Shown piece after piece: positions 1 to 48,412 of a stretch of DNA of 48,412 bases (its first letter is position 1; every line of letters begins with the position of its first letter). The translations under genes and the position numbers were made by a program. Below the pieces are notes generated by a model. That model saw nothing but the letters and a program-made list of their open reading frames with translations, was not told where the DNA came from and made no database searches. The DNA comes from a candidate division WWE3 bacterium (GTDB lineage: Bacteria; Patescibacteriota; WWE3; JAUXAW01): NCBI GenBank assembly GCA_030619715.1, contig JAUXAW010000005.1, forward strand, positions 1-48,412, written 5' to 3'.

Positions 1-37
1 TTCCCAATATTTCCCGCTTCTTCGCCGTCAATTTCAT
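1..37 (-). CDS. N-terminal fragment of an unidentified gene (runs off the left edge)
   Basis: An ATG on the minus strand at 37-35 opens a frame of 12 codons (MKLTAKKREILG) that continues past the window edge. It lies 11 bp after the stop codon of the acyl-activating fusion gene and so probably ends that minus-strand operon. The start is faintly like a LexA N-terminus, but 12 residues are too few for an assignment. Confidence 0.4.
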   Translation of the reverse strand, partial: MKLTAKKREILG

Positions 38-48
38 AGCAACCTATC

Positions 49-2613
49 TTACCACATCTCCTCCATCTCCTCCCTCATTCTTTCCGTCGCTTCAATATAA
101 GAACCTCTCGCTTCGCTCGAGAATCTTGTTTCCTCGCCTTCGCCTCGGAAATAGGAGATGTCCTTGGGAAAAGACAGGGGCCTGCCGATGGTCACTGTTA
201 CCTTCCCTCTTTTCTTGGGCAGATAGTTCTGCCACCGGCCAAAAGGAGTGGGGTGGAAAATCTCCTGATAATTTGGACTTATCTTGATGGGTACGACCGG
301 CAATCTCAACTCAACGGCCAGCATTCCCGCTCCCGGTTTAAACTTTCCAAGCTCCCCAGTTTTGCTAAATCCTCCTTCTGGGGCAACCGCAACCGAAAAC
401 CCATCGGCTACCAGTTCCCCCACCCTCTCTAACCCGGCCCGTTTGACCTTCCTCTGATAGGAAATCGCCAGCCCTCCTCCTAAAAGCTGAACCAGAGAAC
501 CCAACATCCCGCCACACATCCCCCAGCTCAGGCTATCAGCGAGGAGGACTAATCTTTTTCTCAAAATGGCTGGCAAAACTCGAGGCAGACAAAGAGCATC
601 ATGAGGACCTAAGTGATTAAAGATAAAAATCACCGGGGGCTTGACTTGAGCCAAATTCTTTCTACCTTTAACCTCAATCTTGACGAAGAGACCATGGAGG
701 GGGAAAACAAGAAAACGCTGTAAAAAACCCCTCACCCCAACGGCTAATTTCTCAAATGGCCAAAGGGGAACTTCCTCTTTTTCAACTTTTTCTCCCTTCT
801 CAATTAAGTCTCTTAAATTTTTGACCGTGGTCTGGGCCGAAATTTTCTCTTCTTCAACGGTCACTCCCAGTCTCTCTTCGATTAAAGAAACCAGCTCCAC
901 TCTTCCCAAAGAATCAAGTTTTAAATCACTCCCCAAATTACCTCTCTCACTAATCTTATCAGCCGAAACTTGACTTACTTCGGACAAAATCCCAACCAAT
1001 TCATCTTTAGCTTCTTTCTCCTCCACCCGAACTTTTAACTTTGAACTTTTAACTTTGAACCTTTCCTTGCTCACCACCTCCAAAACCTTTTTCCGGTCAG
1101 TCTTCAAAACCGGAGTGCGGGGAAAATCCTCGTTGGGCCAAACACTGGCCGCCAAAATCTGTTGGTGGGCCTCCAAGTTTTTGTTAGTTTCTCTCACAAT
1201 CTGGTCAAGCATCTTCGGTCTTGGGGTGATGATGACCGCGTGGACTACCTCTCCTTCCTCTTTCTTTACCCCGACCACACAGGCCCCCTCCACTAGTGGA
1301 TGACTTTTTAGTTTTTTCTCCAAATCTTCAGGATAAACTTTTCTTCCATCGGGTAAAACAATCTTAAAAGCGGTGCGGCCCAAAATGTGCAAAAACCCCT
1401 CTTTATCAAAAAACCCTACATCCCCCGATTTATACCAACCCCCAACAAAAACTTCCCTAGTCTTTTCAGGATTTTTAAAGTGACCGGGCGAGATATTTTC
1501 TCCCCTGGCCCAAATTTCTCCATCTTGATCAATCTTTACCTCCATCCCCGGTAAGACCTTCCCCACAGAACCAAGTTTCTGAACCTTTGGTGTATTGATT
1601 GTCACCCCCGCCGTCATCTCCGTTGCCCCGTACCCTTCGTAAATCTTAATCCCCATGTTTTCCCAGGCTTGGGCTAACTTTAAATCTAAGGGGGCGCTGC
1701 CACAGACAAAAAACTTAAATCCCCCCCCCAAACCTTGGTGAACTTCCCTAAACAAAAGTTTCTTTAAAAACAGAGGTAAGGCGGGGGCTATCTTTTGGGC
1801 CAATTCAAACTGAGCCCGCCTTCCCTTCTCTTCGGCTTCACTTTTGATGCCCTTCAACATTAAAGAAAGAAATTGGGGAACAATCGCCATGCAGGTTATT
1901 TGGTGTTTTTTTAAAGCTCTCTTGAGGGTCAAAGTATTCAAACGCGGAAGATAGATAACCTTAATTCCACTGGCAAAGCCGGCCAGAAGATCCACCACCT
2001 GCTGAAAGGCGTGGCTTAGGGGCAGAATGGAAAGGATCCGCCAGCTTTTGTCCAAAGGAAAAACTTCGAGCACTTTTTCGGTATCAAAAAGAAAATTTTT
2101 GTGGGTCAAAACTACTCCCTTGGGAGTCCCGGTGGTTCCCGAAGTAAAAACAATCTCGGCAATATCTTTCCCTTTGACCTCACCAGGTTTTGCTTGGGGG
2201 AGACTCTTTATCTGATCAACCAAATCCTCCAAAAAGAAAGTCCTAAAACCAAAACCGGCGAAAGGATGGGGCAGATACTTTGAGGTAAAACCAAGCTGGG
2301 GCGTGGTTAATCTGACAAACTTCTCAACCGTTTCCCTTTTAGTCCTGACATCTAGAGGGACAACTACCACACCGGCAATCCAACTGCCAAGGTAAACTAA
2401 AACATACTCCGGCATGTTGGGGGCCAGAATTACTATCTTGTCCCCTTTTTTAACCCCTTTTCTCTCTAAAAAGGTGGCGAAGCGCAATCCCAAATCATGC
2501 ATTTGGGAAAAAGAAAACCGATCAACTCTTATTCCCCTTTTGATTTCAAAAGCAGTTTTATCCTTGTATTTTTCCGCCGCTTTTTTAATAAACTCCCCAC
2601 GGGTCTCGGTCAT
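49..2613 (-). CDS. Acyl-AMP ligase / acyl carrier / PlsC-type acyltransferase fusion (Aas-like)
   Basis: This 854-residue protein has three parts. Residues 1 to about 510 are an ANL-family adenylate-forming ligase, with the P-loop SGTTGTPKG near residue 160 and YKSGDVG further on. Around 530-610 is an acyl-carrier domain with the phosphopantetheine serine in KLDSLG near 568. From about 640 to the end is a PlsC-type acyltransferase with NHLGPHD (HX4D) near 667 and PEGGFSKTG near 744. By family, the ligase would activate a fatty acid, the carrier would hold it and the acyltransferase would esterify a lysophospholipid at the membrane. The start overlaps acpS, whose product should load the carrier serine. 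A heptamer-type repeat codes for SSKLKV in the linker before the carrier. The role is firm at domain level; the natural substrate is inferred. Confidence 0.88.
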   Translation of the reverse strand: MTETRGEFIKKAAEKYKDKTAFEIKRGIRVDRFSFSQMHDLGLRFATFLERKGVKKGDKIVILAPNMPEYVLVYLGSWIAGVVVVPLDVRTKRETVEKFVRLTTPQLGFTSKYLPHPFAGFGFRTFFLEDLVDQIKSLPQAKPGEVKGKDIAEIVFTSGTTGTPKGVVLTHKNFLFDTEKVLEVFPLDKSWRILSILPLSHAFQQVVDLLAGFASGIKVIYLPRLNTLTLKRALKKHQITCMAIVPQFLSLMLKGIKSEAEEKGRRAQFELAQKIAPALPLFLKKLLFREVHQGLGGGFKFFVCGSAPLDLKLAQAWENMGIKIYEGYGATEMTAGVTINTPKVQKLGSVGKVLPGMEVKIDQDGEIWARGENISPGHFKNPEKTREVFVGGWYKSGDVGFFDKEGFLHILGRTAFKIVLPDGRKVYPEDLEKKLKSHPLVEGACVVGVKKEEGEVVHAVIITPRPKMLDQIVRETNKNLEAHQQILAASVWPNEDFPRTPVLKTDRKKVLEVVSKERFKVKSSKLKVRVEEKEAKDELVGILSEVSQVSADKISERGNLGSDLKLDSLGRVELVSLIEERLGVTVEEEKISAQTTVKNLRDLIEKGEKVEKEEVPLWPFEKLAVGVRGFLQRFLVFPLHGLFVKIEVKGRKNLAQVKPPVIFIFNHLGPHDALCLPRVLPAILRKRLVLLADSLSWGMCGGMLGSLVQLLGGGLAISYQRKVKRAGLERVGELVADGFSVAVAPEGGFSKTGELGKFKPGAGMLAVELRLPVVPIKISPNYQEIFHPTPFGRWQNYLPKKRGKVTVTIGRPLSFPKDISYFRGEGEETRFSSEARGSYIEATERMREEMEEMW
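106..122. repeat. Short GC-rich palindrome-like repeat inside the Aas-like gene
   Basis: The sequence TCTCGCTTCGCTCGAGA forms 5-bp arms around a 7-nt centre. It codes for RFSSEARG near the C-terminus, between conserved acyltransferase segments. It resembles the elements at 20062-20081 and 32225-32242, which share CTYCGCTCG. Confidence 0.5.
1030..1060. repeat. Heptamer-type tandem repeat (14-bp unit) in a domain linker
   Basis: Two copies of the unit AACTTTTAACTTTG sit in frame in the linker between the ligase and carrier domains and code for SSKLKV-type residues. Confidence 0.75.
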
Positions 2614-2939
2614 AATACTTCTCCCACAAAAACGGCCATGGCGTAATCTCCGGCGTGAGAGATGCTCAAATCGCAGTTTTTAATCTTCTTACCCAAGACC
2701 TTGACTCTTGGCTTGCCGCTCTTTTGGTAAGAAACCTCAATTTTATCCCAACTTCCGGCTGGCAACCCCAGCGCTTTCAAAACCGCCTCTTTGGCGGCAA
2801 AAATCCCCGCCAGATGAGAACTTTCGGTATTCTTCAGCTCACTTTCCCAAAAAATCTTGCGTAAAAACCCCTCTCCACCCCTCCGGGCTCTTTCTTCAAA
2901 CTCGGGTATAAAAACCAAATCAACCCCACACTTAATCAT
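2610..2939 (-). CDS. acpS: Holo-[acyl-carrier-protein] synthase
   Basis: This 109-residue protein is of the usual AcpS length. It has the N-terminal metal-binding GVDLVFI, the central motif GIFAAKEAVLKAL and the C-terminal ISHAGDYAMAVF. The family transfers 4'-phosphopantetheine from CoA to a serine of a carrier protein. The gene overlaps the start of the Aas-like fusion by 4 bp (ATGA). No free acpP or other fatty-acid-synthesis gene is visible, so the carrier domain of that fusion is the obvious local substrate (inference). It lies 15 bp downstream of the helicase-nuclease gene in the same minus-strand run. Confidence 0.92.
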   Translation of the reverse strand: MIKCGVDLVFIPEFEERARRGGEGFLRKIFWESELKNTESSHLAGIFAAKEAVLKALGLPAGSWDKIEVSYQKSGKPRVKVLGKKIKNCDLSISHAGDYAMAVFVGEVL

Positions 2940-2954
2940 AACACCTCATCAAAT

Positions 2955-5804
2955 TCAAATCAGGTCCCGCCTGTAGGCGGGACAGAGAGTTTGGTAGGGG
3001 CACCACTTACAAAGCACTGAGATCTTGGGTTCGAAGTTGCTACTTTTTATTTCTTCAATTTTTTGAGTAATCTCTTGACGCTTTTTCTCAAGCTGTTCAG
3101 GCGAGCGGGTGGTTGAGACTTTTTTATTTTCTCCAACAAAATAAAGCGCCAAACTTTTTGGCTCAATTCCCAACGCCTCTTTGGAACCCAAAGCGTAGAT
3201 TGAAAGCTGGGTATCTTTGTCCACATATTTTTGTTCTTTGACTTTTCCGGTTTTGTAGTCGACGATTTCAAAGCCGCCATCAGGCAGTTTGTCCACCCGG
3301 TCGATTGAACCTATCAGCTGGGTTGGACCAATTTTTAGAATAAATTTTTTCTCCAAATGAATTGGCTCACCCAGAATTTCTTTGTGTTTGTTAAAGTATT
3401 TTTTCAAAACTTCTTGACCTTCCTCAAACCGCTGCTGTTGATGTTCTTTAGACTCGTACCCCTCCGGCAGCCAGTGGTGTTGGTAAAGTTCAAGTAGCCG
3501 GTTGAGGTTGGTTTGACTCTTGAATAAATCCTCGCGGTGAAAGTCTCGGAGTGTGCGGTGAATCGTTTGACCAAAAGATAAAACATGGCTCGGTGGGGTC
3601 GGGAGCCGCAGGACATATCTGTATTTATATTTCAATGGGCACTGGGAGAAGGTCTCGAGTTGGGAGTAGGAGACGAAACGAGGAGACTGGGGTTTAGGGT
3701 AGAGGGTAGAGGGTATAGGTGGGGTTTGAGGTTTGAAGTCGAACAATGTGAGTGGTTTGGTTTCCGCTCTTGATTCTTGATCCGTCATTCCTAATTCTTT
3801 AATAAATCCCGACGGTTTTTTCTGCCGCTTGCCGCCGTAATTATCCGCCCAGCTTAAAAACAACCTTTCTTTCGTCCGGGTGCACCCGACGTAAAAAAGA
3901 CGACGTTCCTCTTGGAGGTGAGCGTCCCCTTCGGGCAAAATTTCTTTGACCAATGCGTCAGGCAGCGGCAGCGAATCCTTGCGGTTACGGGTCGGAAAAC
4001 GGTCAGAGACGAGGTTGACGAGAAAGACGACGGGAAATTCCAGACCCTTGGCGGCGTGAACGGTTAGGAGATTAACGGTGTCAATATCTTCAATCTCGGC
4101 CTGAGCCGGACTTTCTCCAGCCTCCATCAGCAGGTCAAGATAGTTGACAAATTCAATTACATTCGGCTCGGGCGCCTCGGTTTCAAACTCTTTAATTTTG
4201 TCAAAGAACAGATTCAAGTTTTTAATCTTGAGCATATTTTCGATTGACTCTTCCTCAAGCAACGGCTTGACGTAACCAATCTCGTTGAGGAAGTTAAAAG
4301 TAAGAAGTGTGACCGGTTTTTTGGCGATATCTTTTCTGAATTTCTCAATTAGGGAAATTAGCTTCTCGGTGTCGTTACCTTTCTTCACAACAGAATAAAG
4401 ATTCTCCCGCCTTCGCCGCGCCAGATTTAAGAGATTTGCAATCTTTTGGGGATCTATCTTGAGAACATCAATATTGAGGAGGCGATAGAGGTTAACGTTG
4501 TCTTCAGGATCAGCTAGGACTTTGAGGATGGCGATTACATCCCGAACTTCCTCCTGGTCAAAAAGCCCGCGATTGCCAATTAGTTGGTAAGGAACTCCGT
4601 GGCGTTTCAAAGCGGCGACGAAAGGATCAAGATGGTTATTAGCCCGAGCGAGGATCGCAAAATCTCTCCAATCAAAGTTTGAGATTTGAGATTTGAGATT
4701 TGAGATTTTCGCTACCACCCCCTCTGCCTCATCCTCACCGATTGAGGTATGAATAATCTCGGGTTCAACACCGGTGCCTTTTTGACTAACGAGGTTTTTG
4801 TCAATTCCAAGCTTAACTTCTAAGGTGTCAGGGTTATTATTTTGAATTAGACGGTAGGCAGGATTCAGAATTTTTTGGGGGGAGCGGTAACACTTGGTCA
4901 AAACCACAGTCTCTTTCTGTGGGTAATCTTTTCGGAAGGTGAGAATATTCGAGACAGAGGCGCCCCTGAATTTATAAATTGACTGTGAATCGTCACCGAC
5001 GACCATTAGTTCGGGATTGCTATCCGTTGGGGCCAGAAGCTTGATCAGCTGATACTGGGCGTAATTGGTGTCCTGAAACTCGTCAAGGAGAATATACTTG
5101 AACTGTTTCTGGTACTTCTTGAGAACCGACGGTCGATCTCTGAACAATTTTAATGTCCAGGAAATTAAATCTCCAAAGTCTAGATAACTATTTTCGATTT
5201 TTAAGTTTTGATAATTCTGATAGGCCCTAGCAAGCTCTAGATATTTCTCGGCGGTCTCCTTTTCCTCGTCAGTTTTGAGTTTTGAGTTTTGAGTTTTGAG
5301 CTTAGCCCAGCGGACGAAGTCCGTGGGCGCTGTGTCCTCGTCTTGGGCTCTAGAGAACAGTGTCAACATCGCCGAAATAAACTTCGTCGGATTTCCCAAC
5401 GGTCGGTAATACTTAAGATCGAATTTGAAAAGATTCTGCCGGACAAAAAGCCAGGCCTGGGGGGGAGTCAAAATTTTGTAAGCCGGGTCAAGGCCAATTT
5501 CTAAACCCTCATCACGCAAAATACGTTCGGCGAAGGAGTGAAAAGTCGAAAGCCAAGGCTCCTCGTAGCCCAGAGGCATCGCTACATCAATGCGATCAAG
5601 CATTTCTCCAGCGGCTTTTTCGGTAAAAGTTAAAGCTAAAATTTCCGAGGGCCTGGCCTTTTTATTTTCAATCAACCACTTAATTCTTTCGGTGATGACT
5701 CTTGTCTTCCCCGTCCCTGCCCCGGCCACCACCAAAATCGGTCCGCCGGTATGCTCGACGGCCTTCTTCTGTTCGGGATTAAGAGAAATTTCCACAGAGT
5801 CCAT
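2955..5804 (-). CDS. UvrD/PcrA-like helicase fused to a PD-(D/E)XK nuclease with an AddB-type Fe-S site
   Basis: This 949-residue protein starts with a superfamily 1 helicase: Walker A in AGAGTGKT near residue 30, DEFQDTNYAQYQLI (Walker B) and VVGDDSQSIYKFRGA. Its last 250 residues are a RecB/AddB-like nuclease with GSIDRV and FEIVDYKTGK as catalytic segments. One cysteine in FSQCPLKYKY and three in CKWCPYQTLC form the pattern of an AddB Fe-S site. It should resect or repair DNA ends, as a single-chain analogue of AddAB. Three tandem repeats lie in surface-type stretches of the coding region, and the last codons are made by a GC-rich palindrome. It begins 1 bp after the stop of the upstream membrane gene. 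Confidence 0.92.
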   Translation of the reverse strand: MDSVEISLNPEQKKAVEHTGGPILVVAGAGTGKTRVITERIKWLIENKKARPSEILALTFTEKAAGEMLDRIDVAMPLGYEEPWLSTFHSFAERILRDEGLEIGLDPAYKILTPPQAWLFVRQNLFKFDLKYYRPLGNPTKFISAMLTLFSRAQDEDTAPTDFVRWAKLKTQNSKLKTDEEKETAEKYLELARAYQNYQNLKIENSYLDFGDLISWTLKLFRDRPSVLKKYQKQFKYILLDEFQDTNYAQYQLIKLLAPTDSNPELMVVGDDSQSIYKFRGASVSNILTFRKDYPQKETVVLTKCYRSPQKILNPAYRLIQNNNPDTLEVKLGIDKNLVSQKGTGVEPEIIHTSIGEDEAEGVVAKISNLKSQISNFDWRDFAILARANNHLDPFVAALKRHGVPYQLIGNRGLFDQEEVRDVIAILKVLADPEDNVNLYRLLNIDVLKIDPQKIANLLNLARRRRENLYSVVKKGNDTEKLISLIEKFRKDIAKKPVTLLTFNFLNEIGYVKPLLEEESIENMLKIKNLNLFFDKIKEFETEAPEPNVIEFVNYLDLLMEAGESPAQAEIEDIDTVNLLTVHAAKGLEFPVVFLVNLVSDRFPTRNRKDSLPLPDALVKEILPEGDAHLQEERRLFYVGCTRTKERLFLSWADNYGGKRQKKPSGFIKELGMTDQESRAETKPLTLFDFKPQTPPIPSTLYPKPQSPRFVSYSQLETFSQCPLKYKYRYVLRLPTPPSHVLSFGQTIHRTLRDFHREDLFKSQTNLNRLLELYQHHWLPEGYESKEHQQQRFEEGQEVLKKYFNKHKEILGEPIHLEKKFILKIGPTQLIGSIDRVDKLPDGGFEIVDYKTGKVKEQKYVDKDTQLSIYALGSKEALGIEPKSLALYFVGENKKVSTTRSPEQLEKKRQEITQKIEEIKSSNFEPKISVLCKWCPYQTLCPAYRRDLI
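2964..2983. repeat. GTCCCGCC-tgta-GGCGGGAC palindrome at the helicase C-terminus
   Basis: This perfect 8-bp stem with a 4-nt loop lies inside the last codons of the helicase-nuclease gene and codes for part of AYRRDL. Half copies of the motif occur at the borders of the AT-rich insertion (40472-40484 and 42744-42756), and a related CCCGCC...GGCGGG pair is at 43836-43852. Confidence 0.75.
3690..3720. repeat. Heptamer repeat (TAGAGGG-type) in the helicase-nuclease gene
   Basis: Copies of GGTTTAG, GGTAGAG, GGTAGAG and GGTATAG lie in frame and code for a proline-rich TLYPKPQ stretch at the helicase-nuclease junction. Confidence 0.7.
4678..4709. repeat. Heptamer repeat (TTTGAGA)n in the helicase gene
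   Basis: Four and a half in-frame copies of TTTGAGA code, on the minus strand, for ISNLKSQISNF just before DWRDFAILARA. The flanking helicase motifs are uninterrupted. Confidence 0.85.
5272..5301. repeat. Heptamer repeat (TTTTGAG)n in the helicase gene
   Basis: Four in-frame copies of TTTTGAG code for KLKTQNSKLKT in the 1B-like region of the helicase. Confidence 0.85.
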
Positions 5805-5805
5805 T

Positions 5806-6762
5806 TTAACTGAGGATGAGGCGTTTGACTTCGACCATTTCGGTTTTTTCTTCGATCAACTTTAACGCTTCAAGAATCTTGAAGGTGAGAGCTAGACCGG
5901 GAATAACGGCGAAGGCTCCAACGGTGGCTAGCGGAAGAAGGCTTAAGAAAACCGAGATTGATATCAGTGGGGGGATAAACTGTGTGTAGGGAGCGAGTGT
6001 GTCTTCGATTTGGCTGACAATTTTATCCCTCAGTGCCGGTTTGACCATTGAGAGAAGGTCGGCGGTGCTTTCGGGCACGCGATCGATTTTTATTCCGAAC
6101 TCTTCCTCTAGAGTTTTTATCAACCCCGCCTCGCCAAGTTCTTCTGGAATCTCCTCGAAAACCGCCTCTTGGTCAGGTAGTTTACTGGTGCTGGCAATTT
6201 CTTGAGTGAATACCTCGAGCATGCTACGCCCGGTAAACTCAATAATTTTGTCAATTAGCGCTTCCGGTGCTTTGAACCCCTCTTGTTCAACCCGGCTGCG
6301 GTAGGAGAAGAAGAAGCCGAGACAGAAAAGAATGCTTAGCAAAATTCCTAGCGTTCGCAATGAGGGGAAGAATACTTTGTGAACCGAAAATTTTAGGATT
6401 TTCTCGTTATCCGAGCGAGCGAACTTGGCAAAGACAAAAAGGCCCAAGATAAAAACTGCGGTCAGGCCGAGACGAACAAAAAGGTTACCAATCCCTCTAA
6501 GAGGAACGAAAAACGCCAATCCGGCGACCAAAAAACTTATTGCCAGGCGGTTAAATCCAGGACTGAAGAAAGAAACAATCGAGCTGGTGATTCCCAGGAA
6601 AACGAAAGTCAGTCCAATTAGGAAGAAAGTATTCAGTCCTTCCAAAGTCACCACAAGGTCGAGATTAGCGTTGGCGAACCCCTGCCCAAAGGCCAGAGAA
6701 AGAGCAGCACTTGCTGCCAAGAGCCCAGTATCAAAAAGAATTAGTTTAAAATTTTTATTCAT
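5806..6762 (-). CDS. Multi-pass membrane protein of unknown function
   Basis: I do not recognise this protein (318 aa from ATG 6762). That start overlaps the end of rmuC by 8 bp; an upstream extension would run far into rmuC. The N-terminal half has about four to five hydrophobic segments. A soluble, acidic region of about 100 residues follows (EALIDKIIEFTGRSMLEVF, then EEIPEELGEAGLIKTLEEEFG), then a final hydrophobic pair (ISISVFLSLLPLATVGAFAV). The gene sits between rmuC and the helicase-nuclease in a tight minus-strand run, so co-transcription is likely, but its membrane nature gives no direct link to DNA repair. Confidence 0.75.
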   Translation of the reverse strand: MNKNFKLILFDTGLLAASAALSLAFGQGFANANLDLVVTLEGLNTFFLIGLTFVFLGITSSIVSFFSPGFNRLAISFLVAGLAFFVPLRGIGNLFVRLGLTAVFILGLFVFAKFARSDNEKILKFSVHKVFFPSLRTLGILLSILFCLGFFFSYRSRVEQEGFKAPEALIDKIIEFTGRSMLEVFTQEIASTSKLPDQEAVFEEIPEELGEAGLIKTLEEEFGIKIDRVPESTADLLSMVKPALRDKIVSQIEDTLAPYTQFIPPLISISVFLSLLPLATVGAFAVIPGLALTFKILEALKLIEEKTEMVEVKRLILS

Positions 6763-7729
6763 CGCCTTCTGCACGTAAAAGTTTAACCGCCTCAATCCTT
6801 CCCGAGAAGGTTTGGTACTCCGAAGAAACCTTATCCATCGCACTCTTAGCGTGGGTGACGTGGGTTGAAAGAACCGAAAGACTCTCCCCAAACTTTGTTG
6901 ATTCTTGCCGGATTGAATCTAAAACTTTAAGGATTTGGCGGGCGCTCTCGGCAACCTTCTTTTCCTGCAGACCTAGAAGAAGGATTTTTAGGAAATAGGC
7001 AAAGGTGTTGGGAGAAACAAAAGTAACCTTGCGACGGTAGGCGTATTCGTCGAGCTCCTCATTTTGGACGGCAACCTCGTAGTAGACCGCTTCCGAAGGG
7101 ATGTACATTAGAGCAAAGTTAATCGTCCCTTCGGCGGGAAGGATATATTTCTTGGAAATCTCGTCAATGTGCTTTTTGACATCGCGGACAAAGAGCCGAC
7201 GGTGACGTTCCTTCTCCTCCTCGGAATCGGCGCGGACCATTTTTTTGAAGTTTTCCATCGGAAACTTGGAGTCGATGGGGATGATTCCCTGATCGGTTTT
7301 GATGATCGCGTCAACTATACTGCCATCGCGAAAACTATACTGGGTGGCAAATTGGTCGTGGGGAAGGATTTGTCTTAAAGTATCGGTTAAGACCTTTTCC
7401 CCGACTCCACCGCGCAGTTTGGGGGATTGTAAAAACTCCTGGAGGTCCTTCATCCTCTTTCCCATCTCGCTCATTGTTCCCAGCTCTTTTTGAACGCCGC
7501 CGATGACCCGAGAGGCGTTGTCCAGTCTGCGGTTCAGATCGGCACTTTGGCTTTGAAGCTGGCGTTGGACATTACCTAAGTTCTGATCCAAACTGCCGCG
7601 CATCTCCTTGAGCCACTCCAGAAGAACTTTCTGGGTCTCGTCCTCCTTTTTGGGGCGGAGTAGAAGATAGAGGATTGCGGCAAAGCCGATGACAATAAGC
7701 CCGATTATCAGGATAGTTTCGCTGGCCAT
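6755..7729 (-). CDS. rmuC: DNA recombination protein RmuC
   Basis: This 324-residue protein starts with a transmembrane helix (ILIIGLIVIGFAAILYLLL), followed by a coiled coil (residues 35-85) and the RmuC nuclease-like core: SPKLRGGVGEKVL, QYSFRDGSIVDAIIKT, IPIDSKFPMENFKK, YEVAVQNEELDEYAY and FVSPNTFAYFLKILLLGL. It is slightly shorter than typical bacterial RmuC. The family limits inversions and rearrangements at repeats. It heads the minus-strand run with the helicase-nuclease. Its start codon lies inside an inverted repeat shared with the divergent gene at 7751. Confidence 0.93.
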   Translation of the reverse strand: MASETILIIGLIVIGFAAILYLLLRPKKEDETQKVLLEWLKEMRGSLDQNLGNVQRQLQSQSADLNRRLDNASRVIGGVQKELGTMSEMGKRMKDLQEFLQSPKLRGGVGEKVLTDTLRQILPHDQFATQYSFRDGSIVDAIIKTDQGIIPIDSKFPMENFKKMVRADSEEEKERHRRLFVRDVKKHIDEISKKYILPAEGTINFALMYIPSEAVYYEVAVQNEELDEYAYRRKVTFVSPNTFAYFLKILLLGLQEKKVAESARQILKVLDSIRQESTKFGESLSVLSTHVTHAKSAMDKVSSEYQTFSGRIEAVKLLRAEGDE

Positions 7730-7756
7730 TGTGCTACAATTTTAGCACAAATGGCT
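7725..7756. promoter_or_regulatory. Divergent promoter/operator palindrome between rmuC and the 7751 gene
   Basis: The core TGTGCTA-N6-TAGCACA is a perfect inverted repeat that extends (with one unpaired base) to GCCATT...AATGGC, so both start codons lie in the arms. On the plus strand TGcTACAAT (7732-7740) is an extended -10 box with 10 nt to ATG 7751. On the minus strand TGcTAAAAT gives 9 nt to ATG 7729. The two -10 boxes overlap, so the promoters should exclude one another, and a dimeric regulator could sit on the palindrome (inference). Confidence 0.6.
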
Positions 7757-8074
7757 AAATGGATGCTCCCCATCTTTATCTTAGCTCTGTTATCACTGGC
7801 CGGCTTCGGTTATGTGGTCTTGAACCTTAGTCCTGACAAAACCGTCTCGGTAGTTCTTTTCCTCGTCACGTTTTTTCTCAGTATGTTTTCAGTATTCTCA
7901 GTGTTACTTTTCTTCGTCCACAAAAAATTCTTTTTTAAACCCAAAACCTTTACCGCCCTCGGCCCCCTCGTCACCGACGACGACCTCCGCTCCATCTTTC
8001 GCATCTCCCTCCGCAATGCGTTTCTGATTTCAGCCCTGGCGACGGTTCTCCTCGTGTTCCGACGGCTGTGGTAA
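7751..8074 (+). CDS. Small two-helix membrane protein of unknown function
   Basis: The 107 residues form two hydrophobic hairpins: residues 3-30 (MLPIFILALLSLAGFGYVVL) and 35-60 (VVLFLVTFFLSMFSVFSVLL), a basic loop, and a final hydrophobic segment (ALATVLLVF). No family is recognised. It is transcribed divergently from rmuC out of a shared palindromic promoter and lies 12 bp before metG. The metG -10 box starts inside its last codons. Confidence 0.7.
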   Translation: MAKWMLPIFILALLSLAGFGYVVLNLSPDKTVSVVLFLVTFFLSMFSVFSVLLFFVHKKFFFKPKTFTALGPLVTDDDLRSIFRISLRNAFLISALATVLLVFRRLW

Positions 8075-8077
8075 AAT
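8069..8077 (+). promoter_or_regulatory. Extended -10 promoter of metG
   Basis: TGgTAAAAT is followed by 9 nt and the GTG start of metG at 8087. Transcription would begin within a few bases of the start codon. No clear -35 box is visible. Confidence 0.55.
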
Positions 8078-8086
8078 TGAACCATT

Positions 8087-9508
8087 GTGACCAAGAAGTT
8101 TTATGTGACGACGGCGATTCCGTATGTTAACGCCTCGCCGCACATTGGGCAGGCGCTGGAGTTTGTCCAAGCCGATGTTATTGCTAGATACCACCGTTTG
8201 CTCGGTGACGACACCCGTTTTCTGACCGGCACCGACGAAAACGCTCACAAAAATTATTTGGTTGCCAAGGAGCAAAATATTCCCGTCGAAGATTTTGTCG
8301 AAAAACACACCAACGAGTTTTTAGGGCTTCTCGAAAGACTTCAAATAAGCAACGATGATTTCATTCGCACCACCGATCAGAGGAGGCACTGGCCGGGAGT
8401 CTACGAATTTTGGCAAAAGGCGATTGAGAATGGAGACATTTACAAAAAGAAATATGAGGGGCTTTATTGCGTCGGTTGTGAAGCGTTTGTGACCGGGAAA
8501 GACCTTAAGGAGGGACTTTGTCCAGTTCATCAGAAGCCGCCGGAGAAAGTCAGCGAAGAAAATTATTTTTTCCGGCTTTCAAAATATCAAAAGGAATTAG
8601 AGGAACTAATTTCCACCGACGAACTTCGTGTTATTCCCGAGAGCAGAAAAAACGAAGTTTTGAGTTTTATCCGCTCGGGGCTTGAAGATTTAAGTATTTC
8701 TCGCGATCGAAAAAGGGTTCCCTGGGGAATTCCCGTTCCCGATGATTCCTCGCAAACAATCTATGTCTGGTACGACGCTCTTACCAACTATATCTCCGCC
8801 TTAGGTTACGGTAGCGAGGACGAATCTTTGTTTGACAAGTATTGGCCAGCGAACGTTCACGTCATCGGAAAAGATATCGTCCGTTTCCACGCCGTCTACT
8901 GGCCAGCGTTTTTGCTTTCCGCTGGACTTCCCCTTCCCAAACAGATTCTGGTTCACGGATTTTTTACCGTCGAAGGTCAAAAGATGTCCAAGACGATTGG
9001 GAATGTTCTTAACCCGATTGAGATCATTGACGAATACGGGACGGAAGCGCTGCGTTATTACTTACTCAAGCGAGGGGCTCTTTTCACCGACGGTGATTTT
9101 TCTGTGAAGCGATTTGAGGAAATCTACAACGCCGACCTTGCTAACGGGCTTGGAAATTTGGTCTCGCGGGTAGCGAAACTCTGTGAAAAGTCGAAATTAA
9201 AATTCGTTCTTAGTGAACCACGGTCGTGTATAAAAGAGAACGAAAAGTTGGATGCGTACAAATTTAATGAGGCCTTGGAGGAGATCTGGAAAAAAATTGC
9301 CAAACTTGATAAATTTATTGATGAGAAAAAGCCCTGGGAGCTGAAAAGTGCTAAACTTAGAGATGTGCTAAGCTTTCCGATCGAGGAGATCAGAAAGATA
9401 GGAGTTTTGCTAGAGCCGTTTCTGCCGGAAACGGCAAAAAAGATCCAAAAGCGCTTTGCCGGTCCGGAAATCCGTTCGGCTGAGCCGTTGTTCCCTAGAA
9501 TTAAGTAA
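8087..9508 (+). CDS. metG: Methionyl-tRNA synthetase
   Basis: This is a class I synthetase of 473 residues with the HIGH box as SPHIGQAL (residues 17-24) and the KMSKS box as QKMSKTIGN. A zinc knuckle is visible as CVGCEAF...LCPVH. It charges tRNA-Met. The C-terminal tRNA-binding OB-fold of longer forms is absent, as is common in reduced genomes. The start is GTG at 8087, chosen for the extended -10 box 9 nt upstream and the normal N-terminus (KKFYVTTAIPYVNASPHIG). The stop overlaps the ATG of the glycosyltransferase by 1 bp (TAATG). Confidence 0.95.
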   Translation: MTKKFYVTTAIPYVNASPHIGQALEFVQADVIARYHRLLGDDTRFLTGTDENAHKNYLVAKEQNIPVEDFVEKHTNEFLGLLERLQISNDDFIRTTDQRRHWPGVYEFWQKAIENGDIYKKKYEGLYCVGCEAFVTGKDLKEGLCPVHQKPPEKVSEENYFFRLSKYQKELEELISTDELRVIPESRKNEVLSFIRSGLEDLSISRDRKRVPWGIPVPDDSSQTIYVWYDALTNYISALGYGSEDESLFDKYWPANVHVIGKDIVRFHAVYWPAFLLSAGLPLPKQILVHGFFTVEGQKMSKTIGNVLNPIEIIDEYGTEALRYYLLKRGALFTDGDFSVKRFEEIYNADLANGLGNLVSRVAKLCEKSKLKFVLSEPRSCIKENEKLDAYKFNEALEEIWKKIAKLDKFIDEKKPWELKSAKLRDVLSFPIEEIRKIGVLLEPFLPETAKKIQKRFAGPEIRSAEPLFPRIK

Positions 9509-11004
9509 TGATGAAAAATTTTGTGGAGAAGTATAATCGGCAGATACAGAGATCTTTGGAGATTGTGCCGGGGGTGATCACCTGGACCTTCATCACCTCC
9601 CCCGTCTGGGCCGGACTTTTCTTTCCGGAAATAATGGCCTATGTGGTTATCTTCTTTTCCCTCTATTGGTTTTTCCAATCCGCCCGTATCGGTCGCGGAA
9701 TTATTGTTTCCTACAAGCGGGTCAAGAAAGATACGAACCGTGATTGGCTGGCTGACTGCAAAAGCTTTTCAGATTTTGAAAAAATTCAACATCTGGTAAT
9801 AATTCCCTTCTGCAAGGAGCCGTTGAGCACTTTGCGGAACACCCTTAATAATTTGACGAAGCAGACTTTTATCAAAGAACAAATACATGTTGTCTTGGCG
9901 ATGGAGGAATTTGCTGGGGAGTTTGGGAGAGAGAATGTCGAAACCCTGCTTTCTGAATTCAAGGGAAAGTTCGGCAACATCTGGGCAACTTTCCACCCAC
10001 GTATCGGAGGGGAGGTTGTGGGCAAGTCCTCAAACATGGCCTGGGCGGGAAAGTGGGCCAAGAAAAAGTTAGTCGACGAATTGGATTACGACCTCGATTA
10101 CATTTATGTAACCTCGAACGATGCTGATGCTCGTTTGCATTCTCGCTATCTAAGTTGTGTTACCCATAAAGTTCTGTCTCTACCCAAAAGATTGCGCCAC
10201 CTGAGATTTTTTCAATCCCCAATTGTTTTCTACAACAATCTCTGGCGAGTGACTCTACCGGTGCGGATCCGAAGTGCGACGGCGAGCGTAATCGAAATGG
10301 GGAGGATGGCATCACCACAGGACCTCCACCCTTACTCGACCTACACCACCTCTCTAAAAATGGTCCACGAGGCGGGGTATTGGGGGACGAAAGTTATCCC
10401 CGAAGATTACCACCTTTTCTATAAATGTTTCTTCAACAACGGGGGAGATGTTGATGTCCTGCCCGTCTTTTTGCCAACATCGGCCGATGCCGCCGAGTCA
10501 ACCACTTTTTGGAAGAGTATTAAAAACCACTACCAGCAAGTCCGCCGTTGGGCCTACGGCGCTTCCGACGACCCTTATGTTTTCAAAGAAACTTTGAGGC
10601 ATTCGGAAATCCCACTGGCTAAGCGTCTCTACCGTTTATTCATCCTGACCGATTTCCACTTTCTCTGGGCGGCGAAATCGTTTATTCCTTTCGGCTCATT
10701 TGTGGCCCTTTTGATCAATCCCACTTTTGGCCAGACAGTCCTGGCCCACAATCTGCCGCGCATCTCTAGTTTGATTTTTAAGTCCTGCTTTGTCTTTACT
10801 ATCGCCCTAGTTGCGGCTGATATCTTGATGCGGCCCAAACACCCCAAAAAATACAGCAAGAAAAAACTTCTGGCAATCTCCCTTTTTGATTGGTTCCTTT
10901 CACCAACCGTTGGTCTTTTGTTTTCGGTCATCCCCGCCATCGACGCCCACACCCGGCTAATGCTAGGAAAATATCTGGAGTATAAGGTAACCGAAAAGGT
11001 ATGA
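9508..11004 (+). CDS. Membrane-bound family 2 glycosyltransferase
   Basis: The 498 residues begin with two transmembrane helices (PVWAGLFFPEIMAYVVIFFS). A GT-A catalytic domain follows with VIIPFCKEP, SNDADARLH near 200 (DxD-like), PEDYHLF near 297 and QQVRRW near 341, which corresponds to the QxxRW motif of processive transferases. Three hydrophobic segments end the protein. It should move sugars from a nucleotide or lipid donor onto a growing chain at the inner membrane. It is coupled to metG by a 1-bp overlap and to the WecA-like gene by ATGA, so the glycan role follows from the downstream partner. The sugar is unknown. Confidence 0.82.
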   Translation: MMKNFVEKYNRQIQRSLEIVPGVITWTFITSPVWAGLFFPEIMAYVVIFFSLYWFFQSARIGRGIIVSYKRVKKDTNRDWLADCKSFSDFEKIQHLVIIPFCKEPLSTLRNTLNNLTKQTFIKEQIHVVLAMEEFAGEFGRENVETLLSEFKGKFGNIWATFHPRIGGEVVGKSSNMAWAGKWAKKKLVDELDYDLDYIYVTSNDADARLHSRYLSCVTHKVLSLPKRLRHLRFFQSPIVFYNNLWRVTLPVRIRSATASVIEMGRMASPQDLHPYSTYTTSLKMVHEAGYWGTKVIPEDYHLFYKCFFNNGGDVDVLPVFLPTSADAAESTTFWKSIKNHYQQVRRWAYGASDDPYVFKETLRHSEIPLAKRLYRLFILTDFHFLWAAKSFIPFGSFVALLINPTFGQTVLAHNLPRISSLIFKSCFVFTIALVAADILMRPKHPKKYSKKKLLAISLFDWFLSPTVGLLFSVIPAIDAHTRLMLGKYLEYKVTEKV

Positions 11005-12428
11005 GCAAAACGCCGGCCGTGATTTTTGCGGGAAGTTTTTTCTTAATTCTTATCGCGGCTTTTACAGTTTATTCAGGTCTCTCCTCTCTTCCGCCCGAGG
11101 TCCCTCTTTGGTATACCAGGGAGTGGGGTACGCTTCGCCTCTCTGCGCCGAAAAACCTCTATCTGATTCCCAGCTTGGGATTTGCGGTGCTAGCTATAAA
11201 TTTTTTGATTTACTGGGCTCTTTTAAGAAAGCGTGAGGGAACCGCGGCCCAGGTGTTTGCTCTTTTAAGTTTAGCCAGCTTAAGTCTTTTGACGCTCTCT
11301 GCTTTGAGAATCGTTAATCTTGTTGGTCCGGGTCTTAGGTTTTCAACCTCGGCTCTCAATCTTTTGCACCCATTTCTTGTTGGGCTTCTTTTTTCTCTTT
11401 GCCTGACCCCTCTTTTGATTAAGCTGGGCAAGCGCCTGCGACTGATTGACCGCCCCCACGGTCCTTATGTTGATGTCCGTCCGCTGGTGCGGCTCGGTGG
11501 GGTTGTCATTTTCCTCTCGTTTGCAATCTCTACCCTAATTTTTTTGCCGTTGAACAAGAATCTTACAGCTCTCCTTTTGGGAGGATTGCTGTTGACGGTA
11601 GTCGGAGCAATCGATGATGTCTTTAATCTTTCACCGCTAGCGCTAGGCATAACCCATGTCTTAGCCACTCTGACTTTGGTTTTAGGAGGGTTGGGAATTA
11701 GCTTTGTCACCAACCCTCTTTCGTTTTTGGGCGGGCCGAAATTTTTTCAATTGGATATCTGGCAGATTCCGTTTGAAATCAAGGGGCTCACCTACCACCT
11801 GACAGTGCTGGCTGATCTTTTTACTCTGGTTTGGGTCTTTGCCTTAATCAACACAGTTGATTGGTTAGACGGTCTGGACGGACTAGCCGCTGGTGTGGGG
11901 GTGATTGCCGCCGCAGTAATTTTGGGAATTTCGTTAAGGTTTCACACGCCGGTGACGGCGACCCTTTCTTTAATCTTGGGAGGAGTACTGCTTGGCTTTT
12001 TGTCTTTCAACTTTTCCCCGGCCAAAATTCTTCTGGGCAGCGGGGGGTATCTTTTGGGATTTCTTGTGGCAACCCTAGCAATTTACAGTGGAGGAAAAAT
12101 TGCCACCGCCCTGCTGGTTTTGGCCCTTCCGATACTTGACACTTTGATTGTCCTGACGAGCCGTTTTCGCAAGGGCAAACCTTTGTATCTAGGGGACAAA
12201 ACACATCTCCACCACCGCCTGCTGGAGAAAGGTCTAAGCGTTCGTCAGGTTGTTCTTTTGGAGTGGGGGCTTTGTGGTCTTTTGGGAGCGGTTGCCTTCT
12301 TTTTGACCGGCTGGAAGAAACTTCTGGCAATTATGACCGTTTTTGTGGTTGGGTTGCTCTTTAACCAATTATTTGGTCTCACGGCCTCAGAATTAAAAAG
12401 CAGAGTCCGGAGAGTAAGAGCTGGGTGA
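11001..12428 (+). CDS. Polyprenyl-phosphate N-acetylhexosamine-1-phosphate transferase (WecA/TagO/MraY family)
   Basis: This 475-residue multi-pass protein carries the family signatures: IDRPHGPYVDVRPLVRLGG, AIDDVFNLSP near 204, NTVDWLDGLDGLAAG near 286 and HLHHRLLEKG near 401. The family transfers a sugar-1-phosphate from a UDP-sugar to undecaprenyl phosphate, the first membrane step of a lipid-linked glycan. The HLHHRL form favours WecA/TagO over MraY. An extra pair of N-terminal helices makes it longer than usual. It overlaps the glycosyltransferase by 4 bp. Its last 12 codons and stop lie in a 41-bp sequence repeated 1,096 bp downstream. Confidence 0.87.
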   Translation: MSKTPAVIFAGSFFLILIAAFTVYSGLSSLPPEVPLWYTREWGTLRLSAPKNLYLIPSLGFAVLAINFLIYWALLRKREGTAAQVFALLSLASLSLLTLSALRIVNLVGPGLRFSTSALNLLHPFLVGLLFSLCLTPLLIKLGKRLRLIDRPHGPYVDVRPLVRLGGVVIFLSFAISTLIFLPLNKNLTALLLGGLLLTVVGAIDDVFNLSPLALGITHVLATLTLVLGGLGISFVTNPLSFLGGPKFFQLDIWQIPFEIKGLTYHLTVLADLFTLVWVFALINTVDWLDGLDGLAAGVGVIAAAVILGISLRFHTPVTATLSLILGGVLLGFLSFNFSPAKILLGSGGYLLGFLVATLAIYSGGKIATALLVLALPILDTLIVLTSRFRKGKPLYLGDKTHLHHRLLEKGLSVRQVVLLEWGLCGLLGAVAFFLTGWKKLLAIMTVFVVGLLFNQLFGLTASELKSRVRRVRAG

Positions 12429-12432
12429 TGAT
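12392..12432. repeat. Left copy of a 41-bp direct repeat bounding a one-gene cassette
   Basis: It matches 13488-13528 with one mismatch (A12399 versus G13495). This copy codes for the end of the WecA-like protein (ELKSRVRRVRAG and stop). Confidence 0.85.
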
Positions 12433-12609
12433 ACTTTAAAGACTACTTTTTGGGGCGACTCTTTTCAAGAAGAGTAGGCAATGTAAAAAAGATAGATATC
12501 GTTAGGATTCATGCTTGACTCTCCTTGTTATCAACACACTAAAAAACCAGGCGGAGATGATAAATACTGATCCCAATACCAGCACGGGAAAGTTTTCGCG
12601 TCAAACTTT

Positions 12610-12670
12610 GGAGAAAAAGAAGTGGGGCGGATGGCGTTCGGTAGCTTCCGGACGAACTTCCATCCACCCC
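12610..12670 (-). terminator. Rho-independent terminator of the 12676-13287 gene
   Basis: Read on the minus strand, GGGGTGGATGG pairs with CCATCCGCCCC (one G-T pair), enclosing an inner GTTCG/CGAAC stem, and is followed by a TTCTTTTT tract. Confidence 0.8.
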
Positions 12671-12675
12671 GTGGT

Positions 12676-13287
12676 TCATTCAGCATACAGCTGTAATTCT
12701 TCCAGCCTAACCTGTGTCTCTTGGAGATCCTCATCGAGAGCTTGAAGCTTCTCCTCGCAGACAGTTGGCCACTTGGCACACCGCTCTGCCACATTGGCTA
12801 AGGAAACTGCTTCGGTCGCTAATTCCAGGGTACTGCCGTGCACATCTTCTAAGCCCTGGGCTGGAGTGATCTCTCGCACTTCCGCAAGATAGTCCTTAAA
12901 GCTTGCTTGTGTCTCTCGCACAACCCGCGAGAACTCTTCCTCTGAGAGGTCGTGCCTATGATCGACGCTCCAAGCGAGATGCTGCAGGCGCAGATCGTAG
13001 GATAGCAGCAAATCCCTTAGTATCATGCGGCAGAGCCCCGCGTCTACTGTTGACAGCGCCTCTGTCAAGTCTTGTTCGACGCGGTAGAGCCCTCTATCCA
13101 TCTCCCGGTATTCAAAGAGGCGCAGATCATAGGATAGCAGCAAGTATCTTAGTTCAGCGCGGTGTTCAAAGTTACGGAGCGCCGTATCCACCTCTTTTTT
13201 CCACCAAAGGACACTAGTAAGCTGCAAGGCCATCGTGAGCAGCATGCCAAGAACCACTACCGTTCTCGTTTTTCTTTTCTCTCCCAC
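12676..13287 (-). CDS. Membrane-anchored coiled-coil protein of unknown function
   Basis: This 203-residue protein has one N-terminal transmembrane helix (VVVLGMLLTMALQLTSVLWW, about residues 10-29) and a long, charged, mostly helical remainder. The segment LLLSYDLRL occurs twice, 44 codons apart. The DNA copies (12986-13020 and 13118-13152) are nearly identical over 35 bp, which points to a recent internal duplication. The start is GTG at 13287, supported by a strong AAGGAGGAGG site just upstream. It has its own promoter-like sequence and terminator and is flanked by 41-bp direct repeats, so it looks like a complete inserted cassette. No function is suggested. Confidence 0.72.
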   Translation of the reverse strand: MGEKRKTRTVVVLGMLLTMALQLTSVLWWKKEVDTALRNFEHRAELRYLLLSYDLRLFEYREMDRGLYRVEQDLTEALSTVDAGLCRMILRDLLLSYDLRLQHLAWSVDHRHDLSEEEFSRVVRETQASFKDYLAEVREITPAQGLEDVHGSTLELATEAVSLANVAERCAKWPTVCEEKLQALDEDLQETQVRLEELQLYAE

Positions 13288-13354
13288 CTTCCTCCTCCTT
13301 TATCTTTAGTTCTCCTCTTCTTCCAATTTAGAAAGACCGTTAGAGTACAAACTT

Positions 13355-13383
13355 AAAGTAGCATAGAGTTTATCGGTCGTCAA
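13355..13383 (-). promoter_or_regulatory. Candidate promoter of the 12676-13287 gene
   Basis: On the minus strand TTGACG, a 17-bp spacer and TACTTT lie about 70 bp before the GTG start. The -35 is good and the -10 is weak. Confidence 0.45.
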
Positions 13384-13474
13384 GTCTACAGGTTGTGGAG
13401 ATGAAAATTTCGTGCCTGAAACTGGTTTAGAAGATCCCCCTTAGCAAACTCCCGAAGTTTTTGTTAAACTAAGG

Positions 13475-13900
13475 TCAAGACTTTAAGATTAAAAGGCAGA
13501 GTCCGGAGAGTAAGAGCTGGGTGATGATTCCCGGTAGGATGGGAGTCCGATTTTGGATGCGGCGTTGGAAGTCACAAAGTTTTTTGACGAAGCGGTTATT
13601 GTGTCCGAAAAAGATGTACGGCGCTTCGAGAAGGTCGGGAAGAATGGCAAAAAAAGCGGCGGCGGTAAGGTTTAATTTTAACGGCGATTGGAAAGCAAGG
13701 TAACCGATCAGGATTTCTAGTAGAATAAGGTCGAGAATGATGCCCAGAAGACTGAGGGGGCGGGCGTCGGGTTCCCAGTTCCAGTGAGGCAGCATATCTA
13801 CGCCGAAGTGGGAAAGGAAAGCCAGCGGCAAGCTGATCAGCGGGTTTGGTATTGTTGCAGCGATGGCCATTCCGACCAAGGCGTGTGGTGTTTCTAGCAT
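13475..13900 (-). CDS. YdjM-like (putative metal-dependent hydrolase family) membrane protein
   Basis: The 141 residues from ATG 13900 begin METPHALVGMAIAATIPNPL (after the initiator M-L), then LAFLSHFGVDMLPHWNW. This is the pattern of the YdjM/DUF457-like integral membrane family with conserved histidines and aspartates. About four hydrophobic segments follow. The start at 13900 is supported by a TTGACT-N17-TACAAT promoter ending 10 nt upstream, and a longer reading would pass through that promoter. Its last residues (LLLSGLCLLILKS) are encoded by the right copy of the 41-bp repeat, so the present C-terminus may have been shaped by that insertion. The biochemical role is unknown. Confidence 0.72.
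   Translation of the reverse strand: MLETPHALVGMAIAATIPNPLISLPLAFLSHFGVDMLPHWNWEPDARPLSLLGIILDLILLEILIGYLAFQSPLKLNLTAAAFFAILPDLLEAPYIFFGHNNRFVKKLCDFQRRIQNRTPILPGIITQLLLSGLCLLILKS
13488..13528. repeat. Right copy of the 41-bp direct repeat
   Basis: It matches 12392-12432 with one mismatch. It codes antisense for the C-terminus of the YdjM-like protein. Confidence 0.85.
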
Positions 13901-13910
13901 AACGAGGTGA

Positions 13911-13939
13911 ATTGTATGCGAAAACCAACTATGAGTCAA
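13911..13939 (-). promoter_or_regulatory. Promoter of the YdjM-like gene
   Basis: On the minus strand TTGACT, a 17-bp spacer and TACAAT end 10 nt before ATG 13900. It overlaps the start of the divergent prenyltransferase gene, so the two genes share this DNA. Confidence 0.65.
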
Positions 13940-14854
13940 GTGGCTTTTCTGATCTTAGAATCTGCCCGGCCGCGGCAGTGGCTCAAAAATTTGAGTCTCT
14001 ATGCCCCACTTGTTTTCTGGGGCGAGCTTTTTCGGCCCGATGGTTTTTCTAAAGTTAGCAAGGCGGTTGTTCTCTTCTGTTTTGTTTCCTCGGCAGTATA
14101 TTTAATCAACGATGTCATCGACGCCGACCGCGACCGCCGCCACCCTTTCAAAAAGAACCGACCGATCGCCGCCGGCAAACTTTCCGCCCGACTCGCCCTG
14201 TTCGCCGCCGCAATTCTTCTCGCCTTGGGACTCGGTGCTGCCTTTTTCCTAGAGTTTTATTTCTTCTTCCCCATTCTTGCTTATTTTCTTCTGCAGATTT
14301 TCTACAGCTTCTGGCTGCGGCAGGTGATTATCTTGGATGCCCTGGTCATCGCCTTCGGTTTTATTCTTAGGGTTTTCGCCGGTGCCTGGGTTTTGCCGGT
14401 GCCTCTATCTTCTTGGTTGGTTCTTTCTGTCATCGGTCTGGCTCTGCTTTTAGCTTTCGGAAAAAGGCGGAGTGAGAGAACGATTTTGGCGGCCGAGGGT
14501 TTGAGTCTTAAGACGCGAAAAATACTCGAGCACTATCCCGACACCCTGCTCGACGCGACGATTTCGATGTCCGCCGCCTATGCCATTATCAGCTATTCCC
14601 TGTTTGCCTTTCAGACCTCGCCTCTGCCGGCGACACCGTTTTTCGAAACATATCTTCCGGCGACGATCGCCCGACCGAAGTTGATGATGCTCACAGTCCC
14701 CTTGGTAATTTATTCCGTCGCGCGGTATCTTTATGTCATTTACGAAAAGAAGGAAGGCGAGAGTCCCGAAAAGGTTCTGCTATCCGACTACCCCCTCTTG
14801 GCGAGCGTGATTATCTGGAGCCTGTCCGTGGTGGGGATTATCTATTGGCTTTAA
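13916..14854 (+). CDS. UbiA-family prenyltransferase, DPPR-synthase-like
   Basis: This 312-residue, roughly nine-helix protein has the motif NDVIDADRDRRHPFKKNRPI near residue 65 and the N-terminal ARPRQWLKNLSLYAPL. This combination is typical of decaprenyl-phosphate phosphoribosyltransferases, which put phosphoribose on polyprenyl phosphate as the first step to lipid-linked arabinose-type sugars. The second aspartate motif is visible as LDATISMSAAYAI. The start ATG 13916 was chosen because GAGGTG lies 6 nt upstream; ATG 13931 is an alternative. It lies next to the WecA-like and glycosyltransferase genes and probably feeds the same surface glycan (inference). Confidence 0.82.
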   Translation: MRKPTMSQVAFLILESARPRQWLKNLSLYAPLVFWGELFRPDGFSKVSKAVVLFCFVSSAVYLINDVIDADRDRRHPFKKNRPIAAGKLSARLALFAAAILLALGLGAAFFLEFYFFFPILAYFLLQIFYSFWLRQVIILDALVIAFGFILRVFAGAWVLPVPLSSWLVLSVIGLALLLAFGKRRSERTILAAEGLSLKTRKILEHYPDTLLDATISMSAAYAIISYSLFAFQTSPLPATPFFETYLPATIARPKLMMLTVPLVIYSVARYLYVIYEKKEGESPEKVLLSDYPLLASVIIWSLSVVGIIYWL

Positions 14855-14859
14855 GTGGA

Positions 14860-15603
14860 ATGGGAGTAAAACCAAAAAAGAGATTTGGGCAGAATTTTCT
14901 GGTTGACCAGAAAGTTGTTGCCGGTCTGGTTGCCGCAGCCGAGTTGACGGAAGTAGATACAGTGATCGAGATTGGCGCCGGCACCGGAGTTTTGACGAAA
15001 GAATTGGCCAAGCAGGCTGGTAAGGTTATCGCTTTCGAACTCGATCGCGACCTGATTCCCGTTCTTAAGAAAGAGCTTCAGGGCTTTGATAACGTCAAAA
15101 TTCTCAATCAAGATTTTTTACGATTTACGATTGTCGATTTACGATTTACGAACTACAAATTGGTTGGTTCTATTCCGTATCAAATAACCTCACCTTTGAT
15201 CCATAAACTCTTAACGCTTGGTCCTCGACCTTCTCTTGTGGTCCTTCTAATCCAAAAAGAGGTTGCCGAAAAAATTACCGCCCGTCCCCCGAAGGCTACT
15301 TATCTTTCCAATATTGTAAAACTTTTGGGCGAGGTTGAAATTGTGAGGGTTGTTTCCAAAACTGCCTTTTGGCCGGTTCCTGAAGTTGATGGCGCGATCG
15401 TGAAGTTCAAAATTCAAAGTTCAAAGTTCAAAGTTGACGTTGAGGATTTCCAAAAATTTCTCCATAGAGGATTTCAGCATTCCCGCAAAATGTTGCGTAG
15501 TAAATTTGATGCTAGTGCTCTTGAGCGCTGCGATATCGACCCCAAGCGTCGGGCGCAAACTTTAACATTTGAAGAGTGGATTAAACTGTATAAAACAATT
15601 TAA
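14860..15603 (+). CDS. rsmA: 16S rRNA dimethyladenosine transferase
   Basis: The 247 residues begin GVKPKKRFGQNFLVDQ, the RsmA/KsgA N-terminus, with the SAM-binding EIGAGTGVLT and LNQDFL. The family dimethylates two adjacent adenines near the 3' end of 16S rRNA. Two things are odd. Motif IV, normally NLPY or NIPY, reads SIPY (VGSIPYQITSPL), and two heptamer repeats lie in frame, one just before motif IV and one before the C-terminal helical domain. The start ATG 14860 gives the normal length; a TTG at 14845 would overlap the prenyltransferase stop. It is 2 bp upstream of a FemAB gene. Confidence 0.9.
   Translation: MGVKPKKRFGQNFLVDQKVVAGLVAAAELTEVDTVIEIGAGTGVLTKELAKQAGKVIAFELDRDLIPVLKKELQGFDNVKILNQDFLRFTIVDLRFTNYKLVGSIPYQITSPLIHKLLTLGPRPSLVVLLIQKEVAEKITARPPKATYLSNIVKLLGEVEIVRVVSKTAFWPVPEVDGAIVKFKIQSSKFKVDVEDFQKFLHRGFQHSRKMLRSKFDASALERCDIDPKRRAQTLTFEEWIKLYKTI
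15118..15152. repeat. Heptamer repeat (GATTTAC)n in rsmA
   Basis: Four copies of CGATTTA plus one degenerate copy code for LRFTIVDLRFTN just before motif IV. Confidence 0.8.
15405..15434. repeat. Heptamer repeat (GTTCAAA)n in rsmA
   Basis: Four in-frame copies code for KFKIQSSKFKV between the methyltransferase core and the C-terminal domain. Confidence 0.85.
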
Positions 15604-15605
15604 CA

Positions 15606-16553
15606 ATGAGACAATTTAGCCATTTACCACACATTTGCCAGTCCCCGGAGTGGGGAGAAGTTAAAACTAAAGTTGGAACGCCGGCGGTCAGAGTCGGTGA
15701 GGTTCAGCTTACTCTCCACAACGTTCCCTTTTTACCATTCAACGTTGGATATTGTCCCAAGGTTGATGTGGAGAAGATTGATTGGGAGAAGTTGAAAGAA
15801 GCCGGAAAAAAACACCACTGCATTTTTATCAAAATTGAACCGAACCAACCATTTAACCATTTAACCATTCAACAATTGCGCAAGTCCAAACCAATTTTTG
15901 CGACGCAAACAATTCTTTTGGATTTGACTAAATCCGAAGAAGATTTGTTGGCGGGGATGAAACAAAAGACGCGGTATAATGTTCGCTTGGCACAAAAGAA
16001 AGGTGTGGTCGTTGAAGAAAGGGACGACGTGGAAGCCTTGGAGATATTTTTGAAACTGCAGAAAGAGACAGCCAAACGCCAGGGATTTTTTATTCACCCC
16101 GATGACTATTACCGTACCGTTTGGGAAGTTTTGCGCCCGAAAAAAATGGCGTACCTACTCATCGCCTCCGTCAGACAACCAGATACCAGATACCAGATAC
16201 CAGATACTCCGGTAGTAGCTTGGATGCTGTTAAAGTATCAAGACACTCTCTATTATCCCTACGGCGGCTCGTCGACGGATTTCAAAAATTACATGCCTTC
16301 GAACCTAATGATGTGGGAGGCGATTAAGTTGGGTAAAAAACTAGGGTGCAAAGTTTTTGATCTGTGGGGAGCGACCGACGATCCCAAAGACCCCTGGTAC
16401 GGCTTCACTCGCTTCAAGCTCGGCTACGGTGGAAAGCTCATCACCTTCCCCGGCGCCTACGACCTCGTCTTGAAGCCCTTTCTATACTATCCGTTTATTT
16501 TGGTGGACCGATTCCGGTGGTGGCTCCTGAACTTCAAGAAGGAGGTTTTCTAG
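15606..16553 (+). CDS. FemAB-family peptidyltransferase (interpeptide-bridge type)
   Basis: This 315-residue protein has the paired GNAT folds of FemAB/FemX. The signature is LDLTKSEEDLLAGMKQKTRYNVRLAQKKGV near 100-130, then VAWMLLKYQDTLYYPYGGSS, NLMMWEAIKLGKKLGC, FDLWG and the closing FKLGYGGKL. The family adds amino acids from aminoacyl-tRNA to the peptidoglycan stem peptide or lipid II. No long coiled-coil arm of staphylococcal type is evident. Two tandem repeats interrupt the coding sequence in frame (near residues 82 and 193). A second FemAB lies 650 bp downstream. Confidence 0.88.
   Translation: MRQFSHLPHICQSPEWGEVKTKVGTPAVRVGEVQLTLHNVPFLPFNVGYCPKVDVEKIDWEKLKEAGKKHHCIFIKIEPNQPFNHLTIQQLRKSKPIFATQTILLDLTKSEEDLLAGMKQKTRYNVRLAQKKGVVVEERDDVEALEIFLKLQKETAKRQGFFIHPDDYYRTVWEVLRPKKMAYLLIASVRQPDTRYQIPDTPVVAWMLLKYQDTLYYPYGGSSTDFKNYMPSNLMMWEAIKLGKKLGCKVFDLWGATDDPKDPWYGFTRFKLGYGGKLITFPGAYDLVLKPFLYYPFILVDRFRWWLLNFKKEVF
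15847..15877. repeat. Tandem repeat (CATTTAAC, 8-bp unit) in the first FemAB gene
   Basis: About three copies code for QPFNHLTIQQ. The unit here is 8 bp, unlike the 7-bp units elsewhere. Confidence 0.7.
16179..16208. repeat. Heptamer repeat (AGATACC)n in the first FemAB gene
   Basis: Four copies code in frame for PDTRYQIPDT between two core strands of the protein. Confidence 0.85.
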
Positions 16554-16569
16554 CCCCACCCTCTAGCGT

Positions 16570-16598
16570 TTGACAAACTACCAAACTTCTGCTAGTAT
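16570..16598 (+). promoter_or_regulatory. Promoter of the zinc-ribbon cassette gene
   Basis: TTGACA, a 17-bp spacer and TAGTAT. The start codon is about 105 nt downstream of the expected transcription start, leaving a long leader with a small CCTCAA/TTGAGG hairpin. Confidence 0.75.
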
Positions 16599-16709
16599 TC
16601 CTGGCATGCACATCACGGAAGCATCTAACGGGTGTGTCCGCAAGCCTCAATTTTGAGGTACCAAAACCTAATGGCTGCGTTGGGGGAATACAGCAAAGGA
16701 GGGATTCTC

Positions 16710-17120
16710 ATGAACAAGGGAGGACAGGTAGTAGAGGGAAAGGCAGGGATCGCATATCCATTTAACGTCGCGGAGGACGAAGCAACCTGCCCTAATGGGC
16801 ATCCGGTTAAGCTATCAACCGGGTATTCCGTCTCCGCCCCCAGCTGGTGGATGCAATTTGGTGTCTGCCAGATATGCAAACGTTCCGTGGAACGGACAGT
16901 TGGCATGCCCCACAGCCAGTTCGCCGCCGGCCCCATTCACTGGGCGGGGGAGGAGACAGAGGAAGAAGCGAATTGGAAGCACGATGTTCTGAACGAACAT
17001 CGATGCGAACGCTGCCGTGAGTTGGCTCAAGTTGAGCTAGTTCAAACCCTTCTCGGAGAGATCGAGGGAGGTGCAGGACTTGCCAAAGTTGTTAGCCTTC
17101 TCGAAGAGCTGACAGGCTGA
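16710..17120 (+). CDS. Small multi-CxxC (zinc-ribbon-like) protein of unknown function
   Basis: The 136 residues from ATG 16710 contain CPNGH, CQICKR and HRCERCREL, three sites of zinc-finger type. An acidic helical stretch follows (EETEEEANWKHDVLNEH) and then a leucine-rich C-terminus. The start is set by AAAGGAGGG 6 nt upstream; longer readings lack any such site. A consensus promoter lies about 110 bp upstream and a strong terminator follows, so it is a one-gene unit placed between two FemAB genes. No family is recognised; binding of nucleic acid or protein through zinc is inference. Confidence 0.72.
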   Translation: MNKGGQVVEGKAGIAYPFNVAEDEATCPNGHPVKLSTGYSVSAPSWWMQFGVCQICKRSVERTVGMPHSQFAAGPIHWAGEETEEEANWKHDVLNEHRCERCRELAQVELVQTLLGEIEGGAGLAKVVSLLEELTG

Positions 17121-17138
17121 GGCAGGGGAGGTGTGTTT

Positions 17139-17181
17139 GGCGGGTGATAACCTTGCATGAGGCACCCGCCTCTTTCTTTTT
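17139..17181 (+). terminator. Rho-independent terminator after the zinc-ribbon gene
   Basis: GGCGGGTG pairs perfectly with CACCCGCC across a 16-nt loop and is followed by TCTTTCTTTTT. Confidence 0.88.
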
Positions 17182-17183
17182 GG

Positions 17184-17192
17184 TGATAAAAT
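17184..17192 (+). promoter_or_regulatory. Extended -10 promoter of the second FemAB gene
   Basis: TGaTAAAAT lies directly after the terminator and 9 nt before ATG 17202. No clear -35 box is visible. Confidence 0.5.
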
Positions 17193-17201
17193 GAGGTTGC
17201 G

Positions 17202-18104
17202 ATGACGACGAATTTTGAGGATCTTAGGCAGTCGGGTAATTGGGCAAGTTATTTGGGTCAGTTGGGTTGGTTGGTGGAAGAGACAGAAACACAGAAGGTC
17301 AAGATTTTTATTAGGAAACTTCCGCTGGTTGGGTCGGTGGCGAAGATTCAGAGGCCCTCTGTTATCCCACCGGTTGAGGAGGTCGATGAGATCGCGAAAA
17401 AACATAGAGCTTTGTTCGTCAAGTTAGAGCCCGCGCTACTTTCTCCTCCCTCCTCCCTCCTCTCTGACTTCGAGGCGGACGCCTGGCCTTTGTCCCCGAC
17501 CCGCACAATTCACGTTGACCTAGCTCCGAGTGAAGAGGAGATTTTTGAAAAGTTTTCCAAGGATGCTCGGTATTCGGTGAGGAGGGCGGAGAGGAACAGG
17601 GTTAGCACTCAGCTCTTTAGCTCTTTAGCTCCTAGCGACCAACGATTGGAAGAATTTTATAAACTTCTTTCTGAAACCGGACGAAGGAAAAGATTTTGGG
17701 TAGCGCCGTTTGTGGATTTGAAGGCGAAGACCGAAGCGTTCAAAGATAAGTCCGCTCTAATTTTTGCTTACCACAATACCGAGGTTGTTGCTGGCGCTTT
17801 GATTCTCTTTCACGACCAAGTTGCCTACTACCACCACGCCGCCTCGAATCTTGAGGGAAGAAAACTGCTGGCTCCATATCTCGTCGTCTGGGAAACAATC
17901 AAATTGGCCAAAAAGAGAGGTTGTCACACGCTTGACCTGGAGGGAATCTACGACCCGCGTTACAAAATCTACAAACGCTTTAGAAAAATTGGAATTTTTA
18001 AAAAGAAATTTGGGGGAAAAGAAATTGAGTACCCGGGCTCGTTTATCAAATATTACAATCCGATTGTTAGGTTGGTTTTTAAACTTACTCCAATGTGTAA
18101 GTGA
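17202..18104 (+). CDS. Second FemAB-family peptidyltransferase
   Basis: This 300-residue protein parallels the gene at 15606: HVDLAPSEEEIFEKFSKDARYSVRRAERNRV near 110, YHHAASNLEGRKLLAPYLVVWETIKLAKKRGCHTLDLEG and KIGIFKKKFGGKEIEYPG. It should add amino acids to peptidoglycan precursors. The first and second copies are clearly different sequences and could add successive residues of a bridge (inference). Two tandem repeats lie in the coding region. The end overlaps the convergent DUF4012 gene by 20 bp, with no terminator between. Confidence 0.87.
   Translation: MTTNFEDLRQSGNWASYLGQLGWLVEETETQKVKIFIRKLPLVGSVAKIQRPSVIPPVEEVDEIAKKHRALFVKLEPALLSPPSSLLSDFEADAWPLSPTRTIHVDLAPSEEEIFEKFSKDARYSVRRAERNRVSTQLFSSLAPSDQRLEEFYKLLSETGRRKRFWVAPFVDLKAKTEAFKDKSALIFAYHNTEVVAGALILFHDQVAYYHHAASNLEGRKLLAPYLVVWETIKLAKKRGCHTLDLEGIYDPRYKIYKRFRKIGIFKKKFGGKEIEYPGSFIKYYNPIVRLVFKLTPMCK
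17442..17464. repeat. Heptamer repeat (CTCCCTC)n in the second FemAB gene
   Basis: About three copies code for LSPPSSLLSD in a loop. Confidence 0.7.
17611..17636. repeat. Heptamer repeat (TAGCTCT)n in the second FemAB gene
   Basis: About three copies code for QLFSSLAPS between the NTP-like motif region and the second GNAT fold. Confidence 0.7.
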
Positions 18105-21087
18105 GCTCTCGGTCTTCCCGCAGATTCCCACTGTACCGCCAAAGATCTCCGATTCGCTTGGACCCCTCTGGTGCTTCAACCAACGTTCTACCAAAAGGCG
18201 TCAGAAAATCAACCGTCAGTGGGTCGGCGACCGTCCCCGGCTGTTTTTGCACCAAAAGGGAGTAGGAATTTGTTTTGAGGTCAAGCCCTTTTTCCAGAGG
18301 CAAATCGTAGGTGAAGGTTAGACTTAAACTTTTTCCCGCGTCCAGGGTAAAGACCGTCCCCCAGACCGTTTTGCCGCTCTCCTCGGTTTGGTCAATTTCC
18401 TCGGTGATATCTAACGCCTTGGTATCAACCCCCTCACTGCTGCGCGCAACTTTCTTTAAGACACAACCCTTAGGGACATAAATGCGGACGTAATTTTTGT
18501 AGGCCCCTCCCGGCCAGGTGTTGGAAGCGGCTCCGTGAACATAGTTGATTGTCGAAGTGGCCTCCCAAGTTCCCTGACGGTCAACATTTTTAATTGCATA
18601 ATTTAAGTTTCGCTTGACGTAATAATTTGCCTTGGTCGCGCCAACGTTGGCATCAACGACCATTAAATAGTCGCCGTCTGAGGTTCTGATCCTCCCGTCC
18701 CAATTTTTCAAAGCGAGAAGATTTGCAACGTCACCTTCGGGAAAATAGATCAAAAGATGTCTTTCGGCGAGAGAGTTTCTGATAATCTGACCCATTTTGC
18801 CGAAGTCCTGAGTTTCTAGCTTTAAAATCTTTTCCAAAAGTTTGGCCGAAAGAAGAGAGAGAAAAGTTTTTTTCTGGGGACTGCCGGAAAAGTAATCGGC
18901 CTCGGAGTAGAATTCGGTTTTTTCAAAAAAGTTTTCGGCGCCGATTGATTCGTTAAACTGGGCCAGGTAGACCGGTCCGGTCAACTGTAAGAGGTTTCGA
19001 ATAAGTTCCAGGTCCAAAGCGATGATGCCGTCCACCTTTTCTCCCGTCGCCAGCGAATATAAGTTTCGAATTTGCTCGGAAGCGGTGGGGAAGTCCGGAC
19101 TCCAGTTGGCGTCCCGAAGAAGCCAGCGGGAAACACCTAGGTGCTCCTTTAGCGGCTCCGGCGGTTCGATTTCAATACCCTTGGTTTCCAGCAGCCCATC
19201 GAGGTTGTAGACATCATCGACGACCAATCTGTCAATTTGTCCCTTGCTTAAAATTAGTTTGCCATAGGAACCAATAAAGCCCCCGGTTGGTCGCAGCTCG
19301 TTGGAGTTTTGAAAAATCAGAAGATAAGTTTTCGGCGACTCAGCCCCCAGGATTTCTGGCAGCGTGGTGGTCAGAGTTCTTATCATTGGTGTTGCCTCCT
19401 TGAGTCCGGCGGTGGTGTTTTCAAGAAGGAGGTAATATTTTTCCAACCGACCGCCGAAGATTTTGGGATCAACTTTTTTAAGATGAGCCTCGGCGAGGAG
19501 GATTTTTTCCTGAGCTTCGGTTAGTGCGGCGGCCGCTTCGTTTAGGTTTGTCGTCTGCAGTTCGGCTGAGTCCTGGGCAACAAGGTTTAAGACCGCGTCG
19601 GAGAGAGGTTTAACGCCTCCGGTTTCGTATCCCAGCGCTGAAGAAAGAAAAGCCCCCGCTTGGAAGAGGTGTGCGAGAGACTTCTTTGCCCGGCCTTGGC
19701 GAGCAAGCGAGAGGAGCCAGCTTAAGTTCTCAAGATTGCGGCCGGCGGACTTCAAATTTGCCTCGGCGGACAGCGCGTTTTCTTCAGCCTTTTCTAGATT
19801 GAGCTCCTTCAGGTTTTGTTTGAAGTTCGTCAATTTGCGGTAACCGGAGTAGGTGTTGAGGGCTAAACTGAGGCCGGGAAAGAAGGCGAAGTAGGTTAGG
19901 GCTAAAAAAGCCGCCAGCGGGACAGCCCTAGTTAGTTTTTTCTCCTTGACCCTCTCCCAGAGTTGAGAAAGTTTTATCATCTTCGTCTCTATCTTTTCTT
20001 CCTTCTTCTTTTCCTCTTTCTTTTTCTCCTTTTCGGGAATAAGTTTGGGGGCAACAGCTTGCCCCGAGCGGAGTCGAGGGGTGGTTGCAGGCTTTTCTTC
20101 AACCTCTATCCGCTGCTCCTTAAGAACCTCCAGAATCCCCTCTTTGAGGGAGATTTTTGGCTCCCAACCCAATTCCCGTTGCTGCTCACCGTCAATAACT
20201 TTGGGCTCGGCTAGCAGCGTTTTTTCCAACGGCGGTTTAAAAATCACGCGGAGGTCTTCGCCGACTACTTCCTTGAGAAGATAGACCAGCTCTAGCGGCG
20301 TTGTTGGTTCCAGCGTCGTAACTGGGTAGATTTTTCCGGTCGTATTCGTTGAGAAGGCTGCCTTGACAATTCCCCGGACCACATCGGAAACATGAGTATA
20401 GTATTCTTTTTCCAAACCCTCACCGTAGACGGTTAGATCCTGCCCGGTTAGGAGTTCCTCCAAAAGTCGGCCTAATGTCCCCGAAGATTTAAGATCCATC
20501 CGTGGGCCATAGATTTCGCCGAGGCGGACGATGCGGGCATCAAGTTTGTCTGTTTCAAAAGATTCCCAGACCAAGGCCTCGGCAAAACGCTTAGCCTCGG
20601 CGTGGGCGAATCTCCGCTCCTCTTCGGGAGTCGCTCCAAAGTAGTCTTCTAAATCTTGCGAGGAGATAAGGCCGCGATAGACATCGATTGAAGAGGCCAA
20701 AAGAAATTTGGCGTTGGATTTTTTGGCCAAACTTAAAAGATTTTTGGTGCCCAAGGCGTTGGTCAAAAGGGTGTCTAAACTGATTTCTCTGCGCCCGGAA
20801 AGATAGACCTCAAGTGCCACGAGGTGGAAAATGTAGTTGACGGACTCAATTTCTTTCGGCAGTTTTCTGTTGATGTTGGTGTCGATGAAGACGAAGCGGG
20901 GGTGGGAGGTTAGGGGTTGGATAAAGCTTCGTCTACCAGTTGCCAGGTTGTCAATCGCCACGATGCGGCACTGGGTTTCCAAGAGTTTTTCGGCCAGATG
21001 GGAGCCCAAAAACCCGGCCCCACCCGCAATCAGAATCGTGGGCAGCGAAGAAGACTTTTTAACAATCGGGACAGAATTAGTAGGCAT
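18085..21087 (-). CDS. Fusion of an NAD-dependent sugar epimerase/dehydratase-like domain to DUF4012
   Basis: In this 1000-residue protein, residues 8 to about 315 form an extended short-chain dehydrogenase: Rossmann GGAGFLGSHLAE, IDNLATGR, and a C-terminal tail like UDP-sugar epimerases. The active-site serine is present (ASSIDVY), but the YxxxK motif reads HAEAK, with His in place of Tyr. A charged linker (residues 340-375, rich in KKEE) and a transmembrane helix near 395 follow. A DUF4012 region then runs to the end, with the characteristic LLIFQNSNELRPTGGFIGSYG near 585. DUF4012 proteins are usually found near capsule or exopolysaccharide genes; their function is unknown. A Wzz-like gene is divergent from this one, which fits such a role. 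Confidence 0.85.
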   Translation of the reverse strand: MPTNSVPIVKKSSSLPTILIAGGAGFLGSHLAEKLLETQCRIVAIDNLATGRRSFIQPLTSHPRFVFIDTNINRKLPKEIESVNYIFHLVALEVYLSGRREISLDTLLTNALGTKNLLSLAKKSNAKFLLASSIDVYRGLISSQDLEDYFGATPEEERRFAHAEAKRFAEALVWESFETDKLDARIVRLGEIYGPRMDLKSSGTLGRLLEELLTGQDLTVYGEGLEKEYYTHVSDVVRGIVKAAFSTNTTGKIYPVTTLEPTTPLELVYLLKEVVGEDLRVIFKPPLEKTLLAEPKVIDGEQQRELGWEPKISLKEGILEVLKEQRIEVEEKPATTPRLRSGQAVAPKLIPEKEKKKEEKKKEEKIETKMIKLSQLWERVKEKKLTRAVPLAAFLALTYFAFFPGLSLALNTYSGYRKLTNFKQNLKELNLEKAEENALSAEANLKSAGRNLENLSWLLSLARQGRAKKSLAHLFQAGAFLSSALGYETGGVKPLSDAVLNLVAQDSAELQTTNLNEAAAALTEAQEKILLAEAHLKKVDPKIFGGRLEKYYLLLENTTAGLKEATPMIRTLTTTLPEILGAESPKTYLLIFQNSNELRPTGGFIGSYGKLILSKGQIDRLVVDDVYNLDGLLETKGIEIEPPEPLKEHLGVSRWLLRDANWSPDFPTASEQIRNLYSLATGEKVDGIIALDLELIRNLLQLTGPVYLAQFNESIGAENFFEKTEFYSEADYFSGSPQKKTFLSLLSAKLLEKILKLETQDFGKMGQIIRNSLAERHLLIYFPEGDVANLLALKNWDGRIRTSDGDYLMVVDANVGATKANYYVKRNLNYAIKNVDRQGTWEATSTINYVHGAASNTWPGGAYKNYVRIYVPKGCVLKKVARSSEGVDTKALDITEEIDQTEESGKTVWGTVFTLDAGKSLSLTFTYDLPLEKGLDLKTNSYSLLVQKQPGTVADPLTVDFLTPFGRTLVEAPEGSKRIGDLWRYSGNLREDRELTYTLE
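20062..20081. repeat. GC-rich dispersed repeat CCCCGAGCGGAGTCGAGGGG in the linker of the DUF4012 fusion
   Basis: On the minus strand it codes for PRLRSGQA. It shares CCCTCGACTYCGCTCGGG with 32225-32242. It sits in the flexible linker between the epimerase and the membrane helix. Confidence 0.7.
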
Positions 21088-21104
21088 TTTTCTCTCTTGA
21101 TCTA

Positions 21105-21133
21105 ATTATAGATTAAAGTAGGCGGCGCTTCAA
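21105..21133 (-). promoter_or_regulatory. Promoter of the epimerase-DUF4012 gene
   Basis: On the minus strand TTGAAG, a 17-bp spacer and TATAAT end 17 nt before ATG 21087. Confidence 0.75.
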
Positions 21134-21149
21134 GGATGAAAGCGTAAGC

Positions 21150-21178
21150 TTTACACCACCAGCTTTTTTTGTTATCCT
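21150..21178 (+). promoter_or_regulatory. Promoter of the Wzz-like gene
   Basis: TTTACA, a 17-bp spacer and TATCCT end 9 nt before ATG 21188, so the transcript should have almost no leader. Confidence 0.65.
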
Positions 21179-21187
21179 GAAACTGAA

Positions 21188-21799
21188 ATGGAACTTCGGG
21201 AGTATCTTAAGATTGTCAGGAAAAGCTTGCCCCTTCTTATCATTTTGGCGGCTGCCTTTGGCACGCTGGCCTTTTTTGTCTCTCTACAGCTCCCCCCAAG
21301 CTACACCACCTCTTTAACTCTCTATGTCAAGCGGCAGGCGACGGAACCGAGCGCCGATTATTACACTTTTGATGGTTATTATTCTCAGCAGGCGGCGGAA
21401 AAGTTTACCGAAACCGTAGTCGGCTTTTTGAAAAGTAAGGATATCCTGCTTGCCTCGGCGAAGCTCGCCGACCTTCCCACCGACCAGGAAAGTTTGGAGC
21501 GGCTTGAAAGCAGCATCAAAATTAGGCAGGTGGCACCCCAGCTAGTCAGTTTGAAAGTTGAACAAAAGGATGGGTGGGCGGCTAAAAAATTCTGTATCGC
21601 CGTAGCTCAGGCGACCACCGAGAGAATCAATCTACTCAATCAGACGGGGGATAAATCAATTTCGGTTGACCTCTTAAACCCCGAACCGTTGGTGGAAAAA
21701 AACGAACCAAAAGTAGTTTTGAATTCGCTGGTCGGAATTCTGGCCGGGACCCTCCTTGCCTTCCTTTACGTTTTTCTGAAAGAATATTTTACCCTCTGA
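21188..21799 (+). CDS. Wzz-like polysaccharide chain-length determinant protein
   Basis: The 203 residues have the Wzz topology: a cytoplasmic start (MELREYLKIVRKSLPLL), a transmembrane helix near 15-35, an extracytoplasmic domain with TSLTLYVKRQ, and a second transmembrane helix at the C-terminus (VLNSLVGILAGTLLAFLYVFL). There is no tyrosine-kinase domain. The family sets polymer length during O-antigen or capsule export. It is the first gene of a plus-strand run with RNase HI and the nucleotidyltransferase-like gene, and is divergent from the DUF4012 fusion. Confidence 0.82.
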   Translation: MELREYLKIVRKSLPLLIILAAAFGTLAFFVSLQLPPSYTTSLTLYVKRQATEPSADYYTFDGYYSQQAAEKFTETVVGFLKSKDILLASAKLADLPTDQESLERLESSIKIRQVAPQLVSLKVEQKDGWAAKKFCIAVAQATTERINLLNQTGDKSISVDLLNPEPLVEKNEPKVVLNSLVGILAGTLLAFLYVFLKEYFTL

Positions 21800-22230
21800 T
21801 GGAAAACCTTCTTCTCTGCACCGACGGCGGCTCGCGCAACAACCCCGGCCCGGCGGCGATCGGTTTTGTTATAAAAACGGAAAACGGCCAGGTTCTTAAA
21901 AAAGGCGGCTTGTTTTTGGGGATAGCAACCAACAACGAGGCCGAGTATCGGGCCTTGATTGAAGGGCTTAAGGAGGCTAAAAGACTTAATCCCAAGCATC
22001 TAACCTGCTTTTTGGACAGCTCGTTGGTCGTTAATCAGTTGAACGGTGTTTTTAAGATCAAGGAGGCACGTCTAAGAAAGCTGATCTTTGAAGTCAAAAC
22101 TTTGGAGCAGGAGTTTGAGTCAATCCGCTATCAGTATATTCCTCGAGAAAAAAACAAGGAGGCCGATGCGATCGTCAACCGAATCCTCGATGAAAAAGCT
22201 GGCTATCCTCAAAACACTACATTACGCTGA
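21799..22230 (+). CDS. Ribonuclease HI-like protein
   Basis: This 143-residue RNase H fold has all four expected acidic residues: D9 in CTDGGSRNNPG, E47 in NNEAEYRAL, D73 in FLDSSLVV and D123 in KEADAIVN. It belongs to the short RnhA-like group without the basic protrusion of E. coli RNase HI. It should cut RNA in RNA-DNA hybrids. Its ATG overlaps the Wzz-like stop by 1 bp, and its 3' end overlaps the next gene by 41 bp. Confidence 0.9.
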   Translation: MENLLLCTDGGSRNNPGPAAIGFVIKTENGQVLKKGGLFLGIATNNEAEYRALIEGLKEAKRLNPKHLTCFLDSSLVVNQLNGVFKIKEARLRKLIFEVKTLEQEFESIRYQYIPREKNKEADAIVNRILDEKAGYPQNTTLR

Positions 22231-23035
22231 TATCTTCGACTTCCCTTTGACGGCTGATGAGATTCACAAGTACTTGGTGGAACCCCTAACGATTGAAGTT
22301 CTTAAAGAAACGCTCTCGCAGATGAGCGCGGATGGTGGGTATTATTGTTTACTTGGACGAGAGGAGATTATTAGGATTCGTCAACAGCGGGAGAGGTGGT
22401 CGGGACCGAAATTGAAGAAGGCCAGAAAGGTTGTCTCGCTGCTGAAACTCATTCCTTGGATAAAATTGGTTGGCGTCACCGGGGCACTAGCGATGGAGAA
22501 TAGCGATGCGGACGGGGATATTGACTTGATGATTATTACCTCACCGCAGCGACTGTGGTTGACGCGGGGTTTGGTTGTTACATTTTTAAGACTGATTGGG
22601 CAGTACCGTCGGCCGGGGAAAATTAAAGATATGGTCTGTCCAAACTTGATGATTAGCGAAGAAGCCCTCGAGTTTCCCGACCACGACCTCTTCACTGCCC
22701 ACGAAATTGTCCAGATGAAACCGGTATTTGACAGAGGTGGTGTTTGTCAAAAGTTTCTTGAGGCGAATCAGTGGGTCAAGGAGTTTTTGCCGAACGCGAT
22801 AAAAACAAACTCAAAACTCAAAACTCAAAACTCAAAGCCACAACTCAAATCTCAAAACCTTTTATTAAATCTTTTAGAGAGGTTTGCCTACCGTTTGCAA
22901 CTTAAATACATGAGATCTAAACAAACAACCGAGGTTACCACCCCCTCCATCATCCGTTTCCATCCCCAAGACATTCGTCGGCGGGTGCTTGAGGAGTATC
23001 AGAGAAGGGTTGACAGCCTCAAAATTTCGGGTTAG
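22190..23035 (+). CDS. Nucleotidyltransferase-like protein of unknown role
   Basis: The 281 residues from ATG 22190 begin with a helical region (KTLHYADIFDFPLTADEIHKYL) resembling a winged helix. Near residues 95-110 is GVTGALAMENSDADGDIDLMII, which looks like the GS...DxD active site of DNA polymerase beta-type nucleotidyltransferases (substrate unknown). The C-terminal 60 residues contain a long tandem repeat and a basic tail. The start was chosen because upstream codons are only the second frame of the RNase gene, and the sequence from 22190 matches a normal N-terminus. The stop codon TAG forms part of the rarA -10 box. Confidence 0.7.
   Translation: MKKLAILKTLHYADIFDFPLTADEIHKYLVEPLTIEVLKETLSQMSADGGYYCLLGREEIIRIRQQRERWSGPKLKKARKVVSLLKLIPWIKLVGVTGALAMENSDADGDIDLMIITSPQRLWLTRGLVVTFLRLIGQYRRPGKIKDMVCPNLMISEEALEFPDHDLFTAHEIVQMKPVFDRGGVCQKFLEANQWVKEFLPNAIKTNSKLKTQNSKPQLKSQNLLLNLLERFAYRLQLKYMRSKQTTEVTTPSIIRFHPQDIRRRVLEEYQRRVDSLKISG
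22805..22859. repeat. Heptamer repeat (ACTCAAA)n in the nucleotidyltransferase-like gene
   Basis: About seven units, some degenerate, code in frame for TNSKLKTQNSKPQLKSQN. It is the longest such array in the window. Confidence 0.88.
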
Positions 23036-23038
23036 AAT
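23010..23038 (+). promoter_or_regulatory. Promoter of rarA inside the end of the preceding gene
   Basis: TTGACA, a 17-bp spacer and TAGAAT end 8 nt before ATG 23047. The first three bases of the -10 box are the stop codon of the nucleotidyltransferase-like gene. Confidence 0.75.
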
Positions 23039-23046
23039 ACAACCAA

Positions 23047-24327
23047 ATGAAACCCGAAACAACCCCCTTGGCTGATAGAATCCGTCCTCAAAGCCTGGCT
23101 GAATTCGTAGGTCAGGAGCATCTTGTTGGCAAGGGAAAACCGCTGGGGGTTGCGATTGAAAACGACCAGATTTTCTCGATTATCTTTTGGGGACCACCGG
23201 GGTCGGGAAAGACGACTCTGGCCCGGATCACCGCCAACGAAACTCAATCCAATTTTGTCCAATTTTCCGCCGTTGCCTCCGGCGTGGCCGATGTCCGCAA
23301 GGTGGTCGCCGAGGCCGGAGAGCGATTGAAGGCCTACGGCCAGAAAACGATTCTTTTCATCGACGAAATCCACCGCTTCAACAAAGCCCAACAGGATGCG
23401 TTTTTACCGCATGTTGAAGATGGAACGATTATCCTGATCGGGGCAACGACGGAGAACCCTTCCTTTGAGGTGATTGGCCCACTTCTTTCTCGTTGCCGGG
23501 TTTACACTTTGAATCGATTGATTCCGGATGAGATTAGGTTGATAGTCGAGCGGGCGTTGGCGGATAAGGAAAGAGGGTTGGGGAATTACAATGTCGAGAT
23601 TAATGATGACGCGCTGGATTTTTTGGTTCAAGCCTCGAATGGAGACGCGCGGATTGCGCTCAACGCGGTTGAGATAGCGGTAAATCAAAGTCCTGCAAAT
23701 TCAAAAATTGACCTCAAAACAATCTCTGAGGTGATGGAGAAAAAACCTCTCCTTTACGACCGCGCCGGTGAGGAGCACTACAATACGATTTCGGCTTTCA
23801 TCAAATCGATGCGCGGCTCGGATCCCGATGCCGCTTTGTATTATTTGGCACGGATGTTGGAGGCCGGTGAAGACCCGCTGTTTATTGCCCGCCGAATGGT
23901 CATTTTTGCCTCCGAAGACATTGGCAACGCCGACCCCCAAGCTCTACCCTTAACCGTTTCCGTTTTTGCAGCCTGCGAGCGGATCGGCCTGCCCGAATGT
24001 CAAATCAATCTTGCTCATGGGGTAACTTATTTAGCCTCAGCTCCCAAATCCAACGCTTCTTACTCGGCACTTTTGCAAGCACAAAAAGATGTTAAAGAAA
24101 CTCTCAACGAACCAATTCCTCTCCACATCCGCAACGCTCCGACGAAGTTGATGAAAGACTTGGGCTACGGCAAGGGCTACCAGTACCCCCACAACTCTGA
24201 GGGCCATTATGTCAGGGAAGAATATCTCCCCGAAAAACTTCGTGGCCACAGCTATTATTTTCCGACGGAGCAGGGCTTTGAGAAAAAGGTCAAAGAAAGA
24301 CTGGAAAAACTCCGCAAACGACTGTAG
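23047..24327 (+). CDS. rarA: Replication-associated recombination protein A (AAA+ ATPase)
   Basis: This 426-residue protein begins with [22 protein letters not shown] and has Walker [10 protein letters not shown] near 51, Walker [10 protein letters not shown] near 103, sensor 1 GATTENPSF and the C-terminal tetramerisation domain ([19 protein letters not shown]). The family (MgsA/RarA) acts at stalled replication forks. It has its own promoter with an almost leaderless start and converges on the radical SAM gene with a 5-bp gap and no visible terminator. Confidence 0.95.
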
Positions 24328-24332
24328 ATGAA

Positions 24333-25247
24333 CTATTTTCTGTCGAACCGATGGAGGCCGGCGGCTTTGGCCATTTTTAGAGCGGCGGAGTATTCTTCGG
24401 TGGTGATGCGGCGGGAGAGTTTGGGGTATTGAAGGGCTTTGTTGGAAGGATAATACTGATCCATAATGTTGATGTAGGTGTTTTTGGAAATTTCGTTGGC
24501 TAGAAACTCCATTACCTTCTCCGTTCCCGCCAAACCTCCGGGCAAAACCAGATGCCGAACCAGAAGCCCCCTGACCGTTAAACTATTTTTATCAATCACC
24601 AAATCTCCCACCTGCCGGTGCATTTCTTTGATCGCCGGACGAGCTTTTTGCCAATAGTTGGGAACCAGAGAATACTTGCGCCCAATTTTGTCATCCGAGT
24701 ATTTAATGTCTGGCATATAAATGTCAATGACACCATCAAGAATTTTTAAGGTTTCGACGGAATCATAACCGCCGGTGTTGTAAACAAGGGGAATTTTGAG
24801 ACCTTGTTTGGTAGCGAGCGGTAAGGCCTTCAAAATCTGCGGAACGTGGATTGTCGGTGTAACAAAGTTGATATTGTGGCAGCCCAGTTCTTGCAACGAA
24901 ACCATCATTGCTGCTAGTTCCTCACTTTCTACCTCTTTTCCAAGTCTGATCTGACTAATTTCGTAGTTTTGACAATAAACGCAGGCCAGATTGCAGGAGG
25001 CAAAAAAGATGGTTCCCGAGCCCTTCCAACCGGAAAGACATTTTTCCTCGCCAAGATGGGGATGGAAGGAGGTAACGATCGCCTTGTCTTTAACACGGCA
25101 AAAACCAAACTGCGGTGAACTTCTATCCGTCCGGTCAACCTTACATTCTCGTGGACAGATTCGACAAGAACTCAAAAGCCCCCAAGCTTTTTCAATTCTT
25201 TCCTCCCACTCGGATTTTGAAATTTTAAGATAAGAAGGTGTGGTCAT
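24333..25247 (-). CDS. Radical SAM protein related to pyruvate formate-lyase activating enzyme
   Basis: The 304 residues carry the cluster-binding CNLACVYCQ near residue 87 and an additional N-terminal cysteine set (CRICPRECKVDR and FGFCRV). SAM-domain features follow: NFVTPTIHVPQILKAL, YNTGGYDS and DIYMPDIKY. This matches the PflA-like COG1313 group. The target is unknown. No glycyl-radical enzyme lies nearby. Its TGaTAAACT sequence 10 nt upstream of the ATG could be an extended -10 box. Confidence 0.83.
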   Translation of the reverse strand: MTTPSYLKISKSEWEERIEKAWGLLSSCRICPRECKVDRTDRSSPQFGFCRVKDKAIVTSFHPHLGEEKCLSGWKGSGTIFFASCNLACVYCQNYEISQIRLGKEVESEELAAMMVSLQELGCHNINFVTPTIHVPQILKALPLATKQGLKIPLVYNTGGYDSVETLKILDGVIDIYMPDIKYSDDKIGRKYSLVPNYWQKARPAIKEMHRQVGDLVIDKNSLTVRGLLVRHLVLPGGLAGTEKVMEFLANEISKNTYINIMDQYYPSNKALQYPKLSRRITTEEYSAALKMAKAAGLHRFDRK

Positions 25248-25296
25248 CTTAAATTAAAGTTTATCACAAGCAAGCTTACTGACCCTCTTTTAAAAA

Positions 25297-25320
25297 GTTT
25301 AGCGGTACGTACCACTAAAC
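25297..25320. repeat. 24-bp palindrome upstream of the T-box promoter
   Basis: GTTTAG-c-GGTAC/GTACC-a-CTAAAC has a single unpaired position. It lies between the radical SAM gene and the T-box promoter, with no T tract, so an operator is more likely than a terminator. Confidence 0.55.
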
Positions 25321-25332
25321 TATTACCCGAAC

Positions 25333-25361
25333 TTGACATCTTTTGAAAAATATGCTTTAAT
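25333..25361 (+). promoter_or_regulatory. Promoter of the T-box / tRNA-Trp transcript
   Basis: TTGACA, a 17-bp spacer and TTTAAT. Transcription should start near 25368, about 190 nt before the T-box sequence. Confidence 0.8.
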
Positions 25362-25367
25362 CCCCCA

Positions 25368-25628
25368 CAATAAGTTAATTAAAGGCTTTGAAGGGGAGAA
25401 TGGGCTCCTTCGGCACGTTAAACGTGCCAGGCTGGTAGGGCAAACGCGGTTGGTGTTGCAAGTAGTCCTACTCGGAAGCGGACCGTCATCATACCGCAGG
25501 AGTATCACTGCTTTGTCAAGTACTCCCTAAGGTCTGGTCGGTGACGACTAGACAAATCAAGGTGGCACCACGAGGAAACCTCGTCCTTGTTTATCATCTT
25601 TGGATGGTGGACAGTGGCGAGGTTTTTT
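25368..25628 (+). promoter_or_regulatory. T-box riboswitch leader (probable tRNA-Trp sensor)
   Basis: At 25559-25588 lies a complete T-box antiterminator: AAGG, the bulge TGGCACC, ACGAGG, loop AAA, CCTCGT and CCTT, with both helices perfectly paired. The bulge TGGC is complementary to GCCA, the 3' end of the tRNA-Trp encoded just downstream (discriminator G73). An upstream hairpin (TCTGGTCG-gtga-CGACTAGA, 25531-25552) fits stem III. The competing terminator is AAACCTCG (25576-25583) pairing with CGAGGTTT before a T6 tract; its 5' arm overlaps the antiterminator, so the two are exclusive. The specifier codon in stem I could not be assigned; several TGG triplets occur there. Trp specificity is inferred from context. 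Confidence 0.85.
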
Positions 25629-25635
25629 GCTTTGA

Positions 25636-25712
25636 AGGGGTGTAGCTCAATTTGGTAGAGCGACGGTCTCCAAAACCGTAGGTTGTGGGTTCGAGCCCCA
25701 CCGCCCCTGCCA
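25636..25712 (+). tRNA. tRNA-Trp (CCA anticodon)
   Basis: The 77-nt cloverleaf is complete. The acceptor AGGGGTG pairs with CGCCCCT. The D arm is GCTC/GAGC, the anticodon arm ACGGT-CTCCAAA-ACCGT has CCA at 25670-25672, and the T arm GTGGG-TTCGAGC-CCCAC is regular. Discriminator G73 and CCA are encoded. It starts 8 bp after the T-box terminator tract, so it should be transcribed only when the leader antiterminates, unless an unseen second promoter exists. Confidence 0.96.
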
Positions 25713-25770
25713 GACATTTCAAAATAAAATGTCAGAGGAGATTAACAAATCAAGAAGGAGGTGTAAAAAG

Positions 25771-26604
25771 ATGAGTAAACGTGGAGGCGTCAAAATCGTA
25801 CTAGATGAGCTCGGTCTAAAAACCCGTATTGAGATTTCCCGAGCCCGCAGCTTCGTTAAGGGAGTTTTGGAAGAAAAAGGAGGAAGATTGGAGAGAGCAG
25901 AGCTTAAAGAATTGCTTAAGCTCTACCAACAACTAGTTGGGCTAGATGTGAGACGGCTCTGTAACATTCCCAGCTCGACCATGATCGGCTTAGGACACGT
26001 TTTGTTCGTGTCTCTCAAGAGAGGGGGCCTGAAGTTTGTCTCCTTTGCGAGTCCGGCCTACAAACAGGACTTCATGGGTCGTCACATCGACATTGGCGAA
26101 GGGAGGGATAAGAAAGAATACCGTGCGCCGGCGGTTATAAGCGAAAAGTTGAGAGACCTGCCACTACCCTTCGGGTACGACGTTCTTTATGTGGATATCG
26201 ACCCTGAGGTTGTGGACAAAAGCCCAGAGAACGTTGAGACTCTCTTTGCCAAAAACTTCGAGGGATTGTGCGCAGTTTCTGGGGCTGATGCAAAACGATT
26301 GTCCCAAGCGGTAGACGACTCTTACTTCGAAAGGTTGAAGGCGGAGGCTCGGACGTCAGAGAAGTTAGCTAAGCAGGTCCGTGAACTTCAGAATCGCCCG
26401 ACAGTTTTGGCAGCGCACCGGATCAAGCCTGAAGCAATTGAGGATCGGGCTGTAATCTACGCTGCTTTAGGCAAACTGTTGGAGGAAACTGCTCCGGAAA
26501 CAATCCTTCTGGATATCCAAGGGAGGATCTATCCCTACGAGCAGCCGTTCTACGATACTCTTCGGAGGTTCCCCTTGCCGTTACTCCGTCCAGCGAAGAT
26601 GTAA
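25771..26604 (+). CDS. Unknown protein without tryptophan, downstream of the T-box and tRNA-Trp
   Basis: I do not recognise this 277-residue protein. It is soluble, with alternating basic and acidic helices, ends in a proline-rich FPLPLLRPAKM, and contains only two cysteines and no tryptophan. The start is ATG 25771, set by AAGAAGGAGGTG about 8 nt upstream; the frame stays open further upstream without such a site. A strong terminator follows. Its place after a T-box leader and tRNA-Trp suggests it is made when charged tRNA-Trp is scarce, and a Trp-free sequence would allow that (inference). Alternatively it is an unrelated cassette inserted between tRNA-Trp and trpS. Confidence 0.75.
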   Translation: MSKRGGVKIVLDELGLKTRIEISRARSFVKGVLEEKGGRLERAELKELLKLYQQLVGLDVRRLCNIPSSTMIGLGHVLFVSLKRGGLKFVSFASPAYKQDFMGRHIDIGEGRDKKEYRAPAVISEKLRDLPLPFGYDVLYVDIDPEVVDKSPENVETLFAKNFEGLCAVSGADAKRLSQAVDDSYFERLKAEARTSEKLAKQVRELQNRPTVLAAHRIKPEAIEDRAVIYAALGKLLEETAPETILLDIQGRIYPYEQPFYDTLRRFPLPLLRPAKM

Positions 26605-26610
26605 GAGAAG

Positions 26611-26656
26611 GAGGGGCGGACAACGCCAGTTAACGTTGTGTGTCCGCCCCTCTTTC
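26611..26656 (+). terminator. Rho-independent terminator between the Trp-free gene and trpS
   Basis: GAGGGGCGGACA pairs perfectly with TGTCCGCCCCTC over 12 bp, with an inner AACG/CGTT, followed by TTTC. It separates trpS from the T-box transcript. Confidence 0.88.
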
Positions 26657-26685
26657 TAAATTTTATCACGGGTGTTTTATTGTTG

Positions 26686-26691
26686 TATAAT
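26686..26691 (+). promoter_or_regulatory. -10 box of trpS
   Basis: A perfect TATAAT lies 15 nt before ATG 26707, immediately followed by the AGAAGGAGG ribosome site. A weak TTATCA sits 17 bp upstream as a -35 candidate. Confidence 0.6.
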
Positions 26692-26706
26692 CAGAAGGAG
26701 GTCAAA

Positions 26707-27711
26707 ATGACAAAGAAGAAAAGAATTCTTACTGGTGATCGGCCGACGGGGAGGATGCATATTGGCCACTATGTTGGCTCGCTCAAGAATCGCGTCCGGT
26801 TGCAGGACGAATATGAGTGTTTCTTTATTGTGGCCGATCTACATACGCTGACGACGGCGCCAGAAAAAGAAAAAATTGCTAAGCTTTCCGAAAACGTTCG
26901 GGAGATGGTTTTGGATTATCTGGCCGTCGGGATTGACCCGCAAAAATCGGTGATATATCTTCAGTCCCAGGTCCCTGAGGTTGCTTACCTTTCTCTGCTT
27001 TTCTCAATGCTGATTACGGTTCCCCGCTGCCAAAGAGTTCCCACTCTCAAAGAAGTAATGCGCGACCTTCAAATTAAGCAGCCCTCGTTGGGTCTTTTGA
27101 CCTACCCTGTGCTTCAGGCGGCGGATATTCTAATGGTGCGGGCTGACCTGGTTCCGGTTGGCAAAGATCAAGAGTCGCACGTCGAAGTAACCCGGGAAAT
27201 TGCCCGTAAATTTAATTCTGAATTTGGTGAAGTTTTTCCCGAGCCCGAACCCCTCATCGGCGAGGTTCCGACTTTGGTCGGTACTGATGGTAAGGCCAAG
27301 ATGAGCAAGAGTTTGGGGAATTGTATTTATCTTTCCGATGACGAAAAAACGGTTCGGGAAAAAGTAATGAATATGTACACCGATCCGACGCGGATTCATC
27401 CGACCGATCCGGGGCACGTGGAAGGTAACCCCGTTTTTATTTACCACGACGCTTTTAATCCCAACAAAGAAGAGGTTGAAGACCTCAAAAACCGTTACCG
27501 TGAGGGTCGGGTCGGGGATATTGAGGTCAAAGAAAAGCTGGCGGAAGCTTTGAACGAGTTCTTAGACCCGATCCGGAAGCGGCGAACAGGGCTTGAATCA
27601 GAACCGGAGTTGGTTGAAGAAATTCTTAAAGAGGGAAGCAAGCGCGCCCGCAAAGAAGCGGCGGAGACCTTAAAGCTTGTTAAAGAGGCGATGGGGTTGG
27701 AATACTTTTAG
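26707..27711 (+). CDS. trpS: Tryptophanyl-tRNA synthetase
   Basis: This is a class I synthetase of 334 residues with the HIGH box as [10 protein letters not shown] near 13-22 and the KMSKS box as AKMSKSLGN near 197-205. The start is ATG 26707, 6 nt after AGAAGGAGG. It charges tRNA-Trp, whose gene lies 1 kb upstream. The protein has no tryptophan. It heads a run of five genes ending with the EF-Tu-domain-2-like gene; the stop is 2 bp from the next ATG. It has its own promoter, so it may escape the T-box. Confidence 0.95.
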
Positions 27712-27713
27712 CA

Positions 27714-28022
27714 ATGCAAATTTACGGCCATAATCTTGAACTGACTCCGGAATTAGTAGAGCATATTCAAGGAGAAATTGAATCATTGAAAAAGTTTATC
27801 GACCAGAAGACTTGGGATGAGGCCAAGATTGAAGTGGGTCTGACTAGCAGACATCATCGGAAAGGGGAAATTTATCGCGCCGAAATCAACCTTCCTCTTC
27901 CCGGAAAGTTTTTGCGGGCGGAAGAAGTTTCGGAGAATTTGCACACGGCGATTAATATTGTTAGAGAGGAGATTGAGAGGCAGGTTAAAAAGTATTTGGG
28001 GAAAAAGGAGGATCGGAGGTGA
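27714..28022 (+). CDS. Ribosome hibernation promoting factor / RaiA family
   Basis: The 102-residue protein has the YfiA/HPF N-terminal fold: MQIYGHNLELTPELVEHI, VGLTSRHHRKGEIYRAEINLPLPGKFLRAEE, then LHTAINIVREEIERQVKKY. It lacks the C-terminal dimerisation domain of long HPF. The family binds the 30S subunit near the decoding centre and holds ribosomes inactive. It is translationally close to trpS (2-bp gap), a sensible pairing for amino-acid limitation (inference). Confidence 0.88.
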   Translation: MQIYGHNLELTPELVEHIQGEIESLKKFIDQKTWDEAKIEVGLTSRHHRKGEIYRAEINLPLPGKFLRAEEVSENLHTAINIVREEIERQVKKYLGKKEDRR

Positions 28023-28029
28023 TTGAGGA

Positions 28030-28593
28030 ATGAAAAGTTTAGCTTTAATTTTGGGGGCGCTGGGGTTGGTTGTTGTCCTCGGCGTTGTCTCCATCATTGG
28101 ATTCTACAACGGCTTGGTGACCAAATCTCAAAACATTGACGGTCAGTGGGCACAGGTTGAGACACAGTACCAGCGCCGCTTTGACCTAATTCCCAATTTG
28201 GTCAATGCGGTCAAGGGACTTTTCGAGCAGGAGCAAAAGGTTTTTGGGGACATCGCCGAAGCGCGGACGCGTTATTCTGGTGCGGCGACGGTTGATGAGA
28301 AAGTGGCCGCAGCCGGCGAACTTGAGGGGGCATTGGCGCGGCTTCTGGTCATTATCGAGAACTATCCGGAGATAAAGTCCGATGCGGCAGTAATGGGTTT
28401 GATGGATGAGCTGGCCGGCACCGAAAATCGGATTGCGGTCGAACGCCGACGCTTCAACGATTGGGTCAGGGATTACAACACAACCATTAAGCGTATACCC
28501 GGAAGTTTGATTGCGCCGATGTTCGGCTTTTCCGAAAGGGCTTACTTCGAGGCGGTCGAGGGGTCTGAAGTTGCTCCGACGGTGGAGTTCTGA
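28030..28593 (+). CDS. LemA family protein
   Basis: The 187 residues begin with one transmembrane helix (LALILGALGLVVVLGVVSIIGFY). The characteristic NLVNAVKGLFEQEQKVFGDIAEARTRYSG, LLVIIENYPEIKSD and FNDWVRDYNTTIKRIPGSLIAPMFGF follow. LemA proteins are membrane-tethered helical bundles of unclear function, commonly next to TPM-domain genes, as here. Confidence 0.92.
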   Translation: MKSLALILGALGLVVVLGVVSIIGFYNGLVTKSQNIDGQWAQVETQYQRRFDLIPNLVNAVKGLFEQEQKVFGDIAEARTRYSGAATVDEKVAAAGELEGALARLLVIIENYPEIKSDAAVMGLMDELAGTENRIAVERRRFNDWVRDYNTTIKRIPGSLIAPMFGFSERAYFEAVEGSEVAPTVEF

Positions 28594-29468
28594 TGGCGAA
28601 GCGTCTTGTTGTTTTTAGTTTAGCTTTTCTTGGTCTGTTTGGTCAGGTCGTTCCCGCTTTTGCTTTGGATTTTCCCGAACCCGAGGGTTTTGTCAATGAT
28701 TTCGCCAACATTTTGAGTTCCGGGACGAAGCAGACTCTTGAGCAGCAGTTAGCCCAACTCGAAGAGGATTCTTCGATCGAAATCGCCGTCGTTACCGTCG
28801 AATCTTTGGAGGGAACAACGGTTGAGGATTACGCCGTTCGGCTGTTTGAAGACTGGAAGATTGGTAAAGAAAGCGAAGACAACGGCGTTTTGTTTCTCAT
28901 CGCCCCCAACGAACGTGAGGTGAGAATCGAGGTCGGCTACGGTCTGGAGCCGGTACTGACCGACGGCAAGTGTGGGCGCATCCTTGATAACTATGTTATT
29001 CCGGAGTTTGAAAAGGGCGATTATGATAGGGGGACTAGCGAAGGGGTCGCGGCAGTTATTAAAATTGTTCATCCCGCCACATCTGAGGGTATAGCGGGAC
29101 AAGCTGGGGTAGAAGAGGATGATGGTGGGGTGTGGATTCTTTTCGTCATCGGAGTGATTTTTCTTTCTTATCTTTCTTCGTTCTTGGCGCGCTCCAAACG
29201 CTGGTGGCCCGGCGGGATCATTGGTGCGATTCTGGGGGTGGTTTCGGGAATCTTTCTGGCATCAGTTGTAATTTCGGTTTTGGCCGCCGTCGGTCTGGGA
29301 ATCTTAGGTTTGATTTTTGACTTTATTCTTTCAAAGAATTATAAAGAAAGAAAGCAGCGCGGTTTGCCCACCTCTTGGTGGGGAAGCTGTGGTGGGTTTT
29401 CCGGCGGGGGATTTAGTGGTTTTGGCGGCGGGAGGAGTGGTGGAGGAGGAGCGAGTCGGGGGTGGTAG
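28593..29468 (+). CDS. TPM-domain membrane protein (YgcG-like)
   Basis: The 291 residues start with a signal peptide (about 1-25, ending PAFALDFPEP). A TPM domain follows, with GFVNDFANILSS, IEIAVVTVESLEG and VGYGLEPVLTD, then three transmembrane helices and a Gly/Ser-rich tail (GGGRSGGGGASRGW) typical of this family. It overlaps lemA by 1 bp. The pairing of LemA and TPM is frequent in bacteria and suggests a joint envelope role; the activity is not settled. Confidence 0.9.
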   Translation: MAKRLVVFSLAFLGLFGQVVPAFALDFPEPEGFVNDFANILSSGTKQTLEQQLAQLEEDSSIEIAVVTVESLEGTTVEDYAVRLFEDWKIGKESEDNGVLFLIAPNEREVRIEVGYGLEPVLTDGKCGRILDNYVIPEFEKGDYDRGTSEGVAAVIKIVHPATSEGIAGQAGVEEDDGGVWILFVIGVIFLSYLSSFLARSKRWWPGGIIGAILGVVSGIFLASVVISVLAAVGLGILGLIFDFILSKNYKERKQRGLPTSWWGSCGGFSGGGFSGFGGGRSGGGGASRGW

Positions 29469-29481
29469 GAGGTGATAAAAG

Positions 29482-29733
29482 ATGGCCGAAAGAGAAGTGG
29501 GTAAAGTTACCCACTATTATACCAACATCGGTGTGGCGATTGTTGAGGCGACTGATACGATCAAGGTCGGTGACCGGATTCACATCCAGGGGGCAACTTC
29601 GGACTTTGAGCAGGGTATCACCTCGATGCAGATCGAACACGAGTCAGTTCAGGTGGCCGAGCCGGGCCAGGTGATTGGTCTTAAAGTTGAAGAAAAAGCC
29701 CGCGGCGGGGATACGGTTTTTGTGGTGGAATAG
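29482..29733 (+). CDS. EF-Tu domain 2-like small protein
   Basis: The 83-residue protein is one beta-barrel of translation-factor domain 2 type: VGKVTHYYTNIGVAIVEATDTIKVGDRIHIQG, then SMQIEHESVQVAEPGQVIGLKV and GDTVFVV. No GTPase domain is present. Such stand-alone proteins are annotated as translation elongation factor-like in many bacteria and archaea, with unknown role. It is last in the trpS run; the next gene is convergent 20 bp on. Confidence 0.85.
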   Translation: MAEREVGKVTHYYTNIGVAIVEATDTIKVGDRIHIQGATSDFEQGITSMQIEHESVQVAEPGQVIGLKVEEKARGGDTVFVVE

Positions 29734-29753
29734 AACGGGAGTGTGGAAAAACC

Positions 29754-30650
29754 TCAATCTCTCTTCTTAATTTTCCTAAAGAACCAAACTATCAAAACGA
29801 TAGCGATTATTGGGGAGAAGAAGACGAGGGCGAAGATGAGTTTGTCGGCGATGGTTTGCCAGAAGGAGATGAGGGAGCGGAGGGCGGCTTTGACGGTGGC
29901 CAGCGGCCGCCAGCGTTCTTCGACGATCGGCAGTTCTTCCTCTTCGGTGGCAAAGTGGGCGGTAATCCTAGACATCGCCGCACTTTCTTCCAAAAACTTA
30001 ATTCGCCCTTTAGTGGTTTCAATTTGCCCGCGAACCTTCGTTAGCTCCTGCTGAACGCTCAGAACATCCTTAATCTCCCCCGCCCGCTCCATAATTTTCA
30101 AAAGCTGCGCTTCGGTCGCTTCGAGATTCCTCAGCCGCGATTGCAAATCAGTATACTCCTCGGTTACATCCCGGCCCGAGGCTCTCTCACTGGTCACCTT
30201 GATCGCCTCTTTCTTGAGAGTATCTAAGGCCTCGTCAAACTTTTCCGCCGGAACTCTGATGGTAACTGTAGCTTTCAAAGTCCCCTTCTTTTCATCGACA
30301 ACACTGATTTGGGAATCAACAACGAAACCCTCAAGGTCAGCCGCCAATTTTTGCATCTTGTCTACCCCTTCGCGAACGTCCTTGACCAGAAGAGAAAGCC
30401 GGCCGGTTTTGATGATTAGACGCTCGGAGGGGCTACCACTTTCTTCGGCGGCTTCAGGTTCAGCCCCTTCTTCAAATGCTATCTCTTCCCCAACACCAAG
30501 ACCGGGAGCTTTAGCTGGCGACACTTGAGGTTGGACGCTCGTGCGGAAAGTTGGTGGAGTTTGTCTCCGCCCCAACCAATAACCAATCACCAAAACGGTG
30601 AGGACAAGGAGCAGATTAAGTTTGTTTCTCCAAATCCAGTCTTTCATCAC
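29754..30650 (-). CDS. DUF4349 domain membrane protein
   Basis: The 298 residues have an N-terminal transmembrane helix (LLLVLTVLVIGYWLG) and a low-complexity acidic linker. The DUF4349 core follows: IIKTGRLSLLVKDVREGVDKMQKLAADLEGFVVDSQ, TIRVPAEKFDEALDTLKK, VTEEYTDLQSRLRNLEATEAQLLKIMERAGEIKDVLSVQQELTKVRGQIE with a coiled coil, and a C-terminal helix (LIFALVFFSPIIAIVLIVWFF). Function unknown. It lies 9 bp after the baseplate-J-like gene. Confidence 0.88.
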   Translation of the reverse strand: MMKDWIWRNKLNLLLVLTVLVIGYWLGRRQTPPTFRTSVQPQVSPAKAPGLGVGEEIAFEEGAEPEAAEESGSPSERLIIKTGRLSLLVKDVREGVDKMQKLAADLEGFVVDSQISVVDEKKGTLKATVTIRVPAEKFDEALDTLKKEAIKVTSERASGRDVTEEYTDLQSRLRNLEATEAQLLKIMERAGEIKDVLSVQQELTKVRGQIETTKGRIKFLEESAAMSRITAHFATEEEELPIVEERWRPLATVKAALRSLISFWQTIADKLIFALVFFSPIIAIVLIVWFFRKIKKRD

Positions 30651-30659
30651 ATTTTAATT

Positions 30660-32216
30660 CTAGTCATGTTTCAACAAAATGTCAATCCGGGAAGTAATCC
30701 TTGGCATCCTCGTCAGTGGTCCGGGCAGGGGGGGAAAGACGGTGATTTCGACCGCGGAGACACCGGGGATTGATTCCAGATATTTTTGTGCCGAGTCCAA
30801 ACTCCGCCCAACCAAATCCTTTTTAATCTTATCCTCATCAACCTTGGAGATAACCGAGGCCTTAGTTTTGGTCAAAATTTTCAACATCTTCTTACCATCT
30901 TCACCCTCCTCAACCTTGGCGGCACTAACTTCGGTCACTAAATCTTTATCCGAAAGATCAAAATCCTCGGGGACATTTTCCGCAAGTAGCGCGGAAACCA
31001 GCTCGTCTAATTGGTTTTGAGAATAGACAAGAGCGCCTCCCCTCAACCGGAGGGTCAGCGTAAACTCTTCGGTTTCTTCGTCGACCTCCTTGTCAAAAGT
31101 TTGACCGAGGATATCATAACTAATGGCGTCCTCAACCAGCTTTTGGTCGCCGACGGTGCGGCTTAGAATGTCCTCGCGGGCCTTGCGTTCCAACTCATCT
31201 TTGAGTCTTGAAAGAAGCCCCTGCTGGTCTTCGCTGGTAACGACCTGAACCTCCTCTTTTTTTCCACCTTCAAAACTGTTGTGGTTTTGGGCGAGGAAAG
31301 CGTCGGTTGAGAGTCCGGCGATGGAAAACTGCTCACCGGCCTCGATGTTGTATTCTTCACCAACTTTCTCCGCTGTCACCCCTACCATCTTCTTGCCGGG
31401 AGTATAGGTCGTTGTTCGTTCCTCCGGTGTCGCCGAAACGGAAGCGGTCTGGGCGGGGATAGTCAACTCTTCATCGAGAAGAAATCTCAGTTTTTCCCCT
31501 TCGACCCGGATCAGGGTCACCACTGTTTCTTTAGCAAAAGTCTTATCATCGTCGGTCCAGTTATAAATAGTAACCTCACCCTCGGCCTTCGTCCCCTTCT
31601 CTTTTTTGCCGGTCGCCTCCGCCTTCTGCTCACCTTTTTCTTCGACTTCGATTAAAACCGCCGGCAGGATTCTTTTTTCGTGGTCGATAGCGGTCGCGCT
31701 GGGACTGGCGGTCAACTCAAAACTTTGAACGAGCGTCTCCGATTTGACTGTCAGCCGGACGGTGGCTTTGGGGATTGTGGTGAGGAGGGCGGCGATGCCC
31801 CCGAGACCGACTGCTGCCACAATCAAGAACAGACCCAACTTTTTTGCCCAGGGAGATTTTAAAATTTCCAGCAACTTACGGCCGCTTTCCTCGGCTGCTT
31901 GCCCAACCTCGGTGTAGATATCAACCCCCTCTTGGAAGCCAAAAGTGGGAGGAGGTGGGACATCCTTCTCACCGGAAAGACTGGCGATGAGGTTTTTACC
32001 CCTTGAGTCTTCGGTTTCCAGTTGCAGCTCAACCCCAAGCTTTTTCGCCTCTTTTTCGAGAATTTTCAAAGTTAGTAAGTTGCTAAAAAGAGGAGAGCCC
32101 TCGGGGATGGTCAACACTAACCCCCTCGAAGAATCGCCGCTTGCGGATATTTTTTCCAGAGTTTCAAAAAGACCGTCGGTTAGTTCAAGTTCAAGAAGCA
32201 TTGCTTTCTCCCCCAT
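30660..32216 (-). CDS. Membrane-anchored baseplate-J-like protein next to pilM
   Basis: The 518 residues (ATG 32216; ATG 32201 is also possible) begin with a small alpha/beta domain (LLELELTDGLFETLEKI...). A transmembrane helix lies near 150 (LFLIVAAVGLGGIAALL). The region TIPKATVRLTVKSETLVQSFELTASP and the following long stretch resemble what is annotated as baseplate J/gp47-like in Patescibacteria. It is not a phage baseplate in this context: no phage genes are nearby and it directly follows pilM. A role in a pilus or secretion complex is inference. A GC-rich repeat occupies the gap to pilM. Confidence 0.6.
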   Translation of the reverse strand: MGEKAMLLELELTDGLFETLEKISASGDSSRGLVLTIPEGSPLFSNLLTLKILEKEAKKLGVELQLETEDSRGKNLIASLSGEKDVPPPPTFGFQEGVDIYTEVGQAAEESGRKLLEILKSPWAKKLGLFLIVAAVGLGGIAALLTTIPKATVRLTVKSETLVQSFELTASPSATAIDHEKRILPAVLIEVEEKGEQKAEATGKKEKGTKAEGEVTIYNWTDDDKTFAKETVVTLIRVEGEKLRFLLDEELTIPAQTASVSATPEERTTTYTPGKKMVGVTAEKVGEEYNIEAGEQFSIAGLSTDAFLAQNHNSFEGGKKEEVQVVTSEDQQGLLSRLKDELERKAREDILSRTVGDQKLVEDAISYDILGQTFDKEVDEETEEFTLTLRLRGGALVYSQNQLDELVSALLAENVPEDFDLSDKDLVTEVSAAKVEEGEDGKKMLKILTKTKASVISKVDEDKIKKDLVGRSLDSAQKYLESIPGVSAVEITVFPPLPGPLTRMPRITSRIDILLKHD

Positions 32217-32224
32217 TCGACTTT

Positions 32225-32242
32225 CCCTCGACTTCGCTCGGG
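32225..32242. repeat. GC-rich dispersed repeat CCCTCGACTTCGCTCGGG between pilM and the next gene
   Basis: It has the same core as 20062-20081 (reverse orientation) and lies in the short gap between two co-oriented genes. Confidence 0.7.
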
Positions 32243-32250
32243 ACAGGCGC

Positions 32251-33345
32251 TCAGGGTTCAGACAAAATATCCTTGGCAATCAATTTCATATTTTGCGGAC
32301 CCACATCGGTGCGGACTTCGACCGTTGGTGGAGAAGCGAAGGGTAGCACCCGCATCAGAGGGTAGGTAGCAAGGCCCTCTTTGAGCTCTTCTAGATTGGC
32401 TCCACCGCCGGTTAAAATTATCCGGTTGGGAAAAGTTCTGATGCCTTCAAAATCAGCAAGAGCGGCTTCAACTCCGGCGAGCCAAAGCTCCACCGCCGGC
32501 TTCAGCCCCTCTCTAACTTTTAGAACATCCTCGTCCCTTAATTGATGGTTGGCGTAAGCAATTTTCTTGGCCTCCGCTTCCTCGCGACCCAGCCCTAAGG
32601 GTTCAGAAAGGGCGGTGGTGAAGGTTTCTCCGCCCAGAGGGAGGGGGCGACTCCCCCAAATCCCTCCGCCAAAAACGATGGCCACATCGGTGACTTTCCC
32701 CCCAACGTCAAGAATAATAGCGTTAAAGTCCAATGGACTGGTGTTGGCCAGAGCTTTAACGAGGATGGACATTAATGAGGAAACCGCCCAGAGATTAAGA
32801 TCTAACTCCTTCAAAACTTCCGAGAGCTGGCCGAGGTAGCTGGTCGGGCTGTAGGCGGTAAAGGTTGAGCACTCCAAAACTTTACCCCGCTGACCGGTGG
32901 GCTCGGTGACAACTTGACCGTCGGTTTTGTAAAAGAGAACATCGGAATCGATCAACTGAAGAGTTAGCTCGGGGTCGCCAAGGAATTGGGACATCTGCGG
33001 CGTTGCCTGCATCAAAGCAGCGCGGAAAATTTGCTCGTTAAGTTTTTCGATTTCTTCGGACTCAATCTCTTTCTGCGGGTCGGGACGATTGAGTCGAACG
33101 GTGGTCGTCAGACACCAACAGTTTTCTCCACCGACGCCGACGACTGCTTGCTGGGGTCGGAAACCCGCTTGGGTTGAAGCCTGTTCAACCGCTTCGGTCG
33201 GTGCGCCCTGTCCCTGTCCCAAAAGTTGAATTTGTTCATCAAGGGAAAAGATAAAGGCCTTGGTTGAAGTGGTGCCGAAATCTAAAGCAATAAAGCTTTC
33301 CGGCTTCCCCGGAGCTTTTTTGAGCAGATCTAATGGATTAAACAT
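32251..33345 (-). CDS. pilM: PilM-like actin-family ATPase
   Basis: The 364 residues from ATG 33345 carry the actin/FtsA-type nucleotide sites: IALDFGTTSTKAFIF near 18, ILDVGGKVTDVAIVFGG near 200 and ILTGGGANLEELKEGL near 310. This matches PilM of type IV pili, which recruits PilN at the inner membrane. The start overlaps the end of alaS by 8 bp. No pilN, pilO or pilT is visible in this window. Confidence 0.85.
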   Translation of the reverse strand: MFNPLDLLKKAPGKPESFIALDFGTTSTKAFIFSLDEQIQLLGQGQGAPTEAVEQASTQAGFRPQQAVVGVGGENCWCLTTTVRLNRPDPQKEIESEEIEKLNEQIFRAALMQATPQMSQFLGDPELTLQLIDSDVLFYKTDGQVVTEPTGQRGKVLECSTFTAYSPTSYLGQLSEVLKELDLNLWAVSSLMSILVKALANTSPLDFNAIILDVGGKVTDVAIVFGGGIWGSRPLPLGGETFTTALSEPLGLGREEAEAKKIAYANHQLRDEDVLKVREGLKPAVELWLAGVEAALADFEGIRTFPNRIILTGGGANLEELKEGLATYPLMRVLPFASPPTVEVRTDVGPQNMKLIAKDILSEP

Positions 33346-35059
33346 TTGGCAGTTTTGCGTATATCCGGCGGACTCCCCGACCAACTGACTCCTGTTTCAT
33401 AATTTTAAACGATCCGACCTCACCTGTCGACTTGACATGAGGACCGGCGCAAAGTTCTTTGGAAAACCCGGCGATTTTATACATCACCACTTTATCCGCC
33501 TGTTTGTACTTTTCGGCGAACAACGCTTCGGCTCCCTGTTTGAGCGCTTCTCCGTAGGTTGTCTCGACGCACTCAACCGGTACATCTTTTTTAATCCAAT
33601 CGTTAGCAACCTCTTCTATCCTTTTTAATTCTTCTTCCTCCAGTTTGCGGTCAAAGGTGAAGTCAAACCTTAATCTTTCCGGTGTCAAATCCTGCCCGGC
33701 CTGATGGATATCAGGACCTAGAACTTCTCTCAAAGCTTGGTTGAGAAGGTGGGTTGCCGTGTGCAATGGTGCAATCTCCTCAGGTTTATACTCTTCAAAC
33801 TTCTGTGCGGCTCGGGCCCTCTTTCTTTGTTTTTCCATCTCCTTTTCAAAACCTGCGGTGTCGACCTCAAACCCTCTTTCTCTGGCAATTTCCACGGTGA
33901 GGTCGAGAGGAAACCCATAAGTGTCGTAAAGTTTAAAAGCATCTTCCCCCCGTATTCCCGGCCCATCTAACATCTTCTCTAATTCTTTGAGACCTCGTTT
34001 AAGCGTCTGTCCAAACTTCCGCTCCTCACCTTCAATTGTTTCCGAGATTTCGTTTTGTCTCTCAAGAAGATGAGGATACTGTTCGCCGTACATCTCTATC
34101 ACCCTTTCCATTAACTGGCCGAGGAAAAGCCCATTAATGTCCAGCAGTTGTCCGTGACGAACGGTACGACGGATGATGCGGCGGAGGACATAACCGCGGC
34201 CGCTGTTAGACGGGGCGACCCCATCACCAACCAGGAAAGTTGCCGCCCGAGCGTGGTCGGCGATGATGCGTAAGGATTTGGGGTCAATTTTTTCTTTACC
34301 AACCTCGGCCAAATCTTCCGCCGTATCAATGATCGGCTTGAATAAGTCTGTTTCAAACACAGATGGTGTTTCCTGCAAAACCCAAACCAATCTCTCCAAG
34401 CCCATCCCGGTGTCAATATTTTTTTGCGCCAGCGGTGCGCAGTTTCCTTTCTCGTCCTGGAAAAGTTCGGTAAAAACCAGATTCCAGAGCTCGGTTTCAA
34501 CTCCGTTTGCAAAGACGTAAATAACTTCGCTGCAGGGACCACAGGGGCCGGACGAGCCGGTCGGACCCCAGAAGTTATCTTCCCTTCCAAATTTTTCGAT
34601 GCGGATATTTTCGCCGGCGACTTCTTTCCAAATCTTAATCGCTTCCGAATCTTCAGGAATATTTTTTTCGCCGGCAAAAACGGTAACATACATATTTTTA
34701 GGATCAAGTTTTAAATTTTTGGTCAAAAACTCCCAGGCCCACTCGATCGCTTCGCGTTTGAAGTAGTCGCCAATAGAAAAATTACCAAGCATTTCGAAGA
34801 AGGTGAGGTGGTGCTCATCACCTACTTCGTCGATGTCCGAAGTGCGGAAGGATTTTTGAATCGAACACAAACGGCGGGTGCCAAAATCTTTGAGGACATC
34901 TTTTTGATTGAGCATATACGGTTTGAATTGCTGGACGCCGGCGGTGGTCAAGAGAACCGAGGGATCATCCTCGGGAATTAGTGAAGATGAGGGAACCAGC
35001 TTGTGGTCTTTGGAGACAAAAAAGTCAATAAATTCTTTACGAATCTCCTCGTGGGACAT
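33338..35059 (-). CDS. alaS: Alanyl-tRNA synthetase (short form)
   Basis: The 573 residues hold the class II catalytic core (MSHEEIRKEFIDFFVSKDH, TTAGVQQFKPYML), GPTGSSGPCGPCSEV, NTGRGYVLRR-like SNSGRGYVLRRIIRR, and the editing domain with HTATHLLNQAL plus CAGPHVKSTGEVG (zinc-type HxxxH and CxxxH). The C-Ala oligomerisation domain of the roughly 870-residue form is absent, as in other reduced bacteria. It charges tRNA-Ala and edits Ser/Gly. It has its own promoter, and pilM and the following genes probably share the transcript. Confidence 0.95.
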   Translation of the reverse strand: MSHEEIRKEFIDFFVSKDHKLVPSSSLIPEDDPSVLLTTAGVQQFKPYMLNQKDVLKDFGTRRLCSIQKSFRTSDIDEVGDEHHLTFFEMLGNFSIGDYFKREAIEWAWEFLTKNLKLDPKNMYVTVFAGEKNIPEDSEAIKIWKEVAGENIRIEKFGREDNFWGPTGSSGPCGPCSEVIYVFANGVETELWNLVFTELFQDEKGNCAPLAQKNIDTGMGLERLVWVLQETPSVFETDLFKPIIDTAEDLAEVGKEKIDPKSLRIIADHARAATFLVGDGVAPSNSGRGYVLRRIIRRTVRHGQLLDINGLFLGQLMERVIEMYGEQYPHLLERQNEISETIEGEERKFGQTLKRGLKELEKMLDGPGIRGEDAFKLYDTYGFPLDLTVEIARERGFEVDTAGFEKEMEKQRKRARAAQKFEEYKPEEIAPLHTATHLLNQALREVLGPDIHQAGQDLTPERLRFDFTFDRKLEEEELKRIEEVANDWIKKDVPVECVETTYGEALKQGAEALFAEKYKQADKVVMYKIAGFSKELCAGPHVKSTGEVGSFKIMKQESVGRGVRRIYAKLPNV

Positions 35060-35067
35060 TTGAGGTT

Positions 35068-35096
35068 ATTATAACCGTCTTGCGGTTACACCGCAA
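35068..35096 (-). promoter_or_regulatory. Promoter of alaS
   Basis: On the minus strand TTGCGG, a 17-bp spacer and a perfect TATAAT end 8 nt before ATG 35059, leaving almost no leader. Confidence 0.75.
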
Positions 35097-35132
35097 GCCG
35101 TTTGTATCGGCGAGCGATGTAATGGGGAAGGA

Positions 35133-35184
35133 AGGCAAAATCAATGCCCCCCAAACTCACCTAGACCTAGACGAGCTGGGGGGC
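35133..35184 (-). terminator. Rho-independent terminator of the FHA gene
   Basis: On the minus strand GCCCCCC pairs with GGGGGGC with an inner CTC/GAG, followed by a modest ATTGATTTTG tract. Confidence 0.7.
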
Positions 35185-35251
35185 TGTGCTAATGGAGGTT
35201 AGCCATAATTGACTTTTCTCCTGTTGTTTGCAGGAACGCTCCCGCGTTCCT

Positions 35252-35569
35252 TTAGGAAACGATCTCAACCCAGATGTTATTTGGGAGAGAGAGAACATCT
35301 CCTACGTTCAGCCGTTGGGTCCTTTGGAGTCGTTCGCCGTTGAGAAACGAGCCGTGTTTGGCGCAGTCAACGGCGAAGAGCCCGTGCTCAGGATCGTGGG
35401 CGAGGAGAAGGTGAAACCGTGAGACCTTTTTCGCCCACACAGGGACCCTGATATCCCCGAGCCGGCCAACAACGCGCATTTGGTCATCGAGCGGGTACAT
35501 TCCATCGTTGGCCGGGCCGAGAGGGCCCTTTTCCCCTTCGGTGCGTGAAAGGTACAAGAAAGCTTTCAT
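35252..35569 (-). CDS. Small stand-alone FHA-domain protein
   Basis: The 105 residues are almost entirely a forkhead-associated fold. The phosphothreonine-site residues are visible: VVGRLGDI, VSRFHLLL and GSFLNGERL, then LNVGDVLSL. FHA domains read threonine phosphorylation. No Ser/Thr kinase is in the window. The start is ATG 35569, chosen for GAGGAGGCACAA just before it; upstream codons lie in a 95-nt leader. It has its own promoter and terminator, like the cassette genes at 12676, 16710 and 25771. Confidence 0.82.
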   Translation of the reverse strand: MKAFLYLSRTEGEKGPLGPANDGMYPLDDQMRVVGRLGDIRVPVWAKKVSRFHLLLAHDPEHGLFAVDCAKHGSFLNGERLQRTQRLNVGDVLSLPNNIWVEIVS

Positions 35570-35670
35570 TTGTGCCTCCTCGTAAAGAGTATTTTTGAGG
35601 ATGAGAAAAAGTTCCGTTCTCCTCCCCTTGTGCTGATTTGGATTGAGGCTGCTTTTGACCTCTGTTTTCA

Positions 35671-35699
35671 ACGATACCACAAAACCCTATAAAAATCAA
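35671..35699 (-). promoter_or_regulatory. Promoter of the FHA gene
   Basis: On the minus strand TTGATT, a 17-bp spacer and TGgTATCGT. The start codon is about 100 nt downstream, leaving a leader of about 95 nt. Confidence 0.65.
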
Positions 35700-35737
35700 G
35701 TGTTGAATTGTGGGTGGGGAATGACAACTTCGGGGAA

Positions 35738-36073
35738 CTACCTTTTGATGTTTTTGAAGAAGCGGTGTTTGGTTTGCTGGACGACTTTTTTGGCCTTTTC
35801 CTGAACCGGCTCGACGGCCTCTTCGATTCCCGCGACCACCGGCTCGAGTTTCTCTTGCATCTCTTCGACCCAGGGCTCAACCGCTTCGGCCAATTCCCCC
35901 ACCGCCTCCTGCGCTTCTTTCTTGAGCTTCTTACTCTTTTCCTTCAGCTTTCGGCGTGTGTTTTCGCCTTCGTCGGGGGCGAAAAGAACTCCTAAAGTAA
36001 TACCCGCCGCCAGGCCGGCCAACGCTCCCCAAAGAAATCCTTTTTTGTTTTTTTCTACAACATAGTCAGACAT
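35738..36073 (-). CDS. YtxH-like small membrane protein
   Basis: The 111 residues start with a glycine-rich transmembrane helix (GFLWGALAGLAAGITLGVLFAP), then DEGENTRRKLKEKSKKLKKE and a long acidic amphipathic coiled coil. This is the YtxH (gas-vesicle-like) pattern. Function unknown. The start overlaps the end of the preceding DUF948-like gene by 8 bp, and the two are often adjacent in other bacteria. Confidence 0.82.
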   Translation of the reverse strand: MSDYVVEKNKKGFLWGALAGLAAGITLGVLFAPDEGENTRRKLKEKSKKLKKEAQEAVGELAEAVEPWVEEMQEKLEPVVAGIEEAVEPVQEKAKKVVQQTKHRFFKNIKR

Positions 36074-36341
36074 TCTCTTGACCTCCCTTCTCTGACACCC
36101 TTCTCGCCTTCAACGTCCGCACCGCTTTCATTCCCCGGATGAACGCCTCGAGGGTTCCCGCGGCGGTGATGACTGGCGCGGCTAAAGACCTAGTCAGCTG
36201 GTTGGCTGTTTCCAAAATCTCATTTAACTTGGCGATGGAGTTGCGGACCTCTTTTAAAACCAGAACGATGTAGACACCGACAAAAAGAAGATTGACGGTC
36301 AAAAGGCCGATGATTAAAACGAGGAGAAATTGAGTATCCAT
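36066..36341 (-). CDS. DUF948-like single-pass membrane protein
   Basis: The 91 residues from ATG 36341 comprise one transmembrane helix (LLVLIIGLLTVNLLFVGVYIVLVL) and an amphipathic helix (EVRNSIAKLNEILETANQLTRSLAAPVI). A longer reading from 36398 adds 19 residues with no ribosome site. Together with the YtxH-like gene it forms a small envelope-associated pair downstream of the rodZ-like gene. Confidence 0.65.
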   Translation of the reverse strand: MDTQFLLVLIIGLLTVNLLFVGVYIVLVLKEVRNSIAKLNEILETANQLTRSLAAPVITAAGTLEAFIRGMKAVRTLKARRVSEKGGQENV

Positions 36342-36400
36342 TTGGGCAGTATCCTTATTCTTAATATCCCACAAGACAAAGTTGGTGTCAAGGAGCAAAA

Positions 36401-37339
36401 TTATCTTTTGTATTCATGCTCGACGACTTCGCCTTCCCCACCCAACGACTCCTGTTCAACACCGTTAACAAAGACCTTCGTCGAGCCGGCGTTGCCGGTT
36501 CGCAGGGAAATTTTTTCTTTGGCGGTGAAAGTTTTGCCGACACCGGCGGCAACCAGCCCCTCAAAAGCTTCGCTATCATCGGTTTCAACCCTGATCCAGG
36601 TAGCGTTCGGTCCGACGCGGATCTCAACTTCCAAACCTTCGTAAACTTTGGGCTTGGCCGATTCGATCGCTTCGACCTCGCCGGTTTCGGTGGCAATCTG
36701 GGCCTCAGGTCTAACCACCACCGTCCGGGTAACCTTGTTCGTCTTGCCCAATTTGTTCTCGGCGACAAAATTTAGGGTGTTGACCCCTTCGGCGAGAGTG
36801 ATGTGGGCCGAAAAAGTTCCCTTCTCCCCGATGCCAATCTGCTGACCGTTGAGAGTGATAATGGCGTCGGGGTCGGTCCGGCCGACCACGTTTAGGAGTG
36901 GATTAGAGACGGTCAAATCGGTTCGCGGCTGGTCAACAATCAGAATCGGGGCGCCGGCAAAGGAGCGGTATTGGTAGATGACATAGCCGAAAAAGAGGGC
37001 GACAAAAACTACGGTTGCGATGGTCAGAACCAACCCGGGGGTGATCACCAGGCGGGGGGCCGAGAGGGGCTTGATGACGCTCTTTATCTTTTGGGCGTTT
37101 TTCTTTTCGTCGTACTCGCGTCGGAAGAATGCGAGAACCTCGTCAACATTCAGTCCCAAATATTCGACGTAGTTTTTTAAAAAACCCTTGGCGTGAACGC
37201 TTGAGGAAAAGGCATTCCAATTGCTTTCTTCCAGGGCTTTTAAAAAACGGGGATGAATCTTAATCGCCTGAAAAATCTCCTTGTGGGAAAGCCCCCTCCT
37301 CTCCCGCGCATTTTTTAAAATCGAACCAACCGTTTTCAT
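36401..37339 (-). CDS. RodZ-like transmembrane HTH protein
   Basis: The 312 residues have an N-terminal helix-turn-helix of the RodZ type (VGSILKNARERRGLSHKEIFQAIKIHPRFLKALEESNW, about 4-40), a transmembrane helix near 105 and a periplasmic part with two beta-rich modules. One of these (LTVSNPLLNVVGRTDPDAIITLNGQ) is an Ig-like bacterial fold. RodZ links MreB to the elongation machinery; no mreB is visible here. Its TATACT sits 6 nt before the ATG. It lies just downstream of ftsK on the same strand. Confidence 0.82.
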   Translation of the reverse strand: MKTVGSILKNARERRGLSHKEIFQAIKIHPRFLKALEESNWNAFSSSVHAKGFLKNYVEYLGLNVDEVLAFFRREYDEKKNAQKIKSVIKPLSAPRLVITPGLVLTIATVVFVALFFGYVIYQYRSFAGAPILIVDQPRTDLTVSNPLLNVVGRTDPDAIITLNGQQIGIGEKGTFSAHITLAEGVNTLNFVAENKLGKTNKVTRTVVVRPEAQIATETGEVEAIESAKPKVYEGLEVEIRVGPNATWIRVETDDSEAFEGLVAAGVGKTFTAKEKISLRTGNAGSTKVFVNGVEQESLGGEGEVVEHEYKR

Positions 37340-37345
37340 AGTTTA

Positions 37346-37351
37346 AGTATA
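37346..37351 (-). promoter_or_regulatory. -10 box of the rodZ-like gene
   Basis: On the minus strand TATACT lies 6 nt before ATG 37339; a weak CTTTAC sits 17 bp upstream. Confidence 0.5.
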
Positions 37352-37390
37352 CAATATTCTGGGATGAGGTAAAGGTGGGAGTTTGTCACT

Positions 37391-39571
37391 TCAAACTTGT
37401 CTTTGTCCGAGGACGACCTCGGGGTCGTGGATGAGGACGTCACGGGGCCTACTGCCGTCGGCGGTGCCAACGATTCCCCGCTCTTCCAGTTCATCCAGTA
37501 GCCGGGCGGCACGGGCGTAGCCGATGCGCAACCTTCTTTGCAAAAGTGAAGCCGAGGCGCGATCAAATTCACAAACGGTTCGGACGGCGTCGGCAAAAAG
37601 TTCATCTTCGGGCTCTTTCTCCTCGGAGACCTTGCTGGCCAAATATTCGGTCACCTCCTCTTTGTATTCGGGCTGGACGCCACTTTCCCGCAAGAATCCA
37701 ATCAGCCGGGAAAGCTCGGCCTCGGAGACAAAAACACCTTGGATTCTTACTGGCTTGGAGGCGTCGGGGGGAAGATAAAGCATATCACCCCGACCGAGAA
37801 GTTTCTCCGCCCCGGCCTGGTCGATGATCACCCGCGAGTCGACCTGGGAGGTGACATTAAAGGCGATGCGGCAGGGGATGTTGGCCTTGATCAGTCCGGT
37901 CAGGATATCCACCGAGGGGCGCTGGGTGGCCAAAAGCAGATGGAGCCCGGTTGCCCTTGACATTTGGGCCAGGCGGGTGATGGTCCTTTCAACTTCGACC
38001 GGAGCTAGGACCATTAAATCAGCCAGCTCGTCGACGGCGATGACAATAAACGGTAGGGCCTGAAATCCCGAAAGTTCATTGTAGGCGTTGATGTCCCGGG
38101 CGCCGGTCGTTTCAAAAAGTTTGTAGCGGCGGTCCATCTCGGCAATCGCCCATTTTAAAGCCGGCAGGGCTTTTCCCGGCTCAACAATCACCCGGGTTAG
38201 AAGATGGGGAATGCCGTTGTAGCGAGGCAGCTCGACCCTCTTGGGATCGATTAAGATAAATTTGATCTCGTGGGGCGAGGCGCGAAAAAGCATCGTTGAG
38301 ATGAAAGAGTGCAAAAGAACCGACTTTCCCGAGCCGGTCGCTCCGGCGATCAGGATGTGAGGCATGCGGGCAATATCGGCAATCACTGGCTGGCCGGCGA
38401 CATCAAGACCCAAGGTGACGGTCATCTTGGAGCGGGCGTTCTTCATCAGATCGGAACTGATGATTCCCTTCAAAGTTACCAACGCCGGGGAATAGTTGGG
38501 AACTTCGATGCCGATCAAAGATTTTCCCGGAATGGGGGCCTCAATCCGCACCGAGCCGGTCGGTGAAGCGAGAGCCATCGCCAGGTCATTCTGCAAATTG
38601 GTGATCTTGGCAATTTTGGTTCCCTCGGCAGAATCAAGGGCGTATTGGGTGACGGCCGGACCGAGGTTGACCTCGACGACCTTGGTTCTGATTCCAAAGG
38701 AAGCGAGAGTGCTTTCGATCAGAGCAGCGTTGGCTTTGACATCGCCGCGATCGGCAGCGGCTTCAGGCGTGTCCGAGAGGAGACTGAGGGGAGGATATTC
38801 CCAAACTTGGTCGGAGAAAGGCAAATTGGCGACCGCTTCTTCCGCGCGTTTTTTTGCGGCGGCTACTTTTTTGGTGCTGACCGGCTCGGCCGGTGAGGGG
38901 ACGATCTGAAACTCCGGCTCCTCGCCCTTAACTTCAATCTCTTTTCCCTCGAGAATCTTTGGCTCTTCAACTCTTTTAGCCCTGAAATTTTTAATCACTT
39001 CGGTGATGTTGCGAAACAAAAATTTCTGGGCGAAGTTCCAAGAGGCGGTGGCGAGCTTTCCCAAAAAAATTATCGTCTGGTCGAGGGAGGTGTTAAAGAT
39101 GATAATGCCCGAAAGGGTGAGGGTGCAAAGAAGAATCAGCAAAGCGCCCAATGCCGAAAAAGATTCTCTGAGAATTTTTTGGGTATAGAAGCCGACCAGC
39201 CCCCCACCTTCGCCGAGGGTTGCCTGAAGGTAGGCGGTGGAACCAGAGAAAAAGAGAAGGTGGAAGAGAGCCAAAATCGTGACGGTGAAAAGGCAAAGCC
39301 CGAAGAGCGTGTTGAGGTTGACAAACTTCCACTTGATCGTGCGCAGGAGAACGAGGCCGGCGAGGGCTAATATAAGTGGTATTAAGATGACTCCCCAGCC
39401 GAAGAGCTTGTTTAAAATGTTTTGGATGACAAAGTTGACCGCCGCCGCCTGGGCAAAAAAGGAGATGAAGGTTAGACCGGCGGACAAAAGAAGGATCGCC
39501 GCCGCCGCGGACAGGATGGTGTCTCTTTCAAAGCGTAATTTTAAGGGTCGCTTTCTTCGCCTTCTTCCCAT
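37391..39571 (-). CDS. ftsK: DNA translocase FtsK/SpoIIIE
   Basis: The 726 residues from ATG 39571 begin with four transmembrane helices (about 20-170) and a short linker. The motor follows: PHILIAGATGSGKSVLLHSFI near 400 (Walker A), VIAVDELADLMVL (Walker B) and HLLLATQRPSVDILTGLIK, ending in a winged-helix gamma domain (ASLLQRRLRIGYARAARLLDELEERGIV). It pumps chromosomal DNA at the septum. The start MGRRRRKR was preferred over an upstream codon because the promoter -10 lies 9 nt before it. It is divergent from the first ruvX copy. Confidence 0.95.
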   Translation of the reverse strand: MGRRRRKRPLKLRFERDTILSAAAAILLLSAGLTFISFFAQAAAVNFVIQNILNKLFGWGVILIPLILALAGLVLLRTIKWKFVNLNTLFGLCLFTVTILALFHLLFFSGSTAYLQATLGEGGGLVGFYTQKILRESFSALGALLILLCTLTLSGIIIFNTSLDQTIIFLGKLATASWNFAQKFLFRNITEVIKNFRAKRVEEPKILEGKEIEVKGEEPEFQIVPSPAEPVSTKKVAAAKKRAEEAVANLPFSDQVWEYPPLSLLSDTPEAAADRGDVKANAALIESTLASFGIRTKVVEVNLGPAVTQYALDSAEGTKIAKITNLQNDLAMALASPTGSVRIEAPIPGKSLIGIEVPNYSPALVTLKGIISSDLMKNARSKMTVTLGLDVAGQPVIADIARMPHILIAGATGSGKSVLLHSFISTMLFRASPHEIKFILIDPKRVELPRYNGIPHLLTRVIVEPGKALPALKWAIAEMDRRYKLFETTGARDINAYNELSGFQALPFIVIAVDELADLMVLAPVEVERTITRLAQMSRATGLHLLLATQRPSVDILTGLIKANIPCRIAFNVTSQVDSRVIIDQAGAEKLLGRGDMLYLPPDASKPVRIQGVFVSEAELSRLIGFLRESGVQPEYKEEVTEYLASKVSEEKEPEDELFADAVRTVCEFDRASASLLQRRLRIGYARAARLLDELEERGIVGTADGSRPRDVLIHDPEVVLGQRQV

Positions 39572-39580
39572 AACACCCTT

Positions 39581-39609
39581 ATTGTGCCACAAGTAAAGCC
39601 AAAATTCAA
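39581..39609 (-). promoter_or_regulatory. Promoter of ftsK
   Basis: On the minus strand TTGAAT, a 17-bp spacer and CACAAT end 9 nt before ATG 39571. Confidence 0.6.
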
Positions 39610-39626
39610 CAGATTAATTGTGCTAT

Positions 39627-39635
39627 TGCTATTAT
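39627..39635 (+). promoter_or_regulatory. Extended -10 promoter of ruvX copy A
   Basis: TGcTATTAT lies 7 nt before ATG 39643. Matching elements precede copies B (40311-40319) and C (43023-43031), so each copy brought its own promoter. Confidence 0.55.
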
Positions 39636-40168
39636 TGATTGTATGGCCGAAGAGAAGAAGGTTTTGGGAGTGGATTTTGGGGAGAGGCGGGTGGGGTTGG
39701 CGATGACGGAGGGCGATTTGGCCGAGCCCCTGTTCCTTTTTCATCTGTTTTGCCCCTAAAAAGGATTATGCTACCTACTATTCCAACAATAAATGTTAGT
39801 GGGGCTATAGCTGTGGCTATTATAAAAGAGGCTACATGTAGTGCTTCAAATAAATATTTAAAATTTTCAAAAGCTATAGCTAAACCATAGAATAGGTTGT
39901 GTAATATTGAAAAAGGAAGAAGGGCCGTTGCTGAAATTCCAGTTAAGATCAAAAATAGTTTCAATTTCCCTTTTTCCTTTCTAGCCAGGGATGTGAGTCT
40001 GACGCCTCGTATAAGAAATACTAATCCTAATATGGCGAATAATGGGAGAAGTGCTGCCTTAATATAACTAAGAGGTGGGGGAGAAGGAATAAAGATAAAG
40101 GCTAATAAAAAAATGAAAATTTTTATTAAGGAGTTAAACGTTTTTTTCAAGACTGATTTATTTTTCAT
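39632..40168 (-). CDS. AT-rich membrane protein with a tail encoded antisense to ruvX
   Basis: The 178 residues have a signal-like helix and about four transmembrane segments (LLPLFAILGLVFLIRGV, LFLILTGISATALLPFSIL, ASFIIATAIAPLTFIVGIVGSIILF). Function unknown; similar small four-helix proteins are frequent in Patescibacteria. The last 32 residues (starting GARPNRPPSS) are read from the opposite strand of ruvX copy A, so the natural C-terminus has been replaced at the insertion junction near 39733. Codon use is AT-rich, unlike the neighbours. Confidence 0.6.
   Translation of the reverse strand: MKNKSVLKKTFNSLIKIFIFLLAFIFIPSPPPLSYIKAALLPLFAILGLVFLIRGVRLTSLARKEKGKLKLFLILTGISATALLPFSILHNLFYGLAIAFENFKYLFEALHVASFIIATAIAPLTFIVGIVGSIILFRGKTDEKGTGARPNRPPSSPTPPASPQNPLPKPSSLRPYNQ
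39643..39759 (+). pseudogene. ruvX: ruvX copy A: promoter and N-terminus, truncated
   Basis: ATG 39643 opens MAEEKKVLGVDFGERRVGLA, then MTEGDLAEPL, the intact N-terminus of the YqgF/RuvX Holliday-junction resolvase family with the catalytic GVDFG. The frame then enters foreign sequence and stops at 39757. The body of the gene is 3.4 kb away at 43099-43452. It lies in the expected place, divergent from ftsK. The nucleotide sequence differs from copies B and C outside a 24-bp identical core (39664-39687). Confidence 0.85.
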
Positions 40169-40302
40169 ATTTGGTTTTAATTATATATGATTTGACAAGA
40201 GATCAGAACTAATTGTATTTTAGCAGAAATCCGAGCAGATGCAAAGCAGCCTTATCAAAGAGGATTCCATCGGAGCGAAATCGCAAGACGGCGCTAGCGA
40301 AG
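40169..40302. other. AT-rich gap between the first inserted gene and ruvX copy B
   Basis: No gene is seen. TTGACA at about 40192 has no good -10 partner. A short CTAGC-gaa-GCTAG palindrome (40293-40305) abuts the start of repeat B. Confidence 0.5.
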
Positions 40303-40386
40303 CTAGTATGTGTTATTATTAGCCCTATGAGTGGGGCCAAGAAAATCTTGGGAGTGGATTTTGGGGAGAGGAGGATGGGGTTGGCG
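40303..40386. repeat. ruvX-derived direct repeat, copy B
   Basis: This 84-bp segment holds an extended -10 box and the first codons of ruvX. It matches 43015-43098 at 74 of 84 positions, 2,712 bp away, and bounds the second insertion. Confidence 0.85.
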
Positions 40387-40392
40387 ATTTAG
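40327..40392 (+). pseudogene. ruvX: ruvX copy B: N-terminus only
   Basis: ATG 40327 codes for MSGAKKILGVDFGERRMGLA then Ile and TAG at 40390. The catalytic DFG...R residues are intact, but the rest of the gene is missing; AT-rich DNA follows. Confidence 0.85.
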
Positions 40393-40612
40393 CGTAAGCG
40401 ATCGAAATTTCCTTTTAATCCTTGTTAAACTCTTTTCCCATACGAAGTGTGGAAAAATTTCGTCCGAAAAGTTTTTGTCCCGCCGAATTTTTGTTGCGAG
40501 TGTAGTTTTGTAGAGGTTTATTCTCCTTAGGGTTTTTGAGAACCAAGTCTAATTTTAACTGTGTAGTAGTTACTATCCAAAAGGTTTATATTTGGTACTA
40601 TTATTATTTATT
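40393..40612. other. AT-rich left flank of the radical SAM / RmlD insertion
   Basis: No gene is seen. CGAAATTT at about 40407 and AAATTTCG at about 40455 form an 8-bp inverted repeat. The element TTTTTGTCCCGCC at 40472-40484 is repeated in inverted orientation at the other side of the insertion. No convincing promoter for the radical SAM gene was found; TATTAT-like runs lie just before it. Confidence 0.5.
40472..40484. repeat. Left 13-bp inverted repeat TTTTTGTCCCGCC of the insertion
   Basis: It is the exact reverse complement of 42744-42756. The two flank the radical SAM and RmlD-like genes. Confidence 0.7.
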
Positions 40613-41785
40613 ATGACCTCACAAAGTTTAGATGAAACTATCCAAAGAAGATTTACAGACTTTATGGAATGGGGAGAGCCACCTTTTGATTATGAAAGAA
40701 ATGTTTTTGAATCGCAATTTAAAAGACTGTTAAGACTTTTTGATGGGAAAATAACACCACCATATGAGGTTGAAATACAATCATCATCTTCTTGTAATAT
40801 TAATTGTGTTTGGTGTGTTGGTGATCAATATCCAAGACTGAAGAATTTACTTAATCAAAAGAGTATGAGGAAAGTTTCGCAAGATATGGTTGAATTTGTA
40901 GAGGATGGTTTTGGTATTGAAACAGTGAAGTTTTCAGGATTTGTAGGCGAACCATTGGTTAATCCAGCTACAATAGATGGTTTAGAAGTTCTTATTGAAA
41001 ACGGAAAAAGAGTGGGATTATTTACAAACGGGATGCTAATGGACAGAGAAACATCTGATGGAAGAAGATATTTAGATACTATATGTGAAGCAAGTTTTCT
41101 TCATGTTAGCCTTGATGCTGGTTCCGAAACCACAATGCAACACCTTAAAGGTTATCAAGCAGACTTTGAAAGAATAATGACTAATCTCGAACAAGCAATT
41201 AATACAAGAGAAAAAAGGAAAACAAGATTAGAGATAGGAGTTGGTTATATCATAACGCCCGATAATTTTAATGAAATCTATAAGCTTGCAAGAAGATTAA
41301 AAGAAATGGGTGTCGATTTTATTAGGTTCAAGGTCGATATTACTGGGAGATATTTATTGGGAGATACAGCAGAAAAAGCAAAGGAAGAAGTTGCTAAAGC
41401 GAAAGGGTTAGTTGATTCTAGGTTTAAGGTTGTTTCAATACATACAGAGGATGAAAGTCAGGGTTGTGAAATATATGATATACATACGATGGGTAAAATA
41501 AGGTGTTATACAACCCAATTATGGAGTACAGTGGGTTCTGATGGACAATTATATGCGTGTGACCATAGAACACATAAAAATGGAAGACCTTATGGAGACC
41601 TTAAAACAAATACATTCAGAGATGTATGGACATCAAGGCAAAATAGCTTACCTGATGAATATTGTAATATGTGTTCACCTTTTGGAACAAGAATAAACAG
41701 ATTCTTAAATTTTTTATTTCAGTTAGAAAGAGGACAAATTGTTGAGTTGCATGATAATTATTTGCAAACAGGAGATAGAAAATGA
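40613..41785 (+). CDS. Radical SAM enzyme with SPASM-like C-terminus, in AT-rich insertion
   Basis: The 390 residues from ATG 40613 have the radical SAM triad C61, C65 and C68 (CNINCVWC), then VKFSGFVGEPLVNP, LFTNGMLMD, LHVSLDAGS and an auxiliary-cluster-like C-terminus with RCYTT, YACDHRTHK and YCNMC. The substrate is unknown. The stop overlaps the RmlD-like gene by 4 bp (ATGA), so the two should act together; a sugar or nucleotide-sugar substrate is inference from that partner. Codons are strongly AT-biased, unlike the rest of the window, which indicates transfer. Confidence 0.82.
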   Translation: MTSQSLDETIQRRFTDFMEWGEPPFDYERNVFESQFKRLLRLFDGKITPPYEVEIQSSSSCNINCVWCVGDQYPRLKNLLNQKSMRKVSQDMVEFVEDGFGIETVKFSGFVGEPLVNPATIDGLEVLIENGKRVGLFTNGMLMDRETSDGRRYLDTICEASFLHVSLDAGSETTMQHLKGYQADFERIMTNLEQAINTREKRKTRLEIGVGYIITPDNFNEIYKLARRLKEMGVDFIRFKVDITGRYLLGDTAEKAKEEVAKAKGLVDSRFKVVSIHTEDESQGCEIYDIHTMGKIRCYTTQLWSTVGSDGQLYACDHRTHKNGRPYGDLKTNTFRDVWTSRQNSLPDEYCNMCSPFGTRINRFLNFLFQLERGQIVELHDNYLQTGDRK

Positions 41786-42630
41786 AATTACTTTTGATAG
41801 GGGCTTCAGGTTATATTGGTTCGAGCTTATATAGTCAATTGTCTCAAAACCATCAAGTAATTGGAACACATTATAAACATAATGAAAGACGTCCAAATTC
41901 AGTTTTATTAAATTTGAATAACCCAAGAAATATTTCAGATGTATTACGACAGGAGGTTCCTGATATTGTTGTTCACGTAGGAGGATTAACAAGTGTAAAC
42001 TATTGTGAAAGAAATAAAGAAGAAGCAACAAGAGTAAATACAGATGCAACTAAATCTATTATTGACAATTTTGATGGAAAGGTTGTTTATATCTCAACTA
42101 ATTACGTATTTGATGGTTCAAGAGGGGATTATACCGAATCTGATTCTACTAATCCTATAAATCATTATGGTTTAACCAAATCTCAAGCAGAGGAAATAAT
42201 CTTAGGAAAAACCAATAATTTAGTAATTAGATTTGGGTCAGTGTATGGGTACAATCCTCAAAATAATAAATTCTTTAATCGCTTTTTTGAAAGTGGTAAA
42301 CCTAAAAAAGAAATTGATGGCTGTCCAGAATTAATATTATCACCCACATATTTAGGAGATGTAGTCAACAATTTTGAAAGATTCCTTGAATATGATGGGA
42401 TTATACATTTTACAAGTGGCTCTCCCCTAAGTGAATATGACTTCTTTGCAGAAATAGGTAAAAGATTAGATTTGGGATTTGTAGTTAATGTTGTGTCATT
42501 TGATGAAATATGCAGAACTGCTGAAAGACCTCGTAATGCCACTCTTTCAACCGAAAGAGATTTGCCTTTTGTCAGAACTTCATTAGATGATTCTTTAAGA
42601 GATCTACGTAAGGTTCTCAAAAACCTGTAA
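41782..42630 (+). CDS. RmlD-like NAD(P)-dependent sugar reductase, in AT-rich insertion
   Basis: The 282 residues form an extended short-chain dehydrogenase: LLIGASGYIGSSLYSQL, VHVGGLTSVNYCERNKEEATRVN, the serine in YISTNYVFDGSRGDYTE and the active-site YGLTK. This matches dTDP-4-dehydrorhamnose reductases (RmlD), which finish deoxysugar synthesis. No rmlA, rmlB or rmlC is nearby. It is translationally coupled to the radical SAM gene and equally AT-rich. Confidence 0.85.
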   Translation: MKLLLIGASGYIGSSLYSQLSQNHQVIGTHYKHNERRPNSVLLNLNNPRNISDVLRQEVPDIVVHVGGLTSVNYCERNKEEATRVNTDATKSIIDNFDGKVVYISTNYVFDGSRGDYTESDSTNPINHYGLTKSQAEEIILGKTNNLVIRFGSVYGYNPQNNKFFNRFFESGKPKKEIDGCPELILSPTYLGDVVNNFERFLEYDGIIHFTSGSPLSEYDFFAEIGKRLDLGFVVNVVSFDEICRTAERPRNATLSTERDLPFVRTSLDDSLRDLRKVLKNL

Positions 42631-42743
42631 CAAAATTTGGGTCGGAATAGAGCTTGTCCCGTATGAAGCCGTTTAATTGGCTTACAATTAAGCGAAACGA
42701 GCAACGCTAAAAAATTCGGTTAACCTGCGACTTTATCGTCGGA

Positions 42744-42756
42744 GGCGGGACAAAAA
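42744..42756. repeat. Right 13-bp inverted repeat GGCGGGACAAAAA of the insertion
   Basis: It is the exact reverse complement of 40472-40484. Both are half of the palindrome seen complete at 2964-2983. Confidence 0.7.
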
Positions 42757-42837
42757 TTGAGTTTAACGTTCGCGTGTGTGAGAAGTTTCGCACACATTCT
42801 TACCTTCATCAATTGAAGTGTGCGAGATTTGGGTGAG

Positions 42838-42879
42838 AGAAAAAGTGCTTCCGCTAAAAATTATCTACGCACTTTTTCT
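42838..42879. terminator. Bidirectional-type terminator hairpin
   Basis: AGAAAAAGTGC pairs perfectly with GCACTTTTTCT. A-rich and T-rich arms on both sides would allow termination in either direction. Confidence 0.65.
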
Positions 42880-43014
42880 TGAGCCTCATATACTTTGTTA
42901 TGCGATGTAAAATTTACTTTCTTTGATCAACAAAACCTCCAAAAGGGAAGGATCTAAATGTATAAGCAGTAACAAAAGACATAGGACAATTATAAACAAT
43001 ATACGCCAGCATCA

Positions 43015-43098
43015 CTAGTATATGCTATCATTAGCCCTATGAGTGGGGCCTAGAAAATCTTGGGGTTGTATTTTGGGGTGTGGAGGGTGGGGTTGGCG
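43015..43098. repeat. ruvX-derived direct repeat, copy C
   Basis: It matches 40303-40386 at 74 of 84 positions. It contains the extended -10 box TGcTATCAT and the ATG at 43039. Confidence 0.85.
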
Positions 43099-43452
43099 GT
43101 GTCGAGAGGTCAGCTAGCCGAACCTCTTTCTATTGTTGAGGTTACCAACCAGAACTCCGCTGTTGAGGAGATCGCTAAGACTTGTCAGCGAGAGAAAATC
43201 GAGGAGATTGTTCTCGGATTGCCGCTCGACTCCGACGGCCAGGTCGGTCCCGCGGCGCAAAAGGTAAAAGAGTTTGGTCAGAAATTAGCTAAAAGAACTG
43301 GATTAGAAATTATCTTCTGGGATGAGACCTTGACAAGTGAGGAAGCTTTGGCCAAAATGGTTGAGGCCGGTCGACCGCGGCAAAAACGTCGTCATTTGGA
43401 TGATGTAGTTGCTGCCCTGATCTTGCAAGAATATTTGGACTCGCAACGATGA
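43039..43452 (+). pseudogene. ruvX: ruvX copy C: gene body with damaged N-terminus
   Basis: ATG 43039 reads MSGA and then TAG at 43051. Translation could only use TTG 43060, giving 130 residues. From 43099 on the body is intact: LAEPLSIVEV, EIVLGLPLDSDGQVG, FWDETLTSEEAL and RRHLDDVVAALILQEYL. The conserved GVDFGERR reads GLYFGVWR, so the N-terminal catalytic aspartate and the next charged residues are lost. In the intact family the protein is a Holliday-junction resolvase-like RNase H fold needed for 16S rRNA maturation. The stop overlaps mltG by 4 bp. Confidence 0.82.
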
Positions 43453-44444
43453 AGAAAAAACTGCTGCTTCTCATAACTCTTTTGATAACCATCCCCCCCG
43501 TTGCGTACTCCTATTATAATTATGCTCTCAATCTGCCCGGTAGCTCCGATGAGACGCCGGTTAACTTCGCCGTTGAGCAAGGTCAGAGTGTTGAGGAGAT
43601 TGCTAAGAATCTTGAGAGTGGGGGTTTAATCCGTTCAGCCGCTCTTTTTCGACTCTACACCGTTCTCTCAGACCTTTCGTCAAGTCTGCAGGCCGGCGAA
43701 TACCAAATCCCCCAAAATCTTAATCTCAAAGAAGTTGCCGACCTTTTGCGGCACGGAACGTTTGAGGAACGGCTGACTTTTATTGAGGGGTGGCGTCGCG
43801 AGGAAATGGCAAACGAAATATCAAAAATCAAAACTCCCGCCAGGAGGGCGGGCAGGCAAAACTCAAATCTGAACGCGGTGGATTTTCTACGAGAATCGGA
43901 GGGGTTGGAGGGCTATCTTTTTCCGGATACCTATTTCGTGTCAAAAGAAACGACCGCAGAAGACTTAGTTAAAATGATGAGAGAAAACTTTGAAAATAGG
44001 ATTAAGGAGGATGAGGTGGATTTACAGGGACTAACTTTGGACGAGGTTGTCAACATTGCCTCGATTGTTGAACGTGAGGTTCGGTTGGCTGAGGATAAGC
44101 CAATTGTGGCCGGAATCTTAATCAAACGCTTCTTAAATGGTTGGGCGCTGCAGGCCGATGCGACAATTCAATATGCCCTCGGCTATCAGAATGACAAGGA
44201 GGGGTGGTGGAAGAAAAACCTCATTTTGGAAGATTTAGAAATTGATTCTCCCTACAACACCTACGAAAACCCCGGCCTCCCTCCAGCCCCCATTTGCAAT
44301 CCCGGCCTGGAGTCCCTCGAAACCGCTCTCAACCCCACCGAAACGGACTACTGGTACTATGTCTCCGACTCCGAAGGTCAGACGCACTTTTCCGTCACCA
44401 ACGAAGAACATAATGAGAATGTAGCGAAGTATCTGGAGAGATAG
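43449..44444 (+). CDS. mltG: Endolytic murein transglycosylase MltG (YceG-like)
   Basis: The 331 residues have an N-terminal transmembrane helix (LLLITLLITIPPVAYSYYNY), a LysM-like part (FAVEQGQSVEEIAKNLESGGLIRS) and the catalytic region with EGLEGYLFPDTYF, NIASIVEREV (catalytic Glu), LQADATIQYALG, DSPYNTYENPGLPPAPICNPGLES and THFSVTNEEHNENVAKY. It cuts nascent glycan strands at the membrane. A repeat-derived insertion (TPARRAGRQNSNLN, near residues 130-140) interrupts a normally conserved region. The ATG overlaps the ruvX stop, the common ruvX-mltG pair. Confidence 0.93.
   Translation: MKKKLLLLITLLITIPPVAYSYYNYALNLPGSSDETPVNFAVEQGQSVEEIAKNLESGGLIRSAALFRLYTVLSDLSSSLQAGEYQIPQNLNLKEVADLLRHGTFEERLTFIEGWRREEMANEISKIKTPARRAGRQNSNLNAVDFLRESEGLEGYLFPDTYFVSKETTAEDLVKMMRENFENRIKEDEVDLQGLTLDEVVNIASIVEREVRLAEDKPIVAGILIKRFLNGWALQADATIQYALGYQNDKEGWWKKNLILEDLEIDSPYNTYENPGLPPAPICNPGLESLETALNPTETDYWYYVSDSEGQTHFSVTNEEHNENVAKYLER
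43819..43866. repeat. Heptamer-like and CCCGCC/GGCGGG composite repeat inside mltG
   Basis: TCAAAAA and ACTCAAA-type units surround a CCCGCC...GGCGGG palindrome (43836-43852). The insert stays in frame and codes for KIKTPARRAGRQNSNLN. Confidence 0.75.
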
Positions 44445-44544
44445 ATCCGGAGTAACTCAACCCAGCGGCTCTTGGTCGGAATCTTTTTAGTCGTTGCAAA
44501 TTTCCCCTACCCACACCCCCTCGGCCCAAGACCAAACTTTGGTA

Positions 44545-44550
44545 TATAAT
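44545..44550 (+). promoter_or_regulatory. -10 box of the swivel-domain array
   Basis: A perfect TATAAT lies 6 nt before GTG 44557, so transcription would start at or next to the start codon. No -35 is clear. Confidence 0.55.
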
Positions 44551-44556
44551 TGAAGT

Positions 44557-46014
44557 GTGGAAATGAACAAAAAGAAAATCAAATGGCAAAAAATAGTTAG
44601 AAGAAGGCTTGTTCCCCTCCCATCTTCTGTCCACTGCGAAGGTTGGACCATTAACATCAAAAAGTATGCTGGCGTGGGCCTTAACACCAACCTTGCTGGC
44701 GGTACCCTTCCTCAACAACTGGCGGTAGACTCGGAGAAGTTAATCGCGCTCGGGAAAAGGATTCACGAAAAAATAAAACGTGATCCAAAATTTGTTGAGC
44801 AACATATCAAAGATTGTTACCAAGCTTGTGAGGCCTTTGTTGAAGCAGGAAAAAATGCCGCCTCTGGTGAGCTGACTTCGCTTGATTTGTCCCAGTTGTT
44901 GGAAAGGTTCCAGAAAGTTTTGGAGCCCTGGAAACATTTCGCCATCTTTTTGTACATTCCCCATGCTGTCGAGAGTGTGCTTGGTGCTGAACTCGAGAAG
45001 CTCTTTGGAGAGCAAAATACTGGAGAAGTTAAGTATTCAGACCTTCTTGTTGCGCCCAAGTATCCAGAATCAACAATTGAGCAACATGAGTTAACTTATC
45101 TGGCAAAAGAGATTGAAGATGGAGAGATTAAGGATTATAGCAAGCTCCTTAGAAGACACCACCGAAAATATTGCTGGCTCTCCGTGTATGAAAATGACGA
45201 ACAACCCTTTACTTTGCAGGATTTCCAAAAGCGTCTTAAGGGACTTTTAAACTCTGACCTTAGAAAAAGAATTGGGGAGATTGAAGAGGGGAAAAAGCAA
45301 ATCAAAAAGGTAGATCGGCAAATCAAAACACATCTCAAAGGAGAGCTCCTCTCACTCCTGACCATCCTAAGAGAATACATCTTCCTTCGCTCTTACCGAA
45401 CGGAAATGATGCGAAAGGCAATGTTTAATTCCCAACCCCTTCTTAAAGAGATAGCCGAGAGAGCGAATCTAACGCTCAGTGAACTTTGTCATCTTACCGA
45501 GGGAGAAGTCGTTGGGTTTCTTAAAAATAGAACACTAGTCCCGAAAGAGGAAATTCAGGAGAGAATGAAAGCTTGGGCCATTCTTGAGGTGGAGGGATCC
45601 TACAGTTTCTACTCTGGTGAGGAAGCAATCAAGGTGGTCGAGGAAGCTTTTGGTAGAAAAGGTGACCCCTCAACCCTAAACGAGGTCACCGGGACAGTTG
45701 CTAGTCTCGGCCGCGCTCAGGGTAAAGTTCGGATAATTTTGGACAAAAGAAGGGCTCACGAGCTGCAAAAAGGCGAGGTTCTCGTAGCGGTGATGACCCA
45801 ACCCGAATATATGGTCGCTATCGAAAGATGTATCGCTATTGTTACCGACGAGGGTGGGGTTTTGTGCCACGCGGCGATTGTTTCTCGAGAGATGAATATT
45901 CCCTGCGTCATCGGTACTGAAGTTGCAACCAAAGTTTTCAAGACCGGAGATTTAGTCGAAGTTGATGCAGGGAAAGGAATTGTGGGGAAGTTGGAAAAAG
46001 AATACTTAGGATGA
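44557..46014 (+). CDS. Protein with C-terminal PEP-utilizing mobile (phosphohistidine) domain, copy 1
   Basis: The 485 residues (GTG 44557; ATG 44563 is possible) have an N-terminal helical part of about 370 residues, with KYCWLSVYENDEQPFTLQDFQKRL and LREYIFLRSYRTEMM. A PEP-utilizer swivel domain ends the protein: GTVASLGRAQGKVRIILD, then TDEGGVLCHAAIVSREMNIP with the phospho-accepting His near 438. In PEP synthase or rifampicin phosphotransferase this domain shuttles phosphate between an ATP-grasp and a second site. No ATP-grasp is present here. It is the first of three tandem relatives and overlaps the second by 4 bp. Confidence 0.8.
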   Translation: MEMNKKKIKWQKIVRRRLVPLPSSVHCEGWTINIKKYAGVGLNTNLAGGTLPQQLAVDSEKLIALGKRIHEKIKRDPKFVEQHIKDCYQACEAFVEAGKNAASGELTSLDLSQLLERFQKVLEPWKHFAIFLYIPHAVESVLGAELEKLFGEQNTGEVKYSDLLVAPKYPESTIEQHELTYLAKEIEDGEIKDYSKLLRRHHRKYCWLSVYENDEQPFTLQDFQKRLKGLLNSDLRKRIGEIEEGKKQIKKVDRQIKTHLKGELLSLLTILREYIFLRSYRTEMMRKAMFNSQPLLKEIAERANLTLSELCHLTEGEVVGFLKNRTLVPKEEIQERMKAWAILEVEGSYSFYSGEEAIKVVEEAFGRKGDPSTLNEVTGTVASLGRAQGKVRIILDKRRAHELQKGEVLVAVMTQPEYMVAIERCIAIVTDEGGVLCHAAIVSREMNIPCVIGTEVATKVFKTGDLVEVDAGKGIVGKLEKEYLG

Positions 46015-47495
46015 GCGAATACCAAAATTGGCACAGATTAGTTGCCCGCAAAGCCGCTGTTCTTCCATCGGAAAACATAATGATGGGGTATCTCCACGCC
46101 TCGTTCAAAAATCTCCTTGATGTCGACTGTGAGTTTTCGGGATTTAACTATATCAATTATGGAGCCTATGTCCGAAAGCAAGATTTTTTCGCTTTCGTTA
46201 GTAAAGTTCAAGAGAAAGTCAAAAAAGACCCAAAATTTATCCGGTGGGTGATCAAGCGAAATTACGAGCAATGTGAAAAACTTCTCAAGGCGGCTAAGAT
46301 TAATACTTCTGAACTGAAAAAGAAACGGGACAAAGAACTAGAGGTACTCCTCCAAAAATACATTGACGAATTCCACAACATGGGACCATTTTGGGCCGTT
46401 CCCTTCGCCGTTGAGAAAATTGGCACAAATGTTATCTCCGAGGAACTGAAAAAGAAGATCGGAGAAGAAAACAAAGACAAATTCAGGGACCACTTTCTAA
46501 TTCTGACCTCTCCCTCAAAAGAGGGTTATGTTGGTCGGGAACAACGGGAGTTTCTCCAATTGATAGTTGAGATTAAGAAATTAGGTTATTCTTTAGATGA
46601 TCCCAAATTAAAAATGGTGCTGAAGAAAAATGAAGGGTTGTGGGAGAAGATCAACGCCCATGTTTCCAACTACGCTTGGCTAAACGTTCAATACATGATC
46701 GGCGATCCGTGGACAGTTGACGATTTCTTTTTGCGTCTCGGACACACCCCTAATCCCGAAGAAAAACTCAAAGAGCAAGAGGAGAGCAGAGCGAATACCG
46801 AACGAGATGTTCAAGAAGTGATCAAGAAGCTTAACCTCTCAAAAGAAACGGTGGAAGTCGTTGATGCGATAAGAGAGTATGTTTTTCTCCGCACCCACAG
46901 AAAAGATATTACCACCCTCGGAGATTATAAAATCCGCCCCCTGTTGGTAGAGATCGGTAGAAGATTTGGATTTTCTTTTGAGGAGATAACCTACCATTTG
47001 GTCGAGGAAATTTATGATCTTCTTCTGGGTGGGAAAAAACTAAAGAAGGCAACCATTAAAGGGCGTATGGACGATTTTGCCATTTTGGCGAATAAAAAGA
47101 GTGTCAAGGTAATTACCAAAAAGGCATTAGAAGATTATAAAAAGGTTTGGGGCGAAGATATAATTAGAGAAGAAATAAAAGAGTTTCAGGGAGAAGTTGC
47201 CAGTAAAGGTTATGGTAAGGGTAAGGTAAGACTTCTTGTTGACAGAAAACTAATTCCGTCTTTCAAACAGGGAGAGATTTTGGTAACTACCATGACTACC
47301 CCCGACTTTGTTCCGGCGATGCGGAAAGCGGCGGCGATTGTAACCGACGAGGGTGGGATTTTATGTCACGCCGCTATTATCAGCCGAGAACTAAATAAAC
47401 CGTGTGTGATTGGAACCGAGATCGCAACCAAAGTTTTGAAGACAGGAGACTTAGTTGAAGTTGATGCAGAGCAAGGTATTGTGAGAAAGTTATAG
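46011..47495 (+). CDS. Protein with C-terminal PEP-utilizing mobile domain, copy 2
   Basis: The 494 residues repeat the architecture of copy 1: KKDPKFIRWVIKRNYEQCEKL, YAWLNVQYMIGDPWTVDDFFLRL, IREYVFLRTHRKDITT, and the swivel domain GEVASKGYGKGKVRLLVD with TDEGGILCHAAIISRELNKP, His near 453. The C-terminal 100 residues are much closer to copy 1 than the N-terminal part, so the swivel domain is the conserved element. The N-terminal helical part may bind the substrate (inference from rifampicin-phosphotransferase-like layouts). Confidence 0.8.
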   Translation: MSEYQNWHRLVARKAAVLPSENIMMGYLHASFKNLLDVDCEFSGFNYINYGAYVRKQDFFAFVSKVQEKVKKDPKFIRWVIKRNYEQCEKLLKAAKINTSELKKKRDKELEVLLQKYIDEFHNMGPFWAVPFAVEKIGTNVISEELKKKIGEENKDKFRDHFLILTSPSKEGYVGREQREFLQLIVEIKKLGYSLDDPKLKMVLKKNEGLWEKINAHVSNYAWLNVQYMIGDPWTVDDFFLRLGHTPNPEEKLKEQEESRANTERDVQEVIKKLNLSKETVEVVDAIREYVFLRTHRKDITTLGDYKIRPLLVEIGRRFGFSFEEITYHLVEEIYDLLLGGKKLKKATIKGRMDDFAILANKKSVKVITKKALEDYKKVWGEDIIREEIKEFQGEVASKGYGKGKVRLLVDRKLIPSFKQGEILVTTMTTPDFVPAMRKAAAIVTDEGGILCHAAIISRELNKPCVIGTEIATKVLKTGDLVEVDAEQGIVRKL

Positions 47496-47497
47496 AT

Positions 47498-48412
47498 ATG
47501 AATTCTAAAAAAATTACTTGGAAGTATTTATTAAGCAGAAGGTGGACAATTCTTCGTGATGAATTGTTTACAAAAGGATATGCGGGGCCTCTGGAAGAAT
47601 ATGTTGGAGCGCCGGGTAGGAATTTATTGGTTGTTAAAGAGGGGGAAAAACACACCCTCTATCACGGCCTAGAGAGTTTAAAGGGAATTTCCAAGGCTTT
47701 AGTTGAGAAACTAAAGGGGAATAAAGACTTTGATCAAAGGATTTATAAAGATTGTATTAGAGCTTGCGAAAATTTAGTTAGTGTTTCTGAGGATGTTTCC
47801 CGAGGGGCTCTTAATTCTTTGGAACCCGAAGAATTAATAAAGAGACTTGAAAGATTCATTGAGGCCTGCGATCAGTTTGCTCCGTTTTTAGCTCTGCCCA
47901 ATAATTACGAAATATATATTACTGACAAGATAAAGCAGTTTTTATTAGAAAAGGTGGGCGAGAGGGAGGTTGCGGAATATCTCCAAAAACTAATGAGTCC
48001 TAAAGAATACCCGTTTCAAATATTGGAGCAGATAGATTTGGCAAAGATAGCGCTGAGAGTTAAAAAAGGAGAAGAGACTAACCTAGATAAAGAGTTGAAC
48101 GACCATCTACAAAAATATCAGTGGCTCTCTTGTTACAATTTTGACGAAGACGAGTTTTCACTGGACGATTTCAGAGAAAGGCTGGATGTCTTGCTCGATC
48201 TTCCCTTAAAAGAATTGGAGAGTAAAACCGAAGATATAATCAAGAAGCTCGAACGAGACGACTTAGAATTTAAGACGACGGTAAAAAAGATCGATCTGTC
48301 TGGAGAACTGCTAAAGCAAGTGAAGCTGCTCAGGGAGTTTGTCTTCCTCAGAACCTACAGGATTGAAATGAACTCCCAATCGAATTTTTATCTTAGGCCT
48401 CTATTAAAAGAG
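47498..48412 (+). CDS. Third tandem relative of the swivel-domain proteins (truncated by window end)
   Basis: An ATG 2 bp after the stop of copy 2 opens 305 codons without stop to the window edge. The N-terminal helical part matches copies 1 and 2: FDQRIYKDCIRACENL, HLQKYQWLSCYNFDEDEFSLDDFRERL and LREFVFLRTYRIEMN. The swivel domain would lie beyond the window. The 2-bp gap indicates one transcript for all three. Confidence 0.8.
   Translation, partial: MNSKKITWKYLLSRRWTILRDELFTKGYAGPLEEYVGAPGRNLLVVKEGEKHTLYHGLESLKGISKALVEKLKGNKDFDQRIYKDCIRACENLVSVSEDVSRGALNSLEPEELIKRLERFIEACDQFAPFLALPNNYEIYITDKIKQFLLEKVGEREVAEYLQKLMSPKEYPFQILEQIDLAKIALRVKKGEETNLDKELNDHLQKYQWLSCYNFDEDEFSLDDFRERLDVLLDLPLKELESKTEDIIKKLERDDLEFKTTVKKIDLSGELLKQVKLLREFVFLRTYRIEMNSQSNFYLRPLLKE

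Follow-up and report, generated by a model that had tools for sequence, protein, structure and literature searches.

How does one gene come to have three 5' ends in a row, with AT-rich foreign DNA between them? The question is raised by ruvX in a candidate division WWE3 bacterium (GenBank assembly GCA_030619715.1). The window analyzed here, a stretch of 48,412 nucleotides (contig JAUXAW010000005.1), is contig C13 of a draft genome of 674 kb in 36 contigs; the genomes of the relatives in our comparison set mostly measure 0.4 to 1.2 Mb. Our favored answer, to which we assign a probability of roughly 0.55, is a one-sided recombination that adds foreign cassettes beside core genes, with ruvX being one of several such loci in this genome.

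Three 5' ends of ruvX

The ruvX site begins to the right of ftsK (37391-39592, minus strand), a divergent neighbor with Pfam FtsK domains, and all three ruvX starts lie on the plus strand, with ATG codons at 39643, 40327, and 43039, as a first-pass annotation of the window had stated. Copy A (39643-39732), the outermost remnant, comprises codons 1 to 30 (MAEEKKVLGVDFGERRVGLAMTEGDLAEPL) and has its own upstream region. Copy B (40303-40388) consists of 24 bp of upstream sequence and of ruvX codons 1 to 20, with an intact DFGERR motif, and is then truncated. Copy C (43015-43098) provides a regenerated upstream region and an N-terminus joined to the body of the gene (43060-43452, plus strand), which is open from a TTG codon, matches PF03652, and is followed by mltG (43449-44444, plus strand). 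Farther downstream, the window contains two tandem paralogs (44557-47495) that have a C-terminal PEP-utilizer mobile domain and no further Pfam domain.

The similarities reported between the copies were reproduced exactly. Copies B and C match over 84 bp (40303-40386 versus 43015-43098) with 74/84 identities (88.1%), for a genome-level E value of about 1e-24, and copies A and B share an identical core of 24 bp within 50 bp at 90% identity (39655-39704 versus 40339-40388). Homology to ruvX reaches about +90 in A and only about +62 in B, the two ends being 28 bp apart. To see whether silent sites agree beyond what the codon usage of this genome predicts, we took that usage as the null for synonymous choices. 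In the A/B core, 11 of the 12 codons for the same residue are identical versus 3.6 expected (P = 7e-6), which is far beyond chance; past the core, A and C share 1 of 6 synonymous choices (1.7 expected), and ahead of it B and C share all 6. Upstream, copy B is thus closer to C, and in the core it is closer to A, and the variation of silent-site agreement along the copies suggests that their parts differ in origin. Such a mosaic is what unequal crossing-over between edges from two strains would produce; this reading is weakened by the fact that most positions at which A and B agree against C are changes peculiar to C.

The N-terminus of copy C had been described as intact like the others, and here the first-pass annotation does not hold. 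As judged from its own open reading frame and from an alignment with the PDB relative 1vhx, codon 5 of copy C is TAG (43051-43053) and the catalytic Asp, present in 1vhx at this position and invariant in 28/28 aligned relatives, is replaced by Tyr; the DFGERR motif reads YFGVWR, and further motif residues are altered. The changes are concentrated at 43051-43075, where disruptive substitutions, many of them from purine to T, lie densely within the RuvX motif between two nearly clean flanks. A diversity-generating retroelement was considered for the differences between C and B, as many of them hit adenines, and was rejected because two are G to T. No stop interrupts the remainder of the reading frame, which provides the genome's only RuvX match, and RuvX is present in all 54 of the searched genomes that are at least 90% complete. 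As assembled, the N-terminus of copy C is not functional; either ruvX is impaired in this organism, or the sequence contains local errors, or the site varies within the population.

The ancestral order had been given as ftsK divergent from ruvX-mltG. Its right-hand part is supported by relatives, in which ruvX and mltG are adjacent at 12 of 34 loci; for the ftsK side the evidence is copy A, and ftsK has no match in the 34 ruvX loci of relatives. A search of genome contigs for close relatives, with a view to an empty ruvX site, returned at most 40% identity, and in the one genome of the comparison set that belongs to the same taxonomic order, ruvX sits elsewhere.

Foreign cassettes between the copies

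The two gaps are AT rich, as had been noted, with a GC content of about 30 to 37% versus a genome mean of 48%, and they carry the cargo in the order given: a membrane gene, and then genes for a radical SAM/SPASM protein and an RmlD-like protein. In cassette 1 (39733-40302), the membrane gene (39632-40168, minus strand) reads its last 33 codons from the antisense strand of remnant A, its own stop codon having been lost at a junction near 39733. The open reading frame encodes 178 amino acids, and its homologs, which belong to other families, have 135 to 150 amino acids and end where the 33-residue tail begins. Both genes, ruvX and the membrane gene, are thus cut short at the left junction, the outcome expected of an illegitimate join, and a junction that cuts a foreign gene argues against an element with defined ends.

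Cassette 2 (40389-43014) contains the radical SAM/SPASM gene (40613-41785, plus strand; PF04055, 2.3e-12; PF13186, 3.7e-4) and a gene for an RmlD-like sugar-nucleotide reductase (41782-42630, plus strand; PF04321, 5.7e-42). The radical SAM gene has one weak relative in 45 genomes of the class, none at 1e-40 in 380 genomes of the phylum, and none in viral contigs. Perfect inverted repeats of 13 and 14 bp (40472-40544 and 42612-42756) flank the gene pair. Considered as terminal inverted repeats of cassette 2 (14 bp, 40531/42612; 13 bp, 40472/42744), they were discarded, being marginal against shuffled sequences, not located at the ends, and overlapping the RmlD coding sequence with one arm. The two ruvX cassettes share no end sequence, and the cassette proteins scanned gave no match to any recombinase family, in agreement with the reported lack of an integrase.

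Duplicated gene edges across the genome

We scanned the genome, handled as stretches with some contigs masked as N, for partial copies of gene edges lying outside the gene in question and within 7 kb of it. After removal of paralogs and simple repeats, about 10 edge-duplication events were found at seven gene edges, all on the side adjoining the edge. Those at 5' edges are the two at ruvX, one at comM/YifB (contig C8, L048:13722-14622), where the segment from -44 to +41 is duplicated at 91% identity around an AT-rich cassette for a membrane protein, and one at a methyltransferase gene (contig C4; 140 bp, 83%). At 3' edges, there are two events at rpsJ (contig C27), two at clpB (contig C11, L051:952-2765), whose 3' end is present three times, one at a yraN-like gene together with its downstream promoter (contig C9), and one in the window itself. 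The latter concerns a glycosyltransferase-like gene (11001-12428), the 3' edge of which (12392-12432, plus strand) is 98% identical over 41 bp to a remnant at 13488-13528 (plus strand) that doubles as the 3' end of a convergent gene (13475-13939, minus strand); a cassette gene with no Pfam family (12676-13287, minus strand) lies between the two ends. At clpB, both outer copies also share 35 bp that do not belong to clpB, so that the repeat unit of 82 bp spans an older junction. The genes found between edge copies include membrane genes, CYTH and PHP genes, a ChaN-like gene, and an APS-kinase-like gene. The ruvX start had been proposed as a recurrent entry point for accessory DNA in the lineage; insertion there was indeed repeated, but the site is not special, being one of about seven edges that include 3' ends.

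Candidates struck from the list were hisS (a simple repeat), prepilin and tandem paralogs, and artefacts of overlapping open reading frames. The count also omits numerous further intergenic repeats that represent promoters, terminators, or a palindromic operator. Among the repeats seen on other contigs, a block of 60 bp after a tRNA gene, with a hairpin and promoter-like sequence, occurs three times around gene groups on contig C22 (30350-35756; L084:10350-15756), and the palindrome ACCATAAACTGGATTATGGT occurs four times with small variations on contig C31 (45706-49455; L089:5706-9455) near a small gene for a TrpR-type repressor-like protein, of which it is probably the operator.

For the rpsJ site, relatives offer an empty counterpart for comparison. 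In genomes G001, G019, and G030, tuf-rpsJ-rplC-rplD is uninterrupted and the gap between rpsJ and rplC is 171 to 210 bp; here it measures 2.66 kb and holds two cassettes and two remnants of the rpsJ 3' end. The order (L074:6961-9505) is a membrane gene, an rpsJ-end remnant, two reverse-strand genes (CYTH and PHP), the second remnant, 171 bp, and rplC. The genes of the second cassette are thus oriented against the operon, and the CYTH gene takes its final codons and its stop from antisense rpsJ. For an operon as nearly universal as tuf-rpsJ-rplC, two insertions are in themselves an unusual finding.

The same method was applied as a control to 1.5 Mb of partial genomes (400 kb each of G030, G071, and G019 and 298 kb of G001) and returned three events: at the 3' end of lepA in G030, at a 3' edge with a tRNA in G019, and a 29-bp case at ychF in G071. 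In the first (G030:C1, about 232.4 to 236.8 kb; L106), which is in another genome of the class, lepA is parted from hrcA by a two-gene cassette, after which come 87 bp left over from the 3' end of lepA (97%). This genome therefore accounts for 10 of the 13 events (P = 7.5e-4) and for 7 of the 10 sites (P = 0.012), in a comparison that is post hoc and covers partial genomes; leaving out ruvX, which prompted the scan, the share is 6 of 9 sites and the probability about 0.03 by hand arithmetic. The signature of duplicated edges exists elsewhere and is denser in this genome.

Discussion

Based on these results, we suggest that the incoming DNA consisted of foreign genes together with a ruvX edge from a related strain, and that it would have been integrated by homologous recombination within ruvX and by an illegitimate join at the other end, which fell within the 5' region of the resident ruvX. 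Remnant A would be what is left of the broken resident start, and the foreign genes and the new start B would have come to lie between A and the gene body. A second round would then have brought in the radical SAM/RmlD pair along with copy C, either by another one-sided event or by unequal crossing-over between the edge repeats of two strains with different cassettes. Once duplicated, an edge may become a docking place for more cassettes through homologous recombination. Of the two kinds of junction called for by this proposal, the illegitimate one is seen near 39733, where ruvX and the membrane gene are both cut; on the other side, the regenerated edge runs smoothly into the gene body, as would be expected if that join were homologous. 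Since neither a donor nor a genome of the same species was found, microhomology at the junction and the homologous crossover are not visible, and the collections searched gave no close relative for a comparison of cargo at the same locus.

Transformation is the likely route of uptake, since Saccharibacteria, another group of Patescibacteria, have been demonstrated to transform in a comEC-dependent manner (PMC10633639), and comEC is present in this genome (ComEC family match, 1.4e-53); we infer this route, as we do the donor, the sequence in which the events took place, and the positions of the crossovers. The pattern fits homology-facilitated illegitimate recombination (PMC2884548), which has been described in naturally competent species (PMC3240628) and has been proposed as the builder of arrays in Vibrio (PMC5361080). 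Two observations do not follow simply from one-sided recombination. The 35 non-clpB bp within the clpB repeat unit are not expected from a plain gene-edge anchor. Moreover, under laboratory conditions such illegitimate recombination occurs only rarely, and 3 of the 7 sites were nevertheless hit twice, so that a second process, such as crossing-over between edge repeats, or hot spots would be needed.

Other explanations account for parts of this pattern. Non-autonomous integrative cassettes, moved by a site-specific recombinase acting in trans, could use gene edges as targets and bring a substitute edge along, in keeping with the edge of 40 to 140 bp in every unit, the identical A/B core between diverged flanks, the tandem accretion at one edge, and two phage-integrase-type recombinases elsewhere in the genome, where three integrase-type hits lie on other contigs. 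We consider this unlikely, given that the scanned cassette proteins include no recombinase, that serine recombinases and resolvases were searched for in the genome and none was found, that the core differs from gene to gene, that the ruvX remnants end at different points (+90 and +62), that an end of cassette 1 cuts a gene and the cassette ends have no sequence in common, and that copy C lacks a working N-terminus. A dedicated, undescribed system that acts in trans and docks cassettes on the ends of housekeeping genes, giving integron-like arrays with core genes as attachment sites, seems quite improbable to us. In an integron array, the cassettes have a recombination site in common and are served by an IntI integrase; a comparison by sequence of the cassette ends described here showed nothing shared. 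We likewise give little credence to small circles looped out between edge repeats in related strains and reinserted when RecA promotes one crossover within the short stretch of edge they have in common. The blocks of a cassette between two shared segments, such as -44 to +41 on both sides at comM, are the product expected of a single crossover, and circles would also account for the tandem arrays and for the clpB unit that spans the old junction; however, they leave unexplained how the first cassette acquired a gene edge, exact runs are just 21 to 40 bp long, and transformation delivers linear single strands.

An artefact of assembly, or a mixture of strains in this metagenome-assembled genome, would be in line with the 36 contigs and with the dense cluster of disruptive changes in copy C. 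It has a slim chance of being correct, because the repeat copies are 2 to 17% diverged and have different foreign genes beside them at about seven independent sites, because the spacing from the remnant to rplC agrees with that in relatives, and because the similar event at the lepA 3' end occurs in a single-contig genome, G030. Ordinary tandem duplications with middles later replaced by foreign DNA would explain why each insert is flanked by direct repeats, yet they are very hard to reconcile with silent sites indicating that the outer parts of the copies differ in origin (1/6 for A and C past the core), and the duplicated genes leave nothing beyond their edges.

The first-pass annotation had likened the locus to integrative elements that use the 5' end of a gene, such as SXT at prfC and the Vibrio element IMEVchUSA3 at dusA (PMC8409611). 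The likeness holds insofar as each insertion at a gene start supplies a diverged N-terminus preceded by a new promoter region, and the remark on the missing integrase stands. Defined ends and a fixed crossover point are absent, however, the cassettes measure 0.6 to 2.6 kb, both 5' and 3' gene edges are used, and an in-frame N-terminus is not restored, as the last ruvX start has a TAG codon and lacks the invariant Asp. Closer to one-sided recombination are the displacement arrays of type VI secretion effector-immunity genes in Vibrio cholerae (PMC5361080), with their one homologous anchor at a conserved edge and an illegitimate other end; there too, foreign genes are added, old ends stay, events stack, and no integrase is involved. 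The present case differs in that housekeeping genes (ruvX, rpsJ, clpB, and comM) supply the anchoring edges, in its mixed cargo, and in the number of sites, about seven in one small Patescibacteria-type genome. A further parallel is that of the minimal mobile elements of Neisseria, variable genes between conserved ones that are exchanged by transformation through flanking homology and are defined by comparing strains. The likeness would lie in gene content that varies between conserved genes; edge remnants are present here and are not known to have been described for the Neisseria elements.

Streamlined Patescibacteria-type genomes still gain genes, and the settling of short foreign segments without a recombinase mostly escapes observation. 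In edge remnants, individual insertions have left a fossil record, which shows their direction, order, and target. As they can be found by a simple scan in any genome, the rate of one-sided recombination becomes measurable.
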